44,071 nt of DNA from an archaeon GW2011_AR18. GTDB taxonomy: Archaea; Nanobdellota; Nanobdellia; SCGC-AAA011-G17; GW2011-AR18. The DNA is taken from assembly GCA_000806155.1 (NCBI GenBank), contig JWKX01000003.1, positions 1-44,071 of the forward strand. The letters run 5' to 3'. The notes beneath the pieces are model-generated. The model saw nothing but the letters and a program-made list of their open reading frames with translations, had not been told where the DNA came from and did not search any database. The position numbers and the translations under genes were made by a program. Shown in pieces: positions 1-44,071 of this stretch (its first letter is position 1; every line of letters starts with the position of its first letter).

Positions 1-627
1 ACAAATGCAAAACCACAGATAGCAGAATATGAATTCACGACAAAAACAGCAGAAGTAGCAATAATGGATTATCATGGAGTAAAGATACAATTAGTAGAAC
101 TGCCAGCAATATTTACAGGATATTCATATAGTTCAATGGGACCAACTTATCTAAGCATAGCAAGAAACTCTGATCTGGTAGTAATAATAATAGACGGATT
201 GATAGACTGTGAAGAACAATTAAAGTCAATAGAAACAGAATTTTTAGGAGTCGGAGTAAGATTAAGAAAGATAAATGATACAAGCAAGGAATCAATAAAA
301 TGTCTAGTTGTATTAAATAAAATGTTAAAACCATTCAAATGCAAATATCCAGTAATATGGGTAGATGATTTTAAGGATGGAGTATGGAGAATGCTAGATC
401 TATTATATGTTTATACAAAACAGCCAGGAAAAGATAAGGATTACCCGCCAGTAGCATTGAAGAAAGGGAGTGATGTAGAGACTTTAGCATCTGTTGTACA
501 TAAGGATTTCATAAAGAATTTCAGGTTTGCAAGAGTGTGGGGGAAAAGTGCAAAACATGCAGGAGCTAATGTCAGTCTAAACCATAAATTAGCAGAGAAT
601 GATATAGTAGAGTTCCATATAAAATAG
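1..627 (+). CDS. DRG/Rbg-family GTPase with C-terminal TGS domain (5' truncated by window)
   Basis: The reading frame is open from base 1, so the N-terminal P-loop lies outside the window. The visible part starts inside the switch region (AEYEFTTKT), followed by the typical DRG stretch MDYHGVKIQLVELPA, where the DxPG of ordinary GTPases is replaced by VELPA, as is usual in this family. G4 is LVVLNKML. The last ~65 residues (from about PPVALKKGSDV to the end, with ARVWGKSAKHAG) form a TGS domain. DRG proteins are OBG-class GTPases that associate with ribosomes; a translation-linked role is known for the family, and the partner here is unknown. The ATG at base 64 is internal and should not be taken as the start. 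The family call is solid. Confidence 0.9.
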   Translation, partial: TNAKPQIAEYEFTTKTAEVAIMDYHGVKIQLVELPAIFTGYSYSSMGPTYLSIARNSDLVVIIIDGLIDCEEQLKSIETEFLGVGVRLRKINDTSKESIKCLVVLNKMLKPFKCKYPVIWVDDFKDGVWRMLDLLYVYTKQPGKDKDYPPVALKKGSDVETLASVVHKDFIKNFRFARVWGKSAKHAGANVSLNHKLAENDIVEFHIK

Positions 628-633
628 AAATTA

Positions 634-643
634 TTATAAACTT
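634..643 (+). promoter_or_regulatory. TATA box for the gene at 662
   Basis: TTATAAACTT is centred about 24 bp ahead of the ATG at 662. In archaea transcription starts ~25 bp after the TATA centre, so the mRNA is probably leaderless. This supports choosing the ATG at 662. Confidence 0.5.
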
Positions 644-661
644 TATTTCAACTTTTATAGT

Positions 662-1348
662 ATGTATGTATCTAACTTAAGCTTAATATGTGTGAATTTA
701 AAAGAGGGAAATATCGAAGATAGGTTAGCTGGTGAACCAATATCCTCAGAATATCTTGATAGAGCGAGAGTTTTATATTTAAGAGGGGAATATAAGGAGG
801 CTCATGATTCTTATGTCACATTTGCAAACTCAGATTATATGCCAATACAGGATGCAAAAGATTTCGCAGCATGCTGCACAGAGATTGCAAAAACACAAAC
901 AGATTATAGGATTGCCGGAGCATATTATCGTAAAAGTCTTTCATTCTTATATAGATCAATGATGGCTCTAGCAAGAAATAATATGCAACCATTTATCAAA
1001 GAATTTGAAGAAAGATATATAGATAGTCTTATAGGGATATCTTATGCCTGCATTAATGGAAATGAGAATGATATAGGAGAACTTCCTGCAAATAAATTCA
1101 ATAGGTATAGAACAGGAATGGATTATCTAAGGACAGCTATATTACACTTTGAGAATCTAAAAGACGGGGATTCAAACTTGGGAGATAGGATAGGAAAGCT
1201 GTCCTCAGATACAGTATTTAAATTAACAACGTTTGGGAATTCATTATTATTAAATAGTGAGAATGCAAGATCTATACTTAAAGAATCAAAAAAACATCAA
1301 CATGTAACTGATACAGGATGGTTTGACAATATTTATGGTAAAAATTAA
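662..1348 (+). CDS. Hypothetical helical-repeat (TPR-like) protein
   Basis: 228 residues, no family recognised. The middle is alpha-helical with TPR-like spacing: RARVLYLRGEYKEAHDSY (about residues 33-50) reads like one TPR helix pair, and AGAYYRKSLSFLYRSMMALA like another. There is no signal peptide or membrane segment, so it is probably cytosolic and may act as a scaffold; that is inference from fold only. It sits alone between the DRG gene and oapA, each with its own TATA box. It uses GAG/GGG and CTT codons more than its neighbours do, which may point to weak expression or a different origin. Confidence 0.65.
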   Translation: MYVSNLSLICVNLKEGNIEDRLAGEPISSEYLDRARVLYLRGEYKEAHDSYVTFANSDYMPIQDAKDFAACCTEIAKTQTDYRIAGAYYRKSLSFLYRSMMALARNNMQPFIKEFEERYIDSLIGISYACINGNENDIGELPANKFNRYRTGMDYLRTAILHFENLKDGDSNLGDRIGKLSSDTVFKLTTFGNSLLLNSENARSILKESKKHQHVTDTGWFDNIYGKN

Positions 1349-1366
1349 TCTTTTATAACACCATAA

Positions 1367-1377
1367 ACTTTAAAAAC
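1367..1377 (+). promoter_or_regulatory. TATA box of the oapA-oapB operon
   Basis: ACTTTAAAAAC is centred ~26 bp ahead of the ATG at 1398, giving a predicted leaderless oapA transcript. oapB follows 16 bp after oapA with its own strong Shine-Dalgarno. Confidence 0.55.
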
Positions 1378-1397
1378 AGACTTAATTCTTTAAGAAT

Positions 1398-2027
1398 ATG
1401 GGTTTAGGAAGCTTATTTGGAAGATTCTTTACAGGTTTATTCGGCAAAAAAAAGAATTTAAGATTAGGAATATATGGTCCCCCGAATGCAGGAAAATCAT
1501 CATTAGCTAATAGAATTTCTAAAGACTGGTTAGGTGAAGAGATAAGCAAGGTAAGCCATATACCACACGAGACAAGAGAAGTAATAGTAAAAGAGAAGAT
1601 AACAGTAAAATCAAAAGGAAAAGAATTAACATTCAATCTAGTAGATACACCAGGAATAGCAACAAAAATAGATTATGAGGATTTCATAAAATTCAAGATG
1701 AATGCCAAAGAGGCAAAAGAGAGAGCAAAAGAGGCTACAAAAGGGGTAATAGATGCAATAAAATGGCTAGATAATATGGATTGCGTATTAGTTGTATTAG
1801 ATGCGACAATAAATCCATACAGCCAGGTAAATATAACAATCATAGGAAATCTTGCTGCCAGAAACATACCTGTATTAATAGTCGCTAATAAAATAGATCT
1901 CAAAAAATCAGATGTGAAAAGAATAGAGGCAGCGTTCCCGCAATATCCTACAATAGGAATATCAGCAGACAAGGGAACAAACCTAGAAGCATTTTATGAT
2001 GAACTATTTAAACTAGTGAAACAGTAA
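1398..2027 (+). CDS. oapA: Era-like GTPase OapA
   Basis: All G motifs are visible: P-loop GPPNAGKSS (residues 27-35), switch region HETRE (57-61), G3 DTPG (83-86), G4 NKID (164-167) and G5 SADKG near 189. The N-terminus (MGLGSLFGRFFTGLFGKK) is amphipathic and could touch the membrane. The size of 209 residues fits small Era/Der-like archaeal GTPases. It is followed 16 bp later by oapB, with oapC nearby; the three-gene set is known in euryarchaea as the origin-associated proteins, conserved next to orc1/cdc6 in haloarchaea. No orc1 gene is in this window. The substrate process is unknown; the GTPase call is certain, and the Oap name rests on the neighbourhood. Confidence 0.85.
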   Translation: MGLGSLFGRFFTGLFGKKKNLRLGIYGPPNAGKSSLANRISKDWLGEEISKVSHIPHETREVIVKEKITVKSKGKELTFNLVDTPGIATKIDYEDFIKFKMNAKEAKERAKEATKGVIDAIKWLDNMDCVLVVLDATINPYSQVNITIIGNLAARNIPVLIVANKIDLKKSDVKRIEAAFPQYPTIGISADKGTNLEAFYDELFKLVKQ

Positions 2028-2030
2028 AAA

Positions 2031-2036
2031 AGGAGG
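2031..2036 (+). promoter_or_regulatory. Strong Shine-Dalgarno of oapB
   Basis: AGGAGG lies 7-8 nt ahead of the ATG at 2044. It contrasts with the leaderless starts of first genes in this window and marks oapB as an internal operon gene. Confidence 0.7.
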
Positions 2037-2043
2037 AAAAAAT

Positions 2044-2424
2044 ATGCTAACATTGCAATATATACCGCATCATGAATTTTCTCATCTAGTATTAGAAGAT
2101 AAGTTAAAGAAAATAATGAAGGCAGTGAAGGATGATAAAATATTATTAATAGAGGGAAGACTAGATCCGATTGAAGAGTCTGAATTAATAAAAAGAACAA
2201 TGAGTGAAATCAATAAGAATTTCAGTGGGATAGAGATAGCAAGCATAGATTATGATCTAAAGAAACAGGAATTATGGGATCATATAAGAAAAGGAATAGC
2301 TAATCTATTATTGAAAAGAAGATCAGGATTGACAATAGTAGGACCAGCATCAATAGTAAGAGAGATAAAGAAAGATCCTAACAAGATAGAACTATTGACA
2401 ATGGAAAAGAAAAAGAAGAGATAA
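2044..2424 (+). CDS. oapB: OapB/DUF2073 family protein
   Basis: 126 residues matching the DUF2073 (OapB/ArvB) pattern: EDKLKKIMKAVKDDKIL near residue 17, the block IEGRLDPIEESELIKRTM (about 38-55), the FSGIEIAS block, and RRSGLTIVGPASIVREIKKD near the C-terminus. No membrane segment is present. Members have been described as RNA-binding partners of the adjacent GTPase; the exact role in this lineage is unknown. It is coupled to oapA by 16 bp and ends in a Lys-rich tail. A T-run (CTTTTTTT at 2428-2435) just after the stop is a probable archaeal terminator, separating it from oapC. Confidence 0.8.
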   Translation: MLTLQYIPHHEFSHLVLEDKLKKIMKAVKDDKILLIEGRLDPIEESELIKRTMSEINKNFSGIEIASIDYDLKKQELWDHIRKGIANLLLKRRSGLTIVGPASIVREIKKDPNKIELLTMEKKKKR

Positions 2425-2427
2425 AAC

Positions 2428-2435
2428 TTTTTTTA
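2428..2435 (+). terminator. Oligo-T terminator after oapB
   Basis: A run of seven T residues begins four bases after the oapB stop codon. Archaeal RNA polymerase terminates on such T-runs without needing a hairpin. oapC downstream has its own promoter. Confidence 0.5.
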
Positions 2436-2450
2436 TATAATCTCTTACTC

Positions 2451-2466
2451 TAAAATACGTATTTTA
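2451..2466. promoter_or_regulatory. Perfect 16-bp palindrome upstream of oapC (candidate operator)
   Basis: TAAAATACGTATTTTA is perfectly self-complementary. It lies 11 bp before the oapC TATA box (CTTTAAATAAG, about 2477-2486) and ~53 bp before the TTG start, a position suited to a dimeric HTH regulator. No regulator is identified. Confidence 0.4.
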
Positions 2467-2518
2467 CTATAATAACCTTTAAATAAGCTATAAACACTAA
2501 AATAATCGAGGGTTAAAA

Positions 2519-2908
2519 TTGCACCAATGCGTAAGATGTAACAAATTATATCCTGATGGAAGTAATGAGATACTAAAAGGATGTACTGATTGTAAGGGAA
2601 GATTCTTCTTCTTTGTAAAGAAAGAGGCATTAGAGAAAGCACAGGAGATAACTCATAATCTCACAAGAGAGGATAAAGACAGAATAGAAAAAGATGTCAT
2701 GGACATATTAGGAATTGATGATGAGAAGCCTGTAATATTAGACTTAGCATCAGTGAACATATTAGGGGCTGGAAAGTTTGAATTAGATCTAGTAAGGTTA
2801 TTCAAAGGAGAGCCAATGGTGTATAGGTTAGAAGAGGGAAAATACTTCATAGACATAGCACAGACATTCATGAATAATAAAAAACTGAAGGATGAAGAGA
2901 AAAAATAA
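2519..2908 (+). CDS. oapC: OapC-family zinc-ribbon protein
   Basis: 129 residues. A zinc ribbon fills the N-terminus: CVRC at residues 4-7 and CTDC at about 22-25, joined by the typical KLYPDGSNEILKG segment and followed by KGRFFFFVKKEA. This matches the OapC/DUF2072 pattern (C..C...F.DGS..IL.GCP.C). The C-terminal half (LDLASVNILGAGKFELDLVRL) is the conserved tail of the family. The start is TTG: no ATG lies before the first Cys pair, a GAGGG motif sits about 5 nt upstream, and the TATA box at about 2477-2486 gives a very short leader. It has its own promoter despite its link to oapA-oapB. Its 3' end abuts the convergent gene at 2909 with no spacer. Confidence 0.8.
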   Translation: MHQCVRCNKLYPDGSNEILKGCTDCKGRFFFFVKKEALEKAQEITHNLTREDKDRIEKDVMDILGIDDEKPVILDLASVNILGAGKFELDLVRLFKGEPMVYRLEEGKYFIDIAQTFMNNKKLKDEEKK

Positions 2909-3673
2909 TCAGTCAGAACTTCTAACATATCTTATCTTTCCAGGTGCAACTCTCCTATATCCTTTATCGTATGCTGAAGGTTTTACTATTTTTATAATTT
3001 CTTTAGCATTTTCTACTGACTTTGCTTTAACTTCTAAAGTTGAATATGCCTTATAATCAGGATCTAAACCTCTCTTTATTAAATCTTTTACTATCTCTCT
3101 TCCTTTACTGTAAGTCAATTCATTTTTTTCAGCTTCTGAATACTCTCTCCTGAATGTTTTAATATAACTATGAATGACCTGTATTGGAAGATCTTCCAAA
3201 ACTCTTACTCCTCTTAATTCTTTTTCTTCTGCCTCTCTTATCCTTTGAGTTCTAGCAGCTCTTTCTAAATCTCTATCAGATATAGGTCTTATTTTATGTT
3301 TTTTCTTTTCTTTGCTATAGCCTGATGTGTCTGCATCTCTTGATTCATCATATACTTGCTGTGTTTCTATAAAACTCTTCATATATTTAGAAGATGCAAC
3401 TCTTAATTCTTCATCTTCTACACTATCAACTTCTTGAGATTCTAGTCTTGCTAAAACTTCTAAAGTGTGTCTTTTAGATTCTGCTGAACCTTCAACAGTA
3501 GAACTTGTAACAGCAAAACTAAAACCCTTTCTATCTTTTCCACTATAACCAAAACCACTTTTCTCTTCTTTACTATTTTTAAGAGCATCTCTCCTAATCT
3601 GATCAAAACTTTTGTAAGGTTCAAAACCTGCTAATCTTTCACCTAAAGTTTTTTTATCATCAGAATCATCCAT
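2909..3673 (-). CDS. Hypothetical charged protein
   Basis: 254 residues from the preferred ATG at 3673; a longer reading (ATG at 3700) adds nine residues. The TATA-like ATTTAAAAAG at 3701-3710 lies only a few bases ahead of 3700 but about 33 bp ahead of 3673, favouring the shorter form MDDSDDKKTLGERLAG. The N-terminal ~150 residues are highly charged and probably disordered. The C-terminal ~90 residues look folded: EEKELRGVRVLEDLPIQV, then a helical EYSEAEKNELTYSKGREIV, then a strand-rich end with KGYRRVAPGKIRYVR. The basic tail might bind nucleic acid (inference). No family recognised. It lies tail-to-tail with oapC and just downstream of the PIN-ATPase gene on the same strand. Confidence 0.6.
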   Translation of the reverse strand: MDDSDDKKTLGERLAGFEPYKSFDQIRRDALKNSKEEKSGFGYSGKDRKGFSFAVTSSTVEGSAESKRHTLEVLARLESQEVDSVEDEELRVASSKYMKSFIETQQVYDESRDADTSGYSKEKKKHKIRPISDRDLERAARTQRIREAEEKELRGVRVLEDLPIQVIHSYIKTFRREYSEAEKNELTYSKGREIVKDLIKRGLDPDYKAYSTLEVKAKSVENAKEIIKIVKPSAYDKGYRRVAPGKIRYVRSSD

Positions 3674-3750
3674 ATAAATCACTAAGGTTTTAGAAAACAT
3701 CTTTTTAAATTTATCTGAAGTTGTTAACTATTGTTAGAAAATAAATATAA

Positions 3751-5589
3751 TTAAATTCTGACTTCAATTTTTTTGCCTTTATCCAAATTCTTCATCAATT
3801 CTCTTCCTAATTCAGATTTTTTATTAATCTTAATATCGCCATTCTTACCAATAGTATAAGTAAGTAAAAATTTATCATCAACAAAAATATCAGCTTGTCT
3901 ACTAGAATAATCAGAAGGAACATTAAAAATCAAAGCTTTCTTGGACTCCTCAACATTATAATGAACAGATTTTTTATTAGAATTAGCTTCATCATCAGAT
4001 GAATTATGATCATCATATTCGCGGACATCAATACTCATACCGATCTTTTTTTCTAATTTTTCAATATTAGAACCCTGAGAACCAATAATCCTAGCAATAG
4101 TATTTTCAGGAACATAAACTTCAACTTTATTATTAGAAATTACTTTAACTTTAATTCTATCAGTATAATCTCTGAATTCACGTTCAATCTGCTTAGCAGC
4201 AAGAGCATTAGCAGGATTACTCTTAAGTTCAGAAGATTCTGAAACAGGAATAACAACTGTTTCCTCACCATAACTATAAATTTCAAATTCTAATTTATTA
4301 GCCAAGAAATCACGAACTTCAACAACAGGACGAGCAAGATCAGCTTCAACCATACCAGAAGGAACTTTAACAATCATCTGAACAGTCATAATTTTACCAA
4401 TATTACCTTTATCAATAAATAATAAAGTGTCAAGAACAGAAGGAATCATACCAACATCCATACGACTAATAAATCTTTGGACAGCATCAATAGGAGTAGC
4501 AGCATGCAAGACACCTAAAACATTAGAACCACCTAGTCTTAAATCAGTATATAATTCAAAATCAGGAGTATTACGCATCTCATCAAAAATAATATAGTCA
4601 GGTCTTGATAAGAAAAGAATATCATGAATCTCATCAGAAGAAGCTAAATTTTTACTGTATTGAGTAATCTCTTTAGATAAAATAAGACTACGAGGAGATT
4701 CAACTGTCTTAGTGATAAAATTATGGGAAGCATAATATTCAGCTAGAGATTGTGCGAATGTACTTTTACCAGATCCTGTAGTTCCAGCAATAATAACACC
4801 ACGAGCTTTAGATTTAACTCTCTCAGCAATCTTTTCAGGCAGATTATAATCTTCAATCTTCAAGACTTTAATAGGTTTTACAGCAGTAATCTCCCAACCA
4901 TCAGAGACAGGGGGTTTAGCAATAACAATCCTATAATCCTTATATTGAACAATAGTAGAACCCTCTCTAGAAATTTCAATAAAAGCATTAGGTTCAATCC
5001 TAGATCTTTCAACTATCTCTTTAGTTAAAAACTGCACATCTAATTGAGATAATACTTTAGGAGAAACGTCATCAAGTCTCCATTCACCAGGCTTACCCTT
5101 CTTAGCTTTAACTAAACAATCTTCCTTAATATGGATTGACATAGTCTCAGAATCAAAGAATTCTTCAATACCTAACTTATCTTTCATCTCCTGCCTATGA
5201 TAATACTGAACTTCAATACCTAAAGCTTTAGCAGATTCAGACTGAACTTTATCAGCAGTAACTAAAACAGCAGATTCATTATAAGCAATATCACGAATTA
5301 AAGCATCAACTTCACCACCATCCTTAGCATAAGCTTTCTGGTAAAGATTAGGACGATCACCTGCAAAAGATAATTTAATTTTTTCTTCTGAATGAAGTTT
5401 CTGTAAAGCCTGAAGTTCTTCTAAACCAAGAAAACCAATTTCCTGACCAGTATTAGCCTGATGTTCAAGTTCAGCAAGAACAGCACGAGGAACAATAATA
5501 TTACCAGAGATTTTTTTATTCTTAAAAAGTTTAGTAACTGCTCTTTCAACAACAACTGATGTATCAACAACATACTTCTTATCATCCAT
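3751..5589 (-). CDS. PIN domain-ATPase-KH protein (PINc/VapC-family ATPase)
   Basis: 612 residues with three modules. An N-terminal PIN nuclease fold (1-130) carries the acidic residues D9, E40, D95 and D113 (VVDTSVV, VLAELEH, GGEVDAL, VTADK). A PilT/VirB11-type ATPase follows, with P-loop GTTGSGKST (269-277), Walker B DYIIFDEMRN (331-340) and a conserved HAATPIDAVQRF segment. A KH domain with IARIIGSQGSNIEKLEKKIG lies near residues 500-525. This architecture is widespread and well conserved in archaea; a role in RNA processing or ribosome maturation is commonly suggested but unproven. The ATG at 5589 fits a TATA-like element ~25 bp upstream. It is divergent from the gene at 5646. Confidence 0.88.
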   Translation of the reverse strand: MDDKKYVVDTSVVVERAVTKLFKNKKISGNIIVPRAVLAELEHQANTGQEIGFLGLEELQALQKLHSEEKIKLSFAGDRPNLYQKAYAKDGGEVDALIRDIAYNESAVLVTADKVQSESAKALGIEVQYYHRQEMKDKLGIEEFFDSETMSIHIKEDCLVKAKKGKPGEWRLDDVSPKVLSQLDVQFLTKEIVERSRIEPNAFIEISREGSTIVQYKDYRIVIAKPPVSDGWEITAVKPIKVLKIEDYNLPEKIAERVKSKARGVIIAGTTGSGKSTFAQSLAEYYASHNFITKTVESPRSLILSKEITQYSKNLASSDEIHDILFLSRPDYIIFDEMRNTPDFELYTDLRLGGSNVLGVLHAATPIDAVQRFISRMDVGMIPSVLDTLLFIDKGNIGKIMTVQMIVKVPSGMVEADLARPVVEVRDFLANKLEFEIYSYGEETVVIPVSESSELKSNPANALAAKQIEREFRDYTDRIKVKVISNNKVEVYVPENTIARIIGSQGSNIEKLEKKIGMSIDVREYDDHNSSDDEANSNKKSVHYNVEESKKALIFNVPSDYSSRQADIFVDDKFLLTYTIGKNGDIKINKKSELGRELMKNLDKGKKIEVRI

Positions 5590-5645
5590 GAAATAATTTA
5601 TAGAAGATATGTTTATTAAGGTTTTTGTATGAGTATTTAATAAAA

Positions 5646-6167
5646 ATGACCTATTTATATCACAGAGTGCCTGAAAAATTACATGGAAAAATACTTTATC
5701 CGTTAAATCAACTTAAAGAGCATTATCCTAAATTATATAATGAAGAATTATCAAAATATAAAGGAAGAGAACATATACTTAAAGATAAGATACCAATATT
5801 AAATTGTTTATGGGGTGAAGTTCTACATTTTTCTATTGTTAACCCTTCAAATATTTATTCAGCATTAAGAGAGGCTGGATCTAAAATACAAGGAAAAACA
5901 AAATGGTATAAAATTGATCCGAAAAAATTAGATAAAAATAAGGCTGTAATATATTCCTATGAATCAAAAGAGTTTACAGACAAAGATTTTGAAAAATATT
6001 CTATAGAAAAATTGGATACTTATAGAGAATTACCTATAAAAGCAAAAGAATACTATAAATTCTCATTCCACAATGGAAAGAAACCATTATTATTTCAGTT
6101 TGTGCCTCATGTGTTATACAATTCTTCATTAAATGTTGAAGATCTAGAAATTGTTGAAATAGAATAA
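5646..6167 (+). CDS. Conserved-looking hypothetical protein
   Basis: 173 residues from ATG 5646 (a TTG at 5625 would add seven). The N-terminus reads MTYLYHRVPEKLHGKILYP, followed by LNQLKEHYPKLYNEELSKYKGREHIL, a compact domain with many aromatic and invariant-looking residues (H, R, P, Y, GRE). Later it has NCLWGEVLHFSIVNPSNIY and a C-terminal FHNGKKPLLFQFVPHVLYN. There is no signal peptide or membrane segment. I do not recognise a named family. The density of W, H, R and N residues suggests an enzyme rather than a structural protein, but no catalytic set can be named. It is divergent from the PIN-ATPase gene with 56 bp between them. Confidence 0.65.
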   Translation: MTYLYHRVPEKLHGKILYPLNQLKEHYPKLYNEELSKYKGREHILKDKIPILNCLWGEVLHFSIVNPSNIYSALREAGSKIQGKTKWYKIDPKKLDKNKAVIYSYESKEFTDKDFEKYSIEKLDTYRELPIKAKEYYKFSFHNGKKPLLFQFVPHVLYNSSLNVEDLEIVEIE

Positions 6168-6257
6168 ATCTTTCAAAAACAGCAGAATTACTACTAAAAT
6201 GAGCTACATAATCTTTATAAAGTCTTAATATAATCATAATTTAGATATAAACTTACT

Positions 6258-6264
6258 AGGAGGT
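6258..6264 (+). promoter_or_regulatory. Strong Shine-Dalgarno of the zinc-ribbon gene
   Basis: AGGAGGT is an extended match to the archaeal 16S rRNA 3' end and sits at normal spacing from the ATG at 6274. It decides the start and implies a transcript with a 5' leader. Confidence 0.6.
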
Positions 6265-6273
6265 AAGAGTAGA

Positions 6274-6468
6274 ATGGGATTTAGAGAAGGCGGAAGCGGA
6301 AGATCAAATGGTGGCGGTGGCCGTAGTTTTGATAGAGGTCCTAGAGAGATGCACGATGCTACATGTAGCGAATGCGGAACTCAGACAAAAGTACCTTTCA
6401 AGCCAAAAGAAGGAAGACCAGTATATTGTAAAGATTGCTACATGAAGAAAAAAGATTCTTCAGAGTAA
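6274..6468 (+). CDS. Glycine-rich CxxC zinc-ribbon microprotein
   Basis: 64 residues. A Gly/Ser/Arg-rich flexible N-terminus (about 1-25) precedes a zinc ribbon: CSEC (31-34) and CKDC (53-56), separated by TQTKVPFKPKEGRPVY. The C..C....VPF.P..GRPVYC..C pattern is common in small proteins of DPANN archaea and candidate-phyla bacteria, usually annotated only as CxxC zinc-ribbon domain. The RGG-like tail suggests nucleic-acid binding (inference). A strong Shine-Dalgarno AGGAGGT ends 8 nt before the ATG, the best one in the window, which suggests high expression. Confidence 0.8.
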   Translation: MGFREGGSGRSNGGGGRSFDRGPREMHDATCSECGTQTKVPFKPKEGRPVYCKDCYMKKKDSSE

Positions 6469-6498
6469 TAATATAATAACTTATACTTACAGAATTCT

Positions 6499-6524
6499 TA
6501 ATTTATTTTTTATTTTTTATTTTA
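6499..6524 (+). terminator. T-rich terminator after the zinc-ribbon gene
   Basis: Three consecutive T-runs of 5-6 residues separated by single A residues occur shortly after the stop at 6468. This is typical of archaeal intrinsic termination. Confidence 0.5.
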
Positions 6525-6603
6525 AAAACTTTATATTATATATAGTCAATATTTAAATCTTAAATCTACACTTAGCCATATTACCTATGGAGAGTGATTA
6601 ATT

Positions 6604-7413
6604 ATGAAAAATATATTTTTAAGTCTAGTTTTAATAATACTAATAATTGGATGCACAACAAATGTTGATAATAGCCAAACTTCACAAGATAAAGGAAGAG
6701 TTGTTTTCACAATAACAGATGCAGCAGCAGATATGGGAGCTGTAACAAGTGTGAAAATAAAAGTAGACAGTGTGAAAGTACATAGCGAGACAGAGGGATG
6801 GGTAGATGTAACAACAACACCTCAGGAATATGATTTATTAAAATTAAAAGCAGAAGGAACACAAGCACTATTAGCAGATGCAGAACTTAAGGATGGAGAG
6901 TACAACCAATTAAGATTAGATATTTCAAACGTTGTTGTAGTAGATGACAAAGGAGAACATGAAGCTAAATTACCATCAGGAGAACTTAAGATAAATGGAG
7001 AATTAACAGTAAAATCAAATACAACATCTACTGCAGTCTTTGATTTCATATTAGACGAATCATTACATATAACAGGAAACGGACAGTACATACTAGCTCC
7101 TGTAATACAACTAGAAACAAGAGAGGATGCAGAAGTTGAAATAAAAAGTGATAATAAAGTAGAAGTAAAAGCTGGAAAAGTAAAGACAAATGTCAAAGTA
7201 GGAACTGATGAGAAAGGAAACGTAGGAATAGGATTAGGAATAGCAAAAGATGCTAAATTAGATATTGATGCTTTAGGAGGATTAAAATTAGGAATAGGGA
7301 GAAGTGAAGAAAGAAAAAATGAGAATTCAGCAAATGCTAAAAGCAATAATTCTGTAAATATCAATAATGATATAGAAGTTGATAGTTCAGTAAATGCTGG
7401 AATTTCTTATTAA
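6604..7413 (+). CDS. Secreted DUF4382-domain lipoprotein
   Basis: 269 residues. A lipoprotein signal (MKNIFLSLVLIILIIGC) places the lipidated Cys at 17. Residues ~30-180 show the DUF4382 pattern: GRVVFTITDAAADMGAVTSV, KIKVDSVKVHSETEGWVDV, YDLLKL, LLADAELKDGEYNQLRLDI, and a C-terminal strand QYILAPVIQLETRED. DUF4382 domains are beta-sandwiches of unknown function on cell-surface proteins. The last ~90 residues are low-complexity and Asn/Val/Lys-rich, possibly a spacer. A Shine-Dalgarno-like GGAGAGTGATT starts 15 nt before the ATG. The gene is monocistronic, with T-runs on both sides. Confidence 0.85.
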   Translation: MKNIFLSLVLIILIIGCTTNVDNSQTSQDKGRVVFTITDAAADMGAVTSVKIKVDSVKVHSETEGWVDVTTTPQEYDLLKLKAEGTQALLADAELKDGEYNQLRLDISNVVVVDDKGEHEAKLPSGELKINGELTVKSNTTSTAVFDFILDESLHITGNGQYILAPVIQLETREDAEVEIKSDNKVEVKAGKVKTNVKVGTDEKGNVGIGLGIAKDAKLDIDALGGLKLGIGRSEERKNENSANAKSNNSVNINNDIEVDSSVNAGISY

Positions 7414-7417
7414 TTTT

Positions 7418-7600
7418 TTATTCTTTATATGTACAACATTCATTAGCTAATTCTCTTAATCTTTGAGCATTATATTTAGTGAAAACAGTTTCATATCTAG
7501 AAAGTTTCATTTCTTCTTTAAAAACTGATAATCTAAAAAATAGTCTATATAATATATCTGATTCAAAATTTTCATCATCACAATTCTCTTCAATACCCAC
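7418..7600 (-). CDS. Small hypothetical protein (60 residues)
   Basis: 60 codons from GTG at 7600, reading MGIEENCDDENFESDIL, then an amphipathic helix-rich part with RLFFRLSVFKEEMKL and NAQRLRELANECCTYKE. A TTTAAAT element ~25 bp upstream of the GTG could drive a leaderless message, and the frame fills the space between the lipoprotein and trmI. No family recognised; expression is uncertain. Confidence 0.4.
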   Translation of the reverse strand: MGIEENCDDENFESDILYRLFFRLSVFKEEMKLSRYETVFTKYNAQRLRELANECCTYKE

Positions 7601-7624
7601 AAATAATCTCTTTTATATTATTAT

Positions 7625-8332
7625 TTAAATCTTCCTAACAAAAACCAAGAAAACAGTATGTCCTAACATTTGATTCTTAGGTCTTACTTTTAAATTATCA
7701 ACAGTCCATTCTCTTTCAAGAACTTCAGAGACTTTCCATAAATAAAAACTATTATCCAAATGTTTAACAAATTCCATAACCTGAGTAATAGTAGGAAGAT
7801 AACATACAACAAAACCTCCAGATTTTAAAGAATCTTTAGCATGAGGGATAACTTTCCAGGGTTCTAATAAATCTAAGTGAATCAAATCCAAATCTTTTTC
7901 ATCAATGCCAGAATAAATATCCTGATTCTTAATATTAACTTTAAGATTCAAATTTTCAATATTAGATTTAGCAAGATTAAAAAAATCAGGTTTAAGTTCA
8001 TAAGAAGTAACATTACACCCTATACGAGAAAAATAAGAAGCAGTATTACCACAACCAGAACCAGCATCAACAACCATAGAACCAACACCTAAACCTGTAG
8101 TAGTAATTATCAAGCCGATATCCTTGTAATGTGCTATAGCAGGACCTCTCTTAATCTCATGAATATCATCAATAAAAGAGGAATTAAAAACTATAAAATC
8201 CTTATTAAGATGAGACTTAACAATGCCTGGCTTAATATCTGATTCTTTAATAGTGCCAAGATGTGAATGAAAGTCTCCCTTCTTATAATAATGAACATCT
8301 CCATCAGGATCAGTAATAATCTTATTTATCAT
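7625..8332 (-). CDS. trmI: TrmI-type tRNA (adenine-57/58-N1) methyltransferase
   Basis: 235 residues from ATG 8332. The N-terminal small beta domain includes GDVHYYKKGDFHSHLGTI. The SAM site is VVDAGSGCGNTASYF, followed by SYELKPDFF (the acidic residue that binds the ribose), LIHLDLLEPW (the catalytic-site LDLxEPW motif of TrmI) and a C-terminal KNQMLGHTVFLVFVRK matching the family's M.GHT.FL..A.K ending. TrmI methylates A57 and A58 in the T-loop of tRNA. An upstream ATG at 8344 exists, but CTTATAAAAC centred at ~8356 is 24 bp from 8332, which favours the shorter, leaderless start. Confidence 0.88.
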   Translation of the reverse strand: MINKIITDPDGDVHYYKKGDFHSHLGTIKESDIKPGIVKSHLNKDFIVFNSSFIDDIHEIKRGPAIAHYKDIGLIITTTGLGVGSMVVDAGSGCGNTASYFSRIGCNVTSYELKPDFFNLAKSNIENLNLKVNIKNQDIYSGIDEKDLDLIHLDLLEPWKVIPHAKDSLKSGGFVVCYLPTITQVMEFVKHLDNSFYLWKVSEVLEREWTVDNLKVRPKNQMLGHTVFLVFVRKI

Positions 8333-8366
8333 AAAATTAATCAAGAATAAAGTTTTATAAGACTAA

Positions 8367-9182
8367 CTAATTCCTCTTTTCACCAATCTTATGTTCAATA
8401 CCATCACGAGCCCAATGCCAAGGTCTTTCACGGACTAAATGACCACACTTAACAGAGTTGTTAGAATAAATTTTTAAATTAAGTTTTTCAATAATATCCT
8501 TACAGAAAATAACATCATCAAAACCACCATCTAAATTTTCCCTAAATTCTAATTTTTCTAAAACTGAACGATGAACAAGAAGACAACCAGTACCACACAT
8601 CTTGATCTCAATTAAGTCATCATTATCAACTTCTTCTTCAGTCAATTGTCTGCGAATACCAGAAAAATTAAAATTTTCCTTAACAAGAGTATTATAAAAT
8701 TGATGATTCCTAGCCTTAATCAGATCAACATTATTCAAAATCTCCTGCTGTTGATCTTTAGAAAAATAACCATAAAGAACAGGAAGTTTTTTCTCAACAC
8801 CATTATGTGAAAAATAACTATAATAAATACCAGTAATAACTTCCTTATTATCAGAGACCAATTTTTTTAAAGCATCTTTTGGCAAAAGAACATCCTGATC
8901 AACATCAAAAAAATAATCATAATTTTCTTTCAAAACTTTTTCTCTCATAAGATTACGACAATAGACCATACGCTTCTTAATACTAGAAAATTGAGAACCA
9001 TCACGAATCATATTAACTTTATCTTTATATTTATTAAAAAATTCATCAGAATCTGAATTGTCAATCAATAAAATATCAAAATTAGGATAATCCAACTCTT
9101 TTAAGCATTTAATAAACTTATCAGTAGAATATTCATGATTCTTAGAAACTGGACCGCCAACCAAAACTTTAGGGAATATCAT
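8367..9182 (-). CDS. GT-A (family 2-like) glycosyltransferase
   Basis: 271 residues, cytosolic. The N-terminus has a Rossmann-like LVGGPVSKNHEYSTDKFI and FDILLIDNSDSDEF. The nucleotide-sugar/metal motif is DYFFDVDQDVLLP (around 86-98, DxD-like). A later MCGTGCLLVHRSVLEKL and DVIFCKDI resemble the acceptor-side segment of GT2 enzymes, and HLVRERPWHWARDG near the end is the usual GT-A C-terminal histidine region. A TATA-like GTTTTTAAAAC centred 26 bp upstream supports ATG 9182. Donor and acceptor sugars cannot be told. It is probably part of surface glycosylation. Confidence 0.75.
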   Translation of the reverse strand: MIFPKVLVGGPVSKNHEYSTDKFIKCLKELDYPNFDILLIDNSDSDEFFNKYKDKVNMIRDGSQFSSIKKRMVYCRNLMREKVLKENYDYFFDVDQDVLLPKDALKKLVSDNKEVITGIYYSYFSHNGVEKKLPVLYGYFSKDQQQEILNNVDLIKARNHQFYNTLVKENFNFSGIRRQLTEEEVDNDDLIEIKMCGTGCLLVHRSVLEKLEFRENLDGGFDDVIFCKDIIEKLNLKIYSNNSVKCGHLVRERPWHWARDGIEHKIGEKRN

Positions 9183-9258
9183 GAAAAAATAGATTATTTG
9201 ATGTTTTAAAAACTTTTCATTAATATATAGATAAATTAACTATAGTAAAAAAAAGTAA

Positions 9259-10407
9259 TTATAAACCAGTTTCTACTAAAAATAAATCAGTATTCTTCTT
9301 ACCTAAATAATCTGACTCATAAATAATATATTTGCCATCCCTAGAGAACTGAGCATTAGGCTGAGAGTGAGCTGAAGAATTATAACTATTAAAATGATTA
9401 ACAAGAATATCTCTCTTATCTGAATTAAAATCCATTATAATAATCTTATTTTGATATACAGAGTCTTTAGAAATATAACCAGGATGAACTGTAATCAAGA
9501 AAGTATTACCATCAGGATGCCAAGCACCATGACCCTGATATGGCTTGAAATTTTTTAATATATTACCATACAAATCAATAATATAGCCTTCAGTAGCACA
9601 TAAAATCTTATCACCCTTAGGATTAACATCATAATGAGAACACTCAACAGGAATTCTCCTAATTTTATTATTGTTAACATTTATAATAAAAGGCTTGTTA
9701 AAATCATTACTGAAATTTCTATTGAAACCTCTTGTTAAAAATAAAACTTCATCATCATTAATCCATACAGGATGGTCAATATAGAAAATATTCTTCTCAT
9801 TAGTAAAAAATAATCTCCTGTAATCCTCACCATCAAAGTTTATTATAGATAGTGATTTATGATGATCAGTTTTCACATGTTCTTCTTCAACAAAAATAAT
9901 CCTAGAACCTGAAGGATCAGAACGGATAAAAGATATAACATTGCCTGTCTGGATATTAACAATATCTTCATTGAAACTTTTATTAACATCAACAAAATGA
10001 ATTTTTCCTAAAGTAGTGTAGATAATTTTATTATCATCAGACCACGAAGGAGACCAGCCCCAAAAAGCATTCTTAGAAATCAGATTGATATTACCATCAA
10101 CCATATCCATAACATAAATCCTGTTCTTTCCATCAATCCTTTTAGACATGAATAAATATTTAGAACTATCTGGACTGAAGTGATTAGGCTCCTGATAAAA
10201 AATATTATCATTAAATTTATTGGAGGTTAATTGAGTAACATGTGTCTTTTTATAAGATAAACCATTAAAAATCCTTTCAGACTTAAAAGATAAACCATCA
10301 TCAATAAACATTCCAGTAACATCTAAAATATTATTTTGGTTAATAAAAGAAACTGAGGCTAAAATAAGAGAAGTAATTATTATGATACTTACTAAACCCC
10401 TTTTCAT
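9259..10407 (-). CDS. Membrane-anchored TolB-like beta-propeller protein
   Basis: 382 residues. A signal anchor (GLVSIIIITSLILASVSF, about residues 4-21) is followed by repeated WD40-like/PD40 blades: HFSPDSSKYLFMSKR, WGWSPSWSDDNKIIYT, IRSDPSGSRIIFVEE, HPVWINDDEVLFLTRG, WHPDGNTFLIT and FSRDGKYIIYESDYLG, with the usual SPD/DG turns. This predicts an extracellular six-bladed propeller of the TolB type. In a single-membrane archaeon it is more likely a protein-binding or glycan-binding surface domain than part of a Tol system (inference). An AT-rich TATA element centred ~25 bp upstream supports ATG 10407. Confidence 0.78.
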   Translation of the reverse strand: MKRGLVSIIIITSLILASVSFINQNNILDVTGMFIDDGLSFKSERIFNGLSYKKTHVTQLTSNKFNDNIFYQEPNHFSPDSSKYLFMSKRIDGKNRIYVMDMVDGNINLISKNAFWGWSPSWSDDNKIIYTTLGKIHFVDVNKSFNEDIVNIQTGNVISFIRSDPSGSRIIFVEEEHVKTDHHKSLSIINFDGEDYRRLFFTNEKNIFYIDHPVWINDDEVLFLTRGFNRNFSNDFNKPFIINVNNNKIRRIPVECSHYDVNPKGDKILCATEGYIIDLYGNILKNFKPYQGHGAWHPDGNTFLITVHPGYISKDSVYQNKIIIMDFNSDKRDILVNHFNSYNSSAHSQPNAQFSRDGKYIIYESDYLGKKNTDLFLVETGL

Positions 10408-10551
10408 AAGTAATTTATTAATATAAATGGTATAAATATTTATCTTTAGACTTATTTTGGAGTGTATCTATTAAATAACAAAATAGCAATAGGCATTGAG
10501 ACAATGATAATACCAAAACACCATACAAGTTGTATAATAATCTCTATAAAT

Positions 10552-10571
10552 TATGAATGCGTAGAACATGA
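10552..10571 (-). repeat. Partial copy of the tRNA-Leu 3' end
   Basis: TATGAATGCGTAGAACATGA matches the bases at 12031-12050 (3' end of tRNA-Leu plus six bases of flank) at 18 of 20 positions, in the same orientation. The two copies bracket the lipoprotein gene 10628-11989, like att sites of an element integrated at a tRNA 3' end. No integrase is seen. Confidence 0.4.
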
Positions 10572-10594
10572 ATAATACTCTCATTTTTAGAAGA

Positions 10595-10605
10595 ACTTAT
10601 AAACT
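10595..10605 (+). promoter_or_regulatory. TATA box of the Gly/Ser-rich lipoprotein gene
   Basis: ACTTATAAACT is centred 28 bp before the ATG at 10628 and supports that start. Apart from the tRNA-like repeat, the 220-bp spacer 10408-10627 shows no further gene I can support. Confidence 0.5.
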
Positions 10606-10627
10606 AATATATATCTATTAAATAAGT

Positions 10628-11989
10628 ATGAAAATATATTATTATCTTATAATAATACTTCTTCTTACAGCCTGTTCTAAAGTCCAAAAACTTAATACTG
10701 ATGCTACAATAGTAAATTCTTACTCTTCTAATGATTTACAAGATATAAAAAAACAGATCCCGAAATTAGATTTATCAACAACTAATTTATTAAACAATAA
10801 CACAGTACAGAGCACGCCACATATAACTACTTATACTCAATCTAGTAGTGGAGGTGGATCCTCAGGGGGAGGAAGTTCTAGTTCTTCAAGTCCTTCATCA
10901 GGTGGTGGTGGAGGTGGATCCTCAGGGGGAGGGAACTCTGGAGGATCTAATAATGGAGAGAATAGAGAGCAACAGATCAGTATTTGTCATATTCCTCCTG
11001 GAAACGAAAATAATCCACAACAGATAACTATTGGAATATCAGCATGGCCTGCACACCAAGAACATGGGGATAGACAGGGTGCTTGTCCATTGGATAGCAA
11101 CCAAAATCAAACAGAAGGAAATCAGACAGGGTTTACTTGTATAGATACTGATGATGGCAATAAATATTATCAAAAAGGAAATACTTGGAATGTTTACTCC
11201 CAAACTAATTATTCTAACACTTATACTGATTATTGTTTGAGTAACAATACATTAATAGAATACTATTGTGGCGAATTGACAAAATCAGAGATTTTTACAT
11301 GCCAAGATAATTATTTATGTCAAGATGGTGCCTGTATAAATCAATCATCAACATTAACAATTAATGGTCAATTTTTTGATAGGTTTACAGGCAATCCACT
11401 ATCTAATGTTAAAATGATACTAGTCAAAAGCCCATCAGAAAATAAGGGTGCATTTTATAGCAACTCTAATGGTTCTTTTTCAATCACAATTAATGTAACA
11501 GAGATAAATGAATCAACAGGCATGTCAATATTTCACAATGCAGATTGCTATCAAAGCGATGGTGGTATTGCAATAAGGAGACACACTACTAATGAATTTT
11601 TAACAAATTACATACCAAATGAACTTTATATTTCAGTAAACCAATTTGATCTTATTCCAGAACCTATTTTATATACAGTTAATTCAACGCAAGTGAATAT
11701 AGGTAAATTTTTATTATGGCCATCTAATGATATTTCTATAAGCTCAGATATACCAGTAGGAATGAGTATTTACTATCCTGAAGAGAGAAGAGGTGTAAGT
11801 AAAGGTTGTTGTGAAACTGATATATATCTAAGCAATGTAGTACCACAAAATTATAGTTTACGAGTTAAATTAAATGATAATAGTAGTGTCAATTATTATT
11901 CTTCTTCCACATATGTAAATGTTTCACCAACTAATTTTTGTAAAACAGTTGAACTAGATTTTGTGAATAATGAATTTAATTGGAAATAA
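10628..11989 (+). CDS. Large secreted lipoprotein with Gly/Ser linker and ICHIPPGN motif
   Basis: 453 residues. The lipobox is LILLLTAC with Cys16. Residues ~75-110 are a Gly/Ser-rich linker encoded by GC-rich DNA with an internal 25-nt direct repeat. It is followed by ICHIPPGNENNPQQITIG and AWPAHQEHGDRQGACP, a Cys/His-containing motif found in many secreted proteins. A Cys-rich segment comes next (CIDTDDGN, CLSN, YYCGE, CQDNYLCQDGACI), then a carboxypeptidase-regulatory-like/Ig-type domain (TINGQFFDRFTGNPLSNVKM, SNSNGSFSITINVTE) and a final beta-rich domain. It is likely displayed on the surface and disulfide-bonded. Codon choice (more AAT, TAT, ACT) differs from the neighbouring AGA/ATA-biased genes, hinting at acquisition. 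Confidence 0.75.
   Translation: MKIYYYLIIILLLTACSKVQKLNTDATIVNSYSSNDLQDIKKQIPKLDLSTTNLLNNNTVQSTPHITTYTQSSSGGGSSGGGSSSSSSPSSGGGGGGSSGGGNSGGSNNGENREQQISICHIPPGNENNPQQITIGISAWPAHQEHGDRQGACPLDSNQNQTEGNQTGFTCIDTDDGNKYYQKGNTWNVYSQTNYSNTYTDYCLSNNTLIEYYCGELTKSEIFTCQDNYLCQDGACINQSSTLTINGQFFDRFTGNPLSNVKMILVKSPSENKGAFYSNSNGSFSITINVTEINESTGMSIFHNADCYQSDGGIAIRRHTTNEFLTNYIPNELYISVNQFDLIPEPILYTVNSTQVNIGKFLLWPSNDISISSDIPVGMSIYYPEERRGVSKGCCETDIYLSNVVPQNYSLRVKLNDNSSVNYYSSSTYVNVSPTNFCKTVELDFVNNEFNWK
10848..10932 (+). repeat. 25-nt direct repeat, 60-bp period, in the Gly/Ser linker
   Basis: Identical 25-nt copies at 10848-10872 and 10908-10932 encode GGGSSGGG-type linker. The period of 60 bp keeps frame. The local GC content is far above the window average. 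Confidence 0.75.
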
Positions 11990-12036
11990 TATATTTAACC
12001 TCTATCACACGTCAACGCATACTGTTAGAATATGAA

Positions 12037-12143
12037 TGCGGAGAACAGGATTCGAACCTGCGAAGGCACTAAGCCAATAGATATCTCAATTATACTAAAT
12101 TACTTCTTGAGTCTATTCCGTTTGGCCGCTCCGGAATCTCCGC
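12037..12143 (-). tRNA. tRNA-Leu(CAA) with a 23-nt intron
   Basis: Acceptor strands GCGGAGA (12143-12137) and TCTCCGC (12044-12038) pair fully, with discriminator A at 12037. The D stem is CCG/CGG. The anticodon stem ATAGA/TCTAT encloses CTCAAG plus A, giving anticodon CAA. The long variable arm GGC-TTAGT-GCC marks a class II tRNA, and the T arm is GCAGG TTCGAAT CCTGT. Class II form, CAA anticodon and A73 all fit leucine. Exons are 12143-12106 and 12082-12037. CCA is not encoded. A TATA box lies ~29 bp upstream. Confidence 0.92.
12083..12105 (-). other. tRNA-Leu intron between positions 37 and 38
   Basis: The 23-nt insert begins right after the base 3' of the anticodon. CTCA of the anticodon loop can pair with TGAG of the intron, leaving 3-nt bulges AGA and ATA at the two junctions: a bulge-helix-bulge substrate for the archaeal splicing endonuclease. 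The inner intron helix is weak, so the motif may be a relaxed form. Confidence 0.85.
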
Positions 12144-12164
12144 ATCTAATAAAAAAGAACTGAA

Positions 12165-12177
12165 AATTATTTATAAG
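12165..12177 (-). promoter_or_regulatory. TATA box of tRNA-Leu
   Basis: CTTATAAATAATT on the minus strand is centred about 29 bp before the mature tRNA 5' end at 12143. Confidence 0.6.
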
Positions 12178-12290
12178 AGTTTTCTTTTGAACAGTACATC
12201 CGAAAGACCAAAAGTGGAAAGTGAATTTCTTTAAAAATCTGTGTCGTTATTGTTTTCTAGTTCTTTTTTAGCTAATTATCTTCATATTTT

Positions 12291-12872
12291 CTACCATCTT
12301 TCTATAAAGGTTATGTTTGTTTCTTTTGCTCTCTTGTATAATTCATCAGTTATTATTAAATCATTGATTAAGTATTCCTTTATGATATCATACTTTTTTT
12401 CTATGCATAATCTTGCTATATCACTTCCATCAACATCTTTTATTGGCAATCCTATTATCTTAGCGTATTCTTTTAGTTTTCCTCTTGTATTTCCACTTCT
12501 GTATGCTGTTATCTTTTCTCTCAGATCTACCAGGCTTTTTATTGTGAACGGAAATATTTGTACTTTGTGTATGAAACTTCTTGTTACTATAAAGGGTATA
12601 TCAAAGCTTGTTGTGTTAAATCCTACAACTTTTATCATATTATTTTCTCCTTTTATTTCTCTCCATGCTTCCCAGAAATCTTCCAGTATCTCTTTTTCAT
12701 TCTCTCCCATAAATATCTGATTACTATCACCATACTTTAATCCTAATGCAATAATTTTAGAGTCTATTGGATTGATTAACTTAATACGTGATTCTTCATC
12801 AAGTGATTCATAATTATCTAAAACTATAGGACAAGTTTCAATATCAATAACAAAATAGTCAGGTTCTTGCAT
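12291..12872 (-). CDS. DnaQ-like 3'-5' exonuclease (DEDD, family-B polymerase exonuclease type)
   Basis: 193 residues. Exo I is YFVIDIETCP (D and E near 10-12); Exo II is KVVGFNTTSFDIPFI (N..SFD, about 82-96); a RGKLKEYAKIIGLP helix follows; Exo III is YLINDLIITDELY (YxxxD form, near residues 167-179). All four metal-binding acidic residues are visible, so it should be active. This resembles stand-alone predicted 3'-5' exonucleases related to the exonuclease domain of family B polymerases; DNA versus RNA substrate is unknown. It is a single gene on the minus strand, flanked on both sides by short related sequences in opposite orientation (about 12210-12225 and 12956-12968). Confidence 0.8.
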   Translation of the reverse strand: MQEPDYFVIDIETCPIVLDNYESLDEESRIKLINPIDSKIIALGLKYGDSNQIFMGENEKEILEDFWEAWREIKGENNMIKVVGFNTTSFDIPFIVTRSFIHKVQIFPFTIKSLVDLREKITAYRSGNTRGKLKEYAKIIGLPIKDVDGSDIARLCIEKKYDIIKEYLINDLIITDELYKRAKETNITFIERW

Positions 12873-12950
12873 ATTTTTATAGAAATTAAATTAGTTAATA
12901 AGTCTTTATATCATTCCTTATTGTTATAAATCTGTGGCTTAAAATAAAGT

Positions 12951-12975
12951 AGTAGTTTTCCACTTTGGAACTACT
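12951..12975. repeat. Hairpin in the spacer before the ABC operon
   Basis: AGTAG and TTCCA (12951-12955, 12958-12962) pair with TGGAA and CTACT (12966-12975), giving ten pairs with a 2-nt bulge and a 3-nt loop. It lies between the divergent exonuclease and ABC-operon promoters. Function unknown. Confidence 0.4.
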
Positions 12976-13007
12976 GTTACTATAGCATCCTATCGTATGA
13001 CCGATAT

Positions 13008-13018
13008 ACTTATAAATC
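13008..13018 (+). promoter_or_regulatory. TATA box of the MacB-like operon
   Basis: ACTTATAAATC is centred ~27 bp before the ATG at 13040, which predicts a leaderless polycistronic mRNA for the four coupled genes up to 17440. Confidence 0.6.
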
Positions 13019-13039
13019 AATAATTATACTATACATTCA

Positions 13040-13717
13040 ATGAAAAATTCTGTTATAGAACTAAAAGATGTCTGGAAAGTCTATGAAATGGGAGAATCAA
13101 AAGTAGAAGCATTAAGGGGATTAACATTACAGATAAACAAAGGAGAATTCGTAGCAGTACAGGGACCATCAGGATCAGGAAAATCAACAACATTCAATAT
13201 GATAGGATGCTTAGATTTACCAACAAAAGGAAAAATATTATTAGACGGATATGATATATCAAAATTAACAGAAAATGAATTAGCACAGATAAGAGGAAAG
13301 AAAATAGGATTTGTATTCCAAACTTTTAATTTAATGCCAAGCATAACAACACTAGACAATGTAACATTACCACTAATCTTTCAAGGAAATTTAAACAAAG
13401 ATAGCATACATAAAGCAAAAGAATTATTAATAAAAGTAGGATTAGGACATAGAATGGGACACAAACCAAATCAATTAAGTGGTGGAGAACGTCAGAGAGT
13501 AGCAATAGCAAGAGCATTGATAAATGATCCAGAAGTAATACTAGCAGATGAACCAACAGGAAACTTAGATACAAAAAACGGAGAATTAATAATGAACATG
13601 CTAGGAGAATTAAATAAAAAAGAGAAAAAGACAATAGTATTAGTAACACATGAGAAAATAGTATCATCACATGCTCACAGAGTGATAAAAATAAGAGATG
13701 GGAGAGTGGAAAAATGA
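13040..13717 (+). CDS. MacB/LolD-type ABC transporter ATPase
   Basis: 225 residues. Walker A is GPSGSGKST (about 41-49), the Q-loop FVFQTFNLMPSITTLDNV, the signature LSGGERQRVAIARAL, Walker B VILADEPTG with NLDT, and the switch histidine LVTHEK. The LMP..T...NV..PL region and the D-loop are those of the MacB/LolD/FtsE clade. It powers a mechanotransmission transporter together with the two permeases downstream, so it works on extracytoplasmic substrates rather than by classical transport. The stop overlaps the next start by 4 nt (ATGA), indicating translational coupling. Confidence 0.92.
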   Translation: MKNSVIELKDVWKVYEMGESKVEALRGLTLQINKGEFVAVQGPSGSGKSTTFNMIGCLDLPTKGKILLDGYDISKLTENELAQIRGKKIGFVFQTFNLMPSITTLDNVTLPLIFQGNLNKDSIHKAKELLIKVGLGHRMGHKPNQLSGGERQRVAIARALINDPEVILADEPTGNLDTKNGELIMNMLGELNKKEKKTIVLVTHEKIVSSHAHRVIKIRDGRVEK

Positions 13718-15045
13718 AAAAAATTTTTATAATAAGTATAATACTAATGACATTATTATTAGTAAGCCTAGTAGAAGCAAGAGTAACAGTAATCTCAAAA
13801 GGAGAGGATCTAAAAATAGATCTCATAAAATTTGATCCATCACCAGTAAGCTTAGGATCAGAAACAGAGGTATCATTTGAGATAACAAACCTAAGAAAAG
13901 AGACAATACCAAATTCTAATATAAAACTAGTAACAAAATTCCCATTGGAACCAATACAGACAGATGTCGATATACCGTCAATACAACCTGGAGAGACATT
14001 ACCATTCAGTTTTAAATTCACATCAAATGAGAATGCACAGACAGGAGATTATATAATATCAGTACAATTTTATTCACCTGCACTAGGATCATTTACAAGT
14101 GAGCCATTCTCAGTACCAGTAATAACAAAAAGAGGGTCAATATCAGGACTAGGCTTTAGTGTAAATCCAGAAACAGTAAGTCCTGGAGATAGGGCACAGG
14201 TCACAGTAAACTTCAGGAACACAGAACTATCATCATTAGAGGATGTAGTACTAAAACTTGATCTAAGCAATACAACATTACCATTTGCACCAGTACAGAC
14301 AGGAACAGAACAGACAATAAAAACAATAAATCCCGGAGCTTCAGCATCAGTAACATTCGATCTTATAGTATTTCCAGATGCAGCTTCAAATGTCTACAGA
14401 GTTCCATTGAGCTTAATTTATTATGATTCAACAGGAGTCAAATTCACAAAGAATGAGGTTATAGGAATAGTAGTAGGAGCTAAACCAAAATACCAATTAG
14501 ATCTAGAAGACAGCACTGTATATCAGAAAGGAAAAAGCGGTAAAGTAGTATTAAGCTTATCAAACATAGGACCAACAGATATGAAATTTACAAGCCTGAC
14601 ATTATTAACAACTGATAATTATGATGTAATATCAAAATCAAGAGTATATGTAGGAAACTTAAAACCAGATGATTTCGAGACAGCAGAATTCAATGTCTAT
14701 GTAAAAAGTCCTGGAGAATTAAAAGTGCAGATAGAATACAAAGATACATTCAATAATGATTATTCAGAGATAAGAGGATTAACATTGCCGGTATATGATA
14801 AAGTCCTGATAAACAAATACGGATTAACAACAACAGAAAAGAACGGGCAGATATTCACTTTCATATTAATCTTATTAGTTGTAGTGATAATAATAGGATG
14901 GGTAAAAACAAGAAGTCTTGGAGATGGAATAAAATATGCATTCTCAACAATCTTTGGAATGATAATAAAATTCTTCAAACAGTTTACACCAACAAATATC
15001 AAAAAGAACTGGAAAACATTCAAAGAATTTGCAAAGAAACAATGA
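13714..15045 (+). CDS. Secreted multi-domain Ig-like (NEW3/CARDB) protein with C-terminal membrane anchor
   Basis: 443 residues. A signal peptide (FIISIILMTLLLVSLVEA) is followed by at least three beta-sandwich repeats of NEW3/CARDB type: LIKFDPSPVSLGSETEVSFE, LGFSVNPETVSPGDRAQVTV and KGKSGKVVLSLSNIGPTDM, each about 110 residues. A transmembrane helix (IFTFILILLVVVIIIGW, about 382-398) and a basic cytosolic tail follow. It is encoded between the ABC ATPase and the two permeases with 4-nt overlaps on both sides, so it is very likely a fixed subunit of the transporter, in the genetic position held by MacA in bacteria. That adaptor role is inference. Confidence 0.82.
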   Translation: MKKIFIISIILMTLLLVSLVEARVTVISKGEDLKIDLIKFDPSPVSLGSETEVSFEITNLRKETIPNSNIKLVTKFPLEPIQTDVDIPSIQPGETLPFSFKFTSNENAQTGDYIISVQFYSPALGSFTSEPFSVPVITKRGSISGLGFSVNPETVSPGDRAQVTVNFRNTELSSLEDVVLKLDLSNTTLPFAPVQTGTEQTIKTINPGASASVTFDLIVFPDAASNVYRVPLSLIYYDSTGVKFTKNEVIGIVVGAKPKYQLDLEDSTVYQKGKSGKVVLSLSNIGPTDMKFTSLTLLTTDNYDVISKSRVYVGNLKPDDFETAEFNVYVKSPGELKVQIEYKDTFNNDYSEIRGLTLPVYDKVLINKYGLTTTEKNGQIFTFILILLVVVIIIGWVKTRSLGDGIKYAFSTIFGMIIKFFKQFTPTNIKKNWKTFKEFAKKQ

Positions 15046-16250
15046 TTAAACATTATTTTTTAATTTCTTTAAAAAGTTTATCACACAGAAAGCTAAGGTC
15101 AAGCTTGACAATATTAGGAATAATAATAGCAATAATGTCAATAGTAGCATTGATAACAATATCATCAAGCCTAAAAAACTCAATAGAAGAACAATTCAGC
15201 AAAATAGGAGCAACAAGATTATATGTATTCCCCAAAACCAATGCTGGATTCGTCCCAACACAAGGATTGGAGAAAAAAGATGGTGAGACATTAGAAAGAC
15301 TAAGTGAATTCAAATGGGTCACGCCATATCTAATGCAAAGCTCAAGTGTTGAATTCAATAATGAAGTAAAAAAGATAGGAATACTCGCAACACCAACAGA
15401 CCAGTTAGAAGAGAGATGGAAAGATCTGGACTTCAATGTAGAGAAAGGAAGATTATTCAGTGATAATGATGACTATGCAGCAATAATAGGGAGAAGAGTA
15501 GAGGATGATGTGTTCAAGAAAGATGTAAGAATAAATGATAATATAATAATAGAGGGAAAAAAATTCAGGGTTATAGGGATACTGAAAGAATTCGGAAATC
15601 CAGAAGATGATAATAGAATATATGTACCAATAGATACAGCAAGAGAGGCATTCAACAAGCCAACACAACTATCAATGATAGAACTAGTAGTAAAACCCGG
15701 AGTAGATATCTCACAGGCAGCAAAAAAAGTTGAAAATACATTATTAAAATCAAAAGGAGAAAAACTATCAGCATCAAAGAAAAACCAGTTAAGCTTTGAG
15801 GTAACAACACCAGAACAATTACTAGGACAACTAAACAATGTCTTATTGATAATACAACTAGTACTAGTAAGCATAGCAGCAGTATCATTAATAGTGGGTG
15901 CAGTAGGAATAATGAATTCCATGTATACATCTGTATTAGAGAGAACAAGAGATATAGGAGTAATGAAATCTGTAGGTGCAAAAAAAAATGATATACTAAA
16001 AGTTTTCTTGATAGAAGCAGGAATAATAGGGTTAATAGGAGGATTGCTTGGAGTAATAATTGGTGTTACACTAGCTATACTAGTAGGGAATGTTGCGGCA
16101 ACATCAGGATTCTCATTCCTAAAAATACAGATAGATTATCCAGTAATGATATCATGTGTATTATTCTCAGTAATATTTGCAATGTTTTCAGGATATCTAC
16201 CAGCAAAAAGAGCATCAAAACTAGAGCCAGTGGAGGCATTAAGAGGATGA
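15042..16250 (+). CDS. MacB/FtsX-family permease 1
   Basis: 402 residues from the ATG at 15042, which overlaps the previous stop (ATGA); the frame is open further upstream, but that part overlaps the preceding gene and is not used. TM1 (SSLTILGIIIAIMSIVALITI) is followed by a MacB periplasmic core domain (~45-270, with TRLYVFPK and FNVEKGRLFSDNDDYAAIIGRRV), then three TM helices: VLLIIQLVLVSIAAVSLIVGAVGIMNSM, IEAGIIGLIGGLLGVIIGV and MISCVLFSVIFAMFSGYLP. ERTRDIGVMKSVGA is the cytosolic coupling segment. It is the first of two tandem permeases and probably forms a heterodimer with the next. Confidence 0.9.
   Translation: MIKHYFLISLKSLSHRKLRSSLTILGIIIAIMSIVALITISSSLKNSIEEQFSKIGATRLYVFPKTNAGFVPTQGLEKKDGETLERLSEFKWVTPYLMQSSSVEFNNEVKKIGILATPTDQLEERWKDLDFNVEKGRLFSDNDDYAAIIGRRVEDDVFKKDVRINDNIIIEGKKFRVIGILKEFGNPEDDNRIYVPIDTAREAFNKPTQLSMIELVVKPGVDISQAAKKVENTLLKSKGEKLSASKKNQLSFEVTTPEQLLGQLNNVLLIIQLVLVSIAAVSLIVGAVGIMNSMYTSVLERTRDIGVMKSVGAKKNDILKVFLIEAGIIGLIGGLLGVIIGVTLAILVGNVAATSGFSFLKIQIDYPVMISCVLFSVIFAMFSGYLPAKRASKLEPVEALRG
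15900..15952 (+). repeat. 53-nt identical segment, copy 1 (permease 1)
   Basis: Identical to 17087-17139 base for base, including third codon positions, although the two permeases are otherwise clearly diverged. It encodes the AVGIMNSMYTSVLERTR coupling segment. Confidence 0.85.
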
Positions 16251-17440
16251 AGATAATAAAAGATTATTACAGATTAATAGAAAGTAATTTTAGGAATAAA
16301 AAATTGAGATCATTCTTGACAACATTAGGAATAATAATCGGAGTAGCATTAATCATAATACTAATATCATTAGGACAGGGAATGCAGAATGCAATAAGCT
16401 ATCAATTCAATAAGATAGGAATAAAATCAATAAGAATAGTGGCTGGAGATTTACATGGGCCACCAAATGCAGCATTTGGATTAGATAAAAATTTACAACA
16501 ACATATAGAGAGAGTAAGAGGGGTAGATTATGTAAATCCAGTAATAATAAATGATGCAATAATGAGCTTTGACAATGAGGGAGCATTAGTAAGTGTATTT
16601 GGGTATGAAACAAAACTATCAGAAAAAGGATTTGTTGATACAGATGTAAAACTAGAATCAGGAAGGTTCTTCACTCCAGGTGATAAAGATTCAATAATAA
16701 TAGGACACAATATAGCAAATACAATTTATAATAAAAAAATAAGAGTAAAGAATAGTTTAGATATAAATGGAAGAAGATTCAGAGTGATAGGAATATTCGA
16801 GAAAACAGGAACAGATGTAGACAGCAATGTTTACATGCCATTAGAGACTTCAAGAGAGATGTTCGGGAATTCAGATATAGTAAATGTATTCATAGTGCAG
16901 ATAAAAGATGGGATAAACATAGATGAAGCAGCAAAAGACATAGACAAAGAACTATTAAGAGTATTAAAAAATAAAGATGCATATAAGGTGTTTACGCCAG
17001 CACAACTAGTAAGCTACATACAAGACATACTAGGAGCAATATCAGTATTCTTAACAGCAATAGCTGGAATATCATTAATAGTAGGAGCAGTAGGAATAAT
17101 GAATTCCATGTATACATCTGTATTAGAGAGAACAAGAGAGATAGGAGTAATGAAAGCAGTAGGAGCAAGAAGAAAAGATATACTATTATTATTCTTATTT
17201 GAAGCAGGACTTATTGGATTAGTTGGAGGGATAATAGGAATAACAATAGGGGTTATAGTATCATATGGAATAGGATTCTTATTATCAGAACTAGGATATG
17301 AACTAGTAAGGATAAGTGTTAGTGTAAATCTAATATTAGGGACATTATTATTCAGTTTCATAGTAGGATTAATATCTGGAATATTACCAGCATACAGAGG
17401 AAGCAAGATGCAGGCAGTAGAAGCATTAAGGTATGAATAA
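16247..17440 (+). CDS. MacB/FtsX-family permease 2
   Basis: 397 residues from ATG 16247, again in an ATGA overlap with the gene before; the longer upstream frame lies inside permease 1 and is rejected. Layout matches permease 1: TM1 (FLTTLGIIIGVALIIILISL), MacB core domain with KSIRIVAGD and ESGRFFTPGDKDSIIIG, then three TM helices (AISVFLTAIAGISLIVGAVG, FLFEAGLIGLVGGIIGITIG, LILGTLLFSFIVGLISGILP). The conserved ERTREIGVMKAVGA segment is present. It ends the operon; the next gene has its own TATA box right after the stop. Confidence 0.9.
   Translation: MKIIKDYYRLIESNFRNKKLRSFLTTLGIIIGVALIIILISLGQGMQNAISYQFNKIGIKSIRIVAGDLHGPPNAAFGLDKNLQQHIERVRGVDYVNPVIINDAIMSFDNEGALVSVFGYETKLSEKGFVDTDVKLESGRFFTPGDKDSIIIGHNIANTIYNKKIRVKNSLDINGRRFRVIGIFEKTGTDVDSNVYMPLETSREMFGNSDIVNVFIVQIKDGINIDEAAKDIDKELLRVLKNKDAYKVFTPAQLVSYIQDILGAISVFLTAIAGISLIVGAVGIMNSMYTSVLERTREIGVMKAVGARRKDILLLFLFEAGLIGLVGGIIGITIGVIVSYGIGFLLSELGYELVRISVSVNLILGTLLFSFIVGLISGILPAYRGSKMQAVEALRYE
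17087..17139 (+). repeat. 53-nt identical segment, copy 2 (permease 2)
   Basis: Second copy of the segment at 15900-15952; see that entry. It suggests gene conversion or strong constraint at the DNA level. Confidence 0.85.
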
Positions 17441-17441
17441 G

Positions 17442-17450
17442 CTTTTAAAT
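17442..17450 (+). promoter_or_regulatory. TATA box of the THUMP-SPOUT gene
   Basis: CTTTTAAAT begins directly after the permease 2 stop and is centred 26 bp before ATG 17472, favouring that start over TTG 17457. Confidence 0.55.
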
Positions 17451-17471
17451 TAATATTTGAACAATATAATA

Positions 17472-18398
17472 ATGAAATACTTAATAATATTAAATAAGTT
17501 TGAATTTGATATAAATATATTAAAAAATAAACTAAAAAATAAAGTAAATAATTTTACAGAAGAACAAGGAAGATTAGTGATAGAAACTAATGATAATATA
17601 ACTGAAGAACTAAAACAATTACAAGAGGTAAAGAAATATTATATAATAAACACAGAGTGGAAAGAACTAGATTTTAAAAAACTAAAAACAGATGCATTAA
17701 GAACAGTAAAAAATTATAAAAGTTATATAATAGAGACAAAGTTTTATGATAAAATGCCGATATCCGCAAAATCAGTCTATAAACAGATAAATCCATACTT
17801 AAAACATGAAGGATTAGTTGTAGATGAGAACCCTGAAGTAATATTATATGTAGAATTTAAAAAAGAAAATCTTAAAAGATACTACAGAATATGTTATAAT
17901 GAAAAACAAAACATGGAAAAAACAAAACCAATAGAAATAGAATACAAGAACCTGTATGTAGTATTAGAAGAGCCAAGATTAACAGAAGAGATAAGTGACT
18001 TCCTAAGACTATGCTGGATATTCAAGATGCCATTATACATAATAACAAAAAAACAAAATGAGGTAGAAAATGCATTAAGAAAGGCAAAAGAGATAACAAA
18101 GGGGATAGTATATGAAGAAATGATAATAAAATACATACCCTACTTATCAAAAGATTATATAAAAGTAGGATTCACAAAACATGCAACACAGAATGAAAAA
18201 GAACTAGTAGAATTCTTAGATAAAAATGATGAAGAAAAAATAATGCTAGTATTTGGAAATGATACATATGGATTAAGCCAGGAAGTAAGAGATGATCTAG
18301 ATTATAGTTTTAGGTTAACACCAGAACTAAATAAACCATTAAAAGCAAACCAGGCATTAAGCTATGTACTAGGAATATTTACAGGAAGAAAAATCTGA
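17472..18398 (+). CDS. THUMP-SPOUT RNA methyltransferase-like protein
   Basis: 308 residues. The N-terminal ~100 residues are strand/helix alternating with LVIETNDNITEELKQLQEV and SYIIETKFYDKMPISAKSVY, consistent with a THUMP-type RNA-binding domain, followed by HEGLVVDENPEVILYVEF. The C-terminal part has the trefoil-knot hallmarks of SPOUT enzymes: NLYVVLEEPRLTEEI, IMLVFGNDTYGLSQEVRDDL (GNDTYGL) and LKANQALSYVLGIF. Such proteins are predicted to methylate ribose or base positions in tRNA or rRNA; the target is unknown here. It is monocistronic, directly behind the ABC operon. Confidence 0.75.
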   Translation: MKYLIILNKFEFDINILKNKLKNKVNNFTEEQGRLVIETNDNITEELKQLQEVKKYYIINTEWKELDFKKLKTDALRTVKNYKSYIIETKFYDKMPISAKSVYKQINPYLKHEGLVVDENPEVILYVEFKKENLKRYYRICYNEKQNMEKTKPIEIEYKNLYVVLEEPRLTEEISDFLRLCWIFKMPLYIITKKQNEVENALRKAKEITKGIVYEEMIIKYIPYLSKDYIKVGFTKHATQNEKELVEFLDKNDEEKIMLVFGNDTYGLSQEVRDDLDYSFRLTPELNKPLKANQALSYVLGIFTGRKI

Positions 18399-18402
18399 TA
18401 CT

Positions 18403-18792
18403 ATGCAAATTGTATTTAAAACTAATTTACCAGGCATTTTGAATGATGATACAGATGATTTTAATGGTCATTTAATGAATCCTAGATTTGGAAAGTGGAA
18501 AACTTATGATGAAGAAGATGATGGAATAATCTATTTTGTTTCACCTAAAAATGTTGTCTGGACATTAGAAAGGTGCTTAAAATACTTTAGTAATAGAAAA
18601 TTAATATTTGGTGATAGAGAAGAACAATATAAAGTATTGAGAATATTAGATCTCTTAGTAGATGAACATGAAAGAAGTATATCCTATGAACCTGAAATTT
18701 ATACAAGACATATAGAATCATTAGAAAGAAAATATCCTTATTTTAAAGTAGAAAGAGAAACTAAAAAAGAACAATATGAATTTACTTTTTAA
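18403..18792 (+). CDS. Hypothetical protein
   Basis: 129 residues, soluble, no family recognised. Visible features are an acidic patch (NDDTDDFNGH, YDEEDDG), a WTLERCLKYFSNRKLIFGD helix-strand segment and a charged C-terminus. It begins 4 bp after the THUMP-SPOUT stop, so it is probably co-transcribed. Its last 11 bp overlap the convergent aspS 3' end. Codon use (GTT, GGT, TCT) is less biased than in the gene before it. Confidence 0.6.
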   Translation: MQIVFKTNLPGILNDDTDDFNGHLMNPRFGKWKTYDEEDDGIIYFVSPKNVVWTLERCLKYFSNRKLIFGDREEQYKVLRILDLLVDEHERSISYEPEIYTRHIESLERKYPYFKVERETKKEQYEFTF

Positions 18793-20557
18793 CAACATCT
18801 AATTTTATATGCAGTTCTTTAATTTGTTTTTCGTCTATATCCCCAGGAGAGCCATCCATTGGACATTCAGCAGACTTGTTTTTTGGGAAAGCAATAACTT
18901 CACGAATATCAACCAACCCTATTAATAAACCTACTAATCTATCTACACCAATTCCTACTCCACCATGAGGTGGACCAGCATATTTATAAGCCTCTAATAA
19001 AAATCCGAATTTTTTCTCTGCCTCTTTTTCGCTTAATCCAATTATTGAGAATATCTTTTTTTGTATATCTGGTTTATGTATACGTAAACTTCCAGAACAT
19101 AATTCAACTCCATTTAAAACTAGATCATAAAGGGTTGCATAAACTTTTCCTGGATCTGTATCTAATAATTTAATATGTTCTTTTTTTGGCATACAAAATG
19201 GGTGATGTTCTGGTTCAAATTTTTGGTCTTCATCATTCCAAGAAAATAATGGGAAATCAGTTATCCAACAGAATTTATATTCATTTTTTGGAATTATATT
19301 TAATTTATTAGCAATATTTAATCTAACTTGACCTAAAGAAGTGCAAACAGTTTTGAATTTATCAGCTATAAATAACAACAGATCGCCGTCTTTTGCTTTT
19401 GTTGTTTTTATTAATTCCTTCTGTATATTATCATCTATATATTTTGTTATTGAACTTTCTAACTTACCTTTTTCTACCCTAGCCCATGCCATACCTTTAG
19501 CGTGATGTCTTTTTGCTAATTCTATTAATTCATCTATCTCCGTTCTTGAGAACTTTCCACACTCTGTTGCATTTAGGCATTTAACAACACCTTTATCATT
19601 AATTATTGATTTAAAGACATCAAAATTTGAGTTTTTTACAATATCTGAAACATCAATAAGTTCTAATCCAAATCTTAAATCAGGTTTATCGCTACCATAT
19701 TTTGACATTGCTTCATTATATGTTATTCTAACAAATGGTTTTTTTATTTTTATATCCCTTGTTTTGAAAACAGCTTCCATTAAACCTTCAACTACTTTAA
19801 AAATATCTTCTTCATTAGCAAAACTCATTTCTATATCAATTTGCGTATGTTCTGGCTGTCTGTCTGCTCTTAGATCTTCATCTCTTAAACAACGAGCTAG
19901 TTGAAAATATCTATCACATCCTCCAACCATAAGAATCTGTTTATATAATTGTGGACTTTGAGGTAAAGCGTAAAATTTTCCAGGATTTATTCTGCTTGGG
20001 ACTAAATAATCACGTGCTCCTTCAGGAGTTGGTTTTACTAAGATTGGTGTTTCTATCTCAGTAAAGGCTTGAGAAGATAAATATTCTCTTGCTGCCTGAG
20101 CAACTTTATGTCTTAATAACAAATTTTGTTGCATTATTGGTCTTCTTAAATCTAAATATCTATATTTTAATCTTAATTCTTCATTTGCTTCAGTTTTATC
20201 ATCAATTTCAAATGGTGGAACTTCAGATTCACTTATTATCTCTAATTTTGCAGCATCAACTTCTATTTCTCCTGTAATTAGAGTTTTATTCTCCATTCCT
20301 GTTGGACGTAATCTTACTTTTCCTTCTATTTGAATACACCATTCCCTTCTTAGTTTATCTGCTTCTGGAATTTTAATTGGATCTAAGACTACTTGAGTAA
20401 AACCGTATTTGTCTCTTAGATCAATAAAGATAATTCCGCCGTGATTACGTTGCGACGCAACCCATCCACATATTTTTACATCTTTTTTAATATCCTTACT
20501 TATAAGTTGTCCACATGTATGTGTTCTATAGCTTGTTTCAAACATTTTTACTTCCAT
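18782..20557 (-). CDS. aspS: Aspartyl-tRNA synthetase, bacterial type with GAD domain
   Basis: 591 residues. An OB-fold anticodon-binding domain (~10-120, RTHTCGQL, ICGWVASQRNHGGIIFIDLRD) leads into the class II core with motif 2 ARCLRDEDLRADRQPEHTQ (about 221-239). A GAD-type insertion (~285-425, beginning YGSDKPDLRFGLEL) and motif 3 GGVGIGVDRLVGLL follow, then IREVIAFPKNKSAECPMDGSPG. The length and GAD insertion are those of bacterial enzymes; archaeal AspRS is ~430 residues without GAD. It therefore looks like an old transfer from bacteria. The start may be ATG 20557 or ATG 20545; the latter has GGAAG 5 nt upstream. Both lie inside the tail of the upstream micro-ORF. Whether it is discriminating cannot be told from sequence alone. 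Confidence 0.93.
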   Translation of the reverse strand: MEVKMFETSYRTHTCGQLISKDIKKDVKICGWVASQRNHGGIIFIDLRDKYGFTQVVLDPIKIPEADKLRREWCIQIEGKVRLRPTGMENKTLITGEIEVDAAKLEIISESEVPPFEIDDKTEANEELRLKYRYLDLRRPIMQQNLLLRHKVAQAAREYLSSQAFTEIETPILVKPTPEGARDYLVPSRINPGKFYALPQSPQLYKQILMVGGCDRYFQLARCLRDEDLRADRQPEHTQIDIEMSFANEEDIFKVVEGLMEAVFKTRDIKIKKPFVRITYNEAMSKYGSDKPDLRFGLELIDVSDIVKNSNFDVFKSIINDKGVVKCLNATECGKFSRTEIDELIELAKRHHAKGMAWARVEKGKLESSITKYIDDNIQKELIKTTKAKDGDLLLFIADKFKTVCTSLGQVRLNIANKLNIIPKNEYKFCWITDFPLFSWNDEDQKFEPEHHPFCMPKKEHIKLLDTDPGKVYATLYDLVLNGVELCSGSLRIHKPDIQKKIFSIIGLSEKEAEKKFGFLLEAYKYAGPPHGGVGIGVDRLVGLLIGLVDIREVIAFPKNKSAECPMDGSPGDIDEKQIKELHIKLDVVKK

Positions 20558-20705
20558 ATTTGTTTAAATGATTCCAAACAGTACTTGTTCCTATTTTTAA
20601 CTCTTTTGCTATATTTGAATAACTTAATCCTTTATTTCTGAGGTTAATCATTCCATTAACTAATTTTTTTACTGTTAACTTCCCGCAAGTATGAGTTCTG
20701 AACAT
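20538..20705 (-). CDS. Chimeric micro-ORF: AspRS N-terminus fused to helix-turn-helix
   Basis: 55 residues. It starts MFRTHTCGKLTVKK, a near-copy of the canonical AspRS N-terminus and of this window's own RTHTCGQL. It then turns into a homeodomain-like HTH: NLRNKGLSYSNIAKELKIG and TSTVWNHLNKYG. The ATG at 20705 lies exactly 25 bp from a strong TATA box (20724-20735), so it is the first codon of a predicted leaderless transcript that continues into aspS. Its stop (TGA 20540-20538) lies just past the alternative aspS start ATG 20545 in the +1 frame, as in termination-reinitiation coupling. It may be the remnant of an inserted homing-type element or a regulatory leader peptide. Confidence 0.6.
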   Translation of the reverse strand: MFRTHTCGKLTVKKLVNGMINLRNKGLSYSNIAKELKIGTSTVWNHLNKYGSKNV

Positions 20706-20723
20706 AAAAATAACGTCTTTAAA

Positions 20724-20735
20724 GAATTTATAAGG
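20724..20735 (-). promoter_or_regulatory. TATA box of the micro-ORF/aspS transcript
   Basis: CCTTATAAATTC on the minus strand, centred at about 20730, is 25 bp from the micro-ORF ATG and ~170 bp from the aspS start. I see no comparable TATA box between the micro-ORF start and aspS. Confidence 0.65.
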
Positions 20736-20746
20736 TTTATTGTTGG

Positions 20747-21673
20747 TTAAATCCTAATATGATTATACATCTTTATTGTTACTTTACTGAATTCTGTCCT
20801 TAGTCCACTTTGAAGCCCGCCAATCCAACCAAAAATATTTCTTGTTGTTATTCCTTTTTTATCTAAAAATATTTCATACAATTTTTTTTCTTTATCCTTT
20901 TCACCAGTATTCAATATAACCTCTATAAATGAATAAACTAAATTTGCTCTAAATTTTTTATCTTTCTTAAATGTCCTTACAGGAACAGCTGTAAAAGGCA
21001 ACTTAAAACTTACTTCTAAAACTGTATCTTTAAACAATATTCCCCTAGTAACTTTTAACAATAATATTATTATGCCTTTATTATCAGTATATGTTCTATT
21101 ATCGGCTTCTTCATTAAAATAAACATTATCAGAAATTTCAATTTTATATCCTTTACATTTTAAGTTCTCCAATAAACTTACTATAACCCTATTTATTTTT
21201 TGAATCGCATCTTCAGCATTATTAACAATATCCTGCTTACTTAGAATAATAATCTCATCATCCTTTAATAATTCCTCTTCTAACTCCTTTACCCTCTTAT
21301 TATAGTCTCTAGAAGAGTATGGATCACCATATTCACCAAAATTACAATCACTTTCTCTTATAACCCTAAAAGAATCATGGGGTAAGAAGTTAAATTTAAC
21401 ATGAGAACCACCAAGATGTTTTCTAAGTCCTAAAAAAGCTTTTTCAGTATTGATAACTATAACAGCCTTAGGACCCATACTTCTGTCATAAAGCTTAGGA
21501 TATGCAAATCTTACATTACTATCTACTGCATCAATATCATAACCAAAAGCAGGTCTGTAAGAACCGTCACCCTGTATGTATCTATCAACAAATCTCTCGG
21601 TAGTACCGTGAAAAACTATAATAGGTATCTTACTGCCATGAAAAATTATCTTATCATATCTATTTTTAGGCAT
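20747..21673 (-). CDS. Hypothetical protein with possible ADP-ribosyltransferase-like N-terminus
   Basis: 308 residues, no signal peptide. The N-terminus has IPIIVFHGTTERFVDRYIQ (HGT near 22-24), then VDSNVRFAYPKLYDRSMGPKAVIVI and LPHDSFRVIRESD, an order of motifs resembling the H-Y-E class of ADP-ribosyltransferase folds (HGT strand, aromatic second motif, acidic third motif). The middle is helical and charged (KRVKELEEELLKDDEIIIL), and the C-terminal ~130 residues are strand-rich with GIIILLLKVTRGI. The fold assignment is tentative and catalytic residues are not proven. TTTTAAATAAAG at ~21694-21705 is a suitable TATA box. It lies upstream of, and on the same strand as, the aspS locus. Confidence 0.5.
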   Translation of the reverse strand: MPKNRYDKIIFHGSKIPIIVFHGTTERFVDRYIQGDGSYRPAFGYDIDAVDSNVRFAYPKLYDRSMGPKAVIVINTEKAFLGLRKHLGGSHVKFNFLPHDSFRVIRESDCNFGEYGDPYSSRDYNKRVKELEEELLKDDEIIILSKQDIVNNAEDAIQKINRVIVSLLENLKCKGYKIEISDNVYFNEEADNRTYTDNKGIIILLLKVTRGILFKDTVLEVSFKLPFTAVPVRTFKKDKKFRANLVYSFIEVILNTGEKDKEKKLYEIFLDKKGITTRNIFGWIGGLQSGLRTEFSKVTIKMYNHIRI

Positions 21674-21764
21674 AATAAACCCTAATCTATCCTTTATTTA
21701 AAACTATCTTCAGAAAACGAATAATAATATAAATAATGTATTACTCAAAATTATTTGAGATAAC

Positions 21765-22298
21765 ATGAATAATATAGAAGTAGAGATAAGAAGTTTTATT
21801 TCAAAAGAAAAATATAATGAATTAATAGAATTCTTTAAGAAAAATGCAGAATTCATAAATGAAGATTACCAAGAAACATATTACTTTGATACAAAAGAAG
21901 ACCTAAGAATACAGAAAAATAATTATTTTTCTAAAATATGGATGAAAAAAGGAAAAATGCATGATGAACAGAGAGAAGAAATAGAGATAAAATTTGAAAA
22001 AGAAGATTTTGAAAAACTAGAAAAAATGTTTACAAGCATAGGAATAAATGTCAATATAAAATGGTTCAGAACAAGACATAATTACAAATGGGATGATATA
22101 GTAGTATCAATAGACTATACAAGAGGATATGGGTATATCATAGAATTAGAAAAAATGAGTACAGAAGAAGATAAAACAAAAGTCTTAGAAGAATTAAAAA
22201 AACATTTCGAGATGCTTAAAATACCATTGACTTCTAAAGAAGAATTTGATAACCAATTCAAGAATTACAAAGAAAACTGGAAGACATTAACTATCTAG
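21765..22298 (+). CDS. CYTH-domain protein (class IV adenylate cyclase/thiamine-triphosphatase-like)
   Basis: 177 residues. The start MNNIEVEIRSF holds the ExExR-type signature (E-V-E-I-R) of CYTH tunnels. Other family strands are visible: YYFDTKEDLRIQKN, FSKIWMKKGKMHDEQREEIEIKF, KWFRTRHNYKWDDIVVSIDYTRGYGYIIELEKM (written here in part: VVSIDYTRGYGYIIELE), with alternating charged residues pointing into the tunnel. Enzymes of this fold bind triphosphates with divalent metal; cyclase, thiamine triphosphatase or polyphosphatase activity cannot be separated by eye. It is divergent from the gene at 20747-21673. Confidence 0.78.
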   Translation: MNNIEVEIRSFISKEKYNELIEFFKKNAEFINEDYQETYYFDTKEDLRIQKNNYFSKIWMKKGKMHDEQREEIEIKFEKEDFEKLEKMFTSIGINVNIKWFRTRHNYKWDDIVVSIDYTRGYGYIIELEKMSTEEDKTKVLEELKKHFEMLKIPLTSKEEFDNQFKNYKENWKTLTI

Positions 22299-22302
22299 AT
22301 AT

Positions 22303-22313
22303 GCTTTTAAATA
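22303..22313 (+). promoter_or_regulatory. TATA box of the gene at 22333
   Basis: GCTTTTAAATA is centred 25 bp before ATG 22333, giving a leaderless start. Confidence 0.55.
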
Positions 22314-22332
22314 TTTCTGAAATCTATACTTT

Positions 22333-22923
22333 ATGAGAGATATATTATTTGTTGTACACCCTTATACTTATAAACAAGATAGTGATGGTTTTGTTGGTAT
22401 CAGTAAGACTGATAAATCTTCTATAAGAGATAGAGATATAGGATTGTTAGTAAATCAATTTCTAGATAGAGAACATAAAGTAGTTGCTTTATTTGAGAGA
22501 AGTGAATTTTTTGAATCTGCTGTGTTTACATTTGATGATAATTATAAATTTATCTTTGATGATAGGTTAATTAGAGAAGCTATTCCACCTACTGGATATC
22601 CTAGACCTGATAATAGACCTGAAGGTATTAATGACGAGCAGTGGGAACAAGTTAAAGCTTTTTATGCTAGCAAAGAAAAATTTGGAGATTTATTAAGTAA
22701 TTATAGAGATGTTTATTTTATAGGAGGGATATTAGAGAGGTGTGTTGCAAATTTTGCTAATTATTGCAGAAATCATAGAACATCTAGTAATGAATTATTT
22801 TACATACCAGAATTATGCGTTTCAACTGATGAGAATATGAGACTGGAAGTAGAAAATAAATTGAAAAAAATGAATATATTGCCATTAAATTATGGAGATA
22901 CACTAGAAAGATTAGTCAGGTAA
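22333..22923 (+). CDS. Isochorismatase-like fold protein, probably degenerate
   Basis: 196 residues. The C-terminal half resembles the cysteine hydrolase core: DVYFIGGILERCVANFANYC (about 138-157; the Cys of GxxxExCV matches the nucleophile position) followed by LFYIPELCVSTD like the family's D-A strand. At the N-terminus the usual catalytic Asp (VIDxQxDF) is replaced: the strand reads ILFVVHPYTYKQDSDGF. It may be inactive or use another mechanism. The middle (GYPRPDNRPEGINDEQWEQ) is an insertion I cannot place. Codon use is freer than in neighbouring genes. The 3' end overlaps the convergent gene by 12 bp. Confidence 0.5.
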   Translation: MRDILFVVHPYTYKQDSDGFVGISKTDKSSIRDRDIGLLVNQFLDREHKVVALFERSEFFESAVFTFDDNYKFIFDDRLIREAIPPTGYPRPDNRPEGINDEQWEQVKAFYASKEKFGDLLSNYRDVYFIGGILERCVANFANYCRNHRTSSNELFYIPELCVSTDENMRLEVENKLKKMNILPLNYGDTLERLVR

Positions 22924-23169
22924 TCTTTTTCTATAAGCAGAGAACCAATAATGAGAGTAAGCAGTATAACCCTCTAATTCAAACATAATAACTTTTTTAT
23001 TATTAATATACGCATCTTTAACTTTTTTTACAATATATTCTTTATTTGGAATAACTGGATTAGTAATGACTTTAGATAAACTTCTAATTTCCCAGGAATC
23101 ACGAACTTTAATACTATCACCTTTAGAGATATTCAAAGCATCTTCCAAATCCAATGATTTTTCTTCCAT
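22912..23169 (-). CDS. Small hypothetical beta-rich protein
   Basis: 85 residues from ATG 23169; the longer frame up to 23298 adds a hydrophobic stretch that overlaps the tldD start region and is not used. Sequence alternates short strands: GDSIKVRDSWEIRSL, PNKEYIVKKVKDAYINNKK, VIMFELEGYTAYSHYWFSA. This suggests a small SH3-like or OB-like barrel, fold by inspection only. It shares a short spacer with the divergent tldD gene. Confidence 0.5.
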   Translation of the reverse strand: MEEKSLDLEDALNISKGDSIKVRDSWEIRSLSKVITNPVIPNKEYIVKKVKDAYINNKKVIMFELEGYTAYSHYWFSAYRKRLPD

Positions 23170-23225
23170 GGATATACTCTGAAAAATGGAATTAAAGAAG
23201 TTTGAGTAGAAAAAACCGTAAAAAT

Positions 23226-23235
23226 CTTTATAAAC
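23226..23235 (+). promoter_or_regulatory. TATA box of tldD-tldE
   Basis: CTTTATAAAC is centred ~27 bp ahead of the ATG at 23258 and predicts a leaderless tldD-tldE mRNA. Confidence 0.5.
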
Positions 23236-23257
23236 ATCGAAAATCCAGAATATATTA

Positions 23258-24607
23258 ATGGAAAGTTTCTTGAAATATGCAGAAAAAAAGGGTTGCAACT
23301 ATGTAGAATTAAAGGAATATTCCGGAAATAAAACAAGCATACAATTAGAGAATGATAAGATAAAAGAATTATCAAAAGGAAATGCATTAATGTATGCAGC
23401 AAGAGTAATGTACAAAAATAAAGAGGGATTAGCTTATTCAAACAAAGAGGATTATAAACAATTAATAGATAATGCAATAAAACTAGCTAATAAAAACAGT
23501 AAAATAATAAAAATAGATGAACTGCCGAAGTTAAAAAAATCAATAAAAACAAAATTTAAGATAAATCCAGAAAATATAGACTTGGAAGATAAGAAAAAAG
23601 ATGTCATGAAATTAGATTTAAGAAAAGATTATAAAAAAATAAATTCATTAAGAGTAAATTATAGTGATAATAACAGAAAACTAAAGATAACAACATCAGA
23701 GGGAAGAGAACTAACATGGAATGATAATGTAGTAGGAATAGTATCAGTAGCATATGCAAAAGATGGAAACAGGTTAGAACAATTCTATAAATCAAAAATA
23801 AAACATCAAGGATATGAATTATTCAAGAAAGAAGCTTCTGGAATAGTAAATAACTCAATGGAAATGGCTGAAAAAATGTTACAATCTAAATTAGCTAAAG
23901 GGGGAAATTATCCAGTAATAATAGACCAGGCATTAGGAGGGGTATTCAGCCATGAAGCAGTAGGACATGGATGCGAGGCAGATAATGTATTACAGGGAGC
24001 AACAGTAATGAATGAAAAAATAGGAAAATTAATAGCAAGCACTTCAGTAAATATAATAGATGATGGAAGTTTAGAGGAAGGATACGGATGGACAGCATTT
24101 GATGATGAAGGAGTAGAGGGGCAGAAAACATATCTGATAAGAAATGGATTCTTAGAGGGGTATTTACATACAAGAGAGACAGCATCATTACTTAAGATGA
24201 AACCAACAGGAAATGGGAGAGCAGAAAGCTTAGGGCATAGAGCAATACCAAGAATGACAAACACATATTTTGATAATGGAGATTCAAATTTCAAAGAAAT
24301 GCTAGAAAAAATAAAAGATGGATATTACTTAAAAGGATCATCAGGAGGACAGGTAAATCCATCATCAGGAGAGTTCTTGTTCAATGCACAATACGGATAC
24401 AGAGTAGAGAATGGAGAATTAAAAGAACTAGTAAAAAATGTATCACTGACAGGGAATATACTAACTACGTTAAAGAATATAAGTTTAGTAGCAAAAGATT
24501 TAGAATTTTCACAGGGAGTATGCGGAAAAGACGGACAGCATGCGCCAGTAGGAGATGGAGCGCCACACATAAAAATAGATAAAGCCAGAGTAGGTGGACA
24601 GGAATGA
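23258..24607 (+). CDS. tldD: TldD-family metalloprotease
   Basis: 449 residues, near the usual family length. The zinc-protease motif is GGVFSHEAVGHGCEADN with HEAVGH at 232-237. Other family marks are YPVIIDQALGG before it, the DDEGVEGQKTYLIRNGFLEGYLHTRETA block (quoted in part: DDEGVEGQKTYLI), GRAESLGHRAIPRMTNTYF, and the C-terminal CGKDGQHAPVGDGAPHIKI. TldD is the catalytic half of the TldD/TldE protease that degrades small, unfolded peptides in the cytosol. The stop overlaps the tldE start (ATGA), keeping subunit synthesis in step. Confidence 0.95.
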   Translation: MESFLKYAEKKGCNYVELKEYSGNKTSIQLENDKIKELSKGNALMYAARVMYKNKEGLAYSNKEDYKQLIDNAIKLANKNSKIIKIDELPKLKKSIKTKFKINPENIDLEDKKKDVMKLDLRKDYKKINSLRVNYSDNNRKLKITTSEGRELTWNDNVVGIVSVAYAKDGNRLEQFYKSKIKHQGYELFKKEASGIVNNSMEMAEKMLQSKLAKGGNYPVIIDQALGGVFSHEAVGHGCEADNVLQGATVMNEKIGKLIASTSVNIIDDGSLEEGYGWTAFDDEGVEGQKTYLIRNGFLEGYLHTRETASLLKMKPTGNGRAESLGHRAIPRMTNTYFDNGDSNFKEMLEKIKDGYYLKGSSGGQVNPSSGEFLFNAQYGYRVENGELKELVKNVSLTGNILTTLKNISLVAKDLEFSQGVCGKDGQHAPVGDGAPHIKIDKARVGGQE

Positions 24608-25908
24608 TAGAAAAAATAGAATCATATATCAAGAAAAAAGGGATAAAAGAGTATGAGATATTCTATGAGAGTTCAGAAAAGACAAGAATGATATTACAAA
24701 GAGATAATATAGATTTCTTAAGCAAAGGATATGTAGATGGAATAGGGATAAGAGTATGCATAGATAAAAAATTAGGATTCAGCAGTACAATAGATATAAA
24801 AAATTATGAAAAATGTGTTGATGAAGCAATAAAAATCTCTAAATTAAACAATAGAGATGAAAAATTTATGAGATTCAATGATGCTAGAATAAAATCAACT
24901 AATAAAATATTTTATGATAAAAAGTTAATAACTAAAGATATAGCATATATGAGTAAATATTTCAAAGATTATATAAAAATAGTAAAAAATACTGATAAAG
25001 ATATAAAACTAAACAGCGGAGGATTTGAGAAATCAACAAGGACAAGAAAAATAATAAATTCAGAAGGAATAAACTTAGAAAGTAAAAGCTGCAATAATAC
25101 ATTCTGGAGCGAGTTGATGAAATCAAAAGAGAATACATTAGGATTCGGAGAGAGAGAAAAAACATTATTAAAACCAGAAAAAGCAAAAGAGCATGTAAAA
25201 AGATTAATTGAATGCGAGAAGAAAAATACTCCAGAAACTACTAATATAAATCTAGTATTACATCCAGAAGCATTATCAGAATTATTAGGGGAGATATTTC
25301 TAGATGCAATAGATGCAGAATCAATACAATCAAAAAAATCAATATTACAGGATAAATTGAACAAGAAAATATTCCATAAAGATATAACAATAATAGATGA
25401 TTCAATAACTAAAAATTTAATATTCTCAAGAGAATTTGATGATGAGGGAGTAAATTCAAGAAAAACATCAATAGTAGAAAAAGGAGTATTGAAGAATTTC
25501 TTATATGATACTTACCATGCAAACATAGACAATGTTAAATCAACATCAAGTGCATCAAGATCATATGCAAGCATACCATCAATAAGTACAACAAATGTAT
25601 TAATGAAGACAGGAAAGAAAACAGAAGAAAAAATACTAAACTCAGCTGATAAATTAATATATGTAAAAAATCTTATAGGGACACATACAGCAGACAGCAC
25701 AACAGGAGATTTCAGTCTAGGAGTCATGGAAGGACATATCTATGAAAAAGGGGAAATGAAATATGCGGTAAAAGATACAATGATTGCTGGAAATTTCTAT
25801 AAAATAATGAATGATATACTGGAGATAGGGAATAAACAGATACATACAGGTGGGGGAACATATTTACCAATAATATTAACAGGAAAAGTAAAATTAATAG
25901 GAAAGTAA
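24604..25908 (+). CDS. tldE: TldE/PmbA-family protease subunit
   Basis: 434 residues, homologous to TldD but lacking HExxxH; the matching region reads LHPEALSELLGEIF. Family marks include FDDEGVNSRKTSIVEKGVL, STSSASRSYASIPSISTTNV, GTHTADSTTGDFSLGVMEGH and GGGTYLPIILTGKVK. It pairs with TldD to close the proteolytic chamber. It is translationally coupled to tldD by a 4-nt overlap. Confidence 0.93.
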   Translation: MIEKIESYIKKKGIKEYEIFYESSEKTRMILQRDNIDFLSKGYVDGIGIRVCIDKKLGFSSTIDIKNYEKCVDEAIKISKLNNRDEKFMRFNDARIKSTNKIFYDKKLITKDIAYMSKYFKDYIKIVKNTDKDIKLNSGGFEKSTRTRKIINSEGINLESKSCNNTFWSELMKSKENTLGFGEREKTLLKPEKAKEHVKRLIECEKKNTPETTNINLVLHPEALSELLGEIFLDAIDAESIQSKKSILQDKLNKKIFHKDITIIDDSITKNLIFSREFDDEGVNSRKTSIVEKGVLKNFLYDTYHANIDNVKSTSSASRSYASIPSISTTNVLMKTGKKTEEKILNSADKLIYVKNLIGTHTADSTTGDFSLGVMEGHIYEKGEMKYAVKDTMIAGNFYKIMNDILEIGNKQIHTGGGTYLPIILTGKVKLIGK

Positions 25909-25941
25909 AGTTTTATTAATAGAATTTATTTCTAGCAATTT

Positions 25942-26469
25942 ATGGATTTAAATAAATGGAAAAAAATAGAAGAAAAACCAGTATATGAAGGATATCAGAA
26001 AATATATATCAAGAAATTTGAGATGCCTGATGGAAAGATAGGAGAATTTGAGGTAAGAAAATCAAAAGACAGCATAGGAATATTAGCAATAACAAAAGAT
26101 AACAAAGTAATAATCGCAAGAGAGTTCAGAGTAGGAGTAGAAAAAGTATTAGATGAACTGCCAACAGGAATAATGGATGACAAAGAAGAACCAATAGAAG
26201 CAGCAAAAAGAGAATTATTAGAAGAGACAGGATATACAGGAGAATTTGAATTTGTAGCTAAATTCCCAAGATCACCATACGTAACAGGATATACATACTG
26301 CTTTGTAGCTAAAAACTGTGTAAAAATAAAAGAACCAGAAAATGGAGAAAAAGAATACATAGAAGTAGTATTAAAACCATTAGAACAATTCAGAAAAGAA
26401 CTAAAACAACCAAACAACACAATGGTATTAACAGGATATCTAGGATTAGACCATCTAGGATTATTGTAA
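25942..26469 (+). CDS. Nudix hydrolase (ADP-ribose pyrophosphatase-like)
   Basis: 175 residues. The Nudix box is complete: G76 in PTGIMDDKEEPIEAAKREL, then LEETGY (GX5EX7REXXEEXGX). The preceding VIIAREFRVGVEKVLDELP and the following FPRSPYVTGYTYCFVAKNC resemble ADP-ribose pyrophosphatases, where residues about 15 positions after the box help choose ADP-ribose. The predicted reaction is ADP-ribose to AMP and ribose-5-phosphate. It is a single gene 33 bp after tldE. Confidence 0.88.
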   Translation: MDLNKWKKIEEKPVYEGYQKIYIKKFEMPDGKIGEFEVRKSKDSIGILAITKDNKVIIAREFRVGVEKVLDELPTGIMDDKEEPIEAAKRELLEETGYTGEFEFVAKFPRSPYVTGYTYCFVAKNCVKIKEPENGEKEYIEVVLKPLEQFRKELKQPNNTMVLTGYLGLDHLGLL

Positions 26470-26515
26470 AAGTTTATAAGCAAAGTTTAAATATCTAATA
26501 ACTTTAGAATTCTTA

Positions 26516-26926
26516 ATGGATAACTTTAATCTTTTTGGTGTTCTTCCTAAGAAAAAACCTATAAAACGACAAAATGTTATTGATATTTCTAAAAATTTGA
26601 ATATGAATAACTCATTTAATTCAGGATTTAATCCTTATAATTCTAATAAAAAAGTTGATAGAGACTCTAGAAGGACTTTTAGCGTAACCCAACGAAAAGA
26701 ATTAAAATCAACACAAAATAATAAATGTAAAATTTGTGGAATTGAGTTATCAGATGATAATATAGATTATGATCACATAATACCATGGGAAGATGGTGGA
26801 AAAACTATAGTTGCTAATGGACAAGCAATATGTTTAAAATGTCATCGTGAAAAGACACGAAAAGAAAAATTAAAGAAAGTAGACAAAAAAAGAGTGAATA
26901 AAACTACTAATCTTTGGGGTTTTTAA
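26516..26926 (+). CDS. HNH endonuclease
   Basis: 136 residues. The N-terminal ~50 residues are basic and low-complexity, then CKICGIELSDDNIDYDHII (zinc-binding CxxC plus the DH of the HNH core), PWEDGGKTIVANGQAICLKC and HREKT. The Cys4 plus H-N-H set is complete, so it should nick or cut DNA; the target is unknown. The stop codon shares one base with the pth2 start (TAATG), an unusual pairing of a nuclease with a translation gene. Stand-alone HNH proteins can be selfish or repair enzymes. Confidence 0.85.
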   Translation: MDNFNLFGVLPKKKPIKRQNVIDISKNLNMNNSFNSGFNPYNSNKKVDRDSRRTFSVTQRKELKSTQNNKCKICGIELSDDNIDYDHIIPWEDGGKTIVANGQAICLKCHREKTRKEKLKKVDKKRVNKTTNLWGF

Positions 26927-27264
26927 TGAAACAGGCAATAATACTAAGAAAGGATTTAAAATTACCAACAGGAAAAGCAGTAAGTCAAGGAGCGCATGCA
27001 GCAGTAGAAGCTGTATTAAGAAGTGATAAAGAAAAAGTGAAATACTGGAGAGATAATGGAATGCCGAAAATAGTATTAAAAGTAAATGATCTAAAAGAAT
27101 TACAAAAATACAACCAGATAGCAAAAGATAATGGATTAGTAACTGCACTAATAACAGATGCAGGAAGAACAGTTGTTGATAGTGGAACAGTAACGTGTTT
27201 AGCAATAGGACCAGATAAAGAAGAAAAAATAGACAGAGTCATAAAAGAACTAAAATTATATTAA
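26926..27264 (+). CDS. pth2: Archaeal/eukaryal-type peptidyl-tRNA hydrolase Pth2
   Basis: 112 residues from the ATG at 26926, which overlaps the HNH stop; an in-frame TTG at 26914 is not needed. The family is clear from KQAIILRKDLKLPTGKAVSQ, GAHAAVEAVL, GMPKIVLKVNDLKELQ, GLVTALITDAGRTVVDSGTV and TCLAIGPDKEEKIDRV, with the catalytic Lys, Thr and Asp positions intact. It frees tRNA from prematurely released peptidyl-tRNA. The size is the normal ~115 residues. Confidence 0.96.
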   Translation: MKQAIILRKDLKLPTGKAVSQGAHAAVEAVLRSDKEKVKYWRDNGMPKIVLKVNDLKELQKYNQIAKDNGLVTALITDAGRTVVDSGTVTCLAIGPDKEEKIDRVIKELKLY

Positions 27265-27267
27265 TAA

Positions 27268-27885
27268 CTAAGCCTTCTTAGCAAAAACTTCAACCCAATC
27301 ATTCTCTTCATCATTTGATTCAGTAGATTCAATAATGATAAAACCATTAGCAATCAATAAATCATTAAGTTCTTTTTTCTGGTAGAAAGCATAAAACCTT
27401 GGAGTATTATCATATCTCTCTTTTTCAATAATCTCTTCACCATCACCTTTCTTGACAGCAATATATAAAACACCATCTTTCTTAAGAGCATTCGCAAAAT
27501 TCTTAATCAACTTAGGAGCTTCAGACTTAGGAATATCAGCAAGACTAGCCATACACCAAATACCAACAAATTCTTGATTAGATGACATCTCCAAAAGATT
27601 TCCCTTAACTGTCTTAACATCTAGTTTTTTAGCTTCCTCAATCATACCATCAGAAAAATCAACAGAGACAACATCAAAACCTTCATCCTTAAAATAAGCA
27701 GAATCCCTTCCAGCTCCAGAACCAGCATCTAAAATCTTACCTTTTTCAGGAAGCAAAGATATAAAATTATTTAATTGAAACTGCATAATCTTTGATGAAG
27801 TATAATCAGCATAGATTTTTGAGAATTTATTATAAGTCTGAACAGCTAACTGAATCTTTTCCTTTGCAGATAAATCCTTTTCCAT
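27268..27885 (-). CDS. Class I SAM-dependent methyltransferase
   Basis: 205 residues. Motif I is KILDAGSGAGRDSAYF (about 51-66), motif II DVVSVDFSDGMIEEAKK, then VKGNLLEM and FVGIWCMASLADIP in the motif IV position, and KKDGVLYIAVKKGDGEE. This is the UbiE/Methyltransf_11-like small-molecule group, with the N-terminal YNKFSKIYADYTSSK typical for these. Substrate unknown. It is convergent with pth2, 3 bp apart. Confidence 0.82.
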   Translation of the reverse strand: MEKDLSAKEKIQLAVQTYNKFSKIYADYTSSKIMQFQLNNFISLLPEKGKILDAGSGAGRDSAYFKDEGFDVVSVDFSDGMIEEAKKLDVKTVKGNLLEMSSNQEFVGIWCMASLADIPKSEAPKLIKNFANALKKDGVLYIAVKKGDGEEIIEKERYDNTPRFYAFYQKKELNDLLIANGFIIIESTESNDEENDWVEVFAKKA

Positions 27886-27911
27886 TATCTATTTTTTAGT
27901 AATAACAATAT

Positions 27912-28475
27912 TTAAGTCTTTTTATTTTTATACCAAGAATCTTCATTATTTGGAAATTCATACCATATCCTGGCACTAAAAACATCACATATATGAAGAA
28001 AAGCTGCTAATGGAAGTTGCACCCTCTCGAAAGTATCATAGTCATTACCTTCACCTTCAGCATATTTTAATGCGTTAATATGTGTATCATTAAGATTGAA
28101 TCCATATTCTATTATCTTGGATTTTACAAAATCTTTTATAGCAAGATTATTTTTAATTCCTGAAGAATCTTCTAAGTTAACAATCCCCTTCCAAGGTTTT
28201 TCTAAATCATGCAAGAAAGCTACTAATAAAAAATCTTTAATAGAGAAATCCAAATGTCTTAACTTAATTAGATTATTATAGATAACTATACCAATATTAC
28301 AAACTTCTGTAACGTGATCTAAATAACCTCCCACCCATGCTTGATGTTTAGATTTAGAGCCTTTAGCTTTGTTAAAAAGTTCTTTATTATCATTTAACAA
28401 TCTTTTACAACAACTTCTATTTGGTTCATCTATCATCTCTAGTATCTCACTTAAAGAAAAATATCTCGTTTCCAT
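27912..28475 (-). CDS. HD-superfamily phosphohydrolase-like protein
   Basis: 187 residues. HD-type metal ligands appear in order: GGYLDHVTEVCNIG (first His), FLLVAFLHDLEKPWKG (the HD pair), a downstream helix with THINALKYAEGEGNDYD, and LAAFLHICDVFSAR (late His and Asp). HD proteins cleave phosphate esters of nucleotides or nucleic acids. The substrate cannot be read from sequence; there is no GYP motif, so it is not the c-di-GMP phosphodiesterase type. It lies divergently next to a GGDEF gene, with 102 bp between starts, which may or may not be meaningful. Confidence 0.72.
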   Translation of the reverse strand: METRYFSLSEILEMIDEPNRSCCKRLLNDNKELFNKAKGSKSKHQAWVGGYLDHVTEVCNIGIVIYNNLIKLRHLDFSIKDFLLVAFLHDLEKPWKGIVNLEDSSGIKNNLAIKDFVKSKIIEYGFNLNDTHINALKYAEGEGNDYDTFERVQLPLAAFLHICDVFSARIWYEFPNNEDSWYKNKKT

Positions 28476-28577
28476 AAAGATCTAATATGTTAACACTTAA
28501 TAAATTATACTTTCTAAAGTAATATTAACTGGAATATTACAGGAAGACTTATTAATCTATTAATTTAAAATCCTAAT

Positions 28578-29648
28578 ATGCAGATAAAAGAAGAGGTGCG
28601 TGATATCATCTCAAGTCTAGATATAAGAGATATTGCATTCCTATTAGAGAGTTCTTTAAAAATAACAAAACAAAAAATGGCAAATAATATGGCACAGGAA
28701 GCATTAAACTGCCTAAAAAACTATGACCATTTTACTGATCTAGTATTAGAGTTCTATCTATTACAGAATAAAAATCTAAGGTGTTCTGCAATATCTGGAG
28801 TAGACAATGAGACAAGAAATGTCTATATAGGAAGAAGAGTAATGAAAGGGTCAATAATAGCACAATCATTCATAAACAATAAAATAATATTCCATACAGA
28901 ACCAGAGAATGAACCATCAAGAAGAGGAGAGTTCATAACAATAAACAGAATAAAATCATCATTGATAATACCAATAGAGAGACTTGGAGTAATAACAATA
29001 AACAGGTTTGACAGGAAAAAATTCAATCTTCATCATATAAAATTCATAAATATATTCATAAAAGTGATAAAATCATCATTGGAATTAGCAATAGATAATG
29101 AGAAAAACTTCAATGCAGCAATAAGAGACCAATTAACTGGATTATACAACCACGGATATTTTGCTTTTGAATTAAAAAAATATATAGAAAATGCAAGAAG
29201 AGGAAATTATAGTATCAGTCTAATAATGATAGATGTAGATTATTTCAAGAAATATAATGATAATAATGGACATCCAAAAGGAGATGAATTGTTAATAAAA
29301 CTAGGAAAGATATTAAAAGTGAATACAAGGACAGCAGATATAGTGGCAAGATATGGTGGAGAGGAATTTGCAGTAGTATTACACAATGCAAAATTAAAAG
29401 ATGCAGTAAACAAAGCTGAAATATTAAGAAAAGCAGTAGCAGAACATAAATTCTACAATGAAGAAAGCCAACCAGACAAAGATCTAACAATAAGCTTAGG
29501 AGTTGCAAGCTTTCCAGATAATGCAGAAACTACAGAAGATTTAGTAATAAGAGCTGATAAGGCATTATATTATAGCAAGAATAATGGGAAGAATAAAGTA
29601 ACATCATACAGCAAAATAAATCATAAACTCTCAATAATGTCACAATAA
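28578..29648 (+). CDS. GAF-like plus GGDEF diguanylate cyclase
   Basis: 356 residues, cytosolic. Residues ~35-175 look like a GAF sensor (FTDLVLEFYLLQNKNLRCSA, SSLIIPIERLGVITINRF), joined by a helix to a GGDEF domain: RDQLTGLYNHGYF, SLIMIDVDYFKKYNDNNG (metal Asp 219), inhibitory I-site RTAD (251-254), active loop GGEEF (260-264) and DLTISLGVASFPDNAETTEDL. Catalytic and product-inhibition residues are all present, predicting active c-di-GMP synthesis with feedback control. GGDEF proteins are widespread in bacteria and rare in archaea, so this is a probable transfer. No EAL, HD-GYP or PilZ gene is in the window. The 3' end overlaps the convergent glycosyltransferase by 28 bp. Confidence 0.92.
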   Translation: MQIKEEVRDIISSLDIRDIAFLLESSLKITKQKMANNMAQEALNCLKNYDHFTDLVLEFYLLQNKNLRCSAISGVDNETRNVYIGRRVMKGSIIAQSFINNKIIFHTEPENEPSRRGEFITINRIKSSLIIPIERLGVITINRFDRKKFNLHHIKFINIFIKVIKSSLELAIDNEKNFNAAIRDQLTGLYNHGYFAFELKKYIENARRGNYSISLIMIDVDYFKKYNDNNGHPKGDELLIKLGKILKVNTRTADIVARYGGEEFAVVLHNAKLKDAVNKAEILRKAVAEHKFYNEESQPDKDLTISLGVASFPDNAETTEDLVIRADKALYYSKNNGKNKVTSYSKINHKLSIMSQ

Positions 29649-30766
29649 TGTTTCCAAGAATACTTATCTTTTAATTTCTTAATATTAACAGAGAATTCTT
29701 TTTTCTTCTTATTCTTATAAAATCTAATAATAACATCAGCAAGAGCTTTAGGGTTTTTAGATGGAACAACAAAACCAGTCTTATTATTGATAACAAGTTC
29801 AGGAAGACCACCAACATCAGTACAAATAACAGGAGTGTTAAAATTATAAGCAACCTGAATAGGACCTGACTGGGTAGCAGATGTATAAGGAAGAACTAAT
29901 ATATCAGACTTAGAAAAATATTCGCCAACCTTATTATCTGGAACATACTTATCTATAACTTCAATATTATTATTTAAATTTAATTTTTTAATCTCATGAA
30001 AATAAAAACTTTTATTATTCCTAGATTTTCCTGTCAAGAACTTAGTCAATAACTTACTGATAAAACTGTTATTCTCCCAGAACTCACCCACAATCAATAA
30101 TCTAACATTAATCTTTTTAATAATATCAGGCATAGCTCTAATTAAATAAATCAAACCCTTATATTCTCTGATATAACCAAAGAAAAGAATATTATCACTA
30201 TATTTAGAACTAAACTTTATATCAGTTTTAAACATATCATAAACAGGATGGAAACTCAGAATAGTCTTTTTATCACTATTAATCTTAAGAGAATCCTCAA
30301 AATCCTTATTAGAATGAACAATAAAATATTCAACTTTATTAAAAAAAGCTTTCCTTAAGATATTATCCAAAAAAGTACCCTCATGCTGTGAAACATTATG
30401 TGCAATACAAACAATCTTAGATTTAACTTTAATAAAATTAGCTATAGTTGTATAAATAGGAGATACAATAGGAGATAACCAAGTAAAAATAACAATATCA
30501 GGATTAAAATCATTAATAATTTTAGAAGCCTTGAACCAGGAAAAAGGGTTATAAAAATCCAATAAAAAAGTTTCATCATTATTAATCAAATGCTCATCAT
30601 TTTTCTCAACAGGATCAATTGGATAAATAATCTTAGGATATTGTCTCTTCCAACTGATAACTTTGACTTCATTATTTTTAATCAATTCATTTACAAGACT
30701 AGAATTAAAATGAGACAACCCACCTTTGTATGGCGGAACAGAACCAATAACAACAATTTTTTTCAT
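29621..30766 (-). CDS. GT4-family glycosyltransferase
   Basis: 381 residues from ATG 30766 (MKKIVVIGSVPPYKGGLSHF); the frame is open further upstream but runs into the divergent flippase gene, so it is not used. GT-B layout: N-terminal GGLSHFNSSL and a donor-domain KYSDNILFFGYIREYKGLIYL, LLIVGEF, then the nucleotide-sugar binding YFSKSDILVLPYTSATQSGP followed by VICTDVGGLPELV (E-x7-E type). It transfers a sugar from an NDP donor during surface glycan building. A shared palindromic TATA box serves it and the flippase. Confidence 0.9.
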   Translation of the reverse strand: MKKIVVIGSVPPYKGGLSHFNSSLVNELIKNNEVKVISWKRQYPKIIYPIDPVEKNDEHLINNDETFLLDFYNPFSWFKASKIINDFNPDIVIFTWLSPIVSPIYTTIANFIKVKSKIVCIAHNVSQHEGTFLDNILRKAFFNKVEYFIVHSNKDFEDSLKINSDKKTILSFHPVYDMFKTDIKFSSKYSDNILFFGYIREYKGLIYLIRAMPDIIKKINVRLLIVGEFWENNSFISKLLTKFLTGKSRNNKSFYFHEIKKLNLNNNIEVIDKYVPDNKVGEYFSKSDILVLPYTSATQSGPIQVAYNFNTPVICTDVGGLPELVINNKTGFVVPSKNPKALADVIIRFYKNKKKKEFSVNIKKLKDKYSWKHYCDIIESL

Positions 30767-30786
30767 AATAATAAAACCATTATAAA

Positions 30787-30798
30787 GATTTAAATACC
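30787..30798. promoter_or_regulatory. Palindromic TATA element between divergent glycosyltransferase and flippase genes
   Basis: GATTTAAATACC holds the symmetric ATTTAAAT centred at 30791.5. The minus-strand ATG (30766) is ~26 bp away and the plus-strand ATG (30820) ~28 bp away, so one TATA box could direct leaderless transcripts both ways. Confidence 0.45.
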
Positions 30799-30819
30799 TT
30801 ATTATAAATTTAAAAATCA

Positions 30820-32343
30820 ATGAAAGATGAGACTGATAAAGCATTAAAGGATATAGCAAAAGGTGCAGGATTTGCATTTGCAGGGATAATGATATCCAAA
30901 GTGCTTGGTTATTCATATAGGTTAATAATAGCAAGGCTAGGACCTGAAGATTATGGAATATTATCAATAGCATTAGCAATATTCAATTTTTTAGGAATAA
31001 TAGCAGTATTAGGAATGCCACAAGCAATACAGAGATATGTCTCATTCTATAAAGAGAGAAAACAAGAATCAAAGATATTAGGAATAGTAAGATACTGCTT
31101 AAGATTAACATTCAGTTTCGGTGTTATAATAGCATTAATATTATTTATATTATCAGACTGGATAGCAGTATCAATATTCCATGAACAAAAACTATCATTA
31201 TTAATAAAGATAATTGCAGTGATAATACCATTAGATGGAATAAGAAGCATATTCATAAATTTATGCAAGGCATACAAGTATTTACTGCCTGAAATCTATA
31301 TAAGAAATATAGGAGAAAATTTCATAAAAGTAGTATTTACAATAATATTCTTATCATTAGGTCTTGGATTATTAGGAGCAACATTAGCATATGCAGTTGC
31401 TGTAATATTTACTGTAATATTATCATATATCTTTGTAAAAAAAGTATACAAATTCAGATCAGAAAAACAACCAGAATATGAAAGAAGAGTATGGCTGCAT
31501 TATTCAATACCATTACTGATAAATCATTTCTTATTATTGATATTATTATGGATGGATACATTCATGCTAGGAATATTCAGAAGTTCCGGAGAGGTAGGAA
31601 TATACAATGCAGCATCACCAACAGCACAACTGATCTATGTATTCCCCTTAGCATTACTAAGCTTATTCTTACCTGTTTTAAGCAGTTTATATTCAAAAAA
31701 TGATACAAAAGCATTACATTCATGCTATGCAAGCGTGACAAAATGGATATTTGTAGTAAACTTATATTCACTAATAGTATTAACATACTTTGCAAGAGAG
31801 ATATTGACATTATTATTCGGAAAAATCTATGAGACAGGATTTATTGTCTTAATAATATTAGTATCTGGATACTTTATTTATCATCTAAGCCTTCCAGCAA
31901 ACAATATACTCATGATAATAGAGAAGACTAGATTAGTATTTATAATATCATTAATAGGTGCAACATTAAATATAATATTGAATTATCTATTAATACCAAA
32001 ATATGGAATATTAGGGGCTGGAATTGCAACAGGATTATCAGTATTGATAATGGGAATAATGAATTTCATATTTGTCTATAAAATATTACATTTAAATCCT
32101 ATAAGAAAATCCTATATAAAATCAATAATAGCATGCCTAATAGTCCTAGGATTATTTATGTTATCTAATAAAATAGGAAATAATAATATAATCATGATAA
32201 TAACAATAATATCAGGATTCTTAGTTTATGGATTAATATTATTAGCATTAAAAGTCTTAGATAAAGAAGATTTAATAATATTAAATTACATGGAGAAAGG
32301 GGTATTCAATAAAATAACAAAAATATTAAAGAAACTAATATAA
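30820..32343 (+). CDS. Wzx/RfbX-type polysaccharide flippase
   Basis: 507 residues with about 14 predicted TM helices, for example FAGIMISKVLGYSYRLIIAR at the start, FNFLGIIAVLGMPQAIQRYV, LINHFLLLILLWMDTFMLG and LVIILVSGYFIYHLSLP-like segments. The N-terminal ISKVLGYSYRLIIARLGPEDYG is the hallmark of the MOP-superfamily polysaccharide transporters. It flips lipid-linked oligosaccharides to the outer face of the membrane. Its neighbours (GT4, two methyltransferases) support a role in surface glycan or N-glycan assembly. Confidence 0.9.
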   Translation: MKDETDKALKDIAKGAGFAFAGIMISKVLGYSYRLIIARLGPEDYGILSIALAIFNFLGIIAVLGMPQAIQRYVSFYKERKQESKILGIVRYCLRLTFSFGVIIALILFILSDWIAVSIFHEQKLSLLIKIIAVIIPLDGIRSIFINLCKAYKYLLPEIYIRNIGENFIKVVFTIIFLSLGLGLLGATLAYAVAVIFTVILSYIFVKKVYKFRSEKQPEYERRVWLHYSIPLLINHFLLLILLWMDTFMLGIFRSSGEVGIYNAASPTAQLIYVFPLALLSLFLPVLSSLYSKNDTKALHSCYASVTKWIFVVNLYSLIVLTYFAREILTLLFGKIYETGFIVLIILVSGYFIYHLSLPANNILMIIEKTRLVFIISLIGATLNIILNYLLIPKYGILGAGIATGLSVLIMGIMNFIFVYKILHLNPIRKSYIKSIIACLIVLGLFMLSNKIGNNNIIMIITIISGFLVYGLILLALKVLDKEDLIILNYMEKGVFNKITKILKKLI

Positions 32344-33021
32344 TTATACTTTTCTAGCTTTCATAATAATAGACCACCCAAGACTTGGGAATAATTTAGA
32401 TAATCTGTAAGATCTCAAAGACTTCAGAAGAATGACATCTGATGTTGATTCATTAACCTTGAAACCATTTCTCTCAAGAAGAATCTTTAAATTATGAAAA
32501 GTGAAATATCTAATATGGCCTGAAGCAGTTGTCTTATTATCATCATTCAAAACACCAATATCAATATAAGGATTTTTGCCAAGAAATAATCTTATCCTCC
32601 TATTCAAACATGCTATATTAGGAGTTGTTATAATCACTTCACCATTGTCTTTCAACATCCTGCTTATCTCTTTTATAACCTTATCAGTATCAAAAATATG
32701 TTCTATAATCTCACCCATAACAATAATATCAAAAGACTTGTCATTGAATCTAAGACCATTATCAATATCACCATGATAGCATCTAAGACCTTTCTTTTTA
32801 GCTAAAGCAACAGCATTCTTTGATATGTCAACACCAAAAACATCATTATTATTTTTCTTCAACCTATCCATAAGATATCCAGTGAAACATCCTATATCAA
32901 GAATCTTTTTACCAGAACCACACATATCAACAACAGCATCCATACGAGACTTGAAATCATTATTTATATTTATAGAACCTTCATCATGATATTTTTCTGT
33001 GTTAAAATTAACGTCTCCCAT
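32344..33021 (-). CDS. Class I SAM-dependent methyltransferase (glycan/lipid cluster)
   Basis: 225 residues from ATG 33021. Motif I is KKILDIGCFTGYLMDRL, then NDVFGVDISKNAVALAKKKG, FDIIVMGEIIEHIFD (motif IV with the usual EHIxD) and GEVIITTPNIACLNRR. An upstream ATG at 33078 is possible, but ATTTATAAATT centred at ~33046 is 25 bp from 33021 and lies inside the longer reading. Related enzymes methylate sugars in surface polysaccharides. It is convergent with the flippase, with no spacer. Confidence 0.82.
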   Translation of the reverse strand: MGDVNFNTEKYHDEGSININNDFKSRMDAVVDMCGSGKKILDIGCFTGYLMDRLKKNNNDVFGVDISKNAVALAKKKGLRCYHGDIDNGLRFNDKSFDIIVMGEIIEHIFDTDKVIKEISRMLKDNGEVIITTPNIACLNRRIRLFLGKNPYIDIGVLNDDNKTTASGHIRYFTFHNLKILLERNGFKVNESTSDVILLKSLRSYRLSKLFPSLGWSIIMKARKV

Positions 33022-33040
33022 GATAGAAATGTTATTGATT

Positions 33041-33051
33041 AATTTATAAAT
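33041..33051 (-). promoter_or_regulatory. TATA box of the methyltransferase at 32344-33021
   Basis: AATTTATAAAT on either strand is near-symmetric; read on the minus strand it is 25 bp from ATG 33021 and fixes that start. Confidence 0.55.
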
Positions 33052-33066
33052 ATTACTATGGAAAAA

Positions 33067-33075
33067 CTTATAAAT
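33067..33075 (+). promoter_or_regulatory. TATA box of the methyltransferase at 33096
   Basis: CTTATAAAT is centred 25 bp ahead of ATG 33096, giving a leaderless start. Confidence 0.6.
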
Positions 33076-33095
33076 CAAATACAGGTAAAAATTTT

Positions 33096-33902
33096 ATGTC
33101 AGATAAATTATTACAGAAAGATATGATACATTATGTAAAAAAAATAAACTATATACTAGATAATATAAAAAAATTCCAGAAAGAAATGGGAAAAAAGAAC
33201 TTGAAAGTATTAGATGTAGGGTGCGGAGTAGGAAATATATCATTACAGATAGCAAACATTGGGTGTGATGTCACAGGAATAGATGTTGATAAGAGTTCTG
33301 TAGATTATGCTAATAAAAGAAACAAGATGAAAAACTGCAGATTCAAAGTATATAATGCACATAAAATGAATATGAATGAAAAATTTGATATAATAATATG
33401 CTCAGAAGTATTAGAACATCTAAAATATCCAGAAAACCTTATAGAATTCATAAGCAAGAGCTTGAAAAAAACAGGATTCTTATTCTTATCAGTACCAAAT
33501 GGGTACGGACCAGCAGAACTGAGTGTAATGCCTAGAAGAATAATAGGAAAAATCTTAAAAAGAATTAAATTATATGAAATTTGCAGAAATATAAGACATG
33601 CAATAGTGAGAGATCCTGTAAAAAAAGCACAAAAAAGTTTCGGATTAGACACATTAAACCAATACGGAGAGGGAGCAATGCATGAGCAATTTTTTACATT
33701 AGGTGAATTAAGAAAATTATTTGATAAATATAATCTTGAAATAATAAGAAGACAGAAATCATTTGTATTAGTAGGGACATTCCCATTTTATTATCTATAT
33801 TCAAGATTCAGGACATTGCAGAGCATTGACTGCAGAATAGCTGATGTATTACCTGCATTTACAGTATCTGGATGGAGTTTTATAATAAAATTCAAGAATT
33901 AA
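33096..33902 (+). CDS. Class I SAM-dependent methyltransferase (UbiG-like)
   Basis: 268 residues. Motif I is LKVLDVGCGVGNISLQIA (about 33-50), then CDVTGIDVDKSSVDYANKR, FDIIICSEVLEHLKYPENL and KTGFLFLSVPNGYGPAE. The C-terminal ~110 residues form a cap (RRIIGKILKRIKLYEICR, HEQFFTLGELRKLFDKYNL). HEQFFTLGEL is usual for sugar or lipid O-methyltransferases of surface-glycan clusters. Its 3' end overlaps the convergent radical SAM gene by 4 bp. Confidence 0.82.
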   Translation: MSDKLLQKDMIHYVKKINYILDNIKKFQKEMGKKNLKVLDVGCGVGNISLQIANIGCDVTGIDVDKSSVDYANKRNKMKNCRFKVYNAHKMNMNEKFDIIICSEVLEHLKYPENLIEFISKSLKKTGFLFLSVPNGYGPAELSVMPRRIIGKILKRIKLYEICRNIRHAIVRDPVKKAQKSFGLDTLNQYGEGAMHEQFFTLGELRKLFDKYNLEIIRRQKSFVLVGTFPFYYLYSRFRTLQSIDCRIADVLPAFTVSGWSFIIKFKN

Positions 33903-35431
33903 TAAGTTCTATTCTTCAAGTAATATTTATTCCTTCTAACAGAATAATAAAGAGGGTGAATAACTTTTCTCTCAATATTAGGATTAAGATTGTATAAACC
34001 CTTAGAAGAGTATATCATGCCAAGCATTGCCATATAGATTGCTTTTTCTACAAATTTAGATTTTGTAAAATTCAAGGCATGAACTTTTCTTTTCATAACA
34101 ATATGATCGATAGTCCTCATACCTTTCTTAATCTTCTTAATCATTTCATCAGAGTATTCAAAGAACTTTCCTTTTTCATTAATCAAACCAAGATCATCAA
34201 ATAAAAACTTCTTGAAAATAGGTCTGTGATCAGATTCTCTTACTTCAGTCATGAAATCCTCAGGTCTTAACCACCATTGATCATAATTATATTGAGTCTT
34301 GAACTCTTCATACAAAGTTGTTCCAGGGAAAGGAATCAATAAGCCAGCTCTCTGAATATCTGTAATATAAGGTTCAATATCCTTGATTAATTGTATAGTC
34401 TTCTCAATACTCTCAGGAGTCTCGAAAGGAAAACCAAACATGAAATTAAGAGTCTGGCTGATACCAACATCATGAATCAGCTTAGCTTTCTCTCTTATAA
34501 TATTAGCAGTAAGTTTTTTATGCATCCTCTTTAAAACTTCATCATCGCCAGACTCAACACCCAAACTAATATGGATACAACCAGCTTCTTTCATTTTTAT
34601 TAATAATTCTTCATCCATGAGATCAAATCTTCCATTACACCTCCAGACAATATCTTCACCTTTAAGAGCTTCACATAACTCAATCAACCTCTTCCTATGA
34701 ACATTTATAGTATCATCTACTAAATAGAAATTCCTAGTGCCATATTTTTCTTTAACTTGTCTTATTTCCTTAAGAACATTATCAGCACTCCTAAACCTAT
34801 AACCAGTTTTCTGGCTTGCACAGAAAGAACATTCAAAAGGACAACCTCTACTAGTAATAAGAGTTGACATAACATTCTTAATCTCTTTTTCAGATCTTGC
34901 AAAATCAGATAAATTGAAAGCTTCCCTATCAGGAAGAGGGAGATCATCAAGATTCTGTATAAGAGGACGAGGGGGATTTATAATAATCTCATTATCTTTT
35001 TTATAACTAATACCCTTGACATCCTCAATTTTCATTTTTCCATTAAGATAATCAACAATCTCTGTAATAGTAACTTCAGCTTCACCCATCATACCAATAT
35101 CAACACCACGGCTTAATACTTCATTAGGAAATTTAGTAACATGATAGCCACCACCAATAATAGGAACTTTTAATTCTGATAGTTTTTTTACAAGATCATA
35201 AGCTTTGTAGACATGAGAAGTCATGAAAACAACACCAACAGCATCAGCATTAAATTCCTTGCATAACCTAACAATATCATCATCTGAATACCTAGAATAA
35301 GCAGCAGAAGCATCAATAATCTTTACTTCGATGCCTTTATTCTTAAGAACAGCAGCAATCCAACCAAAACCTAAAGGTATAGACTCGCTGACAAAAGCTG
35401 AATTAGGTTGAATAAGAGCTAATCTTTTCAT
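33899..35431 (-). CDS. B12-binding domain radical SAM enzyme 1
   Basis: 510 residues. The N-terminal ~135 residues are a cobalamin-binding Rossmann fold (LALIQPNSAFVSESIPLGFG, NADAVGVVFMTSHVYKAY, PIIGGGYHVTKFP) without the DxHxxG histidine, as is common in this class. The radical SAM core has C197, C201 and C204 (SRGCPFECSFCAS) binding the 4Fe-4S cluster, then YLVDDTINVHRKR, ISLGVESGDDEVLKRMHK and LNFMFGFPFETPES. Such BchE/HpnR-like enzymes methylate or cyclise unactivated carbons. A methylated lipid or glycan product is inferred from context. TATATAAATA at 35451-35460 is ~24 bp upstream. Confidence 0.92.
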   Translation of the reverse strand: MKRLALIQPNSAFVSESIPLGFGWIAAVLKNKGIEVKIIDASAAYSRYSDDDIVRLCKEFNADAVGVVFMTSHVYKAYDLVKKLSELKVPIIGGGYHVTKFPNEVLSRGVDIGMMGEAEVTITEIVDYLNGKMKIEDVKGISYKKDNEIIINPPRPLIQNLDDLPLPDREAFNLSDFARSEKEIKNVMSTLITSRGCPFECSFCASQKTGYRFRSADNVLKEIRQVKEKYGTRNFYLVDDTINVHRKRLIELCEALKGEDIVWRCNGRFDLMDEELLIKMKEAGCIHISLGVESGDDEVLKRMHKKLTANIIREKAKLIHDVGISQTLNFMFGFPFETPESIEKTIQLIKDIEPYITDIQRAGLLIPFPGTTLYEEFKTQYNYDQWWLRPEDFMTEVRESDHRPIFKKFLFDDLGLINEKGKFFEYSDEMIKKIKKGMRTIDHIVMKRKVHALNFTKSKFVEKAIYMAMLGMIYSSKGLYNLNPNIERKVIHPLYYSVRRNKYYLKNRTY

Positions 35432-35450
35432 ATTTATAAAACTTTTAAGA

Positions 35451-35460
35451 TATTTATATA
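35451..35460 (-). promoter_or_regulatory. TATA box of radical SAM gene 1
   Basis: TATATAAATA on the minus strand is centred ~24 bp from ATG 35431. Confidence 0.5.
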
Positions 35461-35490
35461 TTTAACTAATTAATGAGCTGTAAAGTAAAC

Positions 35491-35564
35491 GTCAGTTTAT
35501 TGTTGTTTGAAAAATTCTAATATCTCATTGGTTAGTCCAGTCAAATAAAACAATAACTAAAGAC
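35491..35564. other. Long imperfect hairpin, candidate structured RNA
   Basis: Outer arms GTC-AGTTTATTGTT (35491-35504) and AACAATAACT-AAA-GAC (35549-35564) pair with one bulge. Inside, TTTGA (35506-35510) pairs with TCAAA (35541-35545) and CTAA (35517-35520) with TTAG (35532-35535), about 22 pairs in 74 nt. It lies between the end of the redox operon and the radical SAM 1 promoter. Confidence 0.35.
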
Positions 35565-35576
35565 AGTCTGCCCATT

Positions 35577-35675
35577 TTACCTTGAAAATATTCCTATTGC
35601 TATTAGTATAGTCACTATTACTGTTGCAATAATCATTATCCATTCACCTATTGATAATTTTGCCTTTTTATCCAT
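35577..35675 (-). CDS. 32-residue single-pass membrane microprotein
   Basis: Reads MDKKAKLSIGEWIMIIAT then VIVTILIAIGIFSR and stop. A short basic cytosolic head leads into one ~20-residue hydrophobic helix. GAGAGG lies 8 nt ahead of the ATG, and the gene begins 29 bp after the ferredoxin stop on the same strand, so it is the third gene of the flavoprotein-ferredoxin operon. It may tether the soluble redox pair to the membrane, as small membrane subunits do in other systems (inference). It is too short for standard gene callers. Confidence rests on the start signals, composition and position. Confidence 0.65.
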   Translation of the reverse strand: MDKKAKLSIGEWIMIIATVIVTILIAIGIFSR

Positions 35676-35704
35676 TTTTTAATCCTCTCAATCTTCATTT
35701 ATCA

Positions 35705-35935
35705 CTAACTTTCTTCCTCAATTTTTGTACCAATAGCATTAACAGGACATGCTTTCTCAGCTTCAACTGCTTTATTAGATAAATCAGATTCAATAGGGAT
35801 AAAATCCTTGTCATGATTAATAACTTTAAGTTCACCATTGATTTCTTTAAACTGCCATTTTTCAGGACAGATAGTAACACAGGCACCACAAGAGATACAT
35901 GTATCATCATTATGTGAAATCTTTAATTTTTTCAT
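35705..35935 (-). CDS. Monocluster 4Fe-4S ferredoxin
   Basis: 76 residues. The cluster motif is DTCISCGACVTICPEKWQF (C..C..C...CP, about 13-24), with the distant EKACPVNAIGTKI near the end, the usual single-cluster archaeal layout (as in Pyrococcus-type ferredoxin, but with Cys instead of Asp at the second ligand position). It carries one electron at low potential. It is downstream of the FNR-like gene (14 bp) and upstream of the microprotein on the same strand. Likely partners are the radical SAM enzymes on both sides. Confidence 0.92.
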   Translation of the reverse strand: MKKLKISHNDDTCISCGACVTICPEKWQFKEINGELKVINHDKDFIPIESDLSNKAVEAEKACPVNAIGTKIEEES

Positions 35936-35949
35936 AAGATAATATTAAT

Positions 35950-36651
35950 CTAATTCTTTATATCTTTTTCTAAGACATCATTCTGCAATATATTTTTTTC
36001 AGGAACACCAATATTCAATAAATAATTATTAACTGAAGAAATCATCTCTTTAGGGCCGCATATACAGAATATACTATCTTTATCTTTTATAACTTCTTTA
36101 AGATAAGATTCATCAATCCTTTTTCTATAACCATTCCATAAATTATCTGCTGTCACAATATAATTATTTTTTAATTTACCAATACTAAAAGCAAAATTAT
36201 CCAATTCAACCTTGAAAGCAAGATCATCCATTTTTTTTACAGAATAAATAAGATTAAGTTCAACATCAGCACGATTCTGCATAATCTGTCTTATCAAAGA
36301 AATGAATTTAGAGATACCAATACCTCCAGCAATCAATGTAAAAGACTTAACATTATTATAATTCAGAGGCAAACCATAAGGACCTGAGATTGTAATATCA
36401 TCACCCTCTTTAAGGTTATTAAACAGGTACTCAGAAAGTTTATCATCTGGAGAGGATTTAAGCATAATCTCAAAAAGAGTGGCAGCTTCAGGTGGTGTTG
36501 TAACATAAAAATATTTAATATCATCATTAATATGAAGAGCAATAGCCTGACCTGGAATAAAAACTAACTTCCCATAAGGAATCATCCTGATAAGCCTAAT
36601 ATTCTTTGATACAAATTCAGTCTCAAGAATAGAAGCAGCAACCTTTTCCAT
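35950..36651 (-). CDS. FNR-like flavoprotein oxidoreductase (FAD/NAD(P)H binding)
   Basis: 233 residues. The FAD domain has KLVFIPGQAIALHIN and SGPYGLPLNYNN. The NAD(P)H domain has SFTLIAGGIGISKFISLIRQI, VELNLIYSVKKMDDLAF and a C-terminal SIFCICGPKEMISSVNNYL (the CGP motif). It belongs to the ferredoxin-NADP reductase superfamily, PyrK/SudB-like size, but lacks the Cys-rich 2Fe-2S tail of PyrK. It probably passes electrons between NAD(P)H and the adjacent ferredoxin. It heads a three-gene operon with ferredoxin and the membrane microprotein, divergent from radical SAM gene 2. Confidence 0.87.
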   Translation of the reverse strand: MEKVAASILETEFVSKNIRLIRMIPYGKLVFIPGQAIALHINDDIKYFYVTTPPEAATLFEIMLKSSPDDKLSEYLFNNLKEGDDITISGPYGLPLNYNNVKSFTLIAGGIGISKFISLIRQIMQNRADVELNLIYSVKKMDDLAFKVELDNFAFSIGKLKNNYIVTADNLWNGYRKRIDESYLKEVIKDKDSIFCICGPKEMISSVNNYLLNIGVPEKNILQNDVLEKDIKN

Positions 36652-36733
36652 AAAAAATTACAAAATCCAATGCTTAAAAAGATTACTATACTAAAATAAT
36701 CAGAATATACAAAAATATTATTTTCAATCGTTA

Positions 36734-36744
36734 ACTTTAAATAG
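36734..36744 (+). promoter_or_regulatory. TATA box of radical SAM gene 2
   Basis: ACTTTAAATAG is centred 27 bp before ATG 36766, which gives a leaderless start. Confidence 0.55.
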
Positions 36745-36765
36745 AAATTAGATTAATGTAATATA

Positions 36766-38346
36766 ATGAGCAAACCAATAGCACTAGTACAAATAAGCAG
36801 TCCGCAAGATATGAGAATAGCTCCATTAGCACACTTATTTGTAGGTGGTGCATTAAAAAGAGCAGGATATGAACCAAAAGTATTCCATATAAATTCTGAA
36901 AATTTAAACAGAGCAGTAAAAGATATACTAAGCATAGATCCAATGTTTGTAGGAATATCAGTAATAACAGGAAACCAGACAAGAGATAGTGCTAACCTAT
37001 CAAGAATGCTGAAAAAAGAGAAACCTGAACTACAAATAGTATGGGGAGGAGTGCATCCATCATTATTACCAAAAGAGACAGTAAAAGAGGAATATATAGA
37101 CTATGTAGTAAATGGAGAGGGAGACAGCATAATAATAGATATAGCAAGAATGTTTGAGGGAAAAGGAAGAGCAGAGGATATATTAGGATTATGTTATAAA
37201 AGAAATGGGATACCAATATTAAATGGACCAAGACCATTAATAGAGGATTTAGATCAACTGGATTTGGATTTTGATTTAATAGATGTAGAGTCACACTTAG
37301 AACATGAGTGGAACAATAAAAGAGTATTAGGATTCATAACAAGCAGAGGATGCCCATTCAACTGTGGATTCTGCTTCAATCAAAGATTCAACCAGAGAAG
37401 ATGGAGAGCACAGTCAGACAAAAAAGTAATAGAAAAAGTAACATACCTAAAAGATAAATATGGAATAGATGGGATAAAATTCTATGATGACCTATTATTT
37501 TCTAACCCACAAAGAGCAATAAGATTACTAGAAGCAATAAACCTGCCATGGTATGGAGAGGTAAGAGTAGGAATGTTACATGATGATATGGTAAAAAAAC
37601 TAGTATCAACACAGTGCAGAGAATTATTATTAGGCTTAGAATCAGGATCAGACAGGATGCTAAAATTAATGAACAAACTACAGACAGTAGAACAGATAAA
37701 AAGAGGGATAAAAGCATTAACAAAAGCACCAGACCTAAAACCAGTGGGATCATTCATAATGGGAATGCCGACAGAGAGCAAAGAAGAGACATTCCAGACA
37801 GTAGACTTAGCATTAGAACTAAGCGAGATACATCCAAGAATGAGATTCAGTTTCGGATTTTATTTGCCATACCCAGGAGCTGACTTGTATGACTTAGCAT
37901 TGAAGATGGGATTTACACCACCAACAAAAACAGAGGATTGGGACAGTTTAGATAGATGGGCAAACAAATTAGAACTAAAATGGTTAGACTGGACACATGA
38001 TTCAGAATATTTCAGAAAGATAAGAGACTACTTCAATCTATTACCATTAAGGGATGTGAAATTCCCGATAATCTCAAAAATACCTGAAAAAAGATTAAGA
38101 GAGAGAGATTTTACCCATACAAAAGAGTTAGAGATACTAAGCAATTTACAAAAAAAATATTCACACAAAAACAATATGTTCAGCAAAATGGTATTAAAAT
38201 CACTGCCATATATAAGATCAAAAAGACTGCCAAAAAATGTAGAGATAAACCAGATACCAGTAATAAACAATAATGTAAATAGTGTGCCTATAGTCAGTCA
38301 ACAAAAAGAGCAGGCAATATCAGGGATAGAAATAAAGAGCAATTAG
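36766..38346 (+). CDS. B12-binding domain radical SAM enzyme 2
   Basis: 526 residues. The cobalamin domain (~1-135) shows HLFVGGALKRAGYEPKVFHI, FVGISVITGNQTRDSANLSR and IVWGGVHPSLLPKET. The radical SAM cluster is SRGCPFNCGFCFNQRFNQ with C196, C200 and C203, followed by IKFYDDLLFSNPQRAIRLLE, LLGLESGSDRMLKLMNK and GSFIMGMPTESKEETFQT. A ~120-residue C-terminal extension has YPGADLYDLALKMGF and then a basic, low-complexity tail. It is related to but clearly distinct from radical SAM 1 and has a different promoter. A C-methylation or ring-closure role on a lipid or glycan is inferred. Confidence 0.92.
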   Translation: MSKPIALVQISSPQDMRIAPLAHLFVGGALKRAGYEPKVFHINSENLNRAVKDILSIDPMFVGISVITGNQTRDSANLSRMLKKEKPELQIVWGGVHPSLLPKETVKEEYIDYVVNGEGDSIIIDIARMFEGKGRAEDILGLCYKRNGIPILNGPRPLIEDLDQLDLDFDLIDVESHLEHEWNNKRVLGFITSRGCPFNCGFCFNQRFNQRRWRAQSDKKVIEKVTYLKDKYGIDGIKFYDDLLFSNPQRAIRLLEAINLPWYGEVRVGMLHDDMVKKLVSTQCRELLLGLESGSDRMLKLMNKLQTVEQIKRGIKALTKAPDLKPVGSFIMGMPTESKEETFQTVDLALELSEIHPRMRFSFGFYLPYPGADLYDLALKMGFTPPTKTEDWDSLDRWANKLELKWLDWTHDSEYFRKIRDYFNLLPLRDVKFPIISKIPEKRLRERDFTHTKELEILSNLQKKYSHKNNMFSKMVLKSLPYIRSKRLPKNVEINQIPVINNNVNSVPIVSQQKEQAISGIEIKSN

Positions 38347-38367
38347 TATATATTAAAAAAGATAAAT

Positions 38368-38377
38368 CTTTAAAAAG
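38368..38377 (+). promoter_or_regulatory. TATA box of the gene at 38399
   Basis: CTTTAAAAAG is centred ~26 bp before ATG 38399. Confidence 0.5.
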
Positions 38378-38398
38378 TAAATATGGTACCAATAAATT

Positions 38399-38668
38399 AT
38401 GGTACAAAGAGAATCAACCGATAACATTAAATTTTATAGCAGGGGTTTGAGTGTTGACGAACTTGTAGCTGAAATTGATTTCATTCGACAAATTACATCT
38501 AACCCACCAGAACATGAAGAATGTGAAATTCGGTGTATAGATGCTGATCATAGAGATAGATTAGAAGTGACTGAAACTAAGCCTAATTATGGAAGTGATG
38601 GTAATTATATTATACTTTTAAGATATACCTGTATAAAGGAAGGAACAAGCCTTAGAAGGGTTGGTTAA
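38399..38668 (+). CDS. Small hypothetical protein
   Basis: 89 residues, acidic N-terminal helix (GLSVDELVAEIDFIRQIT) followed by strands EECEIRCIDADHRDRLEVTE and NYIILLRYTCIKEG, an alpha-beta mini-domain. No family recognised and no metal motif beyond three scattered Cys. A good TATA box supports expression. Codon use differs from the flanking AGA/ATA-rich genes. Confidence 0.55.
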   Translation: MVQRESTDNIKFYSRGLSVDELVAEIDFIRQITSNPPEHEECEIRCIDADHRDRLEVTETKPNYGSDGNYIILLRYTCIKEGTSLRRVG

Positions 38669-38732
38669 TTTTTCTTTCAATTTATTATAAGTCTATAAAC
38701 AAATATTAAGCAATTTCTTTGAAATAGAATAA

Positions 38733-38745
38733 ACTTTTAAATAAC
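38733..38745 (+). promoter_or_regulatory. TATA box ahead of the leader ORF and glycosyltransferase
   Basis: ACTTTTAAATAAC is centred ~26 bp before the ATG at 38765 but ~135 bp before the glycosyltransferase ATG, so the message would begin at the small leader ORF. Confidence 0.5.
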
Positions 38746-38764
38746 TTATAATATACTTAATATT

Positions 38765-38857
38765 ATGCAAAATTATTTATCACGATTAAAATATAATATT
38801 ATTCAATTATCGATTGACGAATTTGAACAAAATAGGAGACAGTGTCTCACAAATTAG
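38765..38857 (+). CDS. Possible 30-residue leader ORF before the glycosyltransferase
   Basis: Reads MQNYLSRLKYNIIQLSIDEF then EQNRRQCLTN and stop. It starts at the predicted transcription start and ends 16 bp before the glycosyltransferase ATG. It could be a translated leader that controls entry to the next gene, or a small protein with an amphipathic helix. Support is positional only. Confidence 0.35.
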   Translation: MQNYLSRLKYNIIQLSIDEFEQNRRQCLTN

Positions 38858-38873
38858 GATTTATTATATTACT

Positions 38874-39860
38874 ATGAAAACAATATTCCTGAATAATTAT
38901 CCACATCCAGCACATGGATTATGGGCAGATTCAATAAATGCACAATATATAGATGACAGGGTAGCTGAATATAAATTAAAAAATTTTTCAAGAATACAAA
39001 AATCATTAGAAACAATAAAAAAAATACCAAAAGATGCTGAATTTGTATTATGCGAGAGTGCTTCACAACTAATAACAGGAGTAATATGGAAGACTTTTCA
39101 CAAGAAGAAAAAATTAGGATTGATAGTATCAGACCCAAAATATTATCACATGTGGAAAATGCTATCATTCAAGAAAAAACTTTATTTAATGATGCTGAAA
39201 AAAGTGGATATATTCATATGCAGTTCACAATTAATGAAAGATTATTTGCCAAAAGAGAGTCACGATAGAGCATATGTAGTACCACCAGCATTCAACAGAG
39301 AAAAATTTGAAAAAATAAAGTGCAACATAAATAATAAAAATATAATATTTACTGCAAGAATATGTTTAGAAAAAGGTGTAGATCATCTAGTGAATGTATT
39401 CTTAAAAGTAAAAAAACAATATAAGGAGTCTAGATTATATTTATTAGGAGCAAGTTCATACATACCAGGACAGGGAGATCTAAGAGAACAATTAGAGAAT
39501 AAAAAAATAAAAGATATAATATTTACAGGACATGTAGATACAAGACCATATTTAAAGAAATGTTCATTATATGTAAATCTATCATGGATAGAACCAGCAT
39601 CAGTATCAGTATTACAGGCAATGAGCACAGGAATAGTACCAATAGTAAACCAAAATGTAGGAAACAAGAGCTATGTTGCAATGATAAACAAAGAATTAGT
39701 AGTCAATAATGATGAAGAGGCAGAAAATATGATATTAAAACTATGGAAAAATAAGAAATTATTAGAGAAATATTCTAAGAAAGCAATAGAAGCAAGCAAA
39801 TTATATCCTGATGAGAGAGAGAGCATAAGATTATTCAAAAAGGCAATAGAAAAATTATAA
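38874..39860 (+). CDS. GT4-family glycosyltransferase 2
   Basis: 328 residues from ATG 38874 (MKTIFLNNYPHPAHGLWADS); a TTG at 38814 gives a longer but unsupported N-terminus. The GT-B fold is seen in NNKNIIFTARICLEKGVDHLV, SRLYLLGASSYIPGQGD, the binding-site segment KCSLYVNLSWIEPASVSVLQ and MSTGIVPIVNQNVGN. The usual second acidic residue is in the EPASVSVLQAMSTG helix. It probably adds a sugar to the same surface glycan built by the cluster from 29.6 kb on. Confidence 0.85.
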   Translation: MKTIFLNNYPHPAHGLWADSINAQYIDDRVAEYKLKNFSRIQKSLETIKKIPKDAEFVLCESASQLITGVIWKTFHKKKKLGLIVSDPKYYHMWKMLSFKKKLYLMMLKKVDIFICSSQLMKDYLPKESHDRAYVVPPAFNREKFEKIKCNINNKNIIFTARICLEKGVDHLVNVFLKVKKQYKESRLYLLGASSYIPGQGDLREQLENKKIKDIIFTGHVDTRPYLKKCSLYVNLSWIEPASVSVLQAMSTGIVPIVNQNVGNKSYVAMINKELVVNNDEEAENMILKLWKNKKLLEKYSKKAIEASKLYPDERESIRLFKKAIEKL

Positions 39861-39870
39861 AAATAAAAAA

Positions 39871-41154
39871 TTAGATAGAACTTCTCTTAGAACCAAGACC
39901 CACATGTCCTGAACGAGCAGCCACCATTCTACCAAAAGATGTATACTTAGCAACAGCTGAAGGAAGAACAATATTTGATGATAATCTACCTTCAATCCTG
40001 TAACTAATAATCTTTTCTTCCCCTCTCTTAATGTTATGAACATCCCAGACCATAACAGAACCATCAGGAACTGCCTTAATATGGTTAGGTCTCATGCTGA
40101 CAAACTGAGCAGGAGCTTTAATAGTATTAGGAACTCTATCAATTATCCTAACGTTATTAACAGCCATATTACCTCTATTCTTAATGTTAATAACAACTTT
40201 CATAACATGAACACTTCCACCTTGAGGGGCATGCATTCCTAAAACTTTCTTGCTAATAACAATAGAGTTCTTCATCCTGAAAACATAGACAAGAGCAACT
40301 GCTAATATTATAAGTATAAGAATAAAAGTAGGCCATCTGTAATTAACTTTATAACCAATAATCTTGCTCTCACCAGGCTGTAAATTATAATTCCAGTAGA
40401 TACGATATATACCATCAACTTTATCAATCTTGGATACTTCAGGATTAAAGCTAGAAAGCTTATATGCAATATAATCAAAATCCTTAGTATAAGCCTGGTT
40501 GACAATATTATTACCATTATTCCTTAAAGTAACAGTCTCACCACTAACTAAGAAAGAACTATCATCTTCAATCAATTCTTTAACATCAGAATATTCACCA
40601 ACAGTATAAGTAAAAGGTTTATCTAACATCAGATTATCATTAAGAGAAATTTTAATGTTCATTTGATAATCATCTTTATGAATATTATCAGGAATCCTAA
40701 TAGGGAATTCAATCTCTCTCTCTTCCATCTTAGCAAGACTTAATTTCTGAGATAAATCAAAGTGAGGACTCTTAACCACTAAATCCATATTATCAAGAGC
40801 AACATTACGTATGTTTTTTACTTTTAATCTAGCAAGAGTAGTTCTTTTAGGATCAATAACAGGAAGAGAGCTGAAATCTGCTGTTATGACTTTCTTATAA
40901 TCTAAAACTTTAGCAATAATCAATCTCTCAATCCTTGTAGCACTATTCACGAAAACACCTAATTTAATACCATAAGAACCAGGAGGAATAGTTACTGAAG
41001 CAGAGTTTTCTTCATTATTATTAAGATGCAGAAGGTAAGAAACACTATCACCAGGAAGTGCTTCATTCTGTATAGGCTCATATTCAGCCTGTAAAGCGGA
41101 AACTGCGGCTAGACTCAATAGAAATATTACTAAAAATATTAGACCTCTTTTCAT
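39871..41154 (-). CDS. Secreted beta-sandwich protein with internal membrane helix
   Basis: 427 residues. A signal peptide (GLIFLVIFLLSLAAVSA) is followed by extracellular Ig/NEW3-like domains (~25-270; SVSYLLHLNNNEENSASVTI, ARLKVKNIRNVALDNMDLVV). A TM helix (FILILIILAVALVYVF, about 277-292) then leads to a C-terminal DUF11-like domain: VVINIKNRGNMAVNNVRIID, RVPNTIKAPAQFV, WDVHNIKRGEEKIISYRIEG. If the TM is single, the C-terminal domain is cytosolic, which is odd for a DUF11-type fold. It resembles the architecture of the ABC-operon protein at 13714. It is convergent with the glycosyltransferase, 10 bp apart. Confidence 0.75.
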   Translation of the reverse strand: MKRGLIFLVIFLLSLAAVSALQAEYEPIQNEALPGDSVSYLLHLNNNEENSASVTIPPGSYGIKLGVFVNSATRIERLIIAKVLDYKKVITADFSSLPVIDPKRTTLARLKVKNIRNVALDNMDLVVKSPHFDLSQKLSLAKMEEREIEFPIRIPDNIHKDDYQMNIKISLNDNLMLDKPFTYTVGEYSDVKELIEDDSSFLVSGETVTLRNNGNNIVNQAYTKDFDYIAYKLSSFNPEVSKIDKVDGIYRIYWNYNLQPGESKIIGYKVNYRWPTFILILIILAVALVYVFRMKNSIVISKKVLGMHAPQGGSVHVMKVVINIKNRGNMAVNNVRIIDRVPNTIKAPAQFVSMRPNHIKAVPDGSVMVWDVHNIKRGEEKIISYRIEGRLSSNIVLPSAVAKYTSFGRMVAARSGHVGLGSKRSSI

Positions 41155-41238
41155 TTTATAGAGAATAATCTAATAACAAATATATAAACATTTCTACATG
41201 AAGATTTATCCCGAGAAATCAAAATAGATATAGAAAAT

Positions 41239-41250
41239 GATATAAATATT
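41239..41250 (+). promoter_or_regulatory. TATA box of the DUF460 gene
   Basis: GATATAAATATT is centred ~26 bp before the GTG at 41271, supporting a leaderless GTG start. Confidence 0.5.
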
Positions 41251-41270
41251 CTAAATAATAATCAATAATA

Positions 41271-41666
41271 GTGGAAAAAATACTAATTGCAGGGATAGAT
41301 CCAGGTACAGTAAGCGGATATGCAATCATAGATATTGATGGAAATCTAGTATCATTAGGTTCTGAGAGAGAATTAACAACAGGAGATCTAATATTAAAAA
41401 TAATAAAACATGGAAAAATATATGCAATAGGAAGCGATGTATATCCATGCCCTAACTTAACTAATAAGATAGCAACAAGAATAGGAGTAAGAGTGATAAG
41501 TCCAGATCATGATTTAAAGTATCTAGAGAAGATAAAGATAGTAGATACATACAAAATAGATGATCATCTAAAAGAACATAATAAAATATATTTAAAAGAA
41601 CAAGTTAAAAGAAGAGTGTTAGTAGATAATGTCCCAATAGTAGAAGCTTTAAGAGAACTAAGCTGA
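41271..41666 (+). CDS. DUF460 / RuvC-YqgF-like RNase H-fold protein
   Basis: 131 residues from GTG 41271. The pattern ILIAGIDPGTVSGYAIIDID (first catalytic-type Asp), GNLVSLGSERELTTGDLILK, then IYAIGSDVYPCPNLTNKIA (second Asp) and ARIGVRVISPDHDLKYLEK matches the DUF460 nuclease-fold core. Full-length archaeal DUF460 proteins are often several hundred residues with coiled coil; this one is only the core. A DNA- or RNA-cleaving role is suspected for the family but unproven. It overlaps the convergent hydrolase by 9 bp. Confidence 0.8.
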   Translation: MEKILIAGIDPGTVSGYAIIDIDGNLVSLGSERELTTGDLILKIIKHGKIYAIGSDVYPCPNLTNKIATRIGVRVISPDHDLKYLEKIKIVDTYKIDDHLKEHNKIYLKEQVKRRVLVDNVPIVEALRELS

Positions 41667-42221
41667 TAATTTAAGAAACTCTTTTAGTATGAAATCATAT
41701 TTTTTATCCATAAAATGACCTTTACCTTTTTCTATTAAAATTTTTGAGTTGAGCCTCTCATTAAATAAACCTGAATCTGAAATAGGAACATATTCATCAT
41801 CGTCAGAAAAAATAGCAGTTGATCTGTTTAATATCTTTTTAACTTTAACAAAGTCTATAGGAGTTTCCGACCATGGCATAGCTATTGCTTTAACTTCTTC
41901 ATTTTCAAAATATTTAATATTAAACCAGCCAGAAACAAAAATAGCACCACCAATCTTAATGTCTTTATTTAATGAATCTAAATATCTAAGAATAGTCTGG
42001 CAACCAATACTATGACCAATAAAAAATGTGTTACTATCAGGATTCTTAATCAAATTTTTAAGCGTAGAAACCCATTTATCTATCTTAGGATTTAAACTAT
42101 CAGGCATCTCAGGAATCTCAACAATGAAACCCTTATTTTTTAACTCTGATCTAATATATGGATACCAATCAGATTGAGAATTACCTTCCCATCTATGAAC
42201 AATAAAAACACGTTTTTGCAT
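41658..42221 (-). CDS. RBBP9/YdeN-like serine hydrolase
   Basis: 187 residues, alpha/beta-hydrolase fold. Start KRVFIVHRWEGNSQSDWYPY, nucleophile elbow FFIGHSIGCQTILRYL (Ser of GHSIG), conserved WFNIKYFENEEVK, acidic residue in AIFSDDDEYVPISDS and catalytic His in EKGKGHFMDKK. The complete triad suggests an active esterase or hydrolase; natural substrate unknown. Such small hydrolases are frequent in DPANN genomes. Confidence 0.87.
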   Translation of the reverse strand: MQKRVFIVHRWEGNSQSDWYPYIRSELKNKGFIVEIPEMPDSLNPKIDKWVSTLKNLIKNPDSNTFFIGHSIGCQTILRYLDSLNKDIKIGGAIFVSGWFNIKYFENEEVKAIAMPWSETPIDFVKVKKILNRSTAIFSDDDEYVPISDSGLFNERLNSKILIEKGKGHFMDKKYDFILKEFLKLSA

Positions 42222-42251
42222 AAAAATTAAACAGTTAGGAGTTATTTAAAA

Positions 42252-42767
42252 TTATCTTAACCTAATAGGTTTTTCTTTAGTCAAATCATAAACTTTAGAT
42301 GGTTTGTTATTAAGAATTCCACCTTCAATAATTAGATCAACTTTACTTCTAATCTCAGAACTAATCTGAGAGGTATCAACAATAGGAGGCTCACCAGAAA
42401 CATTAACACTAGTTGTGACAAAAGGGATAGGAAGTTTCTTAGTAAAACTATTATCAGGAATACGAACACCAACAGTATCAGAATCATTATTGACTTCCTT
42501 ACTGATTGCTTTCTTATTTTTAAGTTTAAGAATAAAAGTGTATTTACCTGGAAGTTTTTTAATATAAGAATCAATCATCTTGTTAGTAAAACAATTATCT
42601 TTAATCCATTTCTTATTAACAATAACAGAGAAAGGTTTAGAAGAATCTCTTTTTTTAATATCCTTAATATTCTTGACTAAGTTATCATCAAGAGCATAAC
42701 AACCAATACCATAAATAGTGTCAGTAGGATAGATAACTATTTTGTTCTTTAGAATTTCTGATGACAC
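42252..42767 (-). CDS. L-threonylcarbamoyladenylate synthase (Sua5/YrdC family)
   Basis: 171 residues, single YrdC domain without the Sua5 C-terminal domain. Motifs: VIYPTDTIYGIGCYALD, KKRDSSKPFSVIVNKK, YTFILKLKNK, VGVRIPDNSFTKKLPIPFV and TTSVNVSGEPPI, followed by IIEGGILNNKPSKVYDLTKE. It makes threonylcarbamoyl-AMP from Thr, bicarbonate and ATP for the t6A37 modification of ANN-decoding tRNAs. The start is GTG 42767, preceded by AGGTGAGG (4 nt spacing), a good match to the archaeal anti-Shine-Dalgarno. Confidence 0.93.
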   Translation of the reverse strand: MSSEILKNKIVIYPTDTIYGIGCYALDDNLVKNIKDIKKRDSSKPFSVIVNKKWIKDNCFTNKMIDSYIKKLPGKYTFILKLKNKKAISKEVNNDSDTVGVRIPDNSFTKKLPIPFVTTSVNVSGEPPIVDTSQISSEIRSKVDLIIEGGILNNKPSKVYDLTKEKPIRLR

Positions 42768-42788
42768 AATTCCTCACCTATTAACTAA

Positions 42789-42798
42789 GCTTTTAAAC
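42789..42798 (+). promoter_or_regulatory. TATA box of the HTH gene at 42819
   Basis: GCTTTTAAAC is centred 25 bp before ATG 42819, predicting a leaderless message. Confidence 0.55.
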
Positions 42799-42818
42799 TT
42801 TTCTAAGTTAATATTTTT

Positions 42819-43235
42819 ATGACAGATATAGATAGTATTAGAAAAGAAATTGATGAGAGATATAGGCTTATATTTGAAAGTTATATATCTAGGATTAATG
42901 CAGTATACGAACAAGTAAATGCTGTAGAAAGAGAAACTTTTCTTAACAATTTAGAAAGAGTAGTTGATTCTATAGAAATCGGATCATTCCCATTAATTAT
43001 ACATGGTGAAATAACATTTGATTGTAGAAAGGCAATTGCAATAAGAAAAGAAGCAGGATTTTTAAATGCAGGCGAATTAGCTAGACATCTTACAGATGGT
43101 AAAGCTGAAAATTCATTATATAGAACTATAACTAGATACGAAAAAGGAATTCTGAAAAAACCACATAGAAATGGTTTAAGTGCAAAATATTTTGGGTGGT
43201 TAAAAGATCACGGATATAATCCACATAATCTTTAA
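42819..43235 (+). CDS. HTH (XRE-like) DNA-binding protein
   Basis: 138 residues. An N-terminal helical part (IDSIRKEIDERYRLIFESYI) is followed by an XRE-type helix-turn-helix: RKAIAIRKEAGFLNAGELAR (helices 1-2), then a recognition region SLYRTITRYEKGILKKPHRN and GLSAKYFGWLKDHGYNPHN closing the fold. The IRKEAG...ELA.HL...ITRYEKG pattern is that of Cro/CI-type repressors with a longer turn. The regulated genes are unknown. It is divergent from the Sua5 gene and convergent with the Rad50-like gene. Confidence 0.6.
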   Translation: MTDIDSIRKEIDERYRLIFESYISRINAVYEQVNAVERETFLNNLERVVDSIEIGSFPLIIHGEITFDCRKAIAIRKEAGFLNAGELARHLTDGKAENSLYRTITRYEKGILKKPHRNGLSAKYFGWLKDHGYNPHNL

Positions 43236-43264
43236 TGATTATTTCCTCTTTAGGACTTCATTTT

Positions 43265-44071
43265 TTATCTAATAACCTTACTAATGTGATTCTCTTTCTT
43301 AATTTTTATAACATTGTCTACAAAAGATTCTACTTTATTCTCATGACTTACAATAATAATCTGTCTCATCTTTAATTCTTTAATAATATCTCTAATCTTA
43401 TCTAGTTGTTCTTCACTAAAACCATCTGTTGGTTCGTCTAAAATAATCAAATCCTTAGTGTTAATAGAATTACTAATATTATTAATTACCTGATTTAAAG
43501 CTAAACGATAAGCTAAAGCACAAGATGTCTTTTCACCACCAGAAAGATTCTCGTATTCAATATCGTGAGAATTCTGTTCAATAATAGGGGTGAATTCTTC
43601 GTCTAATCTGACTTTAAGAACTGATTCATCAATAAGCATAGAGAACCATTTCTGGAAAAGATCACTAAAATCAGAATGAAGTTTAGACATAGTCTTCTTT
43701 TCTATAATATCAATAATATTAATGAAGAAAGAGTCAAACCAATCACACAATTTAGTGTAATAGTCTAATTTAGAACTTGCTTTTTCCTTATTTTCAATAT
43801 CTGATTTTAATATCATTAATTCTTTTTCAATAAAATCTTTATCTTTATTATTAATGACAATAGATAATTCTAATTTCTTCTGAGAATCTAATAATTGCTC
43901 AAGAAGTTTTTTATTCATAACATAATTATTTTCTAACTCTTTATTTGATTCAATATCATTTTGAATAATAAATTTTTTATCATTAAGTTCTTTTATAATA
44001 AAATCCAATTCTTCATTCTCTTTTTTTAATTTATCTAAAGTTTCTTTCTTAGATTCTAAATCTTTAATCTT
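43265..44071 (-). CDS. Rad50/SMC-like ATPase, C-terminal part (5' truncated by window)
   Basis: The frame is open to the window edge with no start, so only the C-terminal ~268 residues are seen. A long coiled coil (about the first 130 residues, rich in K/E/I/L heptads) precedes the ATPase end: ABC signature YENLSGGEKTSCALAYRLAL, Walker B DLIILDEPTDGF, D-loop and switch QIIIVSHENKVESF. This is the Rad50/SbcC group of DNA-repair ATPases, which act with Mre11 nuclease; no mre11 is in this window, but it may lie just downstream on the next contig part or elsewhere. SMC or another coiled-coil ATPase cannot be fully excluded without the hook region. Confidence 0.82.
   Translation of the reverse strand, partial: KIKDLESKKETLDKLKKENEELDFIIKELNDKKFIIQNDIESNKELENNYVMNKKLLEQLLDSQKKLELSIVINNKDKDFIEKELMILKSDIENKEKASSKLDYYTKLCDWFDSFFINIIDIIEKKTMSKLHSDFSDLFQKWFSMLIDESVLKVRLDEEFTPIIEQNSHDIEYENLSGGEKTSCALAYRLALNQVINNISNSINTKDLIILDEPTDGFSEEQLDKIRDIIKELKMRQIIIVSHENKVESFVDNVIKIKKENHISKVIR

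Follow-up and report, generated by a model that had tools for sequence, protein, structure and literature searches.

A ferredoxin and FNR-family gene pair between two glycan-associated B12-domain radical SAM genes of a Woesearchaeota-like archaeon lies outside the gene units conserved in relatives

Comparison with related genomes indicates that two B12-domain radical SAM genes (rSAM1 and rSAM2) of a Woesearchaeota-like archaeon belong to separate conserved units, one pairing rSAM1 with a methyltransferase gene and the other joining rSAM2 to a GT4 glycosyltransferase gene, and that the ferredoxin and FNR-family flavoprotein genes lying between them belong to neither. An earlier note on this DNA had read the locus as a dedicated, self-contained redox module, and dedication of the redox pair to rSAM1 and rSAM2 is not supported by the gene neighbourhoods. 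The reading that we prefer, and to which we give about an even chance, is that the flavoprotein gene and the ferredoxin gene that follows it form a small general electron-supply operon between two glycan-associated B12-rSAM enzymes, which it would serve among others. The window analyzed here (the whole stretch of 44,071 nucleotides) is contig 3 of the host draft genome (822 kb in 17 contigs, 90% complete). Positions 33899 to 38346 hold, in order, rSAM1, a 32-codon open reading frame, the ferredoxin and the FNR, all on the minus strand, followed by the divergent rSAM2 on the plus strand. The region is a surface-glycan island made up of known kinds of protein, and domain matches bear out the genes that the earlier note had named here: an FNR-like flavoprotein, a ferredoxin and two different radical SAM genes with B12 domains.

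Both rSAM1 (510 aa; 33899..35431, minus strand; Pfam Radical_SAM 9e-30, B12-binding 1e-19) and rSAM2 (526 aa; 36766..38346, plus strand; Radical_SAM 9e-21, B12-binding 5e-15) pass the Pfam thresholds for PF02310 and PF04055, with an N-terminal B12-binding domain followed by the radical SAM domain, and both keep the CxxxCxxC cluster motif intact (CPFECSFC and CPFNCGFC, respectively). By domains and motif they are members of the class B (cobalamin-dependent) radical SAM superfamily; cobalamin binding is predicted, and among AprD4-like relatives the presence of a B12-type domain does not guarantee that cobalamin is bound. Sequence identity between rSAM1 and rSAM2 is only 29%. The predicted fold of rSAM1 resembles OxsB, TsrM, AprD4 and MgmA over residues 1-360, approximately the only part over which the model, built from three sequences, is reliable. 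The top named NCBIfam matches are ApyD (1e-53) and HpnJ (2e-51) for rSAM1, and BchE (4e-41) and HpnJ (2e-40) for rSAM2. Proteins of the BchE, HpnJ and ApyD kind (TIGR02026, TIGR03471 and NF050148) share with both the B12-binding and radical SAM domains over an equal span. However, rSAM1 and rSAM2 fall far under all the NCBIfam equivalog cut-offs (for example, 182 versus 750 bits), and no BchE, HpnJ or ApyD function is therefore implied for either.

The conserved partners of these genes are evident in their orthologs. An rSAM1 ortholog (70% identical) is found in a Candidatus Woesearchaeota MAG of the same order as the host genome (L112/G058), the closest named relative that was identified. In the window, rSAM1 is convergent with a SAM-dependent methyltransferase gene (33096..33902, plus strand; Methyltransf_23 3e-22), and beside the ortholog lies a 67% identical methyltransferase, likewise convergent and with the identical 4-bp tail overlap. 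No ferredoxin, FNR or rSAM2 adjoins this one ortholog. Similarly, rSAM2 has orthologs in G058 (57% identical) and G063 (54%), and homologues (47% and 40%, respectively) of the GT4 glycosyltransferase encoded at 38814..39860 (plus strand; Glyco_trans_1_4 2e-16) lie immediately upstream of them. Neither an FNR nor a ferredoxin match occurs in the 14-16 kb examined around each of these orthologs (2/2). Since the orthologs keep the methyltransferase or the GT4 and none is accompanied by the electron carriers, the redox genes fall outside both conserved units. The polysaccharide flippase of the window (MATE/MOP type; 30820..32343, plus strand; Polysacc_synt 4e-31) also has a 44% homologue close to the rSAM2 ortholog in G058.

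These conserved neighbors, together with the nearby flippase, uphold the surface-glycan setting proposed earlier. Of the two substrate classes that had been suggested, the glycan fits this context and the lipid is unsupported at the locus; that a glycan precursor is what rSAM1 and rSAM2 act on is suggested by their neighbors only. A GrsA-like lipid cyclization was considered separately and rejected, as no lipid gene adjoins the rSAM genes and their conserved partners are the methyltransferase and the GT4.

The ferredoxin (76 aa; 35705..35935, minus strand; Fer4_13 6e-11) is predicted to carry a single [4Fe-4S] cluster, with a CxxCxxC motif and a remote CP cysteine (C13-x2-C16-x2-C19 and C63) as in the Fer4_13 family, and it aligns with Pyrococcus/Thermotoga-type single-cluster ferredoxins of known structure. 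It forms a tight pair with the FNR gene, with a gap of 14 bp. The claim of a single operon is best applied to this pair, and less firmly to the membrane microprotein that had been included in it. The 32-codon open reading frame in question (35577..35675, minus strand), a possible single-TM microprotein with GAGG before its ATG, is weakly supported: it has no convincing homologue across 1.26 Mb of compared loci, and an equally hydrophobic ORF arises in 2.9% of shuffled versions of this 273-bp stretch. rSAM1 begins 145 bp downstream and is preceded by a TATA-like box at the distance usual for leaderless transcripts (top 2% of random sites). The divergent rSAM2 has a TATA-like box of its own (top 3%), both scores being weak statistics. 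The operon is thus probably confined to the FNR, the ferredoxin and possibly the small ORF, with rSAM1 and rSAM2 behind their own promoters.

The flavoprotein (233 aa; 35950..36651, minus strand) exceeds the Pfam gathering scores for both FAD_binding_6 (1e-6) and NAD_binding_1 (2e-15), which places it in the FNR superfamily by domains. Its RxYS/T flavin-binding motif, however, reads KYFY, and the serine of this motif is kept in all 34 aligned relatives. In place of GIxP it has GISK, while the CGP and GPxG motifs are retained, the reading frame is intact, and K and F at two positions of the RxYS motif are seen in other FNR members too. Its end branch in the tree is long (1.68 versus a median of 0.29), and the AlphaFold model of the protein alone is poor (pLDDT 43). 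A family-level search of 10 genomes recovered no ortholog, and the best match is 33% identical across the family, order and phylum sets. Similar ferredoxins occur in 102 of 371 genomes in a phylum-wide search and are too generic for tracing the pair. No close relative of the FNR-ferredoxin pair is present among the compared genomes.

We further surveyed the neighborhoods of about 46 non-redundant FNR-homologue loci. A B12-rSAM gene lies within 6 kb of the FNR at 6 loci (6.5 expected) and within 1 kb at 3 loci (2.0 expected), where the expected counts assume random placement of about 10.8 rSAM candidates per Mb, a rough model given that rSAM genes are in reality clustered and that the candidates are not all confirmed. 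Proximity of the two gene types is thus at background, and conserved linkage of the redox genes with rSAM1 or rSAM2 among relatives, on which the earlier note had made the dedicated module depend, was found at none of the three orthologs. FNR and ferredoxin genes also occur side by side without an rSAM gene (G067 and G068), or 1.5 kb apart (G223). The FNR closest to that of the window, in G009, lies inside a glycan cluster directly after a nitroreductase-methyltransferase fusion, with a B12-rSAM gene 4.5 kb away and no ferredoxin detected at the locus. Contig 4 of the host carries a GT2, a nitroreductase fusion, a methyltransferase and a B12-rSAM gene that match the G009 cluster, and the examined stretch of that contig contains no FNR. 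In a single genome, G223, a 25% homologue of the secreted protein encoded at 39871-41154 of the window lies between the FNR and the ferredoxin, a hint that this protein may be linked to the pair.

Other Woesearchaeota do carry an FNR and a B12-rSAM gene side by side, in four genomes (G011, G012 and G017 of one family, and G342). In three of these (G012, G017 and G342) a ferredoxin gene is also nearby, and none was detected in the stretch examined in G011. The four FNRs form one clade (100/97), as do the cluster rSAMs of G011, G012 and G342, the three that were placed (100/97). This arrangement resembles the window in the adjacency of FNR and B12-rSAM, but the window proteins fall outside both clades: the FNR is non-orthologous (25% identical in G012) and the rSAMs are 24-29% identical. 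Unlike the window ferredoxin, those of G012 and G017 share a long C-terminal extension, annotated by Pfam in G012 as a fused PterinBD-DUF4346 domain. The existence of such conserved modules elsewhere in Woesearchaeota makes the lack of conservation at the window locus more telling.

If the preferred reading is right, NADH or NADPH would reduce the flavoprotein, which would pass electrons to the ferredoxin, and the ferredoxin would deliver single electrons to the cell's iron-sulfur enzymes, among them rSAM1, rSAM2 and the other B12-rSAM proteins of the genome. Radical SAM enzymes can cleave SAM only once their [4Fe-4S] cluster is reduced. Thus supplied, they would probably modify a carbon atom of a sugar attached to a nucleotide or a lipid, by C-methylation, deoxygenation or a comparable reaction, before the product is flipped and exported. 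The premise that B12-rSAM enzymes need a low-potential donor is biochemically sound (PMC13142503; PMC8896826). BchE, a B12-rSAM enzyme from the same broad subfamily as those of the window, turns over in vitro with NADPH, a ferredoxin reductase and a ferredoxin (PMC13142503), so that there too an FNR-type reductase and a ferredoxin supply the electrons. The BchE ferredoxin, however, is of the [Fe7S8] type and comes from another locus, whereas that of the window is single-cluster and a putative donor. Only one particular double-cluster ferredoxin activated TsrM, and two single-cluster ferredoxins, with potentials too high, failed (PMC8896826), which calls for caution about a donor role for the window ferredoxin.

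General supply is the most likely of the readings because relatives keep each rSAM gene with a different partner and not with electron carriers. It is further supported by the FNR-ferredoxin pairs that stand without rSAM genes, by the background level of FNR and B12-rSAM proximity, by the location of the nearest FNR in a glycan cluster, and by the BchE and TsrM precedents; it is weakened by the single-cluster ferredoxin, by the missing RxYS serine and by the absence of close relatives of the pair among the compared genomes. Much of the same evidence would also suit a pair that serves other enzymes altogether, such as a geranylgeranyl reductase or redox enzymes of fermentation, and that came to its present position by chance as glycan genes were inserted around it. 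Orthologs of both rSAMs exist without the pair, FNR homologues lie near B12-rSAM genes no more often than background, such pairs occur in unrelated contexts, and an archaeal geranylgeranyl reductase uses a ferredoxin encoded at its own locus (PMC10821996). Yet in the window no other ferredoxin-dependent enzyme adjoins the pair, which has a candidate consumer directly on either side, and the nearest FNR is likewise found in a glycan cluster near a B12-rSAM gene, so that we regard this alternative as possible but rather unlikely.

That the pair is instead a dedicated donor for its two neighbors is distinctly improbable. The direct flanking by B12-rSAM genes on both sides and the analogous conserved cluster in G011, G012, G017 and G342 would favor it, and, as the window FNR has no close relative, recruitment in the host lineage alone is conceivable. 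Against this stand the orthologs that lack the pair, the non-orthology of the window proteins to the conserved cluster and, weakly, the apparent promoters of rSAM1 and rSAM2. The flavoprotein may also have ceased to work as a typical NAD(P)H-ferredoxin reductase, in which case the altered flavin site would reflect another job or decay, as the substitutions in both motifs and the long branch would suggest; the intact ORF, the retained motifs, the shared K and F residues and the tight spacing with the ferredoxin make this a slim prospect. Equally slight is the chance that the host lineage has a self-contained system of its own, in which NAD(P)H, an FNR with an altered flavin site and the ferredoxin power the two B12-rSAMs in C-methylating or deoxygenating an archaeal surface-glycan precursor.

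The earlier note had also pointed to cobalamin uptake or salvage genes, and neither a FecCD/BtuC-type importer nor CobS was found in the ~90% complete host genome (controls positive). This agrees with the observation that cobalamin pathways are seldom complete in Woesearchaeota (PMC8421398). Literature searches found no B12-rSAM enzymes in DPANN glycan loci, and the few relevant papers found name no physiological donor for DPANN B12-rSAM enzymes; if the pair does power the rSAMs, it would name such a donor. The conserved FNR/B12-rSAM cluster of the other Woesearchaeota is a better place for this question than the window locus. The useful result from the window is that each of its two glycan-linked B12-rSAM genes at this locus has a constant partner, the methyltransferase in one case and the GT4 in the other.

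An FNR/B12-rSAM cluster is conserved in four other Woesearchaeota-related genomes (loci L065:2082-6545, L091:150-4565, L097:7668-10280 and L154:6977-10098), and a ferredoxin is present in three of these four clusters. The L065 cluster carries a PterinBD-DUF4346 region fused to ferredoxin. We also note a gene for an Fe-S biosynthesis-type protein (PF01521 and DUF1858) near this cluster.

The FNR of the window (35950-36651, minus strand) falls on a long branch. Its flavin motif RxYS is replaced by KYFY, and it reads GISK at the GIxP position. In L060, the locus with the closest FNR, the FNR gene directly follows a nitroreductase-methyltransferase fusion. This fusion belongs to a glycan cluster (L060:3349-10865) that is also found in a second locus (L082:6801-12228), where the fusion is 56% identical, the GT2 59% and a methyltransferase 57%; an LPG_synthase_TM protein and a B12-rSAM gene are also part of the cluster.

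The window's own genome encodes at least five B12-rSAM-type genes, located on contigs C3, C4, C7 and C9, whereas neither a FecCD/BtuC importer nor CobS was found in this approximately 90% complete genome.

Elsewhere in the window, two TldD/PmbA-type metallopeptidase genes lie side by side (23258-25908, plus strand). Signalling through c-di-GMP is usually viewed as a bacterial trait. This archaeal contig, from a DPANN-like genome, carries a gene for a GGDEF (diguanylate cyclase) protein (28578-29648, plus strand; PF00990, 2e-47) in which the RYGGEEF motif is intact.
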